Source: Halalkaliarchaeum desulfuricum
GTDB lineage: Archaea; Halobacteriota; Halobacteria; Halobacteriales; Haloferacaceae
Length of the DNA: 64,000 nt
NCBI RefSeq assembly: GCF_002952775.1
Contig: NZ_CP025066.1
Span: forward strand, 558,001-622,000
Direction of reading: 5' to 3'
A program made the position numbers and the translations under genes. The notes beneath the pieces are model-generated. The model did not search any database. It saw nothing but the letters and a program-made list of their open reading frames with translations, and was not told the DNA's origin. Positions within the stretch are counted from its first letter, which is position 1; the number at the start of each line of letters is the position of its first letter. Below, in pieces: positions 1 to 64,000 of the stretch.

Positions 1-14
1 TGGCGGCGGCTGGT

Positions 15-1576
15 GTTTCAATCCCGTGCTGGGTTTTCTCCCTGCTGCGACCCACGAACCCGACGACGATCTCGGAGCGATCCTTTGGTTTCAATCCCGT
101 GCTGGGTTTTCTCCCTGCTGCGACACGTCCCGGATCAAACGGGAGACTCGACTTATCGGTTTCAATCCCGTGCTGGGTTTTCTCCCTGCTGCGACCCGAC
201 TCTCCCCGGAGCCGACGACGTCACTCCGATAGTTTCAATCCCGTGCTGGGTTTTCTCCCTGCTGCGACGGGACGTCGGATCCGACGGTCGTCGTCGAGCC
301 GATCGGTTTCAATCCCGTGCTGGGTTTTCTCCCTGCTGCGACTCAATACCGAGAGTCCGACGTATCCACCAAAGACGTTTCAATCCCGTGCTGGGTTTTC
401 TCCCTGCTGCGACACGAGCCTCCGGCTCGTTCGGGCAACAGCAGCCGGGTTTCAATCCCGTGCTGGGTTTTCTCCCTGCTGCGACTTTAGCTAAGACGGT
501 ACGACTCGACACAAACGCGGGTTTCAATCCCGTGCTGGGTTTTCTCCCTGCTGCGACACGACTGACGAAGACCAGGAGCGAGCGCGCAGGTTTCAATCCC
601 GTGCTGGGTTTTCTCCCTGCTGCGACGACAAGTCGGACCCGTGGAAAATAGCGATGTACTGTTTCAATCCCGTGCTGGGTTTTCTCCCTGCTGCGACTAT
701 GCGGGATCGACTCTCGCCGGACGCGGACGTCGAGTTTCAATCCCGTGCTGGGTTTTCTCCCTGCTGCGACTGGTCCGCATCACCGCGCGTTCGAGGCCGC
801 CGTGATGTTTCAATCCCGTGCTGGGTTTTCTCCCTGCTGCGACCAAAACAAGGGATTTATCCGAGACAAAGACGACGATGTTTCAATCCCGTGCTGGGTT
901 TTCTCCCTGCTGCGACACCCCGCAGAGGTACGTGCCTTCCGCGCGGCTGCTGTTTCAATCCCGTGCTGGGTTTTCTCCCTGCTGCGACCCAGCTGCGGCG
1001 GAGGTCGTGCGGCCCGACGAACAGCGTTTCAATCCCGTGCTGGGTTTTCTCCCTGCTGCGACTTCGGGGTCGTTTGTGTGCTCGAGCGAAAGTTCGTGTT
1101 TCAATCCCGTGCTGGGTTTTCTCCCTGCTGCGACCCAATCAACCCCGTTCAGGGGTCTGTTCCTTCCGTTGTTTCAATCCCGTGCTGGGTTTTCTCCCTG
1201 CTGCGACCCGGCTGAGAACCGGATTCGAGGGACGCTGCAAGAGGGTTTCAATCCCGTGCTGGGTTTTCTCCCTGCTGCGACTCTTTGTTGTCCTCGATCT
1301 GCGGGAGCATCAGCGGCGTTTCAATCCCGTGCTGGGTTTTCTCCCTGCTGCGACCCGACTCGCTCCCCGGCTCGGACCGAGACCGATCCGTGTTTCAATC
1401 CCGTGCTGGGTTTTCTCCCTGCTGCGACATCAGTGGATGTTGTGCAGTGCTCGGGCTGTGTTCTGTTTCAATCCCGTGCTGGGTTTTCTCCCTGCTGCGA
1501 CTCGATCGTGTTCAGTGTCTCCCCGAACTCCTCGACGCTGTTTCAATCCCGTGCTGGGTTTTCTCCCTGCTGCGAC
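15..1576 (-). CRISPR. CRISPR array 1, type I-D associated
   Basis: Twenty-two copies of a 37-base repeat start at 15, 88, 159, 232, 306, 377, 449, 521, 590, 661, 734, 807, 880, 952, 1026, 1098, 1171, 1245, 1318, 1392, 1465 and 1540. They are separated by 21 unique spacers of 32-38 bases. On the + strand the repeat begins GTTTCAAT and ends CTGCGAC. The reverse complement ends in ATTGAAAC, the usual crRNA 5' handle, and a leader lies on the right, so transcription runs leftward. Bases 1-14 look like part of another spacer, so the old end of the array probably lies outside the window. All copies looked identical by eye. Confidence 0.98.
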
Positions 1577-1684
1577 AGGGGGTCAAAATCCGTCTAGAGA
1601 GGCAATAAATCTTGTTCCAGTAGTGGATTTCGATGACTCGTTCGTGGACGGGGGCTATACCGCCCATTCAAAAAGGTCCACGAA
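1577..1684 (-). promoter_or_regulatory. Leader of CRISPR array 1
   Basis: This AT-richer stretch abuts the newest repeat of array 1. Read leftward it aligns without gaps, over 108 bases, with the leader of array 2. The 38 bases nearest the repeat differ at only three positions. It carries an inverted repeat, TTCGTGGAC at 1641-1649 and GTCCACGAA at 1676-1684, spaced by 26 bases. The csa3 stop codon lies 18 bases beyond it. The expected roles are the array promoter and the spacer-integration site; these are inferred from position and conservation. Confidence 0.85.
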
Positions 1685-1701
1685 GTCGTCCTTCCCTGAT
1701 G

Positions 1702-2352
1702 CTATTCCGATCGGCGAAGCAGACGACCAGTCTGAGACAGACAAACGTACTTCGTGTTGTTCTCGAACCGAGTATCAACGACTTCCACGCCGGCCAAATC
1801 ATCCACGTGGCGACTGACAGTGCTCTTACTCTGATCACTTTCACGCGCTAATTCAGGGAGTGCGATTTCCTCGTTGAACTCTGCGATCAAGTCGAAGGTG
1901 GCAACGGCACTCCGTGGGATCTGGGCCGTGAGATGTGGAATTGATACCGTCCGGACCTCCTGATCGACGTCAGTGTATTGGAAGGCACCGTCGATACTGG
2001 GAGCGTAAAGTACCGCCGCGATCATGAACGGGAGCAGCACCTCCCGCGCGCCGCCGCCGAAGTTGACGATCAGGTCCCGTTCGTCGTCGACCGCGTTCAG
2101 CACGTCACTACACTGCAACACGGTCGTCGTGAACTCACTCGTATCGACCCGTTCGGTCGAGACTGATGCGTCGGGCGCGATCTCTTCGACCATGTCCTCA
2201 ACGTACCCGACGGCATCTCGTGCCCTGTCCGTATTTCCCTCGCTGGCAGGACGAACGAGGACCACTCGATCACCATCGTCGATCCCGTGCTTGATTACCG
2301 GGCGTGTCACTCTCGTCTCGTGGAATCCCAGCGTTGAGACGTACGTTCGCAT
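1702..2352 (-). CDS. csa3: Csa3-type CARF/HTH transcriptional regulator
   Basis: The 216-residue protein has an N-terminal Rossmann-like CARF domain; the segment VNFGGGAREVLLP near residues 96-108 fits the conserved ligand-binding loop. A C-terminal winged helix follows, with LARESDQSKSTVSRHVDDL as the likely recognition region. Csa3 proteins control cas operons and spacer acquisition in archaea and may sense cyclic oligoadenylates. The gene is divergent from the cas operon, and an imperfect dyad lies between the two starts. It runs toward the leader of array 1, so read-through into that array is possible. No nuclease domain is attached. Confidence 0.85.
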   Translation of the reverse strand: MRTYVSTLGFHETRVTRPVIKHGIDDGDRVVLVRPASEGNTDRARDAVGYVEDMVEEIAPDASVSTERVDTSEFTTTVLQCSDVLNAVDDERDLIVNFGGGAREVLLPFMIAAVLYAPSIDGAFQYTDVDQEVRTVSIPHLTAQIPRSAVATFDLIAEFNEEIALPELARESDQSKSTVSRHVDDLAGVEVVDTRFENNTKYVCLSQTGRLLRRSE

Positions 2353-2389
2353 CTTTCATTCGATCGTAGCCGTCTCACAAAGGCCTTGC

Positions 2390-2407
2390 GTCGCACTTGA
2401 GTGGGAC
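2390..2407. promoter_or_regulatory. Imperfect dyad between csa3 and cas6
   Basis: GTCGCACTTGAGTGGGAC is an 18-base dyad with eight-base arms and one mismatched pair. It lies 38 bases from the csa3 start and about 35 bases before the cas operon TATA-like box. Its position fits an operator shared by the divergent promoters, with Csa3 as the obvious candidate. Binding is inferred. Confidence 0.4.
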
Positions 2408-2441
2408 GTGTCTTCTTTGATTTCGTTTTAATACGGCAGTA

Positions 2442-2448
2442 TTTTTAT
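2442..2448 (+). promoter_or_regulatory. TATA-like box of the cas operon
   Basis: TTTTTAT in the sequence AGTATTTTTATCAC is centred 34 bases before the cas6 ATG at 2479. It would give a transcript with little or no 5' leader. A second AT-rich element, TTTTAATA at 2427-2434, is an alternative. Confidence 0.5.
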
Positions 2449-2478
2449 CACAGACCCGTTCGTGTGTGGCGATATTCG

Positions 2479-3372
2479 ATGGCAAGTGAGTTAGCAAACC
2501 AGAACGACGGGGCGGGCCGTCTCCGTCGGATCGATCTCACGCTCCGTACCGAGAAGTCGTTTCCCGTGCCTGTATCGGACGGATACACCGTCTACAGCGC
2601 ACTCCTCGCGGTGCTCGAAGGCGTGGACGCATCCGTCAGCGAACGCGTTCACGACAGCGCGCTCGGGAGCTTGCACTCGAGTGGGTTGGTCGGAACGTTC
2701 GGCGGGAGTGATCGACCGCATCACAAGACGGTCCGATCGGGCGAGACGTACGATCTCTCGCTCGGCGTCGTCGATCCCGCCGACGAGGCGATCTTCCGGG
2801 CGCTCGTCTCGGGGCTGGTACTGGACGGGGATGCGATCGAACTCTCCCACGGGACGATGCGCGTCGAGAGCTTCGAGAGTGCGAACACCAGTCACGAGGA
2901 ACTGATTGACGAGGCAGGGGCCTACGACGATCCGACGATCGAGGTGACGTTCCGGACGCCGACGTGCATCGGGGGATCGGGCGACGTAACGACGATGTTC
3001 CCCCACCGCTGGGCCGTGTTCAACTCGCTGCTGGGGAAGTGGAACAAGTCCTGTCCCGAGGAGTTGCAACTGGACGTCGAGCGAACGGCGATCGAGGCCC
3101 ACGTGATCGAGAAACCCGATCCAGACCAGCGGAGCGGATACTGTCTCGATACCCACAGCGTGCTGGTGAGTCGCGGTGAAGACGAAGACGGCGAGAACCG
3201 TAACATCTTCAGTCAAGGCTTCACGGGCACGTGCGCGTACGAGTTCAAAGGTGCAGACGAGAGCCTGATGAACGCGTTGACGGCAGTGGCGCTGTTCGGG
3301 GAGTACAGTGGCGTGGGGGGTTCAGTTGCACGTGGTTGTGGGAGTGTAGAGGTGACAATTTCAAATGACTGA
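2479..3372 (+). CDS. cas6: CRISPR pre-crRNA endoribonuclease Cas6
   Basis: Cas6 cuts the repeat transcript eight bases before each spacer to give crRNAs with an AUUGAAAC handle, matching both arrays here. The 297-residue protein shows the family's C-terminal glycine-rich loop (GVGGSVARGCGSVEV, near residue 282). Histidines at about residues 58 and 66 could include the catalytic one. The ATG at 2479 is preferred over the upstream in-frame codon at 2401 because the TATA-like box lies between them. Its end overlaps the cas10d start by eight bases. It must handle two repeat variants, assuming no other Cas6 is present. Confidence 0.9.
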   Translation: MASELANQNDGAGRLRRIDLTLRTEKSFPVPVSDGYTVYSALLAVLEGVDASVSERVHDSALGSLHSSGLVGTFGGSDRPHHKTVRSGETYDLSLGVVDPADEAIFRALVSGLVLDGDAIELSHGTMRVESFESANTSHEELIDEAGAYDDPTIEVTFRTPTCIGGSGDVTTMFPHRWAVFNSLLGKWNKSCPEELQLDVERTAIEAHVIEKPDPDQRSGYCLDTHSVLVSRGEDEDGENRNIFSQGFTGTCAYEFKGADESLMNALTAVALFGEYSGVGGSVARGCGSVEVTISND

Positions 3373-5863
3373 CAAACGATCGCAAGAAGAGATTCTGGAA
3401 TCGATCCTCGGAAACGTACGCCAAGAATCTGGCGAAGAGACAGGCGGTGATCGATCGGTTGAAGAGATCGTACTGGAGGACTTTCGAACGTCAGTTGATC
3501 CACAGATCGTCAACGCCGGCTGGGGATTTGAACCTGCCAAAAGCGTCGAACATGGGAAAACGGACCAATCGCTCCTCAATCACGTTCGGAACGGCGTGTT
3601 CGTCCTTGCACAACTGAATGACGCTGTTCGTTCGCTCGACGGATACACGCTGGACGAGGACGATTTGCGTGCCGCCATCGCACTGTTCACGATCCACGAT
3701 ATTCACAAACTCGATCAGGAACGCGACGCAGACCCTCAGTCTCGTTTCGACATACCTACTGAAGAGGTACAACAATATGTCGAGACGTTTGGACTCGATG
3801 ACGTCGCGCCTGACCTCTCCCCCGAAGATTTCCGCTCGTGTGCGATCGATCATCACGACGACTGGACGGCGAATTACGATCAGACGACGCGTCGGTTCGA
3901 CGATCTCCGTCCATTCATTCGCGTCGCCGACGGCTTTGCGTCGTGTGACACTCCCGAAGCGGCAACCGACGGGTCCGTCCAGGCGGCAATCGATCGTGCG
4001 TATCTTAAGTCGGATTTCGAACTCCGCTATCACGTCCTCGACGACGTAAAAGGAATCCTGACGAATCTTCTCAATAGCGCGATTTCGGAACGTCTCGCTT
4101 CGTTCGATTACTATCCACTCACGATCTATCAAGATGGCTGTGTATACCTCGTTCCGGGAGAGGCGGACCGCCCGACGGTAGATCAAGAATTCGTCGGGGA
4201 TATCGTCGATCAGTTGCAGGTCAATATCCGGAATTCGCACCAGGCGTATGCGGAGTCTAGCGAACTGTCAGGGAATCTGGCAACGCGTTCTCAAGGATTT
4301 TATGGGATCAATGACCAGGAATTCTTCTATGCTGGGGCCGAGACAGTCGTCGGCGCAATAGTCCGCAAGGCCGTCGGGGACGCTGATCCCGAGGACGAAC
4401 CCACCGATAGCATGGCCGTCTCGATGGCGGGTTTGGAACGTCACCTCCCGATAGAGATCGAACGGACGCGCAGGCCCGTCGGCTACGCGAGACTGGCGTA
4501 CACCATCAAGCGAGCCTTCGTTGATCCGGTCCTCAAGGAAATCGACGACGATCGATCAGGCCTCGAAACCACGTGTGACGTGTTCGACGTCCCGCAGGCG
4601 GTCCATGAAGGGCTTCTCTCCGCAAGTGAGGACGACGATCTCTCGCCGACAGCCGGAGGAAAATGGGAGTACTCCTACGGAATCGGACAAGTACTGATCG
4701 AAGACGGTGTGATGTCCGTCGAAGCGATCAACGACCGGGTAACGACGGGTCTCGATCGACTCGCCGACGATTGGGTCGAAATCGTCGAAGAAGCCCACGC
4801 GGGGAACCTCCGGTCAGAACTCGAAGCATACGTCTCCGACGTGGTATCTATCGAGGGGCGTCCGATGCCCGAAAGCGACGCGGCACTCAGCGATCCGTTC
4901 GAGGAATACCACAACACGAGACGAGGGAAAACATGCGTTCTCTGCAACAGAGGGACGACGAGCACGCGCAAGAGCGATCTCGAAGCCCCGAAGTCACTGA
5001 CGACGCTCCAGGCGGGCTATTCGAATCACATCCCCGTGGACGCAGGCAAGCCCGACGACTTGCTCGCGTGTCTCCCTTGCCAGATCGAACTTTCCCTTCG
5101 GGAGACCGGTGCGTCTCGAAGAGAAGGGGGACGGCTCTTTTTTCACCTCATACCGGACTACTTCTATACGCCGCTGTCGTGGCGGTCTTACGACGACGTG
5201 CTGAGCGATTTCAGCGGCGAAAGTCGAATCGAACTCGGACGGCTGGCCGAAGCCGTTCTCTGGCTCACCGGTGATCTCGAAGCGACAGACGTCGAGGGAT
5301 TCGCGAGTGCGCTGTTCGAGACAGACTCCGGCCGACAGATGGCCGAGACCCTCGATCAGGGGTTCGATCCGGGATCACAGTTCGGGGCTCGAACGCTGGG
5401 CTATTACAAACCAGAGGACAATGAGACGGAGTTCCAGTTCTTCGGAGTGTACGTTGCCCTCGCAGTCGCGGCCTACGCCGGGCTGCGTGTGTACGTCTCG
5501 GAATCGCCGATTCCGGACATCAGAGGACGGGACTTCCAGACGTACGCCCGGATCGGAGCTGGATTCACTCAGGTCCAGGACTTCTACGGGTCCGAGATCT
5601 CGCTTTCGGACCTCGAATCTCGGTTGCGTGCTGCGTCGGCACTGATCAAACTCGGTTACGGTGCCGAGCGCAACGACGCGCTGTTCGCGAAGTTCCTCCG
5701 AGTCACTCGGAATCAGCTATTGCCCGGATCGCGATTGCTCAAGCGCATCGCGCAGGCCGATGATAGCAGTGACGCTCGTTACCTGCTGGAGGAAGCACGA
5801 GTGCTCGATCAGGAAACCGGCATCGACACGACGACCGACACATCCACACCAACCAACGAATGA
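3365..5863 (+). CDS. cas10d: Type I-D large subunit Cas10d (Csc3) with HD nuclease
   Basis: The 832-residue protein is the signature large subunit of subtype I-D. An N-terminal HD nuclease domain shows His73, His111-Asp112 and His163-His164. A zinc-finger pair, CVLC near residue 522 and ACLPC near 567, sits between the palm-like domains. In I-D the DNA-cutting HD domain is here and not in Cas3, which fits the HD-less helicase downstream. The usual C-terminal helical region is missing from this reading frame and appears to be the next gene; the two proteins sum to 979 residues, close to a full-length Cas10d. It overlaps both neighbours, so translation is probably coupled. Confidence 0.93.
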   Translation: MTDKRSQEEILESILGNVRQESGEETGGDRSVEEIVLEDFRTSVDPQIVNAGWGFEPAKSVEHGKTDQSLLNHVRNGVFVLAQLNDAVRSLDGYTLDEDDLRAAIALFTIHDIHKLDQERDADPQSRFDIPTEEVQQYVETFGLDDVAPDLSPEDFRSCAIDHHDDWTANYDQTTRRFDDLRPFIRVADGFASCDTPEAATDGSVQAAIDRAYLKSDFELRYHVLDDVKGILTNLLNSAISERLASFDYYPLTIYQDGCVYLVPGEADRPTVDQEFVGDIVDQLQVNIRNSHQAYAESSELSGNLATRSQGFYGINDQEFFYAGAETVVGAIVRKAVGDADPEDEPTDSMAVSMAGLERHLPIEIERTRRPVGYARLAYTIKRAFVDPVLKEIDDDRSGLETTCDVFDVPQAVHEGLLSASEDDDLSPTAGGKWEYSYGIGQVLIEDGVMSVEAINDRVTTGLDRLADDWVEIVEEAHAGNLRSELEAYVSDVVSIEGRPMPESDAALSDPFEEYHNTRRGKTCVLCNRGTTSTRKSDLEAPKSLTTLQAGYSNHIPVDAGKPDDLLACLPCQIELSLRETGASRREGGRLFFHLIPDYFYTPLSWRSYDDVLSDFSGESRIELGRLAEAVLWLTGDLEATDVEGFASALFETDSGRQMAETLDQGFDPGSQFGARTLGYYKPEDNETEFQFFGVYVALAVAAYAGLRVYVSESPIPDIRGRDFQTYARIGAGFTQVQDFYGSEISLSDLESRLRAASALIKLGYGAERNDALFAKFLRVTRNQLLPGSRLLKRIAQADDSSDARYLLEEARVLDQETGIDTTTDTSTPTNE

Positions 5864-6303
5864 AAGAAACAAGCGACACGATCTCGGAACTCGCGGCTCG
5901 CGCGTTCGACGTGATCCGGCCCGCGCCGGGCAACGACAAACCGTACGCGATCGAACGCGTGTTCCGCGAGAGCGTCAAGGCAGTCAAGGAGTTCGGTCCG
6001 CTGAATATCTCGCGGCAGGACGCGATCGACGCGGTCGCCGGACGGGTCGGGAAAGTCCCCGAACGGAGCGAGCAGGTGTATCGCGTCCCCCACGAGGACA
6101 GTACTGTGGGCGGCACATATGACGAGCGCGTCGAGCGATACGCGGAGTTCTTCGTCGATGAAGTATTGATCGGAATGTTCGACGGTAAACCATCACAATT
6201 GAAACGCCGATCGAACAACCTCGCCGACGGGTTCTATGCGGCAACGCTCCGCCTGCAGCGCGAACAGTTCGAAAACGACGCCGAAGATAACGACGACCAA
6301 TGA
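5860..6303 (+). CDS. cas11d: Probable separate small subunit Cas11d
   Basis: This 147-residue helical protein starts inside the cas10d stop (ATGA overlap) and its own stop overlaps the csc2 start in the same way. The stretch VERYAEFFVDEVL followed by an aromatic-rich helix (ADGFYAATLRLQREQFE) resembles, from memory, the extreme C-terminus of fused Cas10d proteins. That region is translated separately as Cas11d in cyanobacterial I-D complexes. Cas11d lines the Cascade belly and contacts the non-target strand. The alternative is an unrelated small subunit that filled the same slot. Its place in the operon is firm; the family assignment is a similarity judgement. Confidence 0.7.
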   Translation: MKETSDTISELAARAFDVIRPAPGNDKPYAIERVFRESVKAVKEFGPLNISRQDAIDAVAGRVGKVPERSEQVYRVPHEDSTVGGTYDERVERYAEFFVDEVLIGMFDGKPSQLKRRSNNLADGFYAATLRLQREQFENDAEDNDDQ

Positions 6304-7295
6304 TTGACCAAAACACCTACCCCGAACTCGAACCCGGTACCGTTTCCGCAGACGAAATGACGCTCAGACCGCGGAGCAACTTCGTGAACATTCTCGTCCT
6401 GCGTGAACTCGAAAGTCACGCCATCTTCACGACGAACGGAGAAGACGCAGACATCGCGACTGTAGCGCTGAAATCCGAGGACGGCCCGATGGATTACGCT
6501 CCTGGACTGATGTTTATGCGAAAACAGACGGGGAGCGATCGTCGGTTCGGCAAGGCCCTCCAGCGTGATCTCGATCTCTTCGACGAGGACGAAGACGAGT
6601 GCACGATGCAAGTCAACGAGATGTGCCAGGACTGCGTCGAATGTATCCTCTACGGGAGTGCAGCGAGTAGCGACGAGGGAAGTGACGTTTCGATCACTTC
6701 GCGGGTGATGTACGATACAGCGTATTCACTTCGAGACGCCAGTGTGGTGATCGACGAAAAGTTCCAGAACGCACCCGGTGGCGACTACGCGAAATCCGCC
6801 GAAGCGACAATCCGGGAGCCGGATTTCTTCGAGCCAGGAACGATGTTCCCCAGCGTCATTACGTTGCGGGATGTCACTCCAGCGGAAGTCGCGTTCGTAC
6901 TCGGAATCACAGCGAAGAACAAGCGCTATGGAGCCGCGACATCGCGCCTGGGCCGGGTGAACAACCGCATCCTCGGCGTGTACGTCGGGAGCGAAGAGGG
7001 GCCGGCGAACCTCGAACTCACTCGCGAAACGATCGCTCGACATCGAGCCGACGAGGAGACGGGTTACGAAACCACGATCGACGTAGTGATGGCCGAAGCA
7101 CTCGATCCGTCTCGCACGGCCGATCACGTCAGCAGCGCGTTCGAGGATGCCATCGACGCGCAAGGTCTCGACCTACAAGCGGTTTCGGAAGAAACCGTCG
7201 ATGACATCGTCGAGATAGCGACCGGCGACGACTTCGCGGACGTGCTCAACGAACAGCGCGATCACTCGAGAGCGTTCCTCGATCAGGCGGAGTAA
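6300..7295 (+). CDS. csc2: Type I-D Cascade backbone Cas7d (Csc2)
   Basis: Csc2 is the Cas7-family protein that polymerises along the crRNA spacer to form the I-D Cascade backbone. The 331-residue length is typical. A cysteine cluster at residues 101, 109, 112 and 115, ending in ILYGSA, matches the zinc-binding insert of Csc2. The segment GITAKNKRYGAATSRLGRVNN is the conserved RNA-facing region. The ATG overlaps the cas11d stop by four bases. Confidence 0.92.
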   Translation: MIDQNTYPELEPGTVSADEMTLRPRSNFVNILVLRELESHAIFTTNGEDADIATVALKSEDGPMDYAPGLMFMRKQTGSDRRFGKALQRDLDLFDEDEDECTMQVNEMCQDCVECILYGSAASSDEGSDVSITSRVMYDTAYSLRDASVVIDEKFQNAPGGDYAKSAEATIREPDFFEPGTMFPSVITLRDVTPAEVAFVLGITAKNKRYGAATSRLGRVNNRILGVYVGSEEGPANLELTRETIARHRADEETGYETTIDVVMAEALDPSRTADHVSSAFEDAIDAQGLDLQAVSEETVDDIVEIATGDDFADVLNEQRDHSRAFLDQAE

Positions 7296-7299
7296 AGGG

Positions 7300-8007
7300 A
7301 TGGACGTTCTCGAAGCGACCCTTCGGACACGCGGCGAAGTCACCTTCACGTCCCGGGAGGTGGGACGCCTGGCGGACACCGAGCCGTACATTCTCAACAC
7401 GGCGCTCTACTACGCGCTTGGCCTCGCGAGCGGTCGCTACGTGGACACGTCGTACGAGCCCACATACGTCGAAGACACTGCCGAGGTCACTGACGTGTAC
7501 GTCTCGCCTGCGGCCCCAGTATCAGGCTCGGCACCGAACTACGTCACGACGACCTATAATGCGACGAGCGATGAGTACGCAGAAGTGAATTATTCGGCAC
7601 AGGACGATCCGAACGCCAAACAGAATCTCCCATCCTACGGCCGGCGGCGATCACTCGCACACAGTACCCCACTCAGGTTTTTCGTCATCTCGCGCGGTCC
7701 TTCGGCTGATAAACTCGACGACCGATTACCGCAATACGTTCGACTGGGCAAAAAACGGGGAAAGGCTCGACTCGACATCCAACGTCGTTCCGCGACGAGA
7801 AAGTCTGGACAGTTCAGATTGAACCATCCAATCGGAGCGTACGACTACCCCACGCCACCGGAGGGAAACGTCGTCACGAAGTCGATGAAGCCGACACCGC
7901 TCGTGCTACAGGGCGACTATACGGGCAAGTACGTCAGTATCGATCGCGAAGACGACGATCGAGTTCGCTTCCCCGCTGACCTCACGTTCCTCGCCACCAA
8001 ACGATGA
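7300..8007 (+). CDS. csc1: Type I-D Cas5d (Csc1)
   Basis: Csc1 is the Cas5-family protein that caps the crRNA 5' handle and helps recognise the PAM. The 235-residue protein opens with a β-strand and the motif FTSREVG, followed by YILNTALYYALG, characteristic of Csc1. It starts four bases after the csc2 stop, behind an AAAGGGA sequence that could act as a ribosome binding site. This is the only junction in the operon without a start-stop overlap. Its stop overlaps the cas3 start by four bases. Confidence 0.9.
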   Translation: MDVLEATLRTRGEVTFTSREVGRLADTEPYILNTALYYALGLASGRYVDTSYEPTYVEDTAEVTDVYVSPAAPVSGSAPNYVTTTYNATSDEYAEVNYSAQDDPNAKQNLPSYGRRRSLAHSTPLRFFVISRGPSADKLDDRLPQYVRLGKKRGKARLDIQRRSATRKSGQFRLNHPIGAYDYPTPPEGNVVTKSMKPTPLVLQGDYTGKYVSIDREDDDRVRFPADLTFLATKR

Positions 8008-10109
8008 CAACACTCGATCTTTCGGGTGTGGCGTTGCAGACGCACGACGAGTCGTATCCGTTCGACGTGTCCCCGTTCGCTCATCAGCGGGAATTACAGC
8101 GATTGTTCGAAGAGAGGGATCGATTCGTCGCGGTCAACGACAGCCCGACAGGTGGCGGGAAAACGTCGTCCTGGTTGGCCCCGGTGTTCGCCAACGAGAT
8201 CGACCCGATCGCGATCTATCCGACGAATGCTCTCATCGCCGACCAACAGGAGGCGATCCAACGAAAAGTCGAAGAGACCGTCGATCACGACGTCGCAGTG
8301 TTGAAAGCGACTGCAGCGACACTATCCGAGAAAAGCGACGACTTCGGACCGACGTCACACGGAGCAGTACTCGACGATTGGCTTAGACAGGAGAAACGAT
8401 ACAATAATCAAGTGATTCTTCTCACGAATCCGGATATCTTCGTGATGATGCGTCGTGGGCTTTACCGTAAGGGATCCCGCGAGTACAAGGATTTCGAGGT
8501 GGCGGTAGTCGACGAGTTTCACCGTGCCGGTCGAAAAGAACAGAACACGCTCAGGTTTCTGCTCGACGAAATGCAGGCCGCAGACGAGGCGGTCGTCGCA
8601 CTTCGAAAGGTGGCGTTTCTCAGTGCAACGCCAGATCAGCGCCAAGAGCGACTGTTCGAGAACGCGATGGAAGCACCATACGTCCGCGTGACCGACCACG
8701 ACAGTCGAGAACGGAAGTCGTACACGGAGTCACCGGGTAATGAGTGGTATAGCGTAATGCCGCCGGTCGAACTCGACGTGCGCACCGCACCGACCTTCGG
8801 CACTGGAGAAATCCTTCACGAGGAAGCAGAAGACATACTCCGGTTCTGTCGGAGTGGTAGGACGGTCGTGATGCTCGACGGCATCCACGAAGTCGGCCAA
8901 GTCCACGCGTGGCTCGACGAAGAGATCGACGGCAACGTCGAACGGATCGACGGGTTTTATGGGGAAAACAAGGCAGAAAAGCTAGCTCGGTTCGACGTAC
9001 TCGTCAGCAATTCCGCAGTCGAAGTCGGCATCGACTTTGATGTCGATCGAATCCTATTCGCAGGCCACAACAGGGAAAGCTTCTTACAGCGTCTCGGCCG
9101 GCTGCGATCGGCTTCTGACTGGAAACAGGCACGCTGTTACGTCCCTCGGACAGTCGCGAATGCCCTGTCAGAATACGAGGGGCAGACGACCACACGGAGT
9201 GAACTCGATGATATCTTAGCCGATGCGTATCCCGATCCCCGCCAGCCTGCCACCTTTGACGCGAAGTATTCGGCGGCCGAGGCGTTCGAACATCTCGACG
9301 ATCGCCTTCGGAATGCATCTTCGGACGACCAGCAGGCGATTGAACAGTCGACACTCGATCGGATCAAGCGACACTTCGGTGTCGGTCCAGGAGCGGACTT
9401 TTCGCTTCAGGACATGGAACGGTTCACTGAGACGCTTGATTGGCGCGTATTGACTTCCTTACAGTGGTACCGGGGCGATAATATCCAAGCGCTCGTCTAC
9501 GATCGGACGAAAGATCGAGTCACAACCTACGACCTGTTCTATCTACTTCGATACGGAGATGTGAAATTTGTCGATCGAGACTCTTTCGAGCGGCTCGTTC
9601 CGTCGGATCAGCGAGCGAAAATCGATCGTCGCGAGCGATACGTTGACGGGTTCTGCGTGTACGACGGGACGATCGAGACAACTGATGAAGGATATGGTCG
9701 TAGTGTTTACTTCACTGGTGGTACGCTGAATGCCTGGATCGACGATACGTCCAACACCGGTCGAAAGCCCCAGCTCAAGTCCGGACTACAGATCGGTGTC
9801 GATCCGAACGGCAGCGGATCTCGTGTGCCGTCCATCACGAAAGTCAACGCCCGTCTGCGCGAGCGCGGCCAACGGGCGGACGCCGAGGAGTCCGGATTGG
9901 TGTGTTATGCGGTTAATGGCCCTCCGAGCCGGGTGAAACGCCAGTACGAACTTGACGACTTTTTCTTCCTCTATCCGATTCGGATACAAAATAAGGACAT
10001 GCATAGCCTTGCTATTGGAATCGATGCGCTCTATCTACACTGTCATGTCATCGAGCAAGAACAACAGTTGTCCGGCAGCGATGACTCTGATTTCCTCGAC
10101 AACTTATGA
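8004..10109 (+). CDS. cas3: Cas3' helicase, HD-less, type I-D
   Basis: This superfamily 2 DNA helicase unwinds target DNA once Cascade has formed an R-loop. In the 701-residue protein, motif I is SPTGGGKTSS (Lys53), motif II is DEFH at 170-173 and motif III is SAT at 207-209. A motif VI-like QRLGRLRSASD appears later. There is no HD domain, as expected for I-D, where Cas10d supplies the nuclease. It overlaps csc1 and cas4 by four bases each. Confidence 0.92.
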   Translation: MTTLDLSGVALQTHDESYPFDVSPFAHQRELQRLFEERDRFVAVNDSPTGGGKTSSWLAPVFANEIDPIAIYPTNALIADQQEAIQRKVEETVDHDVAVLKATAATLSEKSDDFGPTSHGAVLDDWLRQEKRYNNQVILLTNPDIFVMMRRGLYRKGSREYKDFEVAVVDEFHRAGRKEQNTLRFLLDEMQAADEAVVALRKVAFLSATPDQRQERLFENAMEAPYVRVTDHDSRERKSYTESPGNEWYSVMPPVELDVRTAPTFGTGEILHEEAEDILRFCRSGRTVVMLDGIHEVGQVHAWLDEEIDGNVERIDGFYGENKAEKLARFDVLVSNSAVEVGIDFDVDRILFAGHNRESFLQRLGRLRSASDWKQARCYVPRTVANALSEYEGQTTTRSELDDILADAYPDPRQPATFDAKYSAAEAFEHLDDRLRNASSDDQQAIEQSTLDRIKRHFGVGPGADFSLQDMERFTETLDWRVLTSLQWYRGDNIQALVYDRTKDRVTTYDLFYLLRYGDVKFVDRDSFERLVPSDQRAKIDRRERYVDGFCVYDGTIETTDEGYGRSVYFTGGTLNAWIDDTSNTGRKPQLKSGLQIGVDPNGSGSRVPSITKVNARLRERGQRADAEESGLVCYAVNGPPSRVKRQYELDDFFFLYPIRIQNKDMHSLAIGIDALYLHCHVIEQEQQLSGSDDSDFLDNL

Positions 10110-10714
10110 CGAAAGCGAGCTTTCGAGACGAACTCGTTCACGTGAGTGCCCTACAGGAATACGTATACTGTCCGCGTCGATACTACTACCAGCGCTATCA
10201 AGATCAGATCGGTACCACCTATGAGTTGGTTGACGGGCGCTCGAAACACGCTGCCCAGTCACGGCGAGGGGGGTGGACGACTGAACGCTATTTTCGTTCG
10301 GACAGCCTCGGATTGCACGGGAAGATTGACCTCATCGAGAGCGATAGAGGTACACTCACTCCGATCGAACGAAAGCGGGCTGAAAGCGGAGACTACTACC
10401 CCAGCGACGAGGTACAGATCGCGGCATACTGCATGTTGCTGGAAGATGCCATCGACGAAGCTGTGAACGTCGGCTACATCTATCTGTACTCGACTGATGA
10501 ACGTCATGCGATTCACATCACAGGAAAACACCGCAGCGCGGTACAGACGATCATCGATCGTATCCGATCCATGTCGATTAACTCAATTCCGTCGTTCACG
10601 AACAACACGAACAAATGTAACGGCTGTTCGGCGCGCGAGTATTGTATGCCAGCCGAAACGGCCCAACTCGAACCCGAACGCGCCCGTGGCACGGGGTGGG
10701 AGGATCACCCATGA
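10106..10714 (+). CDS. cas4: CRISPR-associated exonuclease Cas4
   Basis: Cas4 trims prespacers and helps select PAM-bearing DNA during adaptation. The 202-residue protein has Cys22 in the YVYCPRR motif and a C-terminal cysteine cluster (171, 174, 180), together enough to bind an iron-sulfur cluster. RecB-family nuclease motifs follow in order: HGKIDLIES, PIERKRAES and the QIAAY signature. It is translationally coupled to cas3 and cas1 through four-base overlaps. Confidence 0.93.
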   Translation: MTKASFRDELVHVSALQEYVYCPRRYYYQRYQDQIGTTYELVDGRSKHAAQSRRGGWTTERYFRSDSLGLHGKIDLIESDRGTLTPIERKRAESGDYYPSDEVQIAAYCMLLEDAIDEAVNVGYIYLYSTDERHAIHITGKHRSAVQTIIDRIRSMSINSIPSFTNNTNKCNGCSAREYCMPAETAQLEPERARGTGWEDHP

Positions 10715-11715
10715 AGGCGACGGAGGGCATGTTCGACGAGTCGGTCGTCTACGTCACCAAACAGGGAACGCAGGTCCGCACCGACGAGGGGCGGATCGTC
10801 GTCTGGGACGTCGACGCCGCCGACGATGAAGATCCGGAACTCGCCACCTATCCGAAAGAAAAGCTCGACACGATCAACGTCTTCGGGGGTGTCAACTTCA
10901 CCACGCCGTTCGTCGCCGAGGCCAACGAACACGGAATCGTCCTCAATTACTTCACCCAGAACGGCAAGTACCGCGGGAGTTTCGTCCCGGAGAAGAACAC
11001 GATCGCCGAGATCCGCCGGGCACAGTACGCACTCGATTACACCGAGGAACTCGCGATCGCCAAGGAGATGATCGCAGCGAAGATCCGCAACCAGCGGACG
11101 CTCCTCTCGCGGAAAGGCGTTCACGGGACGGACGTACTCAAGGACCTCGGCAAACGCGCCCGAAACGTATCGAACAAGGACGATCTCCGCGGAGCCGAAG
11201 GCGAGGCTGCCGAACGGTACTTCGATCGACTCGACGAGACACTCGTCTCGGGGTGGACCTTCGAGAAACGGACCAAACGCCCGCCGGAGGATCATATCAA
11301 CTCGCTGCTGTCGCTGACCTATACCTTCATGAAGAACGAGTCGATGAGCGCGCTCCGGCAATACAACCTGGACCCGTTTCTCGGTGTTCTGCACGCCGAT
11401 CGGCACGGGCGGCCGTCACTCGCACTCGATCTCGAAGAGGAGTTCCGCCCGATTTTCTGTGACGCGTTCGTGACGCGACTGATCAATCGAGGCGTGTTCA
11501 CTCACGACGACTTCTCAAAAGACAACCATCTGAGCGACGACGCGTTCAAAACGTACCTTTCGAAGTTCGACGGTTTTATGCAGGAGACGCTGACCCATCC
11601 CCACTTCGAGTACGAGGTCAGTCGGCGGAAGGCGGTCCGGCAGCAAGCGATCCTGCTACGGAAAGCGATCACAGGTGAACTCACCGAGTATCACGCGCTC
11701 TCGTTCGATCGATGA
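10711..11715 (+). CDS. cas1: CRISPR integrase Cas1
   Basis: Cas1 is the integrase that inserts new spacers at the leader end of the arrays. The 334-residue protein shows the metal-binding residues Glu163 in GAEGEAAERYF, His228 in VLHADRHGRPS and Glu243 in LDLEEEFRP. The ATG at 10711 was chosen because it overlaps the cas4 stop by four bases, the pattern of this operon. Both arrays have near-identical leader ends, so this single Cas1-Cas2 pair could serve both. Confidence 0.95.
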   Translation: MKATEGMFDESVVYVTKQGTQVRTDEGRIVVWDVDAADDEDPELATYPKEKLDTINVFGGVNFTTPFVAEANEHGIVLNYFTQNGKYRGSFVPEKNTIAEIRRAQYALDYTEELAIAKEMIAAKIRNQRTLLSRKGVHGTDVLKDLGKRARNVSNKDDLRGAEGEAAERYFDRLDETLVSGWTFEKRTKRPPEDHINSLLSLTYTFMKNESMSALRQYNLDPFLGVLHADRHGRPSLALDLEEEFRPIFCDAFVTRLINRGVFTHDDFSKDNHLSDDAFKTYLSKFDGFMQETLTHPHFEYEVSRRKAVRQQAILLRKAITGELTEYHALSFDR

Positions 11716-11990
11716 CCATGCGCCTAGCAATCGCTTACGATGTGAGTGACGATGCGAACCGCCGGCAGGTGTATCGAACCCTCCAGCGGTACGGGGCCTG
11801 GAAACAGTACAGCGTTTTCGAACTGGAAGTGAACAAAACCGAGCGCGTTGAACTGGAGGACGAACTCGAAGGGCATATCGATCCCGACGATGGGGATCGG
11901 ATTCGAATCTATCGGCTGTGTGAGTCCTGTTTGGACGATGTCTCCGAACTCGGGGCCGAGACGCCAGACGAACAGTCGAACGTGGTGTGA
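11712..11990 (+). CDS. cas2: CRISPR adaptation protein Cas2
   Basis: Cas2 is the dimeric scaffold of the Cas1-Cas2 integration complex. The 92-residue protein has the ferredoxin-like fold signature RLAIAYDVSDDANRRQVYRTL, with Asp10 after the first strand. Two in-frame starts are possible (ATGACCATG); the first overlaps the cas1 stop. It ends the operon, and the leader of array 2 begins two bases past its stop codon. Confidence 0.95.
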   Translation: MTMRLAIAYDVSDDANRRQVYRTLQRYGAWKQYSVFELEVNKTERVELEDELEGHIDPDDGDRIRIYRLCESCLDDVSELGAETPDEQSNVV

Positions 11991-11992
11991 TC

Positions 11993-12100
11993 TTCGTCGA
12001 CCTTTATGAAGTCTCTGTACGGCCCCAGTCGACGAACAAGAGGCTAATAATCACGGTGGGAGCAAGATTTATTGCCTCTCTCGGCGGATTTCGACCCCCT
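11993..12100 (+). promoter_or_regulatory. Leader of CRISPR array 2
   Basis: This 108-base region separates cas2 from the first repeat. It contains the inverted repeat TTCGTCGAC (11993-12001) and GTCGACGAA (12028-12036) with a 26-base spacer, then 64 bases to the repeat. These are the same spacings as in leader 1. An AT-rich element, AAGATTTATTG at 12065-12075, occurs unchanged in both leaders, and CTTTATGAA at 12002-12010 is another TATA-like candidate. Because the dyad abuts the cas2 stop it could also help end the cas transcript. Confidence 0.85.
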
Positions 12101-14605
12101 GTCGCAGGAGTCAGAAAACCCGAACCGGGATTGAAACAGTGATGGATACCTATATGTTGGGGATGCTTTAGGGAGTCGCAGGAGTCAGAAAACCCGAACC
12201 GGGATTGAAACGGATCCGATCGTCGTCTCTGAGTCGATCAATCATTGTGTCGCAGGAGTCAGAAAACCCGAACCGGGATTGAAACGGCTCGACAGCTTCG
12301 ATCACTCGCATCCCTCCCGACGTCGCAGGAGTCAGAAAACCCGAACCGGGATTGAAACATCGTTGAGGTCTTCGTCATCCGGGTCGTACTGGTGAGTCGC
12401 AGGAGTCAGAAAACCCGAACCGGGATTGAAACGGTGCTTGCGGCCGGCGCGTTCGCGGCCACCATCGCGTCGCAGGAGTCAGAAAACCCGAACCGGGATT
12501 GAAACAATGTGTGGGTTCCCGCTCTCCTGAAACTCGAGAACTGTCGCAGGAGTCAGAAAACCCGAACCGGGATTGAAACTATGCGATTTGGTGTGCTGTC
12601 TCAAAAATCGCTGGTGTCGCAGGAGTCAGAAAACCCGAACCGGGATTGAAACTCGCCGTCCGACGCATCTTCGGTGTGGTCACTGTCGTCGCAGGAGTCA
12701 GAAAACCCGAACCGGGATTGAAACTCGACCGCGTCCTCGAGGAGTCGATCGAGGTCTCTGTCGCAGGAGTCAGAAAACCCGAACCGGGATTGAAACAGCG
12801 AGTCGTCGATCGCGTCCGAGTCGATACTCGCGTCGCAGGAGTCAGAAAACCCGAACCGGGATTGAAACAAGAGCCGCGAGAGCGATCGCGAGGATCGCGA
12901 CGTCGCAGGAGTCAGAAAACCCGAACCGGGATTGAAACATCTCGAGCTCGACCGAGTCCGTTGTTACGTCCTCGTCGGTCGCAGGAGTCAGAAAACCCGA
13001 ACCGGGATTGAAACAGCTCTCTTTGCCTCCGGAGACCATCTCCCGTCTCGTCGCAGGAGTCAGAAAACCCGAACCGGGATTGAAACGTCGCAATCCTGAC
13101 GTCGGTACTTCCACACTCGGGAGTCGCAGGAGTCAGAAAACCCGAACCGGGATTGAAACCCGATGGCTCAATTCCTAAAACAGTCGATCCGAAGGTCGCA
13201 GGAGTCAGAAAACCCGAACCGGGATTGAAACGATCGAGGATGTCCAAGTGACCGGACTCGGCAGCGGTCGCAGGAGTCAGAAAACCCGAACCGGGATTGA
13301 AACAATTTGACCTCCTCTCCGTCGATATCGACCGGGACGTCGCAGGAGTCAGAAAACCCGAACCGGGATTGAAACAAAGCGAGCGTCTCCGGACCATCTC
13401 CCCGTCTCGGAGTCGCAGGAGTCAGAAAACCCGAACCGGGATTGAAACTGATCGAGGAAGTTCGAGTACACAGGCGCCCGACTGTCGCAGGAGTCAGAAA
13501 ACCCGAACCGGGATTGAAACCGCGACTTCGACGCCGAGATGGAGGCCGCCGAACGTCGCAGGAGTCAGAAAACCCGAACCGGGATTGAAACAGAGTAGCG
13601 GAAAATATTGCCGTTTGTCCACGCTGGTCGCAGGAGTCAGAAAACCCGAACCGGGATTGAAACATCTCGATGAGTGCAAACGAATCGACGATCGACCGGT
13701 CGCAGGAGTCAGAAAACCCGAACCGGGATTGAAACACCTGGAGATCGTCGACGGCGAGGCGTTCGAGCCGTCGCAGGAGTCAGAAAACCCGAACCGGGAT
13801 TGAAACGTTTACACGGGGACTTATACTTACGGGGTCGCGACACGTCGCAGGAGTCAGAAAACCCGAACCGGGATTGAAACTCTTCGATGTACTGCTCGTA
13901 CACGTTAACCGTGTCGCAGGAGTCAGAAAACCCGAACCGGGATTGAAACCGATCATCGAGCCGTTCAATGATACGGCACCGTCAGGTCGCAGGAGTCAGA
14001 AAACCCGAACCGGGATTGAAACATCGGCGTCCGGCGGTTCGCGTTTTTCGGGCGAACGGTCGCAGGAGTCAGAAAACCCGAACCGGGATTGAAACGCTTT
14101 GTCCTCGAGACTGGGCAGTTCACGATCGTGTCGCAGGAGTCAGAAAACCCGAACCGGGATTGAAACACGTATCACGAGCGGATCTATTCGGAGCTGTGGG
14201 GCGGTCGCAGGAGTCAGAAAACCCGAACCGGGATTGAAACCTCCAGCCGGTCGCTTTCCGAGCTGTAAAACCGGAGTCGCAGGAGTCAGAAAACCCGAAC
14301 CGGGATTGAAACAGCATGAGGCTATCACGCCGCGCGAAGATACAGAAGAGTCGCAGGAGTCAGAAAACCCGAACCGGGATTGAAACTGCTGACCTGATCG
14401 CCACGGAAGGCAACACCGGCCCGTCGCAGGAGTCAGAAAACCCGAACCGGGATTGAAACCGAGAGTGAACGATCTGCGCGTCGAGATCGCTGTCGTCGCA
14501 GGAGTCAGAAAACCCGAACCGGGATTGAAACCGATCGCGATCGGCCTCGGATGGGTTGAACCGGTCGTGTCGCAGGAGTCAGAAAACCCGAACCGGGATT
14601 GAAAC
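12101..14605 (+). CRISPR. CRISPR array 2, type I-D associated
   Basis: Thirty-five intact 37-base repeats begin GTCGCAGGAGTC and end GGGATTGAAAC. They are separated by 34 spacers of 32-39 bases, with one more spacer (14606-14640) before a degenerate repeat. The ATTGAAAC end and the leader on the left give rightward transcription. The repeat differs from that of array 1 at positions 8, 11, 12 and 22-25. Here CCCG and CGGG can pair around an AAC loop just before the handle; in array 1 only CCC and GGG pair. Spacers 13 and 18 resemble each other. Confidence 0.98.
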
Positions 14606-14640
14606 AGATCTCCGACGAGAGCGCCCGGCGCGAGGGCGAG

Positions 14641-14666
14641 GTGCAGAAGTCAAAAAAAACCAGACA
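14641..14666 (+). repeat. Degenerate terminal repeat of array 2
   Basis: After a final 35-base spacer the sequence GTGCAGAAGTCAAAAAAAAC resembles the repeat's first half with one missing base and scattered changes; its second half is unrecognisable. Decay at the leader-distal end is the usual pattern and confirms the array's polarity. Confidence 0.7.
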
Positions 14667-14701
14667 ACACCTATTTGTGAGTAGTCGGCGATAAATGCAG
14701 T

Positions 14702-14926
14702 ATGCGTTCTCGATTCGAAACCGCGTTCAGCCGAGCGAAGTACGCAGCGATCGGGGCGGCCGTCGGGGCGGCGCTGGGAGGCATCGTGGGCCGGAACGCG
14801 GCCAGCACCGGCGGCGCCGTCGGCGGTCTGGTCGGCGCGACGCTCGGCGAGGCCCGCGTCACGGCCGGCAGCGCCCTCTCTGGACTCCGAGAGAAAGCTA
14901 CGGACCAGTCGTCCACCGCCGACTGA
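14702..14926 (+). CDS. Small glycine-zipper protein, unknown function
   Basis: The 74-residue protein has a central Gly/Ala-rich stretch (AAIGAAVGAALGGIVGRN and VGGLVGATLG), likely to form a helical hairpin in or on a membrane. A basic start and a polar tail flank it. A TATA-like ACCTATTTGTG about 27 bases before the ATG suggests a leaderless transcript starting just after array 2. I do not recognise a named family. It has no evident link to CRISPR besides position. Confidence 0.65.
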   Translation: MRSRFETAFSRAKYAAIGAAVGAALGGIVGRNAASTGGAVGGLVGATLGEARVTAGSALSGLREKATDQSSTAD

Positions 14927-15127
14927 CGCGTTTCGGCCGGCGACCGATCCCGGGCGGTTTCGGCGGTCGCCGCGTGGACAGCGTCGAACGACCGTACCGC
15001 CAGATCTTCGACGTACGTTGCTGCAGAGATAAGGTATCGGTTGCCCTCACAGCAGCAATCGCAGTACGGCCGTTTTGCTGTTTCACCCTACCGAAAGTAT
15101 ATCACTCGCCCGGCGAACGAAGCCGCC

Positions 15128-15820
15128 ATGGCCGGTGCCACAATCGAGTTCTGGTTCGAGTCTCCAGCGGACGAAACGCGGTTCCTCAGGGAGTATCTCG
15201 CCCCGACGTGGCCCCGCTTCAACTCCAGCGAGAGCTGGGAAACCGGCTGGTTTTGGGCATACGGGCAGTTCCAGCCGTACGACTCGGGTCCCGACGGCGG
15301 CCTCGTGCGTCTCGTGTTCGAGGGTGACCCCGACGCGTTCGTCCACGCGGAGTCCGACCGCTGGGTCGAGTTCGAGGGGCTCGTCGACTGGGAGCTGTCG
15401 AGAGACGACGAGAAGGGATACGACAGCCTGCTCGAACAGCAGCGCGAGGCGAAAGGCGTCGTCGGCGACGAGTGGGAGTACCGCCTGAAACCCCTCGTGT
15501 CGGAGTTTTCGCTGGCGTATCTCCGGGCGTTCGAGGAACCCCTGCCGGTGGTCGGCGAACGCAGCGAGGACAACCCCGTCGGGTTCGGGTTCTGGGCAGT
15601 GATCCACTACGCGATGATCCAGTGTGGCCACGACTGGGACGACGAAACCGACGCGTGTCTGATGGCCATGAAAAACCGCCTGGAGTCGATCGCCGCCTAC
15701 CGGGGCGCCGACGCGGCCAGGGAGGAGTACGAGCGACTCCTCCAGGAGTGGCAGGACCACCGGGCGGAACTGGAGCGCTGGCTCGAGGATCACCCCACCG
15801 GGGAAACGACGGTGGAGTGA
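15128..15820 (+). CDS. Conserved haloarchaeal protein, unknown function
   Basis: The 230-residue soluble acidic protein begins AGATIEFWFESPADETRFL, and its C-terminal quarter is rich in charged helices. The middle has many tryptophans and an HYAMIQCGHDWDDETD segment, but I see no catalytic motif I can name. The ATG at 15128 is preferred over the in-frame one at 15041. AGTATAT at 15096-15102 lies 29 bases before it, the spacing of a leaderless haloarchaeal gene. Confidence 0.75.
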   Translation: MAGATIEFWFESPADETRFLREYLAPTWPRFNSSESWETGWFWAYGQFQPYDSGPDGGLVRLVFEGDPDAFVHAESDRWVEFEGLVDWELSRDDEKGYDSLLEQQREAKGVVGDEWEYRLKPLVSEFSLAYLRAFEEPLPVVGERSEDNPVGFGFWAVIHYAMIQCGHDWDDETDACLMAMKNRLESIAAYRGADAAREEYERLLQEWQDHRAELERWLEDHPTGETTVE

Positions 15821-15848
15821 CCCTCGCTACACGGAGATGTGATCCCCG

Positions 15849-16859
15849 TTACAGCCGGAGTTCGGGCGGCTCCTCGCCGACGATTCGGTCGGCGATGCCG
15901 GCACCCAGCGCGTAGGCGACGCCCCGGGCGCCGATGCCGATCCGCTCGGGGAGCGACCGCTGCGGTTCGAACCGCTGGACGCGCGCCTCGGTGGCGTCGA
16001 TTAACCCCTCGACGTGCTCGCGAACGTCATCGCGGGTGCCGAGATCGTCGACGAGCCCGAGCTCGTGGGCCTCCTCCCCCAGATACACCCGCGCTTCGGT
16101 CTCCCGGACGAACTCCGGATCCAGTTCGCGCCCCTCGGCAACTCGCTCGATGAAGCTCTCGTAGAAGTCATCGGTGAGCCCCTGGAGGTACTCCCGCTCG
16201 TCGTCGTCTATCTCCTTTAAGGGCACGCCGGCGTCCTTGTACTTCCCGGCGGCAAAGCGCTCGTAGGAGAGCCCGACCTTCTCGGCCAGTTCGGCGGCGT
16301 TCACCCGGGAGCTGATCACGCCGATCGAGCCGACGAGGCTGGCGTCCCTGGCCCACAGCTCGTCACAGCCCGCCGCGATCCAGTAGCCGCCCGAGGCGCA
16401 GACGTCCGTGGCGTACGCGACGGTCGGCCCCTCGAACTCCATCGCCGCCCGGCGGATGTCGTCGCTGGGCAGTACCTCGCCCCCGGGGGTGTTCAGCTCC
16501 AGCATCAGCGCGTCGACGGCGTCGTCGGCGTCGGCGAGTTCGATCTGTTCGACGATGTCGTCGGCGGGCGTTCCCATCCCCCGGGCGACCGGGTTCGGGT
16601 TGCCGCCGTCGCGGGTGATCGGCCCGTCGACGCTCACCTCCGCGACGTTGTAATCCGCGATCGTCGATCGGACCACCATCGCGGCGATCCGGAGGAGAAC
16701 CAGCGCGAGCACGATCGTGAGGACGATCCCGCCGAGATCGACAAGCGATTCCACGAACCAGACGAAGACGGTGTAGCCGACCGCGATCGCGGCGGCGGCG
16801 ACCACGACGAACACGAGGAGGCCGACGATCGATCGGGTCCTGGGACTCGTTTGTACCAT
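15849..16859 (-). CDS. sppA: SppA-type membrane serine protease (S49)
   Basis: This S49 peptidase digests signal peptides or membrane proteins. The 336-residue protein has two N-terminal membrane segments (residues 11-37 and 43-63). The protease domain has the nucleophile Ser156 in CASGGYW and the likely base Lys208 in KYKDAG, 52 residues later as in Bacillus SppA. ELNTPGGEV is the conserved oxyanion region. The start is set by CTTTTAAG 28 bases upstream (16884-16891). It is a lone gene on this strand; the upstream neighbour on the same strand is the coiled-coil protein gene. Confidence 0.88.
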   Translation of the reverse strand: MVQTSPRTRSIVGLLVFVVVAAAAIAVGYTVFVWFVESLVDLGGIVLTIVLALVLLRIAAMVVRSTIADYNVAEVSVDGPITRDGGNPNPVARGMGTPADDIVEQIELADADDAVDALMLELNTPGGEVLPSDDIRRAAMEFEGPTVAYATDVCASGGYWIAAGCDELWARDASLVGSIGVISSRVNAAELAEKVGLSYERFAAGKYKDAGVPLKEIDDDEREYLQGLTDDFYESFIERVAEGRELDPEFVRETEARVYLGEEAHELGLVDDLGTRDDVREHVEGLIDATEARVQRFEPQRSLPERIGIGARGVAYALGAGIADRIVGEEPPELRL

Positions 16860-16883
16860 ACTCGCAACTGGCCGTCGGCTCAC

Positions 16884-16891
16884 TTAAAAGA
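16884..16891 (-). promoter_or_regulatory. TATA-like box of sppA
   Basis: Read leftward, CTTTTAAG is centred 28 bases before the sppA ATG, typical spacing for a leaderless haloarchaeal transcript. Confidence 0.5.
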
Positions 16892-16944
16892 GTCACGTCG
16901 ACGACGGCCGAAAACCCACGGGCGAATCGACCGGGACGGTGCCG

Positions 16945-17868
16945 TTACAGCAGCCCCGTCTTCTGGAGCTTCATCAGGTCCTCGGTATCGAGGGTCTCGC
17001 CTTCCTTGAACTTCTGGTAGATCTCCTCGGCTTCCTTCTTCTCTTCTTCCATCTCCTTTTCGCGCTCTTCCTTGCGCTCCTCTTCCTCTTCCTTGTCGAG
17101 TTCGCGGAGTCGCTTCTGGACGCGCACGAAGTCCTCGTGGTGTTTGTCGGCCGCCTCCTGGGCTTCGACGAACAGCTCGTGCATCGCGTCGGCCTCGTCG
17201 CGGACGTCGTCGGCCTCGCGGTAGGCCTCGATCATCTTGTTGTGATGTTCCTGAGCCTTGTCCGCGAGCTCGGTCACCTTCTGGTGGTGTTTCGAGGCCT
17301 CCGATCGGACCTCCTCGGCCTCCTCGATGAGCCCCTCGAGGTCGCCGCTCTCGTCGAGCTTCTCCTTTTTATCCGCGAGCTTCTCGCGTTTCTCCTCGAT
17401 CTTCTCGATGAGTTCGCGTTCGTCCTCCGCGGAGAGAACCTCAGTCTGCTGACGGAACTCGAGCTGCTCGATCTCCTCTTCGAGCTCCTCGATCGACTTG
17501 CCGTCGGACAGCTCCAGGTCCTGTTTCCGCTGTTCGACCTCGTCGAACAGCTCGTTCGCTTCGGCGTTGAGCTCGTTGCGTTTTTCCTTGTGCTCTTGAA
17601 CCTGTTCGTTGAGCTCGTCGCGCTTCTCGCGGTGTTCCTGGGCCTCGTCGACCTTCTCCCGCGTTTTCGCGTTGAGCTCGTCGCGTTTCGACGCCCGTTC
17701 GGACGCCATCTGGTTGAGCTCGTTTCGTCGGTCCCGAAGCTGGCCAGCCTTCTTGATGAGCTGCCCCTTCGAGTCGTTTTCCAGTTCCTCTTCGGAAACG
17801 TCGACATTGTTCGATTCTTTCAATTCCGATACGTCGTACTCGTCGAGTACGTCCTGTTTCGTTACCAT
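16945..17868 (-). CDS. Long coiled-coil protein (COG1340-like)
   Basis: The 307-residue protein is almost entirely heptad-rich charged helix (for example EKRDELNEQVQEHKEKRNEL), from about residue 35 to 285. A short C-terminal tail ends LMKLQKTGLL. It resembles the archaeal coiled-coil family COG1340, whose role is unknown. The reading frame stays open far upstream to 18465, but that extension is basic and Cys-rich, unlike a haloarchaeal protein. The ATG at 17868 is therefore used. The promoter presumably lies in the divergent gap shared with mgsA. Confidence 0.8.
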   Translation of the reverse strand: MVTKQDVLDEYDVSELKESNNVDVSEEELENDSKGQLIKKAGQLRDRRNELNQMASERASKRDELNAKTREKVDEAQEHREKRDELNEQVQEHKEKRNELNAEANELFDEVEQRKQDLELSDGKSIEELEEEIEQLEFRQQTEVLSAEDERELIEKIEEKREKLADKKEKLDESGDLEGLIEEAEEVRSEASKHHQKVTELADKAQEHHNKMIEAYREADDVRDEADAMHELFVEAQEAADKHHEDFVRVQKRLRELDKEEEEERKEEREKEMEEEKKEAEEIYQKFKEGETLDTEDLMKLQKTGLL

Positions 17869-18193
17869 GCGTAGTCTGACCTCGATACCATCACCGCTCC
17901 GGACACACCAGCGGCTGCGTGGCGTGCATTCGACCGTGGGTAAGAATTCCCGATCATTTTTCGCGCGATGCCACCAGTGCCGGAGGCTTCTGGTAGTTCC
18001 CATTACAGTACACCCACATAAAAATACTTCGGTGCAATCGTGCGTGAAAACGCCTTTCACACGGGCTAAAACTCCCGTGTGAAGCACCCACAGGGAATTC
18101 ACGGGATCGGAGATCCGACATAAATACTCGAGAAGTCGACGAATGCAACACGGACCGACAGCCGCTTGTGGATTCGGGGCGGACTCCGAAAGG
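17869..18193. promoter_or_regulatory. Divergent intergenic region with a perfect dyad
   Basis: This 325-base gap separates the coiled-coil gene and mgsA. It holds a perfect ten-base inverted repeat, TTCACACGGG (18056-18065) and CCCGTGTGAA (18074-18083), around the loop CTAAAACT. Two similar AT-rich elements flank it: ACATAAAAATAC near 18017 and ACATAAATAC near 18119. The second could be the mgsA TATA box. I see no coding sequence or RNA gene. Confidence 0.55.
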
Positions 18194-18568
18194 ATGCGGC
18201 TTGCACTCATTGCACACGACGAGAAGAAACCGGAGATGATCGAGTTCGCGCGAAAGCACCGCGAGGCGCTTTCCGCCTGCGAGCTGTTCGCCACCGGAAC
18301 CACCGGAAAACGGCTCCGGGAGGAAGCCGACCTCGAGGTCGAACGCAAGGCCTCCGGGCCGCTGGGCGGCGACCTCCAGATCGGTGTCGCCATCGCGGAG
18401 GGGCGCTGTGACGGTGTCGTGTTCCTCCGGGATCCGCTGCGAGCCCAGCCACACGAGCCGGACATCTCGGCGCTGTTGCGGATCTGTGACGTCCACGACG
18501 TGCCGCTGGCGACGAACGTCGCCTCCGGAGAGTTGCTCGTCGATGGGCTGTTGACCGATTGCGGATAA
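18194..18568 (+). CDS. mgsA: Methylglyoxal synthase
   Basis: MgsA converts dihydroxyacetone phosphate to methylglyoxal and phosphate, a bypass of lower glycolysis. The 124-residue protein has the phosphate-binding motif [10 protein letters not shown], the catalytic aspartate in [10 protein letters not shown] and the second conserved aspartate in FLRDPL. The ATG at 18194, directly before [15 protein letters not shown], is chosen over an in-frame ATG at 18143 whose product would begin with a non-conserved tail. The family is normally about 125-150 residues, so it is complete. Confidence 0.9.
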
Positions 18569-18578
18569 TCGCCGAAAT

Positions 18579-18604
18579 CCCGTTGTATAGCGGGCTTTTT
18601 TATT
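18579..18604 (+). terminator. Hairpin plus T-tract after mgsA
   Basis: CCCG and CGGG pair around TTGTATAG and are followed by CTTTTTT, eleven bases after the mgsA stop. The AT-rich run continuing to 18609 could also be the TATA region of the next gene. Confidence 0.45.
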
Positions 18605-18654
18605 ATATGAGAATCGTCCGCGCCGTTTTGACTATCCCTTGTCTATCTGTGTGT

Positions 18655-19284
18655 ATGACTGGACTTCGTGCGGAACTGGCCGTCACGGATCCGGGGAACT
18701 GTCCGCTCGCGTCGCTGTCGCGGGACGTCTCCGGAACGCTCGAGAACGTAAACTGGACACGGTCGAACGGGGGCCCCGTAACCGAGGAGTTCTCCACCGA
18801 CACCGAACTCGACAACGAGAACTCGGTTCCGGTGTTCTCGGAGGGACACAAGCAGACCTACCACATCGAACGCGACACGGATCCGTGTGCGTGTGAACTC
18901 GTCGAGGAGGCGGGACACCCCCTCGCGAAAGTCGACGTGCGCGACGGGCGGCTCGCGCTCACGCTCAACCTCCCGGATGCGGACGCGCTCCGGGATGTCG
19001 TGGCCACGCTGTCGGAGGTCAGCGACAGCGTCGAAGTGCAGTATCTCGTCCGGGACGCAAACGAGGACGCGAGCGACCCCGTGATCGTCGATCGCGGCGA
19101 ACTCACCGACCGACAACGGGAGGTCCTCGAGGTTGCGTACGCCGAGGGATACTTCGAGTATCCGCGGCGATCCAGCGCCGGGGACGTCGCAGAGAAGCTC
19201 GGTATTTCCCGCTCGACGTTCGCCGAACACCTGGCTGCCGCCCAGTCCCGACTGTTCGAGACGATCGCCGGAAACGGACACTGA
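18655..19284 (+). CDS. HTH-10 (bacterio-opsin activator-like) regulator
   Basis: The 209-residue DNA-binding protein has a C-terminal HTH-10 domain. It begins LTDRQREVLEVAYAEGYFEYPRR and continues with GDVAEKLGISRSTFAEHLAAA, the pattern of the haloarchaeal Bat-like regulators. The N-terminal ~150 residues form a sensory-type domain with a DPCACELVEEAGHPL segment. The start at 18655 is the first ATG giving an acidic N-terminus. The ligand and targets are unknown. Confidence 0.85.
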   Translation: MTGLRAELAVTDPGNCPLASLSRDVSGTLENVNWTRSNGGPVTEEFSTDTELDNENSVPVFSEGHKQTYHIERDTDPCACELVEEAGHPLAKVDVRDGRLALTLNLPDADALRDVVATLSEVSDSVEVQYLVRDANEDASDPVIVDRGELTDRQREVLEVAYAEGYFEYPRRSSAGDVAEKLGISRSTFAEHLAAAQSRLFETIAGNGH

Positions 19285-19319
19285 GAGCACTTATTTGAGG
19301 GCCGGACGTTGGTAGGGTG

Positions 19320-19912
19320 ATGGCCGACCCATCCGCACGGGAACCGGCCCCCGTTCGCCGGTCCCTTCGTTTCGGAAGGCCGCAGTCCTGTTCGTCGGAG
19401 CCGCACTCGTAGTCGCTTCGCTGCTTCTGCTGACGGGAGTCGCCATCGGAACCGCAGGGGCTACAGGAGCCGCAGGGGCTGCCACCGAACCGGCCCCGGA
19501 CGTCGACGACCGGACTGCCGTCGAAACGGGTGAATCTGTGACCGACACCGAAGTTCCCGACTCTGGCTGTTTCGCTGGCGAGGGCCGAGCGTTCTCGATC
19601 GGAACGGAGGGGCCACGGATCGCGATGCGGCTTCATCTGTCGGTGTTGACCGATCTCGGCGAGCCCGGCTCCTTCGGTGTCGAACTCGCGGGATCGACCG
19701 GGCAGTTCGACGTGGTCCACCTGGTCGCTGGCGTGCAGTTTGCTGGCGTCGAAGACGCAGACCGGTTCCTGCGGGACCCCTTCCAGGCGTTCGACCTGGT
19801 GTACACCTACGAACTCCGACTCCCGATGCTCGCCGACACACCGGGCGTCGATCCTGTCCACACCGAAGACGAACCGCCCGTCGATGGTCCCGTCGGCGTC
19901 GCCGACTGCTGA
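19320..19912 (+). pseudogene. Frameshifted gene for a secreted or membrane protein
   Basis: A TATA-like CTTATTT about 27 bases upstream supports the ATG at 19320. That frame encodes MADPSAREPAPVRRSLRF and stops at 19410. The frame open from 19316 to 19912 has no start codon until a GTG at 19538, yet at once encodes a membrane or signal segment (KAAVLFVGAALVVASLLLLTG). An acidic domain with a plausible strand pattern follows. Joining the two at about 19370-19378 gives one coherent protein of roughly 197 residues. A loss of one base (or gain of two) would explain the break. It is a recent pseudogene or a sequencing error; I do not recognise the family with confidence. Confidence 0.7.
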
Positions 19913-20012
19913 TACCGTCGCGTTCGAATCGTCGATCCGCGGGGGAGAACAACCCACAGTTGGTTGTCGACGGTTCCGCGGTCTACAAGGGATCTCGGGG
20001 AGACGAACGGGT

Positions 20013-20471
20013 ATGGACGACGAAATCGAGGACCTCTCCCCGCTCCCCGAGGAGGCCGCAGCGATGGTCGAACACGCAATCGAACAGGAGCACGGCTACC
20101 TCTCCTGGCTCGGAACCGAGGTGACGGCGATCGAACGGGGGAAGATCGTGCTCACGGTCCCGTACGACGAGAAGCTCACGAACTCGGACGGCGAGACGAT
20201 CCACGGGGGCGTCGCCGCGACCCTGATCGACACCGCCGGCGGGATCGCCCAGCAAACCTGCATCGAGAACCCCCTATCTTCGAGCGCCGCGACGGTGAAC
20301 CTCAACGTGAACTACCTCCGGCGGGCGACCGGCGATCTCCGGGCTGTCGGCGAGGTGATCCGGCACGGAGGAACGATCGGCGTCAGCGATCTCCGCGTCG
20401 AGAGCCAGACGCCGGACGGGAACGTCCGCGAGGTAGTCGTCGGGCAGGGTTCCTACCGGCTGTTCCGGTAG
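20013..20471 (+). CDS. PaaI-family hotdog thioesterase
   Basis: The 152-residue protein has the hotdog-fold signature GETIHGGVAATLIDTAGGIA and the later strand NLNVNYLRRATGDLRAVGEV, as in PaaI/YbgC-type acyl-CoA thioesterases. The substrate is not predictable; aryl- or medium-chain acyl-CoA is usual. The ATG at 20013 gives the expected length. It is convergent with the next gene, leaving only three bases between the stop codons. Confidence 0.85.
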   Translation: MDDEIEDLSPLPEEAAAMVEHAIEQEHGYLSWLGTEVTAIERGKIVLTVPYDEKLTNSDGETIHGGVAATLIDTAGGIAQQTCIENPLSSSAATVNLNVNYLRRATGDLRAVGEVIRHGGTIGVSDLRVESQTPDGNVREVVVGQGSYRLFR

Positions 20472-20474
20472 CGA

Positions 20475-20936
20475 TCAGTCGGCGTCGTTCGTCGCGTCGT
20501 CGGCGTCGTCGCCAGCGTCGTCGGCGTCGTCGCCAGCGTCGCCGCCGGCCGCCTCCTGGAGCGCGCCCCGAAGCTCCGGCACCGTACTCGTGAGCAGGGT
20601 GACGTCCTCCCGGGCGGCCTCGATCGTCTCCAGCAGTTCCGACAGCTCCTCGAGGTCGGCCTCCAGGTCGTCGGCGTCCTCGAACGCGTCGGCGCGTTCG
20701 CCCATCGTGTACCACTTCTTGGCCTGCCGGAGCTCCTCGGCGGCGTCGCCGACATCGAGCGCCGACTTCAATCCGTTGAGCGCGCCGAGCACGTTGTCCG
20801 CGTCCGTCTCCCAGACGTCCGCCGCGGAGGGCAGCTCCGCGCGGGCCGCCGCGAGGTGGGACTCGACGTCCTCGCGCATCTCGTCGGCCGCCTCGCCGAA
20901 CAGTTCGTCGTCGCCGAACGTGGTCTGACTGCTCAT
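20475..20936 (-). CDS. DUF5790-like haloarchaeal protein
   Basis: The 153-residue acidic helical protein begins with SSQTTFGDDELFGEAADEM. It carries a conserved-looking core, NVLGALNGLKSALDVGDAAE and AKKWYTMGERADAF, that I associate with DUF5790. The tail is a low-complexity run of DDAGDD-type repeats, common in haloarchaea. The function is unknown. The second half could form a short coiled coil. Confidence 0.75.
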   Translation of the reverse strand: MSSQTTFGDDELFGEAADEMREDVESHLAAARAELPSAADVWETDADNVLGALNGLKSALDVGDAAEELRQAKKWYTMGERADAFEDADDLEADLEELSELLETIEAAREDVTLLTSTVPELRGALQEAAGGDAGDDADDAGDDADDATNDAD

Positions 20937-21009
20937 GGCCGGCGGTTCGACGCCGACAAATGTAAATCCGCGCCCGAAAGCGAAAGTGAAATCGGCGGCT
21001 GCGTGCCGG

Positions 21010-21357
21010 CTACTCCCCGCGATCGACGCGTTCGAGCTTCATCAACGGATAGCCATCGGCCATCTCCATGCGGGTCTCTGCGGTGATTCCATCGTACTCG
21101 ATCCGCATCGTGACGTCCATGAGCGTGCCGGTGAGTTCGGTGTAGCCGTTCCCGTGGTCGATCGCCTCGCGAACCCGGTCGTCGTCGATCCGCACGGTTA
21201 CCGACTCGCAGTACGGCTGGTTTTCGATCGCCTCCGCCATCGCCGTCTCCAGCGACCGGGTGCTGTCGGGACTGACCGGCGTGCCGGCGAACTGGTGGTA
21301 CAGCGTTCCGAACTTGATTCCGGCCTCGAAGCAGGCTCGCTGCGCGTCGGTGGGCAT
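21010..21357 (-). CDS. mptD: Archaeal dihydroneopterin aldolase MptD
   Basis: MptD cleaves 7,8-dihydroneopterin to 6-hydroxymethyl-dihydropterin and glycolaldehyde, a step toward folate or methanopterin-type cofactors. The 115-residue protein matches the archaeal family (unrelated in sequence to bacterial FolB). It opens with ACFEAGIKFGTLYHQFAGTPV, and its middle reads NGYTELTGTLMDVTM. Length and start agree with the family. It is transcribed alone, in the same direction as its neighbours. Confidence 0.85.
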   Translation of the reverse strand: MPTDAQRACFEAGIKFGTLYHQFAGTPVSPDSTRSLETAMAEAIENQPYCESVTVRIDDDRVREAIDHGNGYTELTGTLMDVTMRIEYDGITAETRMEMADGYPLMKLERVDRGE

Positions 21358-21431
21358 ATCCGAAGCGAAACGCCCGCCCGCCTAATAGCTCCCGAACCGG
21401 GGCGGAACCGGCATCGCCGGACTCGAACAGC

Positions 21432-22148
21432 TCAGGCCGTGACCCGGCGCGACTCCTCGAGGGACGCAAGGAAGTTGTCGAACAGTTGCTTCACCTCACA
21501 GGCAGCCGCGTGGTTTTCCGGCGTGATCTCGGCGAGCACGGCGTCGACTGTCTCGTCGCCCAATCGGTCGCGTTTCCCTTCTGTCACCTCCCTTGCGGTG
21601 TCGATGTCGTACTCGGGATGGAACTGGACGCCCCAGGCGTGCTCCTTCCGGAACGCGTGGATCCCGTACTCGTTTTCCGCGAGAACGCGCGACCCCGGCG
21701 GGGGATCGACGACGACGTCGCCGTGGGTGGTGAACGCGGTGAACCGGCGGCCGACGCCCGCCAGAACGGGATCGTCGTCGACGCAGCGCCGGATCTCGTT
21801 GTAGCCGATCTCGAAGTCGTCCATTCCGGCGACCCGCCCCCCGAGCGCCTCTGCGATGACCTGGTGGCCGTAACACACCCCCAGGATCGAAAGCCCGCGG
21901 TCGTAGGCTTCGCGGACGTACTCCAAAAGCGGCGGAATCCAGGGTTCGTCCCAGTACACCGACGAGCGCGATCCCGTGACGACGACGCCGTCGAAGTCGA
22001 AGGCGGCGCCGTCGGGGTACCCACCCGGAAGCTCCCCGCCGGCCGCGTCGTATTCGACGAGATCCGCATCGAGCTCCCGCCGGAAGTTGCGCCGGGTGCT
22101 CGCGCCGTCGTGGGCGGCGTTCAGCAGGGCGAGGCGAGTTCTGGTCAT
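21432..22148 (-). CDS. Class I glutamine amidotransferase-like protein
   Basis: The 238-residue protein is a stand-alone class I amidotransferase domain like those called GMP synthase-related. The nucleophile elbow is GVCYGHQ and the catalytic His-Glu pair is in FHPEYD. It lacks a synthetase domain, so the acceptor is unknown; this group may act as a γ-glutamyl hydrolase instead. The ATG at 22148 was chosen because the frame upstream of it is basic and unlike the rest. Confidence 0.82.
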   Translation of the reverse strand: MTRTRLALLNAAHDGASTRRNFRRELDADLVEYDAAGGELPGGYPDGAAFDFDGVVVTGSRSSVYWDEPWIPPLLEYVREAYDRGLSILGVCYGHQVIAEALGGRVAGMDDFEIGYNEIRRCVDDDPVLAGVGRRFTAFTTHGDVVVDPPPGSRVLAENEYGIHAFRKEHAWGVQFHPEYDIDTAREVTEGKRDRLGDETVDAVLAEITPENHAAACEVKQLFDNFLASLEESRRVTA

Positions 22149-22242
22149 TGCTTGTCCGTAGCCGACCGACTCAAAAAGAGGTTGCGCCCGGGGCGGAGGT
22201 TTGCCGGGGTCCGTGACGCCGAAACTGCGGGAACGACCCCGC

Positions 22243-23025
22243 TCACCTCCGTCGTTCGTCCAGCCACGCGAGCAGTCGGTCGTTGACTCGTCGGGACGCT
22301 TCGACGTGTACGAGGTGGGCTGCGTCGGGAACCGGCTCGTAGACGCCGCGGGGCAACCCCTCCGCCAGTGCACGACCACGGGAGGGCGGACACTGGTCGT
22401 CGAGATCGCCGTGGATCACGAGCGTCGGCAGCGTCAGTTCGTGGAGACGATCTTCGACGTCGAACTCCTCGATCGCGGCACGCTGTGCCTCCCAGACCCG
22501 CCTGTCTGCGTCCTCCTGTGACCGCCACTCGACAATCGACTCGACGACGTCCGGCTGGCGCCGTGAAAACTCCCTGGAGACCGCAGAACACACCGACGAG
22601 CGCAGCGCTTCCCGGTCATCCGGGGGCGCCCACAATGGCTCCGGATCGAAGCCGTCCCCCGACGGGGGCGTGCCGACGACCGCGAGGCTTTCGACGCGCG
22701 TGGAGTTGTCCGCCGCCGAAAGCCCGACCATCCCGCCGAGCCCGCAACCGACCAGGTGGGCCTTCCTGACACCGGCGTCGGCAAGTACGGCCTCGAGATC
22801 CGCGACGAGTCCCCCGAGCCGATACGGACCGGGCGGAGCATCGGAGTTGCCGATGCCGCGACTGTCGTACACCAGGCTCTCGTACGGGCCGGCGACAGCG
22901 GCGTGTTGCCACCCCCATTGCCAGGCGCCGAAGCCGATCTCACCGACGAACGCGACGGTCGACGCTTCGGGGTTGCCGTCCACCTCGTAGTACAGCGATC
23001 TCCCCTCGCAGGTGGCGTACGGCAC
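22243..23025 (-). CDS. α/β-hydrolase fold protein lacking the usual serine
   Basis: The 260-residue protein has the α/β-hydrolase pattern. VYDSRGIGNSDAPPGPYRL follows the oxyanion strand, an Asp lies in VIHGDLDDQCPP and a His in PDAAHLVHVEAS. The nucleophile elbow, normally G-x-S-x-G-G, reads GCGLGG, so glycine stands where the serine should be. The neighbouring cysteine is not at the elbow's tip. It may be inactive, a binding protein, or use another residue. It starts six bases after alaS and is probably co-transcribed with it. Confidence 0.8.
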   Translation of the reverse strand: MPYATCEGRSLYYEVDGNPEASTVAFVGEIGFGAWQWGWQHAAVAGPYESLVYDSRGIGNSDAPPGPYRLGGLVADLEAVLADAGVRKAHLVGCGLGGMVGLSAADNSTRVESLAVVGTPPSGDGFDPEPLWAPPDDREALRSSVCSAVSREFSRRQPDVVESIVEWRSQEDADRRVWEAQRAAIEEFDVEDRLHELTLPTLVIHGDLDDQCPPSRGRALAEGLPRGVYEPVPDAAHLVHVEASRRVNDRLLAWLDERRR

Positions 23026-23031
23026 GGTGGG

Positions 23032-25812
23032 TCAGTCGGCTGCAAGCAGGTTCTTGAGCACGCCAGGGGCCGACTCGAGGGCCTCGTCCAGCCGGTCGAC
23101 GTCCGGACCGCCCCCCTGCGCGAAGTCCGGCGGTCCCCCGCCGCCGCCACCGACGCTTGCGGCGAGTTCCGAGACGACCTCGCCGGCGTTCACGCCGGCT
23201 CCCTCGGGGACCCCCACGACGAACTGGGCCGAACCGCCCGCGCCCGACCCCAGGACGGCGATCTTCCCCTCGTCGACCAGGGCGTTTGCCGTGGCACGCA
23301 ACTCGTCGGGGTCGCCGTCGAGCCGCTGGATGACGGCCGGAGTGCCGCCGACGTCGATCTCCTCGGCGTCGGCACTGGCGCGCAGCTCCGCGAGTTCGCT
23401 TTTGAGTTCGTCGATTGTCTTGCCCCGCTGTTTCCACTCCTCGAAGAACCGTTCGGCCGTCTCGGGAACGTCCAGCGGATCGACATCCAGTACCTCCGCG
23501 GCGTCCCGCAGGGCGTCTTCGGTGCGCTGGGTCGCCTCGATCGCGGCCGTCCCGGCGGCGAACACCAGACGTTCGACCCCGTCCTGCACTGGTTCGGTCT
23601 TGAGCAGTTTGATCGTCCCGACCTCGCCGGTCCGGGAAACGTGGGTGCCGCCACACGCCTGGACGTCCTCGTCGATGTGGATCAGTCGAACGTTCCGTCC
23701 CGGCGGAATCCCTCCCTGGTAGAGGTCGAACCCGTGCTCCTTTTCGGCCTCGTGGCGGTCGGGCCACTCGGCTTTCACCGCGACGTTGTCCATCACGATC
23801 TCGTTTGCGACCCGTTCGATCTCCGTCACCTCCTCTCGGGTGATCCGGTCGTAGTGCCGGACGTCGAGCCGCGAGGAGTCGATCCCCTTCTGGGCGCCGG
23901 CCTGCCGGACGTGGTCCCCGAGTACCTGCCGCGCGGCGAAGCCGACGATGTGGGTGGCGGTGTGGTGTCGCATCAGCCGCCGGCGGCGATCGACGTCGAT
24001 CTGTCCCCTGACGATCTCGCCTTTGCCGGGATCGCCGTCAGTACGATGGAGGATCACGCCGTCGTGGATCTGGACGTCCGTGACCTCGACAGTCGTATCG
24101 TCGGTCGAGAGTGTCCCGTGGTCTGCGGGCTGTCCACCGCCCTCGGGATAGAACATCGTGCCGTCGAGCACGACGTCGTACTCGTCGTCGTCTCGCTCGA
24201 ACACGTCGAGCACGACCGCCTCGAACTCGGTGCGCTCCTGGTCGTCGTAGTAGAGCTGTTCGGTTTCCGGGAGATCGGCGATCCGCTCGTCGGTTTCCTC
24301 GGCACGACTCCCCGCCTCCTCTTCGTCGTGCCGCTTTGCGACAAGCGAGTAGAAGTCGTCCGGGACGTCGACGGTTGCGCCGCGATCGGCGGCGATCTCC
24401 TCGACCATCTCGGGCTGGATCCCGTGGCTGTCGTACAGCTCGATCAGCTCCGGAAGCGGGATCGGCTCGCCGGTGCCGGCGTACTCGTCGGCCAGTTGCT
24501 TTACCTTCCGCGTGCCGCGTTCGAGCGTTCGGCGGTATTTCCGCTCCTCTGTGCGGACCATCTCGCGGATCGTGTCCCGGTTCTCGTAGCCGAGTCGCTC
24601 GGCCTGCATGTCGACCAGTTCGTCCAGCGGCGCGTCGACGCCGACCCGGTCGACCAGCCGTTTCGTCCGGCGCAACACCATCCGGGCGAGATAGCCCGTC
24701 CCGACGTTCGAGGGGACGATCTCGTCGCCGAACATGTACGCGAGCGTCCGACAGTGATCGGCGATCGCGTAGATGTCCTCCAGCGGCTCCATCAGCTCCC
24801 GGAGCCGACCGGCGTCGACGTCGAGTTTCGCTGCAACGTCCTCGCGGGCGGACTCGAGATCGTCGATGTCGTCGATGTCCATCCGTCCGGCGAGCTTGGC
24901 CGCACGGTGGACGAGTTCGGCCTCCTCGGGCGTGTGCTCGATGTCGGCGTTGTCCTTCAGAAACTCGATCGCGTCGGGATACACCGCCTCGTACACCGTC
25001 GGTGTCCCCTGGCTCATCCAGGCCCACCGCTCGAGCCCGTAGCCGGTGTCGACGATGTAGGTGTCCATCTTCGAATACTGGTTGCCGTCCTTCAGCTCGT
25101 ACTCCCCGTCGGGATCCTGCTCCATCGACATGAACACGAGGGTCGCCAGCTCGGCACCCCGGTAGATCACCTCGATCGCGGGTCCGGCGTTCCCCCCGCC
25201 GACCCACGGGTCCTCGATGTAGGTGATCTCCTCGAGGTTCGCCCCCATCGACTCGAAGAATTCGTCGCAGTACCGGACGGTCTCGTCCTTCCAGTACACC
25301 TCCCCCTCGTAGGCGTACTGGTCGGAATCTTCGATGTCCTCCCGGGCGTTGAACGCGTGGTGGGCCATCATCTCGAAGGCCATCGTGTGCCGGCCGGTCT
25401 TGCCCACGTTGTCGATGTCCTGCATCCGGATGCACGGCTGGGAGATGCAAAGCGGGTTCGCCGGCGGCGGCGTCTTTCCGGAGGTGACGTGCGGCTGGAA
25501 GTCGTAGATCGACGCCTGGGTCAACAGGACGTCGTCGCGCCATCGGTTCGCCGCCACCGGGTACGGATCGATCCGTTCGTGGCCGTGCTCCTCGAAAAAG
25601 GAGAGGAACGCCTCCCGCATCTCCTCGAGGGTGTACTCCCGGTCGAATCCGGGGTTGTCGATGAACGAGTAGTCCTCACACGGCGGTTCGCCACACAGTT
25701 CTCGGTCGTGGTTCCGCGTCCAGAAGTGAGCACCGCAGGAGGGACACTCCTTCCGCTGGAAGCCTTCCTCCTCGAAGTAATCGAGACGGTACTCGTCGTC
25801 GAGGTCACTCAT
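23032..25812 (-). CDS. alaS: Alanyl-tRNA synthetase, archaeal type
   Basis: The enzyme charges tRNA-Ala. The 926-residue protein has the archaeal N-terminal extension with a zinc-ribbon-like [23 protein letters not shown]. The class II core follows (motif 2 region [22 protein letters not shown]), then the editing domain with [13 protein letters not shown] and [13 protein letters not shown], and a C-terminal Ala/Gly-rich domain. Length is normal. It follows EF-2 on the same strand after a 104-base gap. Confidence 0.97.
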
Positions 25813-25916
25813 TACCCCTTTTTCGCCCGTGATCGATCAAAAGGGTTCCGGGCCGGCGGCGAGAACGCGACCGGAAACCGGAGAGAAATCGAGAACAACT
25901 GAGAAACCGAGAACAG

Positions 25917-28103
<2,187 letters not shown>

Positions 28104-28273
28104 TATACAGCGTTATACCGAAAGCAGGGTCAAAAGGGTAGTGTTTCGTCGCAGCGAGAACACCCGAGATTCGGTGTGTGAGCCGGTCGCGTGTCGAAAC
28201 CTCTCGAAGGTCCTGGCTGGGGAACCGACCTCAGGAAAGAGTCATACGTCCCCGGTCCCTGAAACTGGTACAT

Positions 28274-29020
28274 ATGGACGTTCGCGTACAGGGGAATGCT
28301 ATCGCGAGTCCGTTCTTGAGCGCGGTCGACGTGTTCGAGACCGAGTACGACCTCGAGAAGCCGGTGAAGGTTCACGTACGCGAGGACCCCGACGAGCGGA
28401 CCTGGGCGGCACATTACCCCACCCACCACACACTCAACATCTCTGCGACGGCGGCCACGAGCGCAATGGCCCGCGAACTCGCGCTCCACGAGTTCTCGCA
28501 TATGGCCCGCTACGAGCAGGGACATCCCTCGCACCTGCAGTCGACCGAGGAGGCGCTGTTTCTGGCACTCGCTGGCGAATCCGTCGAGCGGCACAAACTC
28601 GCTCACTGTTACCAGATCGCAAATCACATGAAGGACATCTACGCCGACGACATCACACTCGACCTCGCGCCGGCGGACAAACTGGTGTCGTTTCTGGAGT
28701 CGCGACTGGCGGCTGCCGTCGCCGATCGACCGACGGCTCCGCCCCGACCGGGATCGCGGCTCGCGACGGCCGGGTCGGATCCGGAGATCACCGCAGTGAA
28801 CGCGGCGTTCGCGCTGGCGCTCGTCGAACGTCACGACCTCGTCTCCCGCGAGCATCGCCTGTACGATCTGGCTCGCGTCGCCGAAAGCGACGCCCCCTCG
28901 ATCGACGTGCGGGCGTTCAAGCGACGGTTCCGAACGCTGGGGCCGGATCCCAGCGAGAGCGGCTATCGGAAGGCGCTGGTGGACGCAACCCGGGCGTACG
29001 CCGCCGATCGCGGCGCCTGA
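28274..29020 (+). CDS. Haloarchaeal HExxH protein (DUF5781-like)
   Basis: The 248-residue protein contains HEFSH in ALHEFSHMARYEQGHPSH, a metallopeptidase-type HExxH motif, followed by a possible third ligand region EEALFLALAGESVERHKLAH. From memory it matches the haloarchaeal family DUF5781; peptidase activity is not shown. The start at 28274 is the first ATG after a basic, unlikely extension. It lies between EF-2 and a sugar dehydrogenase and is divergent from EF-2. Confidence 0.72.
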   Translation: MDVRVQGNAIASPFLSAVDVFETEYDLEKPVKVHVREDPDERTWAAHYPTHHTLNISATAATSAMARELALHEFSHMARYEQGHPSHLQSTEEALFLALAGESVERHKLAHCYQIANHMKDIYADDITLDLAPADKLVSFLESRLAAAVADRPTAPPRPGSRLATAGSDPEITAVNAAFALALVERHDLVSREHRLYDLARVAESDAPSIDVRAFKRRFRTLGPDPSESGYRKALVDATRAYAADRGA

Positions 29021-29041
29021 TCCGGAGGGTTCGGCCGCGTT

Positions 29042-30421
29042 CTACGGCGGCGTGATTCTCACCAGTCGGTCGTCGCCCTCCTGCGGGAAGGCGTCGCTCG
29101 CCCGGCCGTCCCGGTTCGACGTGACCGCATACAGCGTCCCGTCGGGTCCCTGCTCGACGTGCCGTATCCGTCCGTGTTCGCCTTCGAACACCGAGTGAGC
29201 GGTCGCCTGCCAGTCGGGATCGAGCCAGTCCTCGTCGTACCGGATTCCCCGTTCTGCGTCCGGTTCGGGCTCGCCGGCCGGCGAGAGCGTCACGACGTAC
29301 AGTTGTTCGGAGCCGAGCCCGCCCACCAGCAGCCGATTGCGCAGCGACGGCACCGCTCCGCCCGTATAAAAGACCGTCCCGGCCGGCGCCCAGGTGTCGG
29401 ACGTGCCGCTGTTGATCGCGGGACGGGCGAAGTCGGTGCCCGGATATTCCTCGCCGTCGCGGGCATCAGGCCAGCCGTGGTTCTCCCCCGACGCCAACAC
29501 GATGACCTCGTCGCGGGCGCTGGGGCCGTGTTCGGAAATGACCGGGGTCCCGTCCGGGAAAAACGAAATCCCCTGGGCGTTCCGGTGGCCGTACGTGAAC
29601 ACACGCGGATCGGCGCCGTCGCCGAGATCAGGGTTGTCCTCGGGCGCGGAGCCGTCGGGTTCGATCCGGAGGATCTTCCCCGCGAGCGACGAGGGATCCT
29701 GCGAGTGCTGCTCCGGCGACCCGGCGTCGCCGGTCGCGATCCACAGGTAGTTTTTGGGGCCGAACGCGATCCGACCGCCGTTGTGGATCCGATCGCCGGG
29801 GACGTCTTCGAACACAGTCGTGTGAGTCTCTGCGGGTTCGTCCGCGCTCACGTCGTAATAGGCCAGGCGATTGCGTTCGCCGCCGTGACCGTCGTAGGTG
29901 TAATAGACGTACAGGAGCGGGACGTCGGGATAGTTCGGGTGGACGGCAATGCCCATCAGGCCGCCCTCGCCGCCGCCGGCCCACCATCCACCCTCGTCCC
30001 CGACGTCGATCGCCTCCGCGTCGACGACGTCGTCGGGTTCGGCGATGGCCTCGACTGTACCGGCGTCGTACCGGAGTATCCGTCCGGGACGTTCCGAAAC
30101 GAACAACTCGCCGTCCGGCGCGAACGCGAGGTCCCACGGGATTTCGAGTCCCTCGACGAGCGTCTCGACGGCGTACTCGTCCTCCGGCGGCTCTGTCGGC
30201 GGTTCCCATTCTGGATCGTAGCCGTCCCACGTATTGATGTCGTGGTCGACCGAAAGATCGTACTCTGCTTCGACAGGATCTGGATCGGTCGCCTCCCCCG
30301 ATTCGTCCGCCTCGGGTTCCCCGTCACTGTCGGGATCGTCGTCTCCCAGACAGCCCGCCGCAACCACTATCGAACCGGTGCCGAGCGCCGAGAGGGCTCG
30401 ACGGCGCGTCAATCGTTTCAT
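29042..30421 (-). CDS. PQQ-type sugar dehydrogenase-like lipoprotein
   Basis: The 459-residue exported protein starts with a twin-arginine-like RRRALSALG segment and a lipobox ending in AAGC (Cys24). A Thr/Asp/Glu-rich linker follows. The remainder is a six-bladed propeller of the glucose/sorbosone dehydrogenase family: LEIPWDLAFAPDGELFVSERPGRI, GGLMGIAVHPNY, IHNGGRIAFGPKNYLWIATG and the YGHRNAQGI motif. Such enzymes oxidise aldose sugars using PQQ outside the cell. The substrate is unknown. The ATG at 30421 places the signal sequence at the true N-terminus. Confidence 0.85.
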   Translation of the reverse strand: MKRLTRRRALSALGTGSIVVAAGCLGDDDPDSDGEPEADESGEATDPDPVEAEYDLSVDHDINTWDGYDPEWEPPTEPPEDEYAVETLVEGLEIPWDLAFAPDGELFVSERPGRILRYDAGTVEAIAEPDDVVDAEAIDVGDEGGWWAGGGEGGLMGIAVHPNYPDVPLLYVYYTYDGHGGERNRLAYYDVSADEPAETHTTVFEDVPGDRIHNGGRIAFGPKNYLWIATGDAGSPEQHSQDPSSLAGKILRIEPDGSAPEDNPDLGDGADPRVFTYGHRNAQGISFFPDGTPVISEHGPSARDEVIVLASGENHGWPDARDGEEYPGTDFARPAINSGTSDTWAPAGTVFYTGGAVPSLRNRLLVGGLGSEQLYVVTLSPAGEPEPDAERGIRYDEDWLDPDWQATAHSVFEGEHGRIRHVEQGPDGTLYAVTSNRDGRASDAFPQEGDDRLVRITPP

Positions 30422-30488
30422 GGAGTCACACGGAGCCCCGGCCACTAACGTGTTACTCTCTGGCGGAACGGAGACACATCGAACGCAG

Positions 30489-30514
30489 AAAAGAAACGGA
30501 ACCGAAAAAGAAAC
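30489..30514 (-). terminator. T-tract terminator after rps7
   Basis: Read leftward, two T-rich runs (TTTCTTTTTC and TTTCTTTTC) lie 28-55 bases past the rps7 stop, a common archaeal terminator form. No clear hairpin is present. Confidence 0.45.
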
Positions 30515-30542
30515 CGCCGCCCGAACTCACAACGCGCCGAGG

Positions 30543-31172
30543 TTATCGCGCCGCGGCGGCGACCCGTTCGCGCTCTTCCTTCTGGGAGATCGGGTACGCC
30601 TGGACGTCGTAGTTGGCGGCACCGATCAACTGGGTTGCAAGCGCCTCAGCCGCCGGCGTCGGCGACTTGAACGTGGCGTTCTGGACGCCCTCGGCGATGA
30701 ACTTCAGCGCCTGGTCGACCCGTCGCTGGGGTGCGACGTCGACGGCCTTCGGGACGGAGATCCCGCCGTACTTCAGCCGGACCGTCTCCTCGCGGGGTGC
30801 CGCGTTTTCCACGGCGCGCACGAGTACCTGAACGGGGTTCTCCTCGGTGCGCTCGTGAACGATTTCGAAGGCGTCACGAACGATGTTGAGCGTCTGCTGT
30901 TTCTTGCCCGTGTTCTCGTCGGTCTGCATCAGCCGATTGATGAGGCGCTCGACGATCGAGATCTCGCTTTTCTCGAACTGCTTGGACGAGTGACGTCCCA
31001 TCGTGTGCGCCACCGGCGTGACGTTGATGTACCGCTGCGTGCTCGGATCCGAGTACTCCATGTCGCTTACGTCCCAGACACCGAACAACAGCGCTGTCGA
31101 CGATCCGTCGGACTCTTCGGCCTCCGCTTCGGAATCGACTTCCGCCTCAGTGTCGGACTCTGATTCGCTCAT
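30543..31172 (-). CDS. rps7: Ribosomal protein uS7
   Basis: This 30S head protein binds 16S rRNA. The 209-residue sequence has an acidic N-terminal extension of about 30 residues, then the conserved RYINVTPVAHTMGRH, VERLINRLMQ and KYGGISVPKAVDVAPQRR. The ATG overlaps the rps12 stop by one base (TAATG), so translation is coupled. Poly-T tracts downstream suggest that the transcript ends after this gene and does not reach EF-2. Confidence 0.97.
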   Translation of the reverse strand: MSESESDTEAEVDSEAEAEESDGSSTALLFGVWDVSDMEYSDPSTQRYINVTPVAHTMGRHSSKQFEKSEISIVERLINRLMQTDENTGKKQQTLNIVRDAFEIVHERTEENPVQVLVRAVENAAPREETVRLKYGGISVPKAVDVAPQRRVDQALKFIAEGVQNATFKSPTPAAEALATQLIGAANYDVQAYPISQKEERERVAAAAR

Positions 31173-31600
31173 TATCGAACCGGCTTCTCCGCGTTACCGC
31201 GAACGAGTTCGATCATCGACACGCCGTTCACCTTCTCGACTTTGTAGTTCACGCCCGAGAGGTCGCCCATCGCACGACCCTTCGCGCCGCCGATCCCGGC
31301 GATCGTGACCTCGTCGTGCTCGTCGATAAAGGAGATCGCGCCGTCGCCCGGACAGAAGGCCGTTACCTGCTTTCCGTTCTTGATCAGCTGAACGCGAACA
31401 CACTTTCGGATCGCGGAGTTCGGCTGCTTTGCCTCGATGCCGACCTTCTCGAGAACGATCCCGCGTCCCTGCGGGGCGCCCTCGAGCGGGTCGGACTTCT
31501 TTTTGAGCCCGCGCTCGCGCCGAGCGTACTCGGAGTCGGACCAGCGTCGCTTCTGCCGGTCCTTTTTGAGCTTGCGGGCGGCGTATTTGCCGTTCGCCAT
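31172..31600 (-). CDS. rps12: Ribosomal protein uS12
   Basis: This decoding-centre protein of the 30S subunit has 142 residues. Conserved segments are [22 protein letters not shown]-like (starting [17 protein letters not shown]) and [15 protein letters not shown]. In most related genomes it follows nusA directly. Here 2.4 kb with two unrelated genes intervene, and it has its own TATA-like box. It is in one unit with rps7. Confidence 0.97.
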
Positions 31601-31922
31601 TGTACACCTGAATTCTCCGTGGAACTACTTAAGCACCGTCATTCGAAGACGGCGAAACGGCTCGAGCGGCTGGTAGCGATGGCTATAAAGCGATCTGAGA
31701 CGGTTTCGCCGACACGGAAAACGGGAACGACGCCAGCTAACCGCCGCCGAGATGCCGAGCGCGTCACAGAAGCAGTCGTTCCCCGACACGGGACCGACGT
31801 CGGCCCCCCGCCCACTCCCTCTCCCGACGACCGTTATCAGGCGCGGTAACTTGACAATCATCTATAAATGTTCCCGCAAATACAGCCGAAACGGGACAGC
31901 CGACGTCCCGGGGTACGACGGC
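31601..31922. promoter_or_regulatory. Divergent gap with promoters for rps12 and the RecA-like gene
   Basis: Read leftward, CTTAAGTA at 31626-31633 is centred 30 bases before the rps12 ATG, fitting a leaderless transcript. On the + strand TCTATAAATG at 31860-31869 could serve the RecA-like gene with a leader of about 30 bases. Another GGCTATAAAG lies near 31681. The short open frames here are basic and unconvincing; I see nothing else. Confidence 0.5.
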
Positions 31923-33047
31923 ATGACCGACACCGACGCTGGAGGGGAGACGGATCGGGCGGACGAGGACGGACTCGACCGGTTGTTCCCGTTCGAGGAG
32001 AGCCCCGAAGACCCGGAACGCGAGGCCGACGAGTCGGAGGGCGAGGGACACAGTGGAGAATCCGACGATACAGGAGTCCTCGACGATGCCGCTGTCGCTC
32101 CCGACGATCCCGATTCGAATGCTGATAGCTCCACCGACCCGCAAATGAACGCCGGCAACGGGAGTTCTACTGCCGACAAGGCGGTGGCTACTGGAGAGAT
32201 AGGCGATGACGCGCAACTCGGCGAGGACGCAGAACTCGACGAGGACGCAGAACTCGATGAGGACGTAGAACTCGGCGGAGGGACGCTCGGTCCCGCGGGC
32301 GATCCCGGACCGACCAGTTCGGGAGAGGGAAAACTCGACGCCGACCTTTCGGCGATCGAAGACGAACCACGGGTCGAACGGGAACAACCGCCGGAACAGC
32401 CCGCCGGCAACCGGCTCTCGACGGGGATCGAGCCGCTCGACCGGCAGCTCGACGGGGGGATCCCACCCGGCCGACTCGTCACGTTCGTCGCACCACCCGA
32501 CACCCAAAGCGAGCTACTCATAAAGGAACTGGCCAGCGAACGGAACACGCTGTACCTGTCGACGATCCGCCCGCGCTGGGAGATCGAAGAGGAGCTCAGA
32601 GATCACATCCAGCGAAACCACGACTCGGGGGGCGCCAGAGAAGCCCGGATCGAGCAGCTCCCCACGGACGCGAGGCTCGAAACGGCACGGACGTACATCG
32701 ACGACCTCGAAAACCGGTCGCTTTTGATCGTAAACGCCGCAAACGAGCTGGAAATCGAGGCAGAACACAGGTACGCCGAGTTCCTGAACGCGGTCAAGGA
32801 GGCGCTGTGGGACACCGCGAGCATCGGCCTGTTCTATCAGGTCAAGGACGAACAGTCCCCGCCGGGTCGGACGATAACCCTGCGCCGCTGTGACCTGGTT
32901 TGGGAACTCCACAAGTCCATGGAGAACACCGGGATCGACAACTATCTCGAAGTGTCGAAGTTCCGCGGGGGCAGTGCGCTAAGTGACCCGCTCAAACTCA
33001 AACTCACCGACGAGGTCGAGATCGACACCAGCCGCGACATCGCCTGA
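31923..33047 (+). CDS. RecA/KaiC-fold protein with degenerate P-loop
   Basis: The 374-residue protein has a ~155-residue disordered acidic N-terminus. A RecA/RAD55-type domain begins NRLSTGIEPLDRQLDGGIPPGRLVTF. The Walker A position reads VAPPDTQSELL, without the GKT/S, and the Walker B strand RSLLIVNAANEL has no aspartate, so ATP hydrolysis is unlikely. The family has many haloarchaeal members of unknown role. It sits, oppositely oriented, in the break between nusA and rps12. The ATG at 31923 is used because upstream residues are basic. Confidence 0.75.
   Translation: MTDTDAGGETDRADEDGLDRLFPFEESPEDPEREADESEGEGHSGESDDTGVLDDAAVAPDDPDSNADSSTDPQMNAGNGSSTADKAVATGEIGDDAQLGEDAELDEDAELDEDVELGGGTLGPAGDPGPTSSGEGKLDADLSAIEDEPRVEREQPPEQPAGNRLSTGIEPLDRQLDGGIPPGRLVTFVAPPDTQSELLIKELASERNTLYLSTIRPRWEIEEELRDHIQRNHDSGGAREARIEQLPTDARLETARTYIDDLENRSLLIVNAANELEIEAEHRYAEFLNAVKEALWDTASIGLFYQVKDEQSPPGRTITLRRCDLVWELHKSMENTGIDNYLEVSKFRGGSALSDPLKLKLTDEVEIDTSRDIA
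32223..32276 (+). repeat. Three 18-base tandem units in the acidic linker
   Basis: Three near-identical units of GAGGACGCAGAACTCGAC encode EDAELD, EDAELD and EDVELG within the disordered N-terminus of the RecA-like protein. Copy number could vary between strains. Confidence 0.8.
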
Positions 33048-33060
33048 GGATCCTGCCCGA

Positions 33061-33891
33061 TCAGTCGCTTCCGCCGGCTTCCTCGCGGGCGTCTTCGACC
33101 CACGCCGGCTCCGGTAGCGTCGTCCCGCCGACGTCCAGGTACTCGCTGGTCTGGACGACGCGGACGGCCTGTCCGTCTGTCTCGCCCTCGAACTCCTGGG
33201 TGAGCTCCCGGATGATCCCCCGCTCGTCGACGACGAGCGTCGCCTCGCCGTCGGTCACGGTCTCGGGAACGTCCCGGTCGCCCTCGAAGTCGGAGCCGGA
33301 GAACCGATAGCAGGTCAGCTCCCCGCATTGTTGTGTCCCCTCGAACGTGAAGCTCCACTCGTAGATCGCTCCCGTTCCGGTACGGGCGTCCGAGCGCATC
33401 TCCTCGGTGAACTCTTCGGCCGTTCGATCGATCGCGTCGGCGGAGTACTGTGTGTCGTCGCCGGCGATCTCGCGAACGTACATCGTGTCACCCTCGGCGT
33501 AGAGAGTCAACTGCTCGGGGGTGTCGCGGAACTCGTTGTCGAAGAGCTGGCGCTCGCTTTCGAGGTTCCAGGCGGTGTCGAGCGTCTGGTTTTCGAACCA
33601 CGGGATCGGGGGATCCTCCCCGTCGTGAGTGCTGGCGATCTCCGAGGCGACTGTGAAGCTCCCCGTGTCCATCACTGCGTCAACGTGAGCCCCCTCGAGC
33701 GCATCTGCGTCGAGTTCGCCGTCGTCGATCCACGGCTGCTCGTCTGCCGCGGACTCGTCGTCGGTCTCGGTCGCCGGCGTTTCGGTCGGCTCCGTCGGCG
33801 ATGCGTCCGGGTCCTCTCCCGGCGCGAGTGCTGTACAACCCGCCCCGAGCAACAGAACCGCGACCGCGAGAATTGCAATCGTTCGTCGCAT
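33061..33891 (-). CDS. Haloarchaeal lipoprotein, unknown function
   Basis: The 276-residue exported protein begins MRRTIAILAVAVLLLGAGC, a signal sequence with a lipobox (Cys19). A Thr/Glu/Pro-rich tether of about 45 residues follows, then a β-rich domain with a likely disulfide in QCGELTCYRFSG. It resembles the large group of haloarchaeal LolA/LppX-like lipoproteins, though I cannot fix the family. It is co-oriented with nusA but 92 bases from it. The ATG at 33891 puts the signal peptide at the N-terminus. Confidence 0.75.
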   Translation of the reverse strand: MRRTIAILAVAVLLLGAGCTALAPGEDPDASPTEPTETPATETDDESAADEQPWIDDGELDADALEGAHVDAVMDTGSFTVASEIASTHDGEDPPIPWFENQTLDTAWNLESERQLFDNEFRDTPEQLTLYAEGDTMYVREIAGDDTQYSADAIDRTAEEFTEEMRSDARTGTGAIYEWSFTFEGTQQCGELTCYRFSGSDFEGDRDVPETVTDGEATLVVDERGIIRELTQEFEGETDGQAVRVVQTSEYLDVGGTTLPEPAWVEDAREEAGGSD

Positions 33892-33983
33892 GGCTCGGTT
33901 GCGGGGCTCACGGTACAAAATCACAGCGATTCAGGCGGCCCGATGGAAACCAGTCGGTCGAAAACTACTATCGAGGGGTGAAG

Positions 33984-34403
33984 TTACGTGAGTTGGACGT
34001 CGTCGACGTCGTGGTGCCGTCCCGCGAGCCGACGTGCCGTCTCGATGGTTCGGCCGTCGGTTCCGATCGCGACCCCGCGGTCGGCCGGTTCGACTTCGAC
34101 GTACGCCACCCGGTCGTTCTGCTCGGAGATCGTGACGGCCCTGACCGCGGCCGGCGCGAGCGCGTTCGCCACGAACGCCTCCGGCGTCTCGGCGTACTCC
34201 ACCAGCTGGACCCCCCGCCCCAGCTCCGCTTCGACGCGGTCGACGGTCCGACCGCCCGGTCCGATCGCCTCGTGCATCTCCCCGGGGGGAACGACGAACA
34301 CCAGACGGTCCTCCTCGACCAGGCAGTCACGCGGGGTAACCCCCGTCAGCTCGTCGAACCGACCGATGTAACGGCGCGCCTCGTCCGAAAGCGTCACCCG
34401 CAT
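33984..34403 (-). CDS. nusA: Archaeal NusA-like KH-domain protein
   Basis: The 139-residue protein consists of two KH domains: VVPPGEMHEAIGPGGRTVDRVE and VEPADRGVAIGTDGRTIETARR. It is the archaeal short NusA, which lacks the bacterial N-terminal and S1 domains. It is presumed to bind RNA during transcription elongation. It follows rpoA2 by six bases, as in nearly all Euryarchaeota, and is the last gene of the rpo transcript here. Confidence 0.92.
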   Translation of the reverse strand: MRVTLSDEARRYIGRFDELTGVTPRDCLVEEDRLVFVVPPGEMHEAIGPGGRTVDRVEAELGRGVQLVEYAETPEAFVANALAPAAVRAVTISEQNDRVAYVEVEPADRGVAIGTDGRTIETARRLAGRHHDVDDVQLT

Positions 34404-34409
34404 CGACGC

Positions 34410-36251
34410 TCAGTCGTCCGAGGTCCGTGGGGAGCCGGAGCCGCCGGTGGTCCCCATCCGGAGATCGACGTCGCCGGTTCCCAGCGAGATCGGCTTGCCG
34501 ACGATGACGTTCTCGATGACACCGTTGAGGTCGTCCCGCTCGCCGTGGATCGCCGCGTCCAGCAGGTGGTTCACCGTCACCTCGAAGGCCGCCCGTGCGA
34601 GCACGGAGTCCTTCGAGCCGGAGATGCCGTGGCGGCCGATCGACTCGATCGTGCCGCGGTTCGTCATGATGTCGGCCACCAGCATCAGGTGTCGGACGTT
34701 GACGTCGCCCAGCCCCTGCTCCTCGAGGGTGGTGTTCGTCTCGTTGATGATCGTCTCGCGGGCGGCCTCGACGCCGAGCGTCCGGTAGATCTCGTGGATG
34801 TTGTTGCACGTCGTCCGGGTCGGGTCCACGCCCTCGATCTCGAGGACGTCCCCGAACGCCGACCCCTCGGTGTAGAGGACGAACTCCTCGCCGGCGTCGA
34901 TCTCTTCTTTCCGGATGACGACGCGGTCGACCTCCTCGATGCCCTTGAAGACGACATCCCGGAGCTGTTCGACAAGCTGCAGCAGCTGCCGGTAGGAGGG
35001 ACTCGGCGGGCCGAACTCCACGAGCGTCCCCTGCTGGCGGGTGTCCACCCCCAGCGCGTCCTCGATCGTCTCGGCGATCTCCTCTGCGACGACGTTCGGG
35101 TCGTCGTAGGTGGGCCACCGCTCCAGCAGCGTCTCCTCGTTGAGGTCGATCTGGACCAGCATGTCGGCGACGTTCGTCGAGACGTCACCCAGCGCCAGGA
35201 TCTTCGTCGCCTCGATCGACCACACCACCTCGTGTGCCTTCTCGCGCTCCTTGGCGTACTCGCCATCGAGATGGACGGTCATCATCGGCGTGTCCGGCGT
35301 CTTCCGGGCGTCCACCAGCTCGATGAGCCGGGGTAGCCCCTGCGTGACGTCGATTTCGGCGACGCCAGCGTAATGGAAGGTGTTCATGGTGTTGTGAGTC
35401 ACGACACCTTCCGCGGTCGTGAACGTCTCCAGTCCTTCGACCGAGAGATCGTACACGTGTTCGTAGTCGCTGGTGACTGTCTCGATCGACTCGATTCGAT
35501 CCCAGACGACTGTATCGTCATACCTGTCGTCTTGAGCAGTCGTCGTCACCGCCACACCGCCGTCGGTTACCGTCTGTTCGGGTTCGAAAGCAGTGAAGTC
35601 GGCACGTCCGATGGCCGGATCGAACTCACCCACGACAGGGAGTTCGTCACCGACGTCAAGGGAGTCGCCGGCGACCGGAACGATTTCGTCGTTCTGTTTG
35701 ATCACGAACGAGTGCGCCTTCGTCGCCCGAATCGTTCGGCCGGATTCGAGTTGGAACTGGAGCAGTTCATCGGGCGTCCCGTGCCGGCTGACCTCCTCGA
35801 CGGTTTTCCAGCGTACCTGTTCGTCTTCGCCGAGGCTTAGCGCCTCCATTCCCTCGGGGGCCAGCGCGACCTCGTGTCCGTCAAACGTCCGTGTTTCCCG
35901 TGAGTCGATGACGCCGTCAACTAACTCACCGATATCGACGATGTCGCTTTCGCCGTCCTTTCGGACGATCACGCGTTCGTCGTAGGGAACGCTCATCTGC
36001 GTTCCGGGTTCCCCGATCGACTGTGCGCTCACAGTCCCCACCGGATCGAGTGGATCAACTCGCGTCTGACGGTACCGGTTCTCCACCGCCTCCGCGATGT
36101 CGCTTGCTTGCTCTGTGGTGATCGCGCCGTACTCGGCGCACTTCCGGTCGATCGTCTCGTACACCTCGTCCCTGAGCCGCCGCGGGAGTTCCGTGTCCTC
36201 GACGATCGCCTCGATGTCCTCGGTGACGTTGTCGTAGTCGGTTTCAGTCAT
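34410..36251 (-). CDS. rpoA2: RNA polymerase subunit A'' interrupted by an intein
   Basis: The precursor is 613 residues, and removing the 201-residue intein leaves 412, normal for haloarchaeal A''. A'' supplies the C-terminal part of the largest subunit, including the bridge-helix and trigger-loop region. The host splits in the highly conserved SIGEPGTQM / TMNTFHYAG, at the cleft. After the insert, [20 protein letters not shown] and the rest are intact. The ATG overlaps the rpoA1 end by eight bases. Without splicing the polymerase should be inactive. Confidence 0.95.
35391..35993 (-). mobile_element. Mini-intein in RpoA''
   Basis: This 201-residue in-frame insert starts with Ser ([14 protein letters not shown], block A). 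It has the block B motif [14 protein letters not shown] and ends with block F/G sequence, [19 protein letters not shown] then VVTHN. The next extein residue is Thr. These are all the residues needed for self-splicing: Ser1, the TxxH histidine, the penultimate His, terminal Asn and Thr+1. The region between blocks B and F is only about 70 residues, too short for a LAGLIDADG endonuclease, so it should not be able to home by itself. Confidence 0.93.
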
Positions 36252-39183
36252 CGGATTCCACCTCCGCGTCGAAACCCTGCGCTTTGTCCAGTCCCGGCCC
36301 CGCATACTCCGAGAGGTTCGTCGGCGGCTCCCGCCGGCCGAGGAACTCCTCGCGCTCCGCTTTTGAGTCGAACTCCTCCTCGAGGACCCTGTCTGCGATC
36401 TGGTCGACGTCGATGTCGTTGTCCTCGCTCGAGGACACCCGCACCGGGGAGGTGCCATCCTCGCCGAATTCGAACTGGACGATCGTGTCCGATGTGTCCC
36501 GAACCGTGCCGTCGTACTGCGACTCCAGTTCCGAGAGCGCGTTGATCAGCCGGCGCTGGAGGTAGCCGGACTTCGAGGTCCGGACCGCCGTGTCGACCAG
36601 GCCCTCGCGGCCCCCCATCGCGTGGAAGAAGAACTCCTTGGGCGTGAGCCCGCCCCGATAGGAGTTCTCGACGAAGCCGTGGGCGTCAGCAGAGAGGTCG
36701 TTCGGCTCGAAGTGCGAGAGCGTCCGGTCCTCGTAACCTCGGTTGATCCGCTCGCCTCGCACTGCCTGCTGGCCGACGCAGCCGGCCATCTGGGTGAGGT
36801 TGAGCATCGATCCCCGCGCGCCGGACTGGGCCATCACGACTGCCGGGTTGTCGTCGGTGAAGTGCTGCTCGGCGATGTCGCCGGCGGAGTCGCGGGCCTT
36901 CCCCAGCGTCTGCATGATCTTCATCTCCAACGTCTCGTCGACCGTCCGTCCCGGCAGGCTTTCGAGTTCCCCCGCCTGGTAGGTCTCGATGAGCTCCTCG
37001 ACCCGGTCGTAGGCGCTTTGAATCGCCTCGTTTACCTGCTCTTCGGCCTGCAGCGGGATCGACTCGTCGTCGATCCCGATCGAGAAGCCGAAGTGCATGA
37101 TCGCCCGCATCGCCAGCGCGGCGACCTCGTTTATGAACACGCGGGCGCGGGTTCCCCCGTACACCTTCGTGATGGTGTCGACGATCTCGCCGCCGAACTC
37201 GCCGACCCCCTCCGAGTCGATGGTCCCCTCGAGCAACTCCCCGTTCTCGACCCGGACGGTGTCGCCCGTCTCGCTCGTGAACTCAATAGAGAGGTCGTCG
37301 GGGAGCAAAAGCGAGAAGATGGTCCGGCCGGTCCAGTAGGGGCCGTCCTCGTTCTCGCCGTCCGGCCCCGGCAGTTCGTCGATACGGGTGGCGCGAAGCA
37401 GGTCCAGCGCCTGCGTTTCGGTGAACTCGGGATCCTCGTGGGTGAGCAGGTACATCCCGGAGATGTGGTCCTGGATCGCCCCGATGATGTTCTCGCCGAA
37501 CCGCGGGCTGAGAATCTGCTCTTGCACGCGCATCAACACCCGCGCCTCCGCCCGGGCCTCCTCGTTTTGCAGCGCGTGCATGTTCATCTCGTCGCCGTCG
37601 AAGTCGGCGTTGTACGGCGGGCACACGACCGTGTTGAGCCGGAACGTCTTGTACGGCATCACCACGACCTCGTGGGCCATGATCGACATGCGGTGCAGCG
37701 AGGGCTGTCGGTTGAAGATCACGATGTCGCCGTCGACCAGGTGGCGGTTGACCTCCCAGTCGACCTCGACTTTCTCTGCGAGCTCCTCGCAGTTCTTCTC
37801 GGTCACCTTCAGCCGCCGGCCATCGGGCCGTCGGACATAGTTCGCGCCGGGGTGGTCCTCCGGGCCGTTGCGGACGTACTGCCGGGCCCGATCGAGGTTC
37901 CGTTCGGTGACGTTCATCGTCTGGGTCATCTCCATCGCCACTCGGTCGGGGACACCGACCTCGTTGAGCGAGAGTGTCGGATCCGGCGAGATGACGGTCC
38001 GGGCCGAGAAGTTCACGCGCTTGCCCGAAAGCGAGCCACGGAAGCGGCCTTCCTTGCCCTTCAACCGCTGGGAGAGCGTCTTGAGGGGGCGCCCCGAGCG
38101 GTGACGTGCCGGCGGCGTTCCGGAGATCTCGTTGTCGATAAAGGTGGTAACGTGATACTGGAGCAGCTCCCAGAGGTCCTCGATGATGAGCTGTGGCGCG
38201 CCGGCCTCGCGGTTCTCCATGAACCGCTGGTTGATCCGGATGATGTCGACCAGCTTGTGGGTGAGGTCGTCCTCCGAGCGCTGGCCGTTGTCCAGCGTGA
38301 TCGACGGCCGCGCGGTCACCGGCGGCACCGGCAACACGGTGAGGATCATCCACTCCGGACGCGAGTTCTCGGCGTTGATCCCGAGCACCCGGAGATCGTC
38401 GTCCGGGATGTCCTCGAACCAGTCGCGGATGTCGGAGGGCATCAGCTTGTTCATGTCCTCCTCGGTGAGGTCGACGTCGAGTTCCTTCTCGAGCGCTTTG
38501 CGGTCCTCCTTTCGGGGACGGAACTCGCCCGAGAGGATCTGGTTGACCCGTTCGAGGGCGATCCCCGTCTCCTCGGCGAGTTCCTGAGGCGAGATGCCGC
38601 GGTCGTCCTCGTCGTCCGGGTCCGGCTGCATCGCGTCGGCGATGCGCTCGGAGTAGTTCCCGGCGAGGACGTCCTGGACCTCGTAGTAGGTCGTCGGCTT
38701 CTCGTGTTTGATGTCAGCCTGCGGCGACCCACAGTGGGGACAACGACTCGCCTTGCGGGCCTGCCGAACGGCCGCTTTCAACACGTCGTTCGGGTCGTTC
38801 CCGAGTTCGCGCGTTCGCTCCAGTTTCTCGCTGAACTCCGCCATCTCGTCGGGCATCAACGCGAGCCGTCCACACTCCCTGCAGGTCGACCGCAGGAGCC
38901 GGCGGATGAGCTTCGCGAACCCGACGTGGATCACCGGCGCTGCGAGTTCGATGTGGCCGAAGTGGCCGTTACAGGAGCCGGAGTGTTTCCCGCAGGTGCG
39001 ACACTCCAGACCCGGATCGATGACGCCGAGTCGGGGATCCATCAATCCCATGTCGATCGGGTAGCCGTCGTCGTCGTACGTGTCCGCCGTGATGACCTTC
39101 GTGGCGGACATGTCCCGATACGTCTCCGGGTCCATCAGTCCGAAGCTGATTCCGCCGATCGTTTTGGGTGATTGCATTGCCAT
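36244..39183 (-). CDS. rpoA1: RNA polymerase subunit A'
   Basis: This is the catalytic N-terminal part of the largest subunit. The 979-residue protein has the zinc motif [20 protein letters not shown], a second zinc site ([15 protein letters not shown]) and the catalytic Mg loop [12 protein letters not shown]. Length is normal and there is no intein. The start is one base after the rpoB1 stop, and its end overlaps rpoA2. Confidence 0.98.
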
Positions 39184-39184
39184 G

Positions 39185-41011
39185 TTAGACTGCGTCCTCC
39201 AGTTCGAGTTTCGGCCGGATTCCGAGCGCCTTCATCTCGTCGAGCAGGAGCTTGAACGCGTAGCTCACCTCGATCTCGTGGATGTTGTCGTCGTTTCCGG
39301 TGATCGGATCGTACACGCGGCGTTGCTCGACGTCCTCCACGGCGACCATCCCCGTGTCGGCAGAGACGTACACGTCCTCCCTGTCCGAGGAGTCGAGCAG
39401 CCGTTCCTTCAGTGCCATCGCGGCTCCGTGCCCGATGAGCACCTCCCGTTCCATTTCGCCGACGCGCAGGCCGCCCTCTCGGGCGCGCCCCTCGGTCGGC
39501 TGGCGGGTGAGCACCTGCACCGGCCCGCGCGAACGGGCGTGCAGCTTGTTCGAGACCATGTGGTACAACTTGTGGTAGAAGATGGTCCCGACGAAGATCT
39601 CCGCCTCGATCTTTTCGCCGGTGACTCCCGAGTACATGACCTCCTTGCCGCTGGAGTCGAAGCCGTGCTCTTCGAGCGCCTCGCGGAGCTCCTCTTCGTC
39701 TTCGCCCTGGAACGGCGTCCCGTCGACACGGCGCCCCTCGAGGGAACCGACTTTGCCGCCGAGCATCTCCAGCACGTGGCCGACCGTCATCCGTGACGGC
39801 AGCGCGTGCGGGTTGAGGACGAGGTCCGGTACCACGCCTTCCTCGGTGAATGGCATGTCTTCCTGGGGAGCGAGGTGACCCACGACCCCCTTCTGTCCGT
39901 GACGGGACGCGAACTTGTCCCCGAGCTCGGGGATCCGCTCGTCCCGCACCGACACCTTCGAGAGTTTGGATCCGTCCTCGCCCTCCATCAGGGTGACGGT
40001 GTCGACGACGCCGTCCTCGCCCGAGCGCATCGTCACGCTGGTTTCGCGCCGTTTCTGGGGGGAGAGCCCGCCCATGTCGTCCGGCTCCTCGAGGAACCGC
40101 GGCGGCGACGTCTTCCCGAGCAACACCGAGTTCTCGTCGACTGGCGTCTCGGGGTTGACGAGGCCGTCCTCGTCGAGATGGGTGTACGCGTCCTCCCCGC
40201 GGGCGCCGCGGACGTCCTGGCTGGGGATCTCGAAGTGGTCCTCCTGACCGCCGGGATAGCGCCGTTCCTCGCCCTCGTAGGTCCGGAAGAAGTGAGAGCG
40301 GGCGAGTGCCCTGTCGACGGAACCCTTGTTCATGACCAGCGCGTCCTCGATGTTGAACCCCTCGTAGGACATCACGGCCACGACGAAGTTCTGGGCGGCG
40401 GGTCGCTTGTCGAAGCCGATCTGATCGCTCGTCTGGGTGTTCACCATCGCGAGCTGCGGGTAATGCAGCAGATGCTGGCGGGTGTCCGGGCGGATCCGGT
40501 AGTTCGCCGCCGGGAGTCCGAGCGACTGTTTCATCATCCCTGCCCCCATCGTGATGCGCGGCGAGGCGTTGTGCTCGGGGTAGGGGATCATCCCGGCACC
40601 GATCCCGAAGATGAGCTGGGGATCGACCTCGAGGTGTGTGTGTTTCGGTGTCAGTTCGTCCTCGTCGACAGCGACGTAGATGTCCTCTTCCTCCTCGGCG
40701 TCGATGAACTCGACGTAGCCGCGTTCGACGAGGTCCTCGAAGTCGATGTCGCCGCGTTCGATCGCCTGGATGTGCTCGTCGTCGAGGAGGGGTTCGCCGT
40801 CCTCGACGACGATGAGCGGCCGCCGTGCACGACCCGCGTCGGCGTTGACGATCACTTCCTTCGTGCGGGGATTCACCGACACGTTCACCATCTTGGAGAC
40901 GTCGCCGCGGCGGCGTGCCTCCCTGATCCGTTCTGCGAGCTGTTCGGGGTCGGGATGTGTTCCGACCAGACTGCCGTTGACGAAAACTTTCGCGTCGCGT
41001 GCCTGAGCCAT
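39185..41011 (-). CDS. rpoB1: RNA polymerase subunit B'
   Basis: This is the C-terminal part of the split second-largest subunit. In the 608-residue protein [19 protein letters not shown] and [19 protein letters not shown] are the conserved hybrid-binding and catalytic-site regions. [28 protein letters not shown] is the C-terminal clamp-core signature. The ATG at 41011 ([13 protein letters not shown]) is preferred; the upstream extension to 41077 is arginine-rich and overlaps rpoB2. Confidence 0.97.
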
Positions 41012-41021
41012 GTTGTTGTAG

Positions 41022-42587
41022 TTAGTCGTCCGCCGTCGTTCGTTCGACGCTCTCGATTCCCGGGATCTCCTCGACACCCATCGATGCCAGTTCCCGTTTG
41101 AGCCGCTGTTCGTCCTCGACGTTCTCGGACAGCTCCATCGCCTGCGCGAAGTTCTTCACCAGCCCACAGTTGGGCCCCTCCGGCGTCTCGGAGGGACAGA
41201 TCCGTCCCCACTGGGTGGCGTGCAGGTCCCGCGCCTCGAAGTGGGGCTGTGAACGGGACAGCGGGGAGCGAAGCCGACGGAGGTGCGAGAGAACGCCCAT
41301 GTAGTCGGTTCGGTCGACGAGCTGAGAGACGCCCGACCGGCCGCCGACCCAGTTGCCCGTCGCGATCGGGTGTTCGAGCCGTTCTGTCAGGACGTCCGAG
41401 CGGACGACCGTGCTGACCGTCAGGTTCCGGTTTCGCATGTTCGCCCGTTCGAGCTGATATTTCACGTCGCGGGCGAGTTTGTTCAGCGCCGTCCGGAACA
41501 GATCGGTCATCAGGTCGCCGGAGACCTTCAGCCGCTTGTTCGCGTAGTGGTCCTTGTCGTCGGCCTCCCGGCGATCGAGTGCGAGCTCGAAGCAGGCCTC
41601 GGCCATCCTGCAGAGGTAGTACGCCTTGTTGATCCGGACGTCCTCCTCCTCGACCCCCTCCTCGTGGAGGTGCGGCAGCAGGTAGCGGTCGATGACGTAG
41701 TTGGCCCGCTTGAGCTGGTAGTTCTTCCCCTGGCCGGAGGCGACGCGTTTGCCCAGCGTCTCGATGGCCTCCTCTTCGGTCTGGACTTCCGCCTCCTCTA
41801 AGTTCTCGAGCATGAACTTCACGATCTCCGGATCGTCGGAGACGCGGTGGACGATCTCCTCGTCGGACTCCAGCCCGAGGGCACGAACCAGCGTCACGAA
41901 GTTGATCGATCCAGAGACCGACGGGAACGACACCTCGAGGATGCCGTCCCGGGTCCGTTCACACAGCACGAGCGCGCGGTATCCGCGGCGCTGGGAGAAC
42001 GTCTTCGCAACCTGGATCTCGTCGCCGTACTTGGTGTCGTACTCCGCGAGGATCTTGTTCGGCGCGAGGTCCTCGCTGGTCATCAGCACGCGCTCGGAGC
42101 CGTTGACGATGAAGTACCCGCCGGGATCGACAGGGTCCTCGCCGATGTCGATCCGTTCGGCCTCCGAAAAGCCCGCCATGTTGCACTTCTTCGACCCGAC
42201 CATGATCGGCATTCGACCGACCTTCGTCTCCGTGGAGTCGACGACCGTCTCCGGCTCCTCCTCGCCGCCGCGAACGATCGACATCTCCATGAACACCGGC
42301 GCGGCGTAGGTGATGTTCCGGAGTCGTGCCTCCTGGGGGTACAGCAGTTCCTCGCTGCCGTCCGCCTCGCGGACGCGGGGGGTGGCGACCCGGACGTCGC
42401 CGAGTTCGACGAAGACGGGTTCCTGTCCCTCTTTGTCGCCGATGTCGGTGTCGATCGTCTCCTTCTCGTCGACGACCTGTTGCATGCCGCGGTCCAGGAA
42501 GTTGTTGAACGACCGGAAGTGGTGTTCGGCGAGTCGTTCCTCCGAGAAGTACTCCCTCGAAATGACGCGTCTGTCCTGTCTGTTCAT
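41022..42587 (-). CDS. rpoB2: RNA polymerase subunit B''
   Basis: This is the N-terminal part of the second-largest subunit, split from B' as in haloarchaea and methanogens. The 521-residue protein contains the lobe and protrusion, [22 protein letters not shown] and, near the end, [16 protein letters not shown]. The start overlaps the rpoH stop by four bases and rpoB1 follows after ten bases. Confidence 0.97.
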
Positions 42588-42814
42588 TCAACCACCAGTC
42601 GATATACGACTGCTCGGTCTGTCGTTCGGGAGTCCCGAATTACTTTCACCACGTCACCGCGCTCGGCACCGTCGGGCAACGCAGGATCTGTACGCTTGAT
42701 CTTGGGCAAATTCGTCTTCCGGACGTTGTACTCCTCGAGTACCTCCTCGACCTCCGAGGGATCATCGAGAAGCACGTGCTCCGGGACGAGTTCGTGTTGG
42801 CTTACGTCTACCAT
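42584..42814 (-). CDS. rpoH: RNA polymerase subunit H
   Basis: The 76-residue homologue of the Rpb5 C-terminal domain contacts downstream DNA. Conserved segments are [10 protein letters not shown] and [12 protein letters not shown]. It is the first gene of the rpo operon. A TTAAATGAG element near 42877-42885 on the leftward strand may be its TATA box, giving a leader of about 40 bases. Confidence 0.95.
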
Positions 42815-43030
42815 GGGTCTGGCTCGCTGTGGGGAGAAGCGGTCACGAGATACTACAGCGGATTAACAGGGCCACTCATTTAAGCGTTGCCAACCGCGAC
42901 AGAGACGAGCGACTCATCGGGCCGCGACGTGACAACTCGAAACACGACCGCGAACGGTAAAAAAGGTGGCGCCGAATACGCCGTTCGAACGTCGGTGTGA
43001 GGCCGTACAGCCGAAATACGGACGGAACGT

Positions 43031-43036
43031 TTTAAG
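43031..43036 (+). promoter_or_regulatory. TATA-like box of the MBL hydrolase gene
   Basis: TTTAAG, in CGTTTTAAGC, is centred 28 bases before the ATG at 43061, fitting a leaderless transcript. The 246-base gap to rpoH otherwise shows no gene. Confidence 0.5.
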
Positions 43037-43060
43037 CTCGCTCCGGAGAGCATCCGATAC

Positions 43061-43972
43061 ATGGCACGAGGCGAGTTGGAGACTGTTCCCGGAACCGAGG
43101 GGCTGTTCTACTACGACACGGGCATGTACGACGTCGACGAGTACGGATCGGTGTACGTCGTCGACGCCGAGAAGCCGGCGGTGATCGACACCGGCATCGG
43201 GACGAACCGCGAAGGGCTGTTCGACGCGATTGATGAGGCACTCTCCGGGCGCGTACCGGCGTACGTCCTTCCGACGCACGCCCACCTGGATCACGCCGGC
43301 GGTGCCGGCTACCTCGCCCGGAGATATTCGGACGCGACGGTGCTCGCCCACGAACGGGCGGTCCCACACCTCGTCGATCCCGAGCGACTCGTCGAGGGGA
43401 CGAAGGCCGCCGTCGGCGAGCAGTGGAAGTACTACGTCGAGCCCGCCCCGATTCCGGAGGATCGGATCGACGGGCTCGAAGACGACGACACCATCGACCT
43501 CGGCGATCGGACGCTCGACGTCCACGAAGCCCCCGGTCACGCTCCCCATCAGGTCGTCTTCCACGACCGGACGGCCGACGCCGTCTTCACCGGCGATGCG
43601 GCCGGGATCTACGTCCGCGACGACGACGAGATCAGGGTAACGTCCCCACCGCCGCAGTTCCACGCCAAACAGTGCATCGACGACGTGAAGATGATCCAGG
43701 AGGTCGATCCCGAACTGCTCTGCTTCGGCCACTTCGGTCCCAGAGAATACGACGCAGACGTGCTCGACGAGTACAAACGAACACTCGTGGAGTGGGTCGA
43801 AGCTGTAAAGCAGAAACGCCGCGAACTCGACGACGACGAGGCCGTGATCGAACACTTCGTGAAGCACGCCCGGATCGTCGACGCCTGGGGGGGAGAGAAG
43901 AGTCGCGCGGAGGCCCGACTGAACACGCGGGGTGCAATCGCGTATCTCGATTACGTCGGCGAGGACGCCTGA
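43061..43972 (+). CDS. MBL-fold metallohydrolase
   Basis: The 303-residue protein has the metal-binding THAHLDHAGG motif, His in EAPGHAPHQ and Asp in FTGDAAGIY, then GHFGP as the last ligand region. These form a dinuclear zinc or iron site of glyoxalase II/quorum-lactonase-like hydrolases. A helical C-terminal tail of about 90 residues could be a dimerisation or lid region. The substrate cannot be called. It is divergent from rpoH. Confidence 0.88.
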   Translation: MARGELETVPGTEGLFYYDTGMYDVDEYGSVYVVDAEKPAVIDTGIGTNREGLFDAIDEALSGRVPAYVLPTHAHLDHAGGAGYLARRYSDATVLAHERAVPHLVDPERLVEGTKAAVGEQWKYYVEPAPIPEDRIDGLEDDDTIDLGDRTLDVHEAPGHAPHQVVFHDRTADAVFTGDAAGIYVRDDDEIRVTSPPPQFHAKQCIDDVKMIQEVDPELLCFGHFGPREYDADVLDEYKRTLVEWVEAVKQKRRELDDDEAVIEHFVKHARIVDAWGGEKSRAEARLNTRGAIAYLDYVGEDA

Positions 43973-44027
43973 CTGTCGCCGAGGGGCTGTCACCGACACG
44001 GCGTATAAACAGAAAACAGCCCAATTG

Positions 44028-44034
44028 TTTATTA
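44028..44034 (+). promoter_or_regulatory. TATA-like box of the acyl-CoA ligase gene
   Basis: TTTATTA is centred 27 bases before the ATG at 44058. An additional GTATAAAC sits at 44003-44010. Confidence 0.5.
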
Positions 44035-44057
44035 TAGATGGGGGAGAGAATTCGAGC

Positions 44058-46031
44058 ATGGACTGGATACAAGCCGAGGAGGCATTCGAGAGTCCGGTAC
44101 TCGGGACGGAAACGATCCCGAAAACGTTCGAAGAGAGCGTGTCCCGGAACGGCGGACGGATCGCTCAACAATACAAGGGGGGTGTGTACGATCGATCACT
44201 GGTCGCAGCAGGGGTGATTCCGGCTGCGGAGACAGGAGAGTACAGCGACGTCACCTACGAGGAGATGCGTGAAATCGTTCGTCGGCTGGCCGCCGGGTTC
44301 CGCGAACTCGGCGTCGAGGCGGGAACGAGAGTGTCGATCTTCGCTCACACGCGCATGGAGTGGGCACAGGCGGACTTCGGGGCGCTTGCCGCAGGCGGGA
44401 TCGTGACCACCGTCTACCCGACCTCGTCCCGGAGCCAACTGTCGTACCTGCTGGGAGACGCGGGATCGGAGGTCGTCGTCGCCGAAAACCAGACGCTTCT
44501 CGAACGGACCCTCGCGGTGATGGAGGAAGATCACGTCGACGTCGAGCACGTCGTCGTCATCGACGAGATCGAGGGATACGACGACCGCGACGACGTGAGT
44601 ACGCTCGGAGAGTTGCACGATCGCGGTGCGAGGGCGTTCGACGAAGACGCGTACGAATCCTGGCTGGATGAGCGGGGCTTCGACGACATCGCGAGCCTGA
44701 TTTATACGTCAGGAACGACGGGACAGCCGAAAGGAGTTCAGCTCACACACAAGAATTTTCGATCGAACGTCAACCAGTGTTACCGACGGTTCGGTCCCCG
44801 ACCGGACCGCGATCCCGAAGTACCAGTCATTAACGCTGACTCCACGGCACTTTCGTTCCTACCACTCGCGCACGTCTTCGAGCGTCTCGCCGGCCACTAT
44901 CTGATGTTCAGTTCCGGCGCGACAGTCGCGTATGCCGAGAGCCCGGACACACTCAGGGAAGATCTCGCTGTCGTCCAACCGAATGTGATGACCAGCGTTC
45001 CCAGAGTGTACGAAAAACTGTACGACGCGATCCGCGAACAGGCCAGCGAATCCCCCGTCAAACAGCGGATATTCGAATGGGCGACCGACGTCGGCCGGGA
45101 GTACCACGCAGCCGAAAACCCGGGAACGGTGTTGAACCTGAAACGCTCGCTGGCGGACACGCTCGTCTTCTCGAAGGTGCACGAGGCGCTGGGCGACCGA
45201 ATCGAGTTCTTCATCTCCGGGGGCGGATCGCTCTCGGCGGACCTCTGTGCGCTGTATCACGGAATGGGGCTCCCGATCCTGGAGGGATACGGCCTGACGG
45301 AGACGTCACCGGTGATCACGGTGAACCCGCCGGAGCGTCCGAAAGTCGGTACGATCGGGCCGCCGGTGGTCGACACCGAGGTAAAACTCGACGAGAGCCT
45401 CATCGGGGAGGACGTCGCGAAAGATGCCGACGGGCGGGTGGGCGAACTGCTGGTCCGGGGGCCGCAGGTGTGTGACGGCTACTGGAACAAACCCGACGAT
45501 ACCGACGCGGCGTTCGTCACCGACGAGGAGGGGCGCGAGTGGTTCCGGACCGGCGACATCGTCGAACAGCGGGACGACGAGTACGTCACGTTCCGCGAGC
45601 GGGCAAAGCAGTTGCTCGTGCTCTCGACCGGGAAGAACGTCGCACCGGGTCCGATAGAGGACGCGTTCGCCGCAAACGAGTTCGTCGAACAGTGCGTCGT
45701 GATCGGCGACGGACAGAAGTTCGTCTCCGCGTTGATCGTGCCGAACTTCGAGCGCGTGCGAGAATGGGCCGACGACCAGGGGCACGATCTCCCGGACGAC
45801 CGGGAGGAACTGTGTCAGGACGATCGCGTCCACGCCCGGATCGAGCGGGAAGTGGACGAGGTGAACGAACGGTTCGAGGAGCACGAACGCATCAAGCAGT
45901 TCCGGCTCGTTCCCGAGGAGTTCACCGAGGAGAACGACCTGCTGACGCCGACAATGAAAAAGAAACGACGGAATATCCTCGATCGGTTCTCCGACAAGAT
46001 CGAGATGATCTACGAGGAACCGACGGGATAG
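44058..46031 (+). CDS. Long-chain acyl-CoA synthetase (AMP-forming)
   Basis: The enzyme activates fatty acids to acyl-CoA with ATP. In the 657-residue protein the AMP-binding signature is LIYTSGTTGQPKGVQLTHKN, followed by the gate region LPLAHVFER. GYGLTETSPVITVN and WFRTGDIVEQRDD come later, with KNVAPGPIEDAF near the C-terminal lysine region. These patterns fit the FadD/ACSL-like long-chain group. Chain length is not predictable. The ATG at 44058 matches a leaderless promoter. Confidence 0.92.
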   Translation: MDWIQAEEAFESPVLGTETIPKTFEESVSRNGGRIAQQYKGGVYDRSLVAAGVIPAAETGEYSDVTYEEMREIVRRLAAGFRELGVEAGTRVSIFAHTRMEWAQADFGALAAGGIVTTVYPTSSRSQLSYLLGDAGSEVVVAENQTLLERTLAVMEEDHVDVEHVVVIDEIEGYDDRDDVSTLGELHDRGARAFDEDAYESWLDERGFDDIASLIYTSGTTGQPKGVQLTHKNFRSNVNQCYRRFGPRPDRDPEVPVINADSTALSFLPLAHVFERLAGHYLMFSSGATVAYAESPDTLREDLAVVQPNVMTSVPRVYEKLYDAIREQASESPVKQRIFEWATDVGREYHAAENPGTVLNLKRSLADTLVFSKVHEALGDRIEFFISGGGSLSADLCALYHGMGLPILEGYGLTETSPVITVNPPERPKVGTIGPPVVDTEVKLDESLIGEDVAKDADGRVGELLVRGPQVCDGYWNKPDDTDAAFVTDEEGREWFRTGDIVEQRDDEYVTFRERAKQLLVLSTGKNVAPGPIEDAFAANEFVEQCVVIGDGQKFVSALIVPNFERVREWADDQGHDLPDDREELCQDDRVHARIEREVDEVNERFEEHERIKQFRLVPEEFTEENDLLTPTMKKKRRNILDRFSDKIEMIYEEPTG

Positions 46032-46093
46032 CGGCCGGACCGAAATGCGCCGCGTCGGGCCGCCACATCAGGCCGCCGCGTCGGGCCGCCGCC

Positions 46094-47116
46094 TCAGTCC
46101 TCCGCCGCTTCCATGGGCTCCTCCTGTTCGGGCTGATCTTCCTCCTCCGAGCGGGCCGCGACCAAGGCACCGCTGGCGACGCTGTACAGCGGTTCGTTCG
46201 CCTGTCGGACGTCGCTGATGGAGAACGGGATCGAGGCGTCCTCGAGGTGGTCTTCGAACAGTTCCTCGAAGCCGTCCGGGCTCGAGGTGCCGCCGGTGAC
46301 GACGACCGGAACATCGAGGCCTTCCTCGACGTCCTCCTCGTCGACCTCCCTGGAGATGTGCTCGATGACGTAATCCAGCAGGTTCTCGTAGTAGATCGCC
46401 AGTGCGCCCTCGACGCCGCCGACATCCGTCCGGAAGTCGAGTTTGAAGTCGTCCTCCTTGATCGTGGTCACCTTGTCGACCGGGGTGCCGGTCGCCTGTG
46501 CGCTCTGCTCGTCGACCCAGTCGCCGCCGCGGGCGATAGAGAACTTCATCACCGGCACCGCGTAGTAGGCGAGACAGACGTTGGTCATGCCCGCGCCGAA
46601 GCTGACGCCCAGGCCGGTAAAGTTGTTGTCCGCGAGTTCCGAGTAGATCACGGCCATCCCCTCGTTGATCGGCTCGGGATCGTAGCCCATGTCGCCCAGC
46701 ATCGACTCGAGGGTCTTCTGGTGGTACAGCGTCGAGAGGTCCGAGTCGATCGGGTCCGCCGGGCTCGAGTAGAACAGCCGCTCGTTCTCGAAGGAGGGCT
46801 CGCCGACGACCTGCTCGGTGATCAGCTTGATCATCGGAATCGCCGACGACTCCTCGCTGGAGAGGATCCCGTGTTGCATGGGACGGCGGGTCTCCTTGTT
46901 GAAGATGTTCGCGAAGTTCAGGGCGTCGTCGCCGACGACGTACACCTTGTCGTCCTTCCGGATGTGGAGGACTTCACTCCGCGAGAGCATCTGCTCGGCC
47001 ATATCGCTGTACTCGATCTCCACGAAGGAGTTGCGCTGCTGTACGAACACTGTCTCGGAAGCGTCCTGACGCGCCGAGAGAATGTTCATCGTACCGACGT
47101 CGAGTCCCTTTGCCAT
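46094..47116 (-). CDS. Volactin-like actin homologue
   Basis: The 340-residue actin/Hsp70-fold protein begins [17 protein letters not shown] (phosphate loop 1) and continues with [40 protein letters not shown] is phosphate loop 2 and [19 protein letters not shown] the adenosine motif. From memory it belongs to the haloarchaeal volactin family, involved in disk-shape formation in Haloferax. Polymerisation here is inferred. It is convergent with the acyl-CoA ligase and has its own TATA box. Confidence 0.82.
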
Positions 47117-47141
47117 GCTCGTAGAATCAAACCGGTGGGTC

Positions 47142-47149
47142 ATAAATAT
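47142..47149 (-). promoter_or_regulatory. TATA-like box of the volactin-like gene
   Basis: Read leftward, AATATTTA is centred about 30 bases before the ATG at 47116, consistent with a leaderless transcript. Confidence 0.5.
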
Positions 47150-47247
47150 TGGTTCTCCACAGACGTCCTGCAGCTCGGTCTCTATCGGCGAAAACCGATC
47201 CGGCCTAATCGCCCATTAAATCATGTTAGGAAGACCCTGAAACGGAC

Positions 47248-48150
47248 TCAAAACCGGTCTTTGATTCGATCGAGCAAGCCGTCCGGTTCGGGTTCCGCCT
47301 CGCGGTTTTGACGCTGTTTTTTGAGTTCCCGAAGCGCGGACGCCTGATCGTCGGTTCCGGAGCCGCTCGCCGTCTGTTTCTCCCCGCCCTGGAGTTGCCT
47401 GAGCCCCGAAACAGCGTCGTCGACGGCGTCGCCGCTCGACCGGGCCGTCTTGGCCGAGTCGACCTCGAACCCGCGTCCGTCTATCTCGTCGGCGTCCGTG
47501 TTCAACTCGAGACGCCGGGTCTCCGAACGTTCGATACCGCCCCAGGAAATCTCCGCGTCGCCGAGTTCGCGCTCGATGTCTGCACGCACCTGCTCGTCGG
47601 TGACCGTCTCGCCGTCCTCGGCGGCGTCCCCCGGAGAACCCGCCCCAGTTGCACTGTCCGGCGTGACCTCCGGGGTAGCCCGCTGGACGCTGTGGGCGAC
47701 GAGTGCGGCGCCGGTGGCGGCGACGACGCCCGCGAGTCCGAGGCTGTAGATCCCCGCACCGGTGGCGCTGTAGTCGGGGGTTCCCGAGACGTTCCAGTGG
47801 TACGGGTACGCCCAGACGAACAACCCGATCGCCGCCAGACAGACGACGCTGCCGGCGCCTGTGAGATACAGCGCCCGCCTGTCGACCGGCAGCAGGACGA
47901 CCACACCGGAAAGCAGCGCCGGTAATCCCACCGCGCCCGCGACGGCCGCTACCTGTCTGACGGCGTACAGCCCCATCTCGTCGGCAATGATCGAATCGCT
48001 CACGAGAAAGAGGACGACGCCCGCGAACCCGATCGCGATCCCGCCGAAAAACAGTGCAAACCCCGCGTATATGTCGACCGCCTCCTCCGGATCACCGACG
48101 TACTCGCGGTAGAGCCGGACGAGACGACCGTCCTCTTCGGAGGTGTCCAT
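47248..48150 (-). CDS. Haloarchaeal membrane protein (DUF7139-like)
   Basis: The 300-residue protein has about five membrane segments between residues 25 and 170. A long charged cytoplasmic tail contains ADIERELGDAEISWGGIERSE and ends in LLDRIKDRF. From memory it fits a haloarchaeal permease-like family, DUF7139. An in-frame ATG at 48177 would add nine residues; the one at 48150 is preferred because the homologues I recall start near the DGRLVRLYREYVGDPE segment. The function is unknown. Confidence 0.7.
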   Translation of the reverse strand: MDTSEEDGRLVRLYREYVGDPEEAVDIYAGFALFFGGIAIGFAGVVLFLVSDSIIADEMGLYAVRQVAAVAGAVGLPALLSGVVVLLPVDRRALYLTGAGSVVCLAAIGLFVWAYPYHWNVSGTPDYSATGAGIYSLGLAGVVAATGAALVAHSVQRATPEVTPDSATGAGSPGDAAEDGETVTDEQVRADIERELGDAEISWGGIERSETRRLELNTDADEIDGRGFEVDSAKTARSSGDAVDDAVSGLRQLQGGEKQTASGSGTDDQASALRELKKQRQNREAEPEPDGLLDRIKDRF

Positions 48151-48268
48151 ACGGACCCCTACAAACTCGATTGGCATGATTGTTCCCCCGTCGGGGCGAG
48201 CGTGGAACACCCAGTCGGGCAGAAGCTACACCGGTGGGTGGCGGGACCGGCAGCGAAGTTCACAGACC

Positions 48269-48478
48269 TCAGGTGTCGAGGCGATAGCGATACGGGTTGT
48301 CGGTGATTACCTCGACCTCGCCGCGGCGAGCCCAGCGACCGAGGACGGTTGCGACACGGTGTGTGCTATCGATATCGTCGTCGTCGAGCAGCGCGAGGAT
48401 CTCCCGCGCCGTCAGCGGCTCTTCGGCGTCGACCAGCACACCCCGTATCCGTTCGAACTCTCGCTGTCGGGTGTGCAT
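48269..48478 (-). CDS. Small winged-helix DNA-binding protein
   Basis: The 69-residue protein is a single winged helix: EPLTAREILALLDDDDIDS, then a recognition helix HRVATVLGRWARRG and a wing EVITDNPYRYRL. It is probably a dimeric DNA-binding protein. It has no sensor domain. It stands alone between two genes on the same strand. Confidence 0.75.
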   Translation of the reverse strand: MHTRQREFERIRGVLVDAEEPLTAREILALLDDDDIDSTHRVATVLGRWARRGEVEVITDNPYRYRLDT

Positions 48479-48610
48479 ATGTCTTACACACGGTCCGTAT
48501 CGACATATAATTCAGTGAGACAGGGGTCAGACACTTGTCAGACACCGATTTCGAGGGGATACGGGATCCGGCGACGACGTCTCACTGCCCGTCGGCTCGC
48601 GACCGCCGGC

Positions 48611-49150
48611 TCACTCCCGGTCGTCGTACGGCGTCTCCGCCTCGAAGTCGCGGTCGCCGCGGTACTCCTGGACGAACTCCGCGACGTCGAACTCCAGCAT
48701 CTGCCGTTCGAACTCCGAGAGCGCCTGCTCGTCGCCGTGACTGACCGCGTGTTCCATCAGTTCGACGATCAGTTCGACGAGGATCTCGTGGAGCCGGCGG
48801 GAGTCGAACTCGGAGACCCAAAGGAGGCCACAGCCGACGTCGGGCTCGTCCGTCGCGTCGTGTGAGACGACTGACCCCGGGAACTCCTCGATCACCATCC
48901 CCATGAGATGGGGCGTGTCGAACTCGGTCATCTCCTCGCTCGTCGTCTCCGTCACTTCCCGGAGCACTTCGACCAGAAACTCCGGAAGGAACCGTGTCGC
49001 GGGATGGACGTCCATCACGACGGCGTGTGTGGACCCGCAGTCACAGGCGAACTCCCGCATCCCCAGATCGAGGTCGGTGACAGCGATCGCTTCGCCACAG
49101 GAGAGTTCGAGGCGGTCGTCCGACTCCCCCGGAACGCGTGGCTGACTCAT
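48611..49150 (-). CDS. DUF5815-like haloarchaeal protein
   Basis: The 179-residue protein begins SQPRVPGESDDRLELSCGEA and has a cysteine pair in FACDCGSTHAVVMDVHP, suggesting a metal site with Cys18 or the histidines. A helical acidic middle and tail follow. From memory it belongs to DUF5815, found only in haloarchaea. The function is unknown. It is divergent from aroE, 126 bases away. Confidence 0.75.
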   Translation of the reverse strand: MSQPRVPGESDDRLELSCGEAIAVTDLDLGMREFACDCGSTHAVVMDVHPATRFLPEFLVEVLREVTETTSEEMTEFDTPHLMGMVIEEFPGSVVSHDATDEPDVGCGLLWVSEFDSRRLHEILVELIVELMEHAVSHGDEQALSEFERQMLEFDVAEFVQEYRGDRDFEAETPYDDRE

Positions 49151-49276
49151 ACAGGGTCTTGGACCGTCACCGTAAAAGCGGAGCGTTCCCCGTCCTCGAC
49201 TCGATCGCGGAAACCGACGCTCGAACGATCACCGAAGTCCCGACAACTCATATAGCTGGGCGACGACCCCCCGGTC

Positions 49277-50092
49277 ATGCAGGTGTACGGGCTGGTCGGA
49301 AACCCGGTCGGCCATTCGCTGTCGCCCCCGATGCACGAGGCCGCATACGACGCGTGTGGGCTCGACGCCAGGTACGTCACGTTCGAACCCGACGTCGATC
49401 GGATCGAGGCGGCGATCGAGGGCGCCGCGGCGCTGGGGATCGAAGGGATCAACGTCACGATCCCCTTCAAGGAGGACGCGCTTGCGGCGGTGGAGGCCGA
49501 CGATCTCGCCGCCCGCGTCGGCGCGGTCAACACGATCGATTTCACCGAAGCGGGGCCGAGGGGATACAACACCGACACCGACGGCGTCAGGCGGGCGTTC
49601 GCCCATCACGACGTCGGGCTTTGCGGCGCCGAGGCGGTCGTCGTTGGCGCCGGAGGCGCCGGCCGAGCGGCGGCGTTCGCGCTCGCGGACGCCGGTGCAG
49701 CAGTACACGTCGCGAACCGGACACCGGAACGGGCGGCGTCGCTGGCTGACGCCGCCGGGATGACGACCGATCGGGTGATCACGGCCGGCGGACTCGACAC
49801 TCTCCCGGAAACCGTTCCGGAGGCCGACGTGCTCGTCAACGCCACGAGCGTCGGGATGGAGTCCGACGAAACCCCCGTCGACGGGGCGCTCCTGCACTCG
49901 GGGCTTGCTGTTCTGGACGCAGTGTACAGACCGCTCGAGACCCGACTGCTCCGGGACGCAGCGGCTGCCGGAGCCACGACGATCGACGGCGCGTGGATGT
50001 TGCTTTATCAGGGCGTCGAGGCCTTCGAGATCTGGACCGACAAGCGGGCACCAGTCTCCCGGATGAACGAGGCGCTGCGGTCCCACCTGTGA
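49277..50092 (+). CDS. aroE: Shikimate dehydrogenase
   Basis: AroE reduces 3-dehydroshikimate to shikimate with NADPH in aromatic amino acid synthesis. The 271-residue protein has the shikimate-binding [17 protein letters not shown], the catalytic lysine in NVTIPFKED, the nucleotide loop [16 protein letters not shown] and the C-terminal [12 protein letters not shown]. Length and start are standard. It is followed on the same strand by two more genes. Confidence 0.95.
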
Positions 50093-50177
50093 CGTCCCGG
50101 TCGGCCGAACTCGAGGAGCGACACCGCGGGAGGATCCGGCGGACGTTTAAATACTCCCCTGCCGTACCCATCGCGTA

Positions 50178-50648
50178 ATGGCGCTACTGCAGAAACTAAA
50201 AGAGCTTCTGGGCATCGGCGGAGGCGACGAGAGGTCCGAGCGTGGCGACACCGAAGTGACCGTAGAGCGCGACCCCGAACCCGAAGTGGTGGGCGAAGCG
50301 GGAGAAGACGAGGCACCCGAAGACATCGAGACCGACGAGGCACCCGAAGACGACGAGGAAGCCGTCGGCGAGGAATCAGAAGAGGAACAACCGGACGCGG
50401 ACGACGACAAAGATGACGACGGCGAGGACGAGAGCGGAGAGGAACCGGCCACGGAGCCCGACGAGGACGGCGAGCCCGTCCAGAATATAAAGGGGATCGG
50501 TCCGGCGTACGCGGAACGCCTCGAAGGGATCGGCATCACCACGGTTACACAGCTCGCTGCCGCCGATCCGGAAGCGGTCGCCGAGGAAGCGAAGATCGGC
50601 GAAGGGCGAGCCAGTACGTGGATCGAACGCGCGAACGAGCGACAGTAG
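50178..50648 (+). CDS. Helix-hairpin-helix protein with acidic linker
   Basis: The 156-residue protein has a short amphipathic N-terminus (ALLQKLKELLGIG), then a ~75-residue acidic disordered linker. A C-terminal helix-hairpin-helix domain (IKGIGPAYAERLEGIGITTVTQLAA) resembles those that bind DNA non-specifically. The function is unknown; partner or chromatin-related roles are possible. It lies 86 bases after aroE. Confidence 0.8.
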   Translation: MALLQKLKELLGIGGGDERSERGDTEVTVERDPEPEVVGEAGEDEAPEDIETDEAPEDDEEAVGEESEEEQPDADDDKDDDGEDESGEEPATEPDEDGEPVQNIKGIGPAYAERLEGIGITTVTQLAAADPEAVAEEAKIGEGRASTWIERANERQ

Positions 50649-50755
50649 CAGTTCCCGGATCCCTCGAAAGTAGTTTTCGTTCGAAGACGGGTCACCGTCG
50701 GCGCGTGGCGGGAACCGTCGAAGCGTCCGTATGCCGCTCGAGAGAACTCTCGGAC

Positions 50756-51475
50756 ATGGCCTCGCTGAAGGATCTCGAAGACGGTCCTCGCATGGTTGCA
50801 GTGACGGGGAAAGGAGGGGTCGGAAAGACGACGTGTTCGGCGGCGGCCGCGGTGCAGTTTGCCGGAACCGGGCAGCGGACCCTGTTGCTGTCGACCGACC
50901 GGTCGCCGTCGCTTTCGGACATCCTCGATCGGTTCGAGGGCGACACCTACGACCGGATCGTCTGGGACACGGCACCGGCCGGAAGCACGATATCGCTCCT
51001 GGATCTGCAAGAGGAATTTTACGATCGCCTCGGAACCGCGCCGAACATCTACGCCGATCTCCGGTCGCTGGCCCGGGGCGAAGTGAAAAAGCGCCCCGGC
51101 GAACTGTTCGAGGAGTGGCGCGAACTTGCCGCCGACTGTCTGGAGATGGTCCAGGGAAACGGAACGGCGTTCGTCGTCGTGACGATCCCGGAAGGGCTCG
51201 GCGTCAACGAGACCGACCGGATCATCGCCGATCTCGAGGACCACGATCTCGACGTCCGGCGAGTCGTCGCAAACATGGTGCTTTCGGACGTCACCGAAGC
51301 GGACTGTAGCCACCACCGCGAGCGCGCCGACATGCACGCAGAGTACCTGGTGGTTCTCGAGGACCGATACGCCGACGAATACGGGCTGGCGACAGTGCCG
51401 CAACTACCCAGGGAGGTCAAGAGGCTGGAGGCGATCGAAACGGTCGCGGACACCCTGTTCGAAAACGAGAGATGA
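50756..51475 (+). CDS. Short ArsA/MinD-like P-loop ATPase
   Basis: The 239-residue protein has the deviant Walker A GKGGVGKTTCSAAAA, the switch-like STDRSPSLSD and WDTAPAGSTISLL, typical of ArsA/Get3. In those proteins about 100 residues separate the last two motifs, but here only 13 do, so the helical client-binding insertion is missing. NMVLSD and the C-terminal VPQLPREVKRLEAI are retained. It could be a minimal regulatory ATPase and not a membrane-protein targeting factor. The ATG at 50756 is preferred because residues before it are arginine-rich. Confidence 0.78.
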   Translation: MASLKDLEDGPRMVAVTGKGGVGKTTCSAAAAVQFAGTGQRTLLLSTDRSPSLSDILDRFEGDTYDRIVWDTAPAGSTISLLDLQEEFYDRLGTAPNIYADLRSLARGEVKKRPGELFEEWRELAADCLEMVQGNGTAFVVVTIPEGLGVNETDRIIADLEDHDLDVRRVVANMVLSDVTEADCSHHRERADMHAEYLVVLEDRYADEYGLATVPQLPREVKRLEAIETVADTLFENER

Positions 51476-51520
51476 AACGGGCAGAGAGAAACCTCCGCAA
51501 CCGGAGAGAGGAAATCGCTG

Positions 51521-53395
51521 TCAGCGCCGGGCAGTATTCGACGACGTCTTCGCGACCACGTCGGACTTTCGCGATCGCTTGGCCGACCGTAACAGCACGC
51601 GGAGTCCGACCTTCCCGAGGGTAAACAGGTTCCGGAAGCCGTCGTTGTTCCAGGTGAGCTCCTCGTTGCCGCAGATGCTGTATTCGCCGAAGTCGCCGAG
51701 TTCCTCGTGGAGCTGGGCGAGCCGTTCCTGTCGCTCGGCCTCGGGGAGATCGACGACCTCGTCGACCGCCTCGAGCACCTCCTGGGACTTTTCGAGGCGG
51801 GTCTTGACCTCCTCGTAGGTCGGCTCGTCGATCACGTCGAACTCGTATTTCACCTCGTTCATCCCGAACGCCGCCTCGTAGGTGGCGTCGACGATCTCGT
51901 CGCGGTTCATCCACTCTGTCTCGTAGCTGAGCATGTACTTCCAACTCGGCTGGAGTAGCTGTTCCCGGTGGTCCTCGAGGGATTCACACAGCCGGCGATA
52001 GCCGTGTTCTTCGGGGTTCTCGAACCCCGGGCTACCCGGATCGAGGAACGGGGCGAGCGGTGCAGTAAAGGGCGCGATCCGGCCGTCGTCGATCGTCTCC
52101 AGCAGGTGGCGGGCGTACTCGACGTCTCCGACCGCGTCCTCGTAGGTCTGGTGGGGCAGTCCGATCATGAAGAACACGTCGATCTTGTTACAGCCGTGAT
52201 CGAGCGCGTATTCGAGGGTGCGCTCGAACGCCTCGTTCGTGCTGGCGAACTTCCCGACGTTCTTCCGGACTTCCTCGCTGTGTGATTCGATGCTCAACTG
52301 GAGGCTGTAGTCGGCTGTCGCCCGATCCATCAGTTCGAACAGCTCCTCGTCTGCGGGGCCGAACAGCTCGAAGATGAACTGATTGTCGACGTCGGCACCC
52401 TCGAGCAGATGCAGGAAAGATCGGGCGTAATCGGGGCCGCCCATCCGGATGTCGTTGATGACGAAGATCGGCCCCTTCGAGAAGGCGGTGATGTCGCGCA
52501 CGTCCCGGATCAGCTGCTCGGGCGACCGGAACGCCGGCGACGTCCGTCCTGTCGTGCGTTCGTAGGAACTCTTCGACCCCCCACAGAACGTACAGTCCCG
52601 CGCACACCCCCGGTTCGGCAACAGAAGCGTCATCGGGTCGTCGAGCCAGTTGCGGTACGGGAGCGTCTTCTTGAGGCTGCCGTACTTGACGACCGACCGG
52701 AGCACGTACTCGTAGGACGGAAGCGAAACGTAATCCAGCTGTGACGGGATGAACTCCATCGGGTTCGTCACGACCTCGCCGTCGTCTTTCCAGACGAGGT
52801 TGTCGACCTCCTGGAGATCTCCCCCGCGTTCGAGCCGATCGATCAGCTGCAGCACCGGCTCTTCGGTGGAATCTCCCCTGACGACGTAGTCGACGCAGTC
52901 GTACTCGATCAACTCCTCGTGGAAGTACGAGGAGCTCAGTCCGCCGAAGATCACCGGCGCGTCCGGGTGGTGTTTCTTGACGAGGCGTGCGATTTCGATC
53001 GCACCGTGACAGTGGGGCAGCCAGTGGAGGTCGATACCGAAGTACCGCGCCCGGGAACGCCTGATCTCCGCTTCGGCGTCGTAGTCGGGGTCCGACAGCA
53101 TCTGGTTTGCGAGGTTGACGATCTGTACGTCGTAGCCGTTTTGTTCCAGGTAATCCGCGATGCTCGTCAGGCCGACCGGATACATCTCGAACACCGGAGA
53201 GGAGGGGATGACGTCACTGATCGGCCCGAACACCTCTGTCCGTTCCCGGAAATCGTAGACGCTGGGGGGGTGAAAGAAGGTGAGATCGGGGGTCGACTTG
53301 AACGGTACCGCACGCGTGGCTGCATCCATTCCCCGTTCGCGTAGTTTCCGCAACTTCGAGCCGCCTACTTCGACATCGGTACTATCCTGAGTCAC
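51521..53395 (-). CDS. B12-binding-domain radical SAM protein
   Basis: The 624-residue protein has an N-terminal cobalamin-binding-like domain (VFEMYPVGLTSIADYLEQNGYDV; PVIFGGLSSSYFHEEL). A radical SAM domain follows, with the 4Fe-4S motif GCARDCTFCGG, and then a long C-terminal region. Such proteins perform methylations or rearrangements, often on lipids or cofactors; the substrate is unknown. A GATATAAGC box about 23 bases upstream fits a leaderless start. It is divergent from the hydrogenase operon and convergent with the ArsA-like gene. Confidence 0.85.
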   Translation of the reverse strand: MTQDSTDVEVGGSKLRKLRERGMDAATRAVPFKSTPDLTFFHPPSVYDFRERTEVFGPISDVIPSSPVFEMYPVGLTSIADYLEQNGYDVQIVNLANQMLSDPDYDAEAEIRRSRARYFGIDLHWLPHCHGAIEIARLVKKHHPDAPVIFGGLSSSYFHEELIEYDCVDYVVRGDSTEEPVLQLIDRLERGGDLQEVDNLVWKDDGEVVTNPMEFIPSQLDYVSLPSYEYVLRSVVKYGSLKKTLPYRNWLDDPMTLLLPNRGCARDCTFCGGSKSSYERTTGRTSPAFRSPEQLIRDVRDITAFSKGPIFVINDIRMGGPDYARSFLHLLEGADVDNQFIFELFGPADEELFELMDRATADYSLQLSIESHSEEVRKNVGKFASTNEAFERTLEYALDHGCNKIDVFFMIGLPHQTYEDAVGDVEYARHLLETIDDGRIAPFTAPLAPFLDPGSPGFENPEEHGYRRLCESLEDHREQLLQPSWKYMLSYETEWMNRDEIVDATYEAAFGMNEVKYEFDVIDEPTYEEVKTRLEKSQEVLEAVDEVVDLPEAERQERLAQLHEELGDFGEYSICGNEELTWNNDGFRNLFTLGKVGLRVLLRSAKRSRKSDVVAKTSSNTARR

Positions 53396-53440
53396 GTAGA
53401 TCCCTCACGCCGAGATATAAGCATCGAGAGACCATAATAG

Positions 53441-53530
53441 GAACGGCTATTCTCACCTAAGGCGAAGATGAAAATCGCAATACGGGAGCGGCTTTGCTTA
53501 AACAATATCAATATATGAACGGTATTCTCA
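53441..53530. promoter_or_regulatory. Direct repeat pair upstream of the hydrogenase operon
   Basis: GAACGGCTATTCTCA (53441-53455) and GAACGGTATTCTCA (53517-53530) are near-identical boxes 76 bases apart, each preceded by an AT-rich run. They lie in the 190-base gap between the divergent radical SAM and hydrogenase genes. ACAGT-TATGT-ACTGT at 53564-53578 is a further small dyad just before the start. The candidate role is regulator binding sites for hydrogenase expression; this is inferred. Confidence 0.45.
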
Positions 53531-53585
53531 GTGCGTGAGAACACACGTGTTGTTTCATGAAAAACAGTTATGTACTGTTATCTGT

Positions 53586-54809
53586 ATGCAAGCTATTCCC
53601 GACACCTCTCGACGGAACTTCCTTCGGCTGGCAGGAGCGGCAGCCGCGGGGTCCGTCATCACCAACCACTCGACGGAGATCGCCTCCGCGTTCGAGCGGG
53701 CGGTAGAGGGGAACATGGACGTCGTCTGGCTTCAGGGGCAGGCGTGTACTGGGTGTACGATCTCGACGCTTCAGGCCCAGTATCCGACGCTGGAGGAGGC
53801 GCTACAGCAGTTCCGGCTCGATGTGACGTTCCATCCGACGATTATGCCGGAGGCCGGCAACGAGGCGATGGACGCGATGAGCGACGAGCCGGACATCCTC
53901 ATCGTCGAGGGATCCGTCCCCGTCGACATGCCCGAGGCGGCGACGGTCGGTCGGAACCCCGACGGGTCGGCCAAGGCGGTCGTCGACTGGGTGATGGAAC
54001 TGGCCCCCGAAGCCGATATCGTCGTTGGGGTCGGAAACTGCGCTTCCTTCGGCGGATGGCCCGCAGCACAGAACAAGAAAGGGCTCTATGGCCTGGGGGA
54101 CAACATCACGGGTGCGAAAGGTCTCCAGTTCGAGAAGCGCAGCGCCGGCGGCGTACTCGGCCCGGACTTCACCTCCGGCCTCGATCTCCCGGTCGTCAAC
54201 CTCGGCGGGTGCCCGCCGAACCCCGATTACGTACTGTTGACGCTTGCGACAGTACTGAACGGCCACATCCCCGAGCTCGATCGGTACAATCGCCCGAAGC
54301 CGTTCTACGAGCCGCTGGTCCACGACAACTGTCCACTGCGTGGCTACTTCGATCGCGGCGAGTGGGCCGAAAAGCCCGGCGACGACGGCTGTCTGCTCAA
54401 GGTCGGTTGCGCCGGACCGTACACCCGTTGTGACGACATGAGCCGGCTGTGGAACGACGGGACCAGCGTCTGTCTGAACGTGGGCGCACCCTGTATTGGC
54501 TGCATGGAGCCGGGGTTCTGGGATCGGTTCTCGCCGTTCCGCGAGGAGATCGAAGAGAGCGCGATCCTCGGACCGCTCAGCACGACCCAGGCAGGCGCGG
54601 CAGGCGTCGTTGCAGCCGCCGCCGGCATCGGCGCCCACGTCGCCCGGAAGGCGATGGGCTACGGGACGTTCGAGGACGGGGAAGAACCCCCCGAAAACCA
54701 GGAGCCACCCGGAGATCAGGGACCACCTGGAGATCAGGGACCACCTGGAGATCAGGACCAGCCCGGAAATCAGGACCAGCCCGAGAAGCCGGAGTCGAAC
54801 GCCGACTGA
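53586..54809 (+). CDS. hyaA: [NiFe]-hydrogenase small subunit, Tat-exported
   Basis: This subunit carries the three iron-sulfur clusters that conduct electrons from the active site. The 407-residue protein has a Tat signal (SRRNFLRLAGAAAAG). Proximal-cluster cysteines lie in GQACTGCTIS, GVGNCASFGG and NLGGCPPNPD. Distal and medial ligands lie in HDNCPLRGYF, CLLKVGCAGPYTRC and CLNVGAPCIGC. The two extra cysteines of oxygen-tolerant enzymes are absent (CTGC; ASFGG). An Ala/Gly-rich segment near residue 345 may anchor it. A collagen-like tail follows. Confidence 0.95.
   Translation: MQAIPDTSRRNFLRLAGAAAAGSVITNHSTEIASAFERAVEGNMDVVWLQGQACTGCTISTLQAQYPTLEEALQQFRLDVTFHPTIMPEAGNEAMDAMSDEPDILIVEGSVPVDMPEAATVGRNPDGSAKAVVDWVMELAPEADIVVGVGNCASFGGWPAAQNKKGLYGLGDNITGAKGLQFEKRSAGGVLGPDFTSGLDLPVVNLGGCPPNPDYVLLTLATVLNGHIPELDRYNRPKPFYEPLVHDNCPLRGYFDRGEWAEKPGDDGCLLKVGCAGPYTRCDDMSRLWNDGTSVCLNVGAPCIGCMEPGFWDRFSPFREEIEESAILGPLSTTQAGAAGVVAAAAGIGAHVARKAMGYGTFEDGEEPPENQEPPGDQGPPGDQGPPGDQDQPGNQDQPEKPESNAD
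54705..54776 (+). repeat. Four 18-base tandem units encoding a PPGDQG-like tail
   Basis: Units of CCACCTGGAGATCAGGGA encode PPGDQG twice, then PPGDQD and QPGNQD, at the C-terminus of the hydrogenase small subunit. A third partial unit (QPEK) ends the run. Confidence 0.85.
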
Positions 54810-54848
54810 CGGATCAAACTGAGACCGACACGCGAACACACGATACAC

Positions 54849-56387
54849 ATGCCAGAAATCACGATCGATCCGACGACGCGAATCGAAGGCCACCACGGAA
54901 CCACCCTGCAGGTCGAAGACGGGGTCGTTCAGGAGGCGAAAAGCGAGATGAAGATGTTCCGGGGAGCCGAGATAATCACGCTCGGCCGTCCGCCGACGGA
55001 CGCCGCTCAGATCACCGGGATGGTGTGTGGCGTCTGCTTCCTGTGTCACCGGCTGTGCTCCTCGAAAGCCGCCGAGGACGCCGCAATGAACGCCGGCGTC
55101 TTCGACGGTCCGCCACGTAACGCGGTGTTGCTTCGGGACGCCGCCGAAGGGATCTTCTACCTCTGGAACCACGCGGTCCACCTGTTCGCCCTCGTGGGGC
55201 CCGACTACAGCGACGCAGTCGCGGGAACCGGATTCGACCGGCTCGACCCGCTCGAGGGCGACGGCTACATGGGTGCCATCGAAAACCAGCGAAAGCTCAT
55301 GAAAGCGCTCGCGGAGTTCGGCGGCCGTGCGCCCCATCCGGTCGGCTACGTTCCCGGTGGCCTGGCGGTACAGCCCGACGCCTCGACGATCGCGTCGGTG
55401 AAGTCCCGCGTGATGGAGGTCAGCAACTGGCTCGGTCCCACCGAGGCAGTGCCCGAGGTAATCGAGAACGTCCAGAACGGGGAGTTCGATCCCGAACTCG
55501 GCGAGGGGCTGCACGACATCGTGTCGATCCTCGTGGCTGCCGCCGAGGCGGGTGCCGCCGACATCGGCGAGGGGCCGAACCGGTACTACAGCAACGGCAT
55601 CTTCGAAGATCCCGACACGGGCGATCTCTTCCTGCCACGGGGGGTCTACCGCGACGGCTCCGTCGAACTGATGAGCAAAGACGAGATTGTCGAGGGGATC
55701 ACCGAGGACACCGAGTACTCCTGGTACACCGACGATTCGGGCGGAGATCCACGGACGGCGAAGCCGCCGGAGCCCGACCTCGACAAGGAGGAGGCCTACT
55801 CCTGGGGGAAGGCACCGCGGTTCGACGGCGAGTCGATGGAGGTCGGCCCGATCGCCCGACTCGTGATCAAGGAAGCGGACCCGTTCGATCTCCGGGAGGC
55901 GCTGGGCGGGGGCGCCGCCGAGAGCAACACGCTCAACCGGCTGATCGCCCGCGCCCAGGAAGCGCTTCTGGTCCGCGACCAGGTGGTCGAGTGGCTCGAC
56001 GCGATCGACCCCGCCGAGCCGTTCATGGCCGACGACTGGACCGACGACTTCACCGGTCGGGGAGTCGGGCTGTTCGAACCGTCCCGCGGCGCACTCTCGC
56101 ATTACATGGACGTCGAGAACGGCCAGATCGAGCAGTACCAGATCATCACGCCGACGCTGTGGAACCTCGGTCCGCGCGACGGCGAGGGGCAGCCGAGCAT
56201 TCTCGAGGAAGCACTGGTCGGCGACGAGGTCGACAACGTCGACAACCCGCTGAACGTGATGCGCACGATCCGGTCGATGGACCCCTGCCTGGCGTGTGCG
56301 GTCCACGTTCAGGGCCCCGACGGCGAGTTCGAGGCAGAAGTAGAGCCAGTCCGGCCCGGCATGTCGGAGGGGGGATGTGATGTCTGA
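54849..56387 (+). CDS. hyaB: [NiFe]-hydrogenase large subunit
   Basis: This is the catalytic subunit holding the Ni-Fe(CN)2CO site. The 512-residue protein has RIEGHHGTTLQVEDGVV near the N-terminus. The L1 nickel ligands are Cys60 and Cys63 in MVCGVCFLCH, and the L2 ligands Cys480 and Cys483 in DPCLACAVH. The 26 residues after His486 are the peptide removed by the maturation protease once nickel is in place. The L1 motif is unusual because the near-invariant Arg before Cys60 is Met58-Val59. It has no signal and should be exported bound to the small subunit. Group 1 (membrane-bound uptake) is most likely. Confidence 0.94.
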   Translation: MPEITIDPTTRIEGHHGTTLQVEDGVVQEAKSEMKMFRGAEIITLGRPPTDAAQITGMVCGVCFLCHRLCSSKAAEDAAMNAGVFDGPPRNAVLLRDAAEGIFYLWNHAVHLFALVGPDYSDAVAGTGFDRLDPLEGDGYMGAIENQRKLMKALAEFGGRAPHPVGYVPGGLAVQPDASTIASVKSRVMEVSNWLGPTEAVPEVIENVQNGEFDPELGEGLHDIVSILVAAAEAGAADIGEGPNRYYSNGIFEDPDTGDLFLPRGVYRDGSVELMSKDEIVEGITEDTEYSWYTDDSGGDPRTAKPPEPDLDKEEAYSWGKAPRFDGESMEVGPIARLVIKEADPFDLREALGGGAAESNTLNRLIARAQEALLVRDQVVEWLDAIDPAEPFMADDWTDDFTGRGVGLFEPSRGALSHYMDVENGQIEQYQIITPTLWNLGPRDGEGQPSILEEALVGDEVDNVDNPLNVMRTIRSMDPCLACAVHVQGPDGEFEAEVEPVRPGMSEGGCDV

Positions 56388-57333
56388 GAAGAGCGCCGAC
56401 GCGAGCGACATCCAGCAGGAAGCCACAAGCGGGGAGTCCGGGAGCGTCCTTAGCCGCCTGTGGATCGAGGTCGCGAACAAATACGAGGGATACCAGTACC
56501 TCGACAAAAAGGACCGGGAAACGCTCCATCGCCACGGCTGGGGAGCGATCGTCTCCCACTGGGCGATGACGCTTTTCATGCTGCTGGCGATCGTTACCGG
56601 CGTCGCCTTCTGGACCGGTTGGTACGGCCCGATGAACGTCGGGATCTGGGACGGCTACTACATCGCCTTCCTGATCCACATCTGGGCAGGGGTCCTGCTC
56701 GCTGTCGTGGCATTTGTGGTGTTCCCGTACTACCACGTCGTCGCCGACGGGGACTCCCTGCTGGTGAGCGTCGATCAAATCAAAGAGGAGATCATCATCG
56801 CACTTTCGTTCGTCGGACTGGCGAGCTACATCCCCGGGTACAAGAAAGCTCGCCGAACCTACGACGAGGACGAGGAGGAGTGGGCGGGGTACCACCCAAT
56901 GCAAACGGTGTTCTGGTACGTCACCTGGTTCTTCGTCGCGGTGCTCACCCTCACCGGATTCGCGCTGTGGGAGGCGATCGCGACAGACCCGGTCTGGTGG
57001 GTCTCCGCGCTCGGCTTCATGGAGGGCTGGATCGCCTACGAGAACATGCTCCGGATCCACCTCGTGGCCACGTTCTTCGTGGTCGCGGCGGTGGCGATCC
57101 ACGCCTACTTCCCGATGATGCCGAGCAACTTCGACATGACGAAGTCGATGATCTACGGCAAGCTGAAAGGCTGGTCCGTGGACGAGGAGACGCGACCCGA
57201 GCCACAGGGACGTGCGAGAGCCAAAGACGAGCTCGCAAAGCGGTTCGATCCGGTATCGAAACGTCTCGGTACCAGCACTGACGTCCAGGAACAGCTCGAC
57301 TCCGAGGACGACGAAGAGACGGACTCGAACTGA
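56380..57333 (+). CDS. hyaC: Hydrogenase membrane cytochrome b subunit
   Basis: The 317-residue protein has four to five membrane helices (VSHWAMTLFMLLAIVTGVAFW; FLIHIWAGVLLAVVAFVVF; YVTWFFVAVLTLTGFALW; IHLVATFFVVAAVAIHAYF). Histidines placed in them could ligate two b-type hemes. It would pass electrons from the small subunit to quinone. It resembles formate dehydrogenase γ and HyaC cytochromes. A charged cytoplasmic tail follows. The ATG at 56380 overlaps the large-subunit stop by eight bases; a GTG just before is possible. Confidence 0.88.
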   Translation: MSEKSADASDIQQEATSGESGSVLSRLWIEVANKYEGYQYLDKKDRETLHRHGWGAIVSHWAMTLFMLLAIVTGVAFWTGWYGPMNVGIWDGYYIAFLIHIWAGVLLAVVAFVVFPYYHVVADGDSLLVSVDQIKEEIIIALSFVGLASYIPGYKKARRTYDEDEEEWAGYHPMQTVFWYVTWFFVAVLTLTGFALWEAIATDPVWWVSALGFMEGWIAYENMLRIHLVATFFVVAAVAIHAYFPMMPSNFDMTKSMIYGKLKGWSVDEETRPEPQGRARAKDELAKRFDPVSKRLGTSTDVQEQLDSEDDEETDSN

Positions 57334-57335
57334 CG

Positions 57336-57887
57336 ATGACCGGATCGTCCCTCGACGCGCGGTCGGCGGCGGCCCAACGACGCGACGACACCGACGGCGC
57401 CGGGATCGCCGTGATCGGTGTCGGGAACCCGATCATGGGCGACGACGGCGTCGGGAAGCGCGTGATCGAGGAGCTGGAGGCATTGCCGGACGAACGAACG
57501 GGCGGCGTCGGACTTACCCACGCCGGAACGACCGCGTTCTTCGCGCTGGAGGCGATGAGCGGCTGCCGGAAGGCGATCGTCGTCGACGCGATCGAAACCG
57601 GAAGCGAGCCCGGGACGGTCCACCGGTACAGATACGTCGACGGGGCCTTCGCCGACGAGATCCCGGAGATGACGATGCACGACTTCTCGTTTGCGGAGGC
57701 GCTCCGTGCGGGACGGGAGGCGTACGACATCCCCGAAGAGCTTCTGGTGTTCGGCGTCGAACCCGAGCGGATCGAGGCCTCTCTGGAGCTGAGCGACCGG
57801 ATCGAGCGTGCGGTGCCGGAACTCGTGGAACTCGTGCTCGAGGAGCTCCCGGAACGGCAAGCGTCGTCTGCAAGCCGGCAGAACTGA
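57336..57887 (+). CDS. hyaD: Hydrogenase maturation endopeptidase
   Basis: This protease clips the C-terminal peptide of the large subunit after nickel insertion. The 183-residue protein shows the nickel-sensing motif IGVGNPIMGDDGVGKRV, a conserved Asp in VVDAIETG and His in MTMHDFSF. A ~20-residue disordered N-terminus precedes the domain. It starts two bases after the cytochrome gene. The match between a cleavable tail on the large subunit and this protease supports a functional pair. Confidence 0.92.
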   Translation: MTGSSLDARSAAAQRRDDTDGAGIAVIGVGNPIMGDDGVGKRVIEELEALPDERTGGVGLTHAGTTAFFALEAMSGCRKAIVVDAIETGSEPGTVHRYRYVDGAFADEIPEMTMHDFSFAEALRAGREAYDIPEELLVFGVEPERIEASLELSDRIERAVPELVELVLEELPERQASSASRQN

Positions 57888-58008
57888 CTCGAGATTCAGC
57901 ACGGAACCCGAGGTCGACTCCCCAATCGGGATCAAACATTATGCACTACAAACCTAATGAGAAACTGCGAACGAACCGATCGAACACGACACGGAGGTTG
58001 CCCCAACT

Positions 58009-58215
58009 ATGAGCTCACAGTGGTACTGTACGGACTGTGAAACGTACATCGACACCGAAGAGATCGAGGAGCACGAACGCGACGATCACACCGTGAAAGG
58101 AACCGTTCGACCCGACAGGCTGCTGGGTAACGATCCGTGGAACATGCAAGTCGAGGCCGACGACGAGATCGACACGGCCCCGAGCGTCCGCAGAGACGAG
58201 GGGGGTGAGGAGTGA
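58009..58215 (+). CDS. Small zinc-finger protein in the hydrogenase operon
   Basis: The 68-residue protein opens with WYCTDCETYIDTEEIEEHER and DDH, a Cys2-His2-type finger (CxxC, then two histidines spaced by four). An acidic tail contains LLGNDPWNMQVEADDEIDT. It follows a 121-base gap that holds a GGAGGT sequence 15 bases before the ATG, so a second promoter is possible there. The stop overlaps the hypC ATG by one base, tying it to maturation genes. I do not recognise a family; it might be a chaperone or electron carrier for assembly. Confidence 0.75.
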   Translation: MSSQWYCTDCETYIDTEEIEEHERDDHTVKGTVRPDRLLGNDPWNMQVEADDEIDTAPSVRRDEGGEE

Positions 58216-58625
58216 TGTGTCTGGGTATTCCGGGCGAGATCCTCGAGATCGACGGTCTCACGGCACGAGCGGAGTTCTGGAACGTCGAAAAGGAGGTCAG
58301 ACTCGACATCGTCGGCGACGAGATCGAGGTCGGCGACTACGTGCTCAACCACGCCGGGTTCGCGATCCGGAAGATCCCCGACGACGATGTCGAAGAGACG
58401 ATCGAACTGTACGAGTCGCTGCTCGCCGGCGACGAGGACGAGGCGCTCGAGGAGATTGGGGCGACAGACGCCACACTCGAGTTCGGCGATCGCCCCACAG
58501 CGGTCGACTCGCCGGAGGGGACGAAGACGACGACGATCGACGGGATCGCCCAGCGTCCCGAGGCCGGCTCGCGAACTGTTCGGGAAGAACCGACGGAGAA
58601 GCCGGAGCGTGACGCGGATGAGTGA
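58215..58625 (+). CDS. hypC: Hydrogenase assembly chaperone HypC, extended
   Basis: HypC carries the Fe(CN)2CO precursor with HypD and hands it to the large subunit. The essential N-terminal Cys2 is in MCLGIPGEIL, and the core continues to GDYVLNHAGFAIRKI. The protein is 136 residues, against 75-95 in most species. The extra ~50 residues (FGDRPTAVDSPEGTKTTTID and an acidic end) have no known counterpart. The start is set by the overlap with the preceding stop. Confidence 0.92.
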   Translation: MCLGIPGEILEIDGLTARAEFWNVEKEVRLDIVGDEIEVGDYVLNHAGFAIRKIPDDDVEETIELYESLLAGDEDEALEEIGATDATLEFGDRPTAVDSPEGTKTTTIDGIAQRPEAGSRTVREEPTEKPERDADE

Positions 58626-59721
58626 GGAGACGCTCCAGTTTCGCAACCCCGAGCAGGCCGAGCAGTTGGCCGATCGGCTCGAAGCGTTGATGGTCGAGGT
58701 CGACGGGCCGGTGAACCTGATGCACGTGTGCGGCTCCCACGAGCAGGCGATCGCGAAGTTCGGGCTCCGGAGCATGCTCCCCGACGGGCTCTCGCTCCGG
58801 ATGGGGCCGGGCTGTCCGGTCTGCGTGACGAACATGCCCGAGGTCGACGAAGCCGTCGCGGTCGCAAACCAGGGGGCGATCGTCGCCACCTACGGCGACA
58901 TGTTTCGGGTTCCGGGGACGAAACAGAGCCTCGCGGACGCCCGCGCTGACGGCGCGGATGTCGAAATTGTCTACTCGGCCAGCGAGGCGGTCGAACTCGC
59001 CGAGGAGAACCCAGACGAGGAGGTCGTGTTCTTCGCGACGGGCTTCGAGACGACCGCCGCGCCGACCGCGGCGATCCTGGTCGACGATCCGCCCGAGAAC
59101 TTCTGGGTGCTTTCGGCCCACAAGTACGTCCCGCCGGCGATGGAGGTCGTCGCGGAGATGCCCGACACCGACATCGACGGCTTCCTGGCGGCGGGCCACG
59201 CCGCCACCATCACCGGCTACGGTCTGTTCGAACCGTTCGTCGAGGAGTACGAGATCCCGGTCGTCGTCGGCGGCTTCGAGCCGATCGACGTCATGCTCGG
59301 GATCGAGCGGTTGCTGGAGTACATAAGCGAGGACGTCGCCGGGCTGGAGAACGCCTATCCCCGGTGTGTGACCCGGGAGGGGAACCGGGCCGCACTCGAG
59401 ACGATGTGGTCGGTCTTCGAGAAGACGTCCGGCGAGTGGCGCGGAATCGCCGAGATCCCCGGCGCCAACCTCGCGCTGCGCGAGGAGTACGCCGACTACG
59501 ACGCCCGCGAGCGGTTCGACGTCGAACCGGAGACGGGCGGACCGGACCCGCTGACCGAGCAGTGCGTCTGCGGGGACATCATGGCCGGGAAGGCCGACCC
59601 CGACGAGTGTGACCTGTTCGGCGAGGAGTGTACGCCCGGCAATCCGGTGGGCGCCTGCATGGTGAGCAGCGAGGGAACCTGCAAGATCTGGCACGAGTAC
59701 GGGGGACATCCGGACCTGTGA
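58618..59721 (+). CDS. hypD: Hydrogenase maturation protein HypD
   Basis: HypD, with a 4Fe-4S cluster, is the scaffold on which cyanide and CO are attached to iron. The 367-residue protein has MHVCGSHEQAI, MGPGCPVCVTNMPEVDEA and a cysteine-rich C-terminus (QCVCGDIMAGKADPDECDLFG; CTPGNPVGACMVSSEGTC). Its start overlaps the hypC end by eight bases. Length and motifs are standard. Confidence 0.95.
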   Translation: MSEETLQFRNPEQAEQLADRLEALMVEVDGPVNLMHVCGSHEQAIAKFGLRSMLPDGLSLRMGPGCPVCVTNMPEVDEAVAVANQGAIVATYGDMFRVPGTKQSLADARADGADVEIVYSASEAVELAEENPDEEVVFFATGFETTAAPTAAILVDDPPENFWVLSAHKYVPPAMEVVAEMPDTDIDGFLAAGHAATITGYGLFEPFVEEYEIPVVVGGFEPIDVMLGIERLLEYISEDVAGLENAYPRCVTREGNRAALETMWSVFEKTSGEWRGIAEIPGANLALREEYADYDARERFDVEPETGGPDPLTEQCVCGDIMAGKADPDECDLFGEECTPGNPVGACMVSSEGTCKIWHEYGGHPDL

Positions 59722-59723
59722 CC

Positions 59724-60824
59724 ATGGCTGGACACACCAACTCGGAGGGAGAAAAACAACAGGTGGAGAACGAAACCGCCGACGGCGACGTCGTCACCCT
59801 CGCCCACGGCGCGGGCGGGGAAGCGATGCGGACGCTGGTCGACGACCTCGTCGTGCCCCGGTTCACGGACGCCGATCGGACGGCCGAAGCCGATGGGGCG
59901 GGTGTCGGGCTGGCGGCGCTGGACGACGGCGCAGTCCACCCGATCGGCGACGGCTCGCAAGCGATCGTGGTGACCACCGACAGCCACGTCGTTACCCCCA
60001 GGTTCTTCCCGGGGGGCGACATCGGCCGGCTGGCCGTGGCGGGAACCGTAAACGACCTCGCGGTGATGGGGGCAACTGAACCGCTCACGCTCACCTGTTC
60101 GTTCGTGCTCGAGGAGGGGACCCCGATCGCCGACGTCGAGCGCGTCGTCGAGTCGATGCGGGAGACCGCCCGCGAGGCCGGCGCGGCGATCTCGACGGGC
60201 GACACGAAGGTGATGGGCAACGGCGAAGTCGACGGGATCGTAATAAACACCGCCGGCGTGGCGCACGTGGAAGCCGACGACGCGGTTACCGACGCCGGGC
60301 TCCGACCTGGCGACGCCGTCGTCGTCAGCGGGACGATGGGCGATCACGGGATCGCGCTGCTGGCCGAGCGCGAGGGGTTCGACTTCACTGGCGACCTGAA
60401 AAGTGACGTCGCCCCGGTGAACGACCTCGTCCGGGCCGCGATGGACGCCGGCGAGGTGACAGCGATGAAAGATCCCACTCGCGGCGGGCTGGCGAACGCG
60501 CTCAACGAGATGGCCGACAAGGCGGGCGTCGGCATCGACGTCGTCGAAGGCGACATCCCGGTCTCGGGGGCGATCGCCTCCGCGGGAGAGGTGCTCGGGA
60601 TCGATCCGTTCGCGGTCGCCAACGAGGGGAAGGTCGTGTTCGGAGTGGATCCCGACGACGCGGAGGCCGTCCTCGAGGCGATCCGGGACTGTCCCGGCGG
60701 CGAGGAGGTTACGATCGTCGGGCACGCGACCGAGGACCATCCCGGGCGCGTCGTCGTCGACACCGGCTTCGGACGCCGATACATGAGCGAACCAGAGGGG
60801 GAAACCCTCCCCAGGATCTGCTGA
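59724..60824 (+). CDS. hypE: Hydrogenase maturation protein HypE
   Basis: HypE dehydrates the thiocarbamate made by HypF on its C-terminal cysteine to thiocyanate, the source of cyanide ligands. The 366-residue PurM-like protein has TLAHGAGGEAM, the ATP-binding GDIGRLAVAGTVNDLAVMGA and KDPTRGGLANALNEMA, and ends in the required PRIC. The start is two bases after hypD, and the stop overlaps hypA by one base. The N-terminal ~20 residues are a halophile-type extension. Confidence 0.95.
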   Translation: MAGHTNSEGEKQQVENETADGDVVTLAHGAGGEAMRTLVDDLVVPRFTDADRTAEADGAGVGLAALDDGAVHPIGDGSQAIVVTTDSHVVTPRFFPGGDIGRLAVAGTVNDLAVMGATEPLTLTCSFVLEEGTPIADVERVVESMRETAREAGAAISTGDTKVMGNGEVDGIVINTAGVAHVEADDAVTDAGLRPGDAVVVSGTMGDHGIALLAEREGFDFTGDLKSDVAPVNDLVRAAMDAGEVTAMKDPTRGGLANALNEMADKAGVGIDVVEGDIPVSGAIASAGEVLGIDPFAVANEGKVVFGVDPDDAEAVLEAIRDCPGGEEVTIVGHATEDHPGRVVVDTGFGRRYMSEPEGETLPRIC

Positions 60825-61225
60825 TGCACGAGATCAGCGTCGCCTCCGGGATTCTCGATCGGGCGATCTCGGCGGCCGAGGAACACGGCGCCGACCGGGT
60901 CGACGCGATCACGATCGAGATCGGCCGGGCGACCCACGTCAACCCCGATCAGCTGGTCTTCTGTGTGGAGACGGTCGCCGAGGGAACGCCGATCGCGGGG
61001 GCCGCCGTCCGAACCGACGTCGTCGACCCGGTCGCGGCCTGTGACTGCGGCTGGCGCGGCGAGCCCGACGACCTGGGGCTGGTCGGCGGGTTCGCACCGG
61101 ACGTCCGCTGTCCGGAGTGTGGCGAACGGACGGAACTCGTCCGGGGGCGTGAGTGCCGGCTCGCGAGCATCGAGGTTCCGGAAGTCGACGATGAGAGCGG
61201 ACAGACACCTACCCAGGAGCGCTGA
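60824..61225 (+). CDS. hypA: Nickel metallochaperone HypA
   Basis: HypA delivers nickel to the large subunit with HypB. The 133-residue protein begins MHEISVASGILDRA, in which His2 is a nickel ligand. The zinc site cysteines are in ACDCGW and RCPECGE. A short polar tail ends the protein. It is coupled to hypE by a TGATG overlap. Confidence 0.94.
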   Translation: MHEISVASGILDRAISAAEEHGADRVDAITIEIGRATHVNPDQLVFCVETVAEGTPIAGAAVRTDVVDPVAACDCGWRGEPDDLGLVGGFAPDVRCPECGERTELVRGRECRLASIEVPEVDDESGQTPTQER

Positions 61226-61233
61226 GACGATAC

Positions 61234-62127
61234 ATGCATTACCAGAGGACGATCACACCGACCCCACCGACCCGACTGTACGGAACGGCCCGAACGAACC
61301 GACACCCCCTACCGCCGGTCCGGTGGCTCGAGGAGCTTGCAGACCGGCTCGGCCCGGCCCGGGCCCATCGGTTCGGCCACGGGGACCACGGCCACGGCGA
61401 GAGCGCGACCGACGCCGAGGCCGACGTGCTGGCGGCGATCCGCGAGCGCGCAGATGAGATCCACGAGACGCTTACCCACGACCACGGCGTGTTCGCCGTC
61501 GAGTTCGTGGGCAGCACGGGCGGCGGAAAGACGAAACTCATCGAGGAGCTTCTCGAACGCGCCCCAGCGGACGACCGGATCGGCGCGATCGTCGGCGACG
61601 TCGCCGGAGAAGACGACGCCACCCGTCTCCGGGAGTACGGAATTCCCGTCGAGAACGTCAACACCGGCAAGGAGTGTCACCTCGATCCGAACGGGATCGA
61701 GACGGCGCTTTCGGCATTCGATCTCGAGAAACTGGATACGCTGTTCGTCGAGAACGTCGGCAACATGGTCTGTCCGGCTGACTTTCCGCTGGGCGCGACC
61801 GTCCGGGTGCTCGTCGTCAGCACGACCGAGGGCGACGACGTGGTCGGAAAACATCCCCTCCTGGTACAGAAGTGCGACGCGGCGGTCGTGAACAAAGTCG
61901 ACCTCGCCGAGGCGGTGGGAACCGACCTGGACCGGATCCGGGGCGACATCGACCGGGTCGCACCGGACCTTCCGGTGTTCGAAACCGACGCGAGCACCGG
62001 AGCGGGCGTCGAGGAACTCGCCGACTTCCTGGAGTCGAAACGGAACGGGCACGATCACGGTCACGACGACGAGCACGATCACGGCCGCGATCACGGTCAC
62101 GACCACGGCCACGCCGTGCACGAGTAG
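61234..62127 (+). CDS. hypB: Nickel-inserting GTPase HypB with His-rich ends
   Basis: HypB supplies GTP energy for nickel insertion. The 297-residue protein has the P-loop GSTGGGKTKLIEE, the metal-site pair in TGKECHLDP, a third ligand in NVGNMVCPADFP and the guanine motif NKVDLAE. There is a short His cluster near residue 50 (HGDHGHGE). A long one at the C-terminus, about 25 residues with ten histidines, may store nickel; it replaces the N-terminal CxxCGC of the E. coli type. The N-terminal 30 residues are basic and poorly conserved, so the true start might be later. Confidence 0.92.
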   Translation: MHYQRTITPTPPTRLYGTARTNRHPLPPVRWLEELADRLGPARAHRFGHGDHGHGESATDAEADVLAAIRERADEIHETLTHDHGVFAVEFVGSTGGGKTKLIEELLERAPADDRIGAIVGDVAGEDDATRLREYGIPVENVNTGKECHLDPNGIETALSAFDLEKLDTLFVENVGNMVCPADFPLGATVRVLVVSTTEGDDVVGKHPLLVQKCDAAVVNKVDLAEAVGTDLDRIRGDIDRVAPDLPVFETDASTGAGVEELADFLESKRNGHDHGHDDEHDHGRDHGHDHGHAVHE

Positions 62128-62131
62128 GCCG

Positions 62132-64000
62132 ATGGACAGCGATCGAGTTCGAGCCGACGTCACCGTACAGGGCGTCGTCCAGGGTGTGGGGTTCCGGCCG
62201 TTCGTCTACCGACGGGCAACCGAACACGACCTGGCCGGGACAGTCCGAAACACGGGTGACGCCGGCGTCGAAATCGAACTGGAAGGGGACAGCGGGAGCG
62301 TGGAGGCGTTCCTCGAGGACCTCCGCGAGCGACCGCCACCGCTCTCGCGGGTCGAGTCGGTCGAGGTCGACCGGAGAGACGTCGACGGAGATTCGGGGGG
62401 GCAAACGGACGGCGAGTTCCGCATCCTCCAGTCGACCGACGACGACGGTGGATCGGGAACGATCCCGCCCGATACCGGCATCTGTGATCGGTGTCTCGGG
62501 AACGTCCGGGATCCGGAATCCCGGTATCACCGCTACTGGGCGACCTCCTGTGTCGACTGCGGCCCCAGATACACAGTCATCAGGGAGTTGCCCTACGACC
62601 GCCCGCGGACGTCGATGGACGCGTTCCCGATGTGTGACGCCTGCCGGACGGAGTACGAGAACCCTGCCGATCGCCGCTACCACGCCCAGACGATTGCATG
62701 TCCGGACTGCGGGCCGACGCTGTCGCTGCTGGAACCGGGGGAGTCGGCAGGAGACGGCGTCGGTCGGCGAGAGTGTGCGACCGGAACGGACGCGATCGAC
62801 GAAACCATCCGCCGGCTCGCCCGCGGGGAGATCGTCGCGATCCGGGGGGTCGGCGGCACTCATCTCGCGTGTGACGCGACGGATCCGGCAGTCGTCGACC
62901 GGCTCCGAGAGCTGACGAACCGGCCAGGGAAACCGTTCGCAGTGATGTCGCCGTCGATCGGGCAGGTCCAGTCGTTTGCGCGTCTCTCGGATACAGAACG
63001 GTCGCAACTCGAGGACGTCCGGCGACCGATCGTCGTGCTCGAACGATCTGACGACGGTTGGCTCGACGCCGTCGCTCCCGGCCTGCACACGGTGGGCGTG
63101 ATGCTCCCGTACGCCGGACTCCATCACCTGCTGTTCGAAAGCGCCGAGTCGGGCGAAAGAGACGACAACAGTGGTCTCGACGGACCGCTCGTGATGACGA
63201 GCGGGAACATGCCCGGAAACCCGATGTGCACCACCACCGAAGAGATATTCGACCAGTTGTCGGAGGTGATCGACGGCGCACTGGTCCACGATCGGGAGAT
63301 CGTCGCCCGGTGTGACGACAGCGTCGTGCGCGTCGTCGACGGCGACCGACGGTTCCTCCGTCGATCGCGGGGATGGGTTCCACAGCCATTGCCGCGACGC
63401 GCCGAGGGACAACCCGTGCTGGCGCTGGGGGCGGAATTCGACGGGACCGTCGCGCTGGCTCGGGATGAGGCGGTGTTTCCCTCCCAGCATCTCGGCGACG
63501 TCGACGATCCGACGACCGAGGCGTTCCTCCGGGAGACAGTCGATCACCTCACCGGACTGCTGGGGGTCAATCCGGCCGTCGTGGCCTGCGACGCCCACCC
63601 GAACTTCCTCACCAGTCGAATCGCAGAGGAGTACGCCTCATCGACCGACGGAAGTGGAGGTCCGGTCGCCGTCCAGCACCACCACGCCCACGCGGCGTCA
63701 CTTTTGGCGGAGCACGACCGCAATCGGGCGATCGTCATCACCGCCGACGGCACCGGCTACGGCACCGACGGGACGATCTGGGGCGGAGAGGTGCTCGATT
63801 CGACCCGGGAATCGTTCGAGCGTGTGGGCGGCCTCGGGACGTTTCGCCTACCGGGCGGTGAGCGGGCGATCGAACAGCCCGCACGGATCCTCGCGAGCCT
63901 GCTTTCGGATCCGGATCGGATCGACGAACTGCTTTCCGATCGGACATCGTTAACTGCCGAGGACGCCACGACCGTCCGACAGAGCCTGGATGTCGGCGTC
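62132..64000 (+). CDS. hypF: Carbamoyltransferase HypF, cut by the window edge
   Basis: HypF makes carbamoyl-AMP from carbamoyl phosphate and transfers the carbamoyl group to HypE. The frame is open from the ATG at 62132 to the last base (623 codons). In order it shows an acylphosphatase domain (VQGVVQGVGFRPFVYRRA), two zinc-finger pairs (CDRC, CVDCGPRYT, CDAC and CPDCGPT), a YrdC-like domain (RGVGGTHLACDAT; VMTSGNMPGNPM) and the Kae1-like domain with HHHAHAASLLAEH. Roughly the last 130-150 residues lie beyond the window. Confidence 0.94.
   Translation, partial: MDSDRVRADVTVQGVVQGVGFRPFVYRRATEHDLAGTVRNTGDAGVEIELEGDSGSVEAFLEDLRERPPPLSRVESVEVDRRDVDGDSGGQTDGEFRILQSTDDDGGSGTIPPDTGICDRCLGNVRDPESRYHRYWATSCVDCGPRYTVIRELPYDRPRTSMDAFPMCDACRTEYENPADRRYHAQTIACPDCGPTLSLLEPGESAGDGVGRRECATGTDAIDETIRRLARGEIVAIRGVGGTHLACDATDPAVVDRLRELTNRPGKPFAVMSPSIGQVQSFARLSDTERSQLEDVRRPIVVLERSDDGWLDAVAPGLHTVGVMLPYAGLHHLLFESAESGERDDNSGLDGPLVMTSGNMPGNPMCTTTEEIFDQLSEVIDGALVHDREIVARCDDSVVRVVDGDRRFLRRSRGWVPQPLPRRAEGQPVLALGAEFDGTVALARDEAVFPSQHLGDVDDPTTEAFLRETVDHLTGLLGVNPAVVACDAHPNFLTSRIAEEYASSTDGSGGPVAVQHHHAHAASLLAEHDRNRAIVITADGTGYGTDGTIWGGEVLDSTRESFERVGGLGTFRLPGGERAIEQPARILASLLSDPDRIDELLSDRTSLTAEDATTVRQSLDVGV

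Follow-up and report, generated by a model that had tools for sequence, protein, structure and literature searches.

The CRISPR locus and its two leaders

The window, the whole 64,000-nucleotide stretch of Halalkaliarchaeum desulfuricum DNA analysed here, carries a haloarchaeal type I-D CRISPR locus, for which Halorhabdus amylolytica is the nearest among the named records (Cas1 94% identical). The csa3 and cas genes lie between two arrays, each preceded by a short leader. Both leaders adjoin cas4-cas1-cas2 of the Cas1d clade and arrays of 37-bp repeats, which places them among type I-D leaders. The features of the locus are as follows.

15..1576, minus strand: CRISPR array 1, 22 repeats of 37 bp visible; continues past the window start
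1577..1701, minus strand: leader 1, from array 1 to the csa3 stop codon
1577..1582, minus strand: CCCCCT at the leader 1-repeat junction (columns -6 to -1 near invariant)
1605..1616, minus strand: promoter-like BRE/TATA block of array 1 (-40 to -29), from the leader consensus; putative promoter role
1641..1649, minus strand: leader 1 arm 2 (proximal), GTCCACGAA as minus strand, 64 bp (1577-1640) before the repeat ending at 1576
1650..1675, minus strand: leader 1 dyad interior, 26 bp, with TTTWTNAA and TGTAYAG blocks conserved by column counts
1676..1684, minus strand: leader 1 arm 1 (distal), TTCGTGGAC as minus strand
1702..2352, minus strand: csa3, CARF and winged-helix regulator (PF22662, 4.6e-16; TIGR01884 above cut-off)
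2390..2407, no strand: 18-bp palindrome GTCGCACTTGAGTGGGAC of the csa3-cas6 promoter, candidate Csa3 operator
2479-11990, plus strand: cas6 to cas2 gene block
10106..10714, plus strand: cas4 (profile match)
10711..11715, plus strand: cas1, type I-D clade (profile match)
11718..11990, plus strand: cas2 (profile match)
11991..12100, plus strand: leader 2, from the cas2 stop codon to array 2
11993..12001, plus strand: leader 2 arm 1 (distal), TTCGTCGAC
12002..12027, plus strand: leader 2 dyad interior, 26 bp
12028..12036, plus strand: leader 2 arm 2 (proximal), GTCGACGAA, 64 bp (12037-12100) before the repeat at 12101
12061..12072, plus strand: promoter-like BRE/TATA block of array 2 (-40 to -29), from the consensus; putative promoter role
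12095..12100, plus strand: CCCCCT at the leader 2-repeat junction
12101..14605, plus strand: CRISPR array 2, 35 repeats of 37 bp

Within the gene block, Cas10d/Csc3 (3365-6303) is split over two overlapping open reading frames, the first of which (3365-5863) covers positions 1-781 of the Cas10d profile and the second (5860-6303) positions 823-946. This match suggests that the second frame may be a separate small-subunit-like gene. A comparable gap is present ahead of csc2 in L005, and H. lacusprofundi has a single long cas10d.

In related loci, csa3, cas6, cas4, cas1 and cas2 accompany the dyad leader whichever effector genes are present. The co-occurrence of csa3, found in all complete haloarchaeal loci examined, is as tight as that of cas1. 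Several loci (L006, L008, L013, L015, L060, L062, L065 and others) share csa3-cas6-cas4-cas1-cas2 and the leader, with no match to cas10d and only weak matches to csc2 and cas3; judged from these matches, their effector module is a different type I module.

Geometry and distribution of the leader dyad

In both window leaders the coordinates confirm the arrangement originally described: two 9-bp arms with a 26-bp gap, the proximal one ending exactly 64 bp before the first repeat, so that, as noted, the arms lie more than 60 bases from the integration point. Within the 3.3-Mb genome, a search allowing up to three mismatches finds the zero-mismatch arm-N26-arm arrangement in these two leaders only. 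Leaders were sampled from 16 loci identified by Cas1 homology in genome contigs and from 42 genomes of the same order that encode a close Cas1; after calling of the array starts and removal of those internal to arrays, 69 distinct leaders were kept. An inverted repeat is present in the distal leader of this set, with an arm gap of 26 bp in 68 of the 69 (one of them, L097+, read by eye) and of 27 bp in L094. The distance from dyad to repeat is 64 bp in approximately 67, the other two measuring 63 and 65 bp depending on where the repeat start is called. The recurrence of the spacing in 68 of 69 distinct leaders is far above chance.

The two inverted copies of the half-site consensus TWCRTSGAC are 35 bp apart centre to centre, such that the dyad spans 44 bp in total and its outer edge lies 108 bp from the junction. 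In the column counts from the 69 leaders, the arm columns are near invariant and the 20 bp of upstream flank carry approximately 0-0.3 bits. Further conserved blocks are TTTWTNAA and TGTAYAG within the dyad, AGAAA..TTTAT at -40 to -29, an A/T block at -13 to -10 and ACCCCCT at the junction. The stretch of approximately 24 bp between the proximal arm and the BRE is mostly at 0-0.3 bits, with single higher columns (for example T at -50), and its length is constant. A nearly unconserved sequence that does not change in length points to selection on distance, and selection for the dyad at a fixed spacing, as originally proposed, is thus strongly supported.

The block at -40 to -29 we take to be a haloarchaeal BRE/TATA look-alike. 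It is located between dyad and repeat in nearly all leaders, and its TATA part is present in 98 of 103. Should this block serve as the array promoter, the dyad would precede it and probably be absent from the pre-crRNA, which makes the leader RNA hairpin suggested originally unlikely. In haloarchaea the dyad also keeps an equally constant distance to the promoter-like block, and it may therefore act in transcription instead.

A search with the 44-bp dyad pattern at up to three mismatches against 392 genomes of the order retrieved 44 further copies, mostly away from the loci already collected. All 44 precede a CRISPR repeat; the distance is exactly 64 bp for 42 of them and 65 bp for the remaining two. 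Of the matches with at most two mismatches, all that were retrieved or that coincide with leaders already collected are CRISPR leaders, whereas a few three-mismatch matches outside the 44 retrieved copies (for example in G200, G274, G371, G387 and G152) do not resemble the element. Within the search made, the dyad is confined to CRISPR leaders. A shorter half-element pattern matched most genomes and was rejected as uninformative.

The retrieved copies include orphan arrays, some with a different repeat; a repeat with an unrelated start (CTTTCAACTGTGCCAGC...) lies behind the dyad leader in L167-L170, L172, L175, L176, L181, L183 and L184. The dyad pattern therefore detects orphan arrays and flags leaders regardless of repeat type. 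These arrays also bear on whether the element could be a transcription terminator or spacer for the upstream csa3 and cas2, as might be imagined from the window, where the dyad begins 2 bp after the cas2 stop codon and 17 bp after that of csa3. Such a function predicts no constraint on spacing relative to the repeat, yet the element occurs at an unchanged repeat distance in orphan arrays for which neither csa3 nor cas2 is matched within approximately 2 kb, and we regard this explanation as scarcely credible.

Dyads are also intact in three genomes, G165, G260 and G239, with matches to neither an I-D-type Cas1 nor Csa3_N. The reader of the element could be host-encoded, or the arrays may have been orphaned recently. 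G165, which is 99% complete, has seven dyad leaders (L160-L166), and csa3-like remnants lie close to two of them.

Outside the haloarchaea, Candidatus Methanohalarchaeum, a member of a different archaeal class with a Cas1 67% identical, has TTCATGGAC and GTTCATGAA separated by 26 bp and located 64 bp from the repeat. Its locus has no csa3; the search found only weak HFX_2341-like CARF proteins, approximately 70 kb away. Other relatives in the phylum (Cas1 approximately 57-68% identical) have altered arms, recognisable to weak, at the -108/-65 offset: TTCATGGAC/GTCCATTAT in L120, TTCCTGAAT/GTTCAAGAT in L123, TTCCTGAAT/GTCTCTGAA in L121 and ATCATGCCT/ACCCATGAT (ATCATG..CATGAT) in L126. These distant cases are weaker than the haloarchaeal set, since they comprise few sequences read at a preset offset. 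In L124-L126 the arm offset is retained and no BRE/TATA block at -40 to -29 is seen by eye. The dyad is not visible in the I-B-type leaders L115-L118 and was not found in the cyanobacterial type I-D leaders of Synechocystis, Anabaena and Gloeothece.

Some of these observations relate to the idea that the dyad is a site for a chromatin protein or transcription factor encoded by the host, which would control the array promoter and play no part in adaptation. Consistent with this are the fixed distance from the dyad to the BRE/TATA-like block and the dyads in genomes with no I-D Cas1 or Csa3_N match. However, a general regulator would be expected to have other targets, and the checked matches with at most two mismatches in the 392 genomes are all CRISPR leaders; moreover, the junction offset is kept in L124-L126, where the TATA block was not seen. 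We therefore consider such a host factor quite improbable.

Symmetry and base pairing of the arms

The two window leaders differ by a C/G swap in both arms that preserves complementarity, which the original prediction took to imply selection for a dyad. The relatives do not support the swap as a sign of selected base pairing: position 6, where it occurs, can be C or G in either arm. Of 68 distinct dyads, 36 are complementary at this position, with no significant association between C and G across the arms (Fisher p=0.31). In a wider set that includes orphan-array leaders, the 96 leaders with C or G in both arms comprise 18 C-G, 48 G-C, 20 C-C and 10 G-G combinations, such that 30, or about a third, are mismatched; here the association is modestly significant, with p at approximately 0.03 once the set is thinned to below 70-75% identity. 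In 51 pairs of sister leaders, position 6 changes in one arm in 18 cases and in both arms in 6 (p=0.09), and over all arm positions one-sided changes number 57 versus 11 two-sided. The double change of the window is also seen in approximately 16% of all leader pairs, and is thus unremarkable alone. Alignment of related leaders, the check proposed with the original prediction, hence revealed unpaired changes in the arms, the very outcome that had been named as contrary to it.

The other arm positions behave differently from one another. At position 4, arm 1 carries either G or A, and 22 of 97 dyads have an A-C mismatch there. Position 2 (T/A) changes in step across the arms, the same 97 dyads comprising 81 T..A, 12 A..T and 4 A..A. 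No residue of Csa3, Cas1, Cas2, Cas4 or Cas6 that convincingly tracks the T/A state of position 2 was found. The best column, the last residue of Cas1, which is lysine in 8 of 8 A-type and 1 of 31 T-type sequences, was rejected as a candidate, being confounded by kinship and lying outside any obvious DNA-reading site.

Perfect arms in the window, together with a covariation score above 500 of 500 shuffles and above slid controls, would be expected of a selected stem, formed either as a leader RNA hairpin or as a DNA cruciform, but kinship alone can produce such a score without structure. Indeed, stem pairing is not kept across relatives. Although 89.6% of cells are paired in a count over 84 sequences, position 6 is unpaired in 34 (40%) and position 4 in 23 (27%), and only 21 of 68 dyads are complementary at all nine positions. 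The fold z-scores are modest (-1.7 and -1.0), and the dyad lies upstream of the putative promoter. With the preponderance of one-sided changes among sister pairs, the base-paired structure is largely refuted and we regard it as very improbable.

Rather, both arms follow one degenerate profile and are as a rule loosely alike, with strict pairing unnecessary. Arms that are alike without obligatory pairing fit two half-sites for one protein better than a stem, and we suggest that the pairing argument should be replaced by one of symmetric protein recognition. Thus, of the explanations initially offered, a protein operator or Cas1-Cas2 guide is retained as the best class, while the inference of base pairing and the RNA hairpin are not.

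Candidate readers and a proposed role in spacer acquisition

We suggest that the adaptation module uses the dyad as a two-part protein-recognition site in the distal leader, one that marks the first repeat for insertion by Cas4-Cas1-Cas2, a proposal to which we give roughly even credence. The two inverted TWCRTSGAC half-sites around the conserved A/T-rich and TGTAYAG interior would be contacted by a protein or complex with two-fold symmetry, which, placed at a fixed 64 bp (108 bp from the outer edge) from the junction, would mark the first repeat, where Cas4-Cas1-Cas2 would then insert new spacers. We infer that the reader is a protein, either the integrase or an accessory docking factor, and that the step concerned is integration-site selection; Csa3, a protein of the host and the integrase itself are all candidate readers. 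The most likely role of the dyad appears to be recognition of the leader during spacer acquisition, given that the 9-26-9 and 64-bp geometry is held across the unconserved stretch of approximately 24 bp, that it is kept in Ca. Methanohalarchaeum and, with altered arms at the same offset, elsewhere, and that the checked matches with up to two mismatches are all CRISPR leaders, orphan arrays included. In addition, csa3, cas6, cas4, cas1 and cas2 are constant despite differing effector genes, the offset is kept in L124-L126 without a visible BRE/TATA block, and the arms share their degenerate profile without strict pairing. Against this reading, csa3 co-occurs with the dyad as tightly as cas1 does, dyads are found in G165, G260 and G239, and half-sites 35 bp apart are wide for one regulator dimer.

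For the question of how archaeal Cas1-Cas2 finds the leader-repeat junction without IHF (PMC5815122, PMC9456107), a near-invariantly spaced element in many haloarchaeal loci and another archaeal class offers a concrete experimental target. In S. solfataricus, Cas1-Cas2 requires a long leader and host factors, and an IHF-type protein has not been reported (PMC5815122). The type I-E and I-F systems, in which an IHF site and an upstream integrase-anchoring motif at set distances send Cas1-Cas2 to the first repeat (PMC9456107, PMC5815122), are similar in principle, but the haloarchaeal dyad is located farther upstream of the junction. An archaeal counterpart, in which bending of the A/T-rich, TATA-like interior by a protein brings the arms to a two-fold Cas4-Cas1-Cas2, would provide type I-D integrases with a repeat-independent ruler of 64/108 bp; we consider this specific form of the proposal unlikely. 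According to the review PMC10212523, cyanobacterial I-D leaders, such as that of Synechocystis, contain conserved motifs I-III that raise spacer uptake. While the type I-D leader and its uptake-enhancing motifs are shared features, the Synechocystis leader has other inverted words, for example TTTTGGCA..TGCCAAA at approximately -196 to -145, that match the dyad in neither sequence nor offset. A related word is present in the Anabaena leader and none was seen in Gloeothece. We found no description of the dyad in the openly accessible literature searched.

A tentative alternative, which we regard as possible but doubtful, is that Csa3 binds the dyad as its operator and controls pre-crRNA transcription, adaptation or both, like Sulfolobus Csa3a. 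The presence of csa3 in every complete haloarchaeal locus examined, and in G481 approximately 5 kb past cas1, is consistent with this. In S. islandicus, Csa3a binds leader-distal motifs, and mutation of the bound motif (-143 to -94) reduces acquisition, for the efficiency of which the site is required (PMC9456107). The reported Csa3a site begins with TTCNT and ends with GAAA (PMC4333418). Similarly, in M. mazei the Csa3-like CARF protein MM_0565, a CARF/winged-helix dimer, contacts the distal 70 nt of a 108-nt leader part that is conserved, with no binding to nt 38-108 (PMC7465815). The dyad would be expected in this distal half, although the M. mazei subtypes differ from type I-D and the comparison is by published description.

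At the csa3-cas6 promoter, however, a different palindrome is found. GTTGCA-N6-TGCAAY matches at least 9 of 12 positions in 34 of 42 loci, against 6% in shuffles, and in 0 of 69 leaders; most related loci have it at a nearly fixed spacing to the start of csa3. Conversely, dyad half-sites in the 42 csa3-cas6 intergenic regions are at chance level (8 seen, 8.9 expected), and the Ca. Methanohalarchaeum locus has the dyad and lacks csa3. The promoter palindrome is a candidate Csa3 autoregulatory site and, by analogy, more likely to be bound by Csa3 than the leader dyad, since it shares its 18-bp length with CAPPa of Sulfolobales, a compact palindrome found also at adaptation-gene promoters (PMC8699464). 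The dyad resembles the type I-A Csa3a motif and CAPPa in being an archaeal distal-leader inverted repeat of a system with csa3. It differs from CAPPa in that it is not a compact element of approximately 18 bp but 44 bp wide, with a 26-bp gap between its arms in 68 of 69 leaders, and in that, within the search made, it is restricted to leaders, at an exact repeat distance, with the separate palindrome at the csa3-cas6 promoter and no enrichment of its own half-sites there. As for csa3 itself, it accompanies the dyad in every complete haloarchaeal locus examined and was not found with it in the Methanohalarchaeum locus and several orphan-array genomes. In L066/L130, on pHLAC01 of Halorubrum lacusprofundi, the csa3 match covers a short stretch only and an ISH6-like transposase adjoins cas6; this csa3 may have been truncated by insertion.
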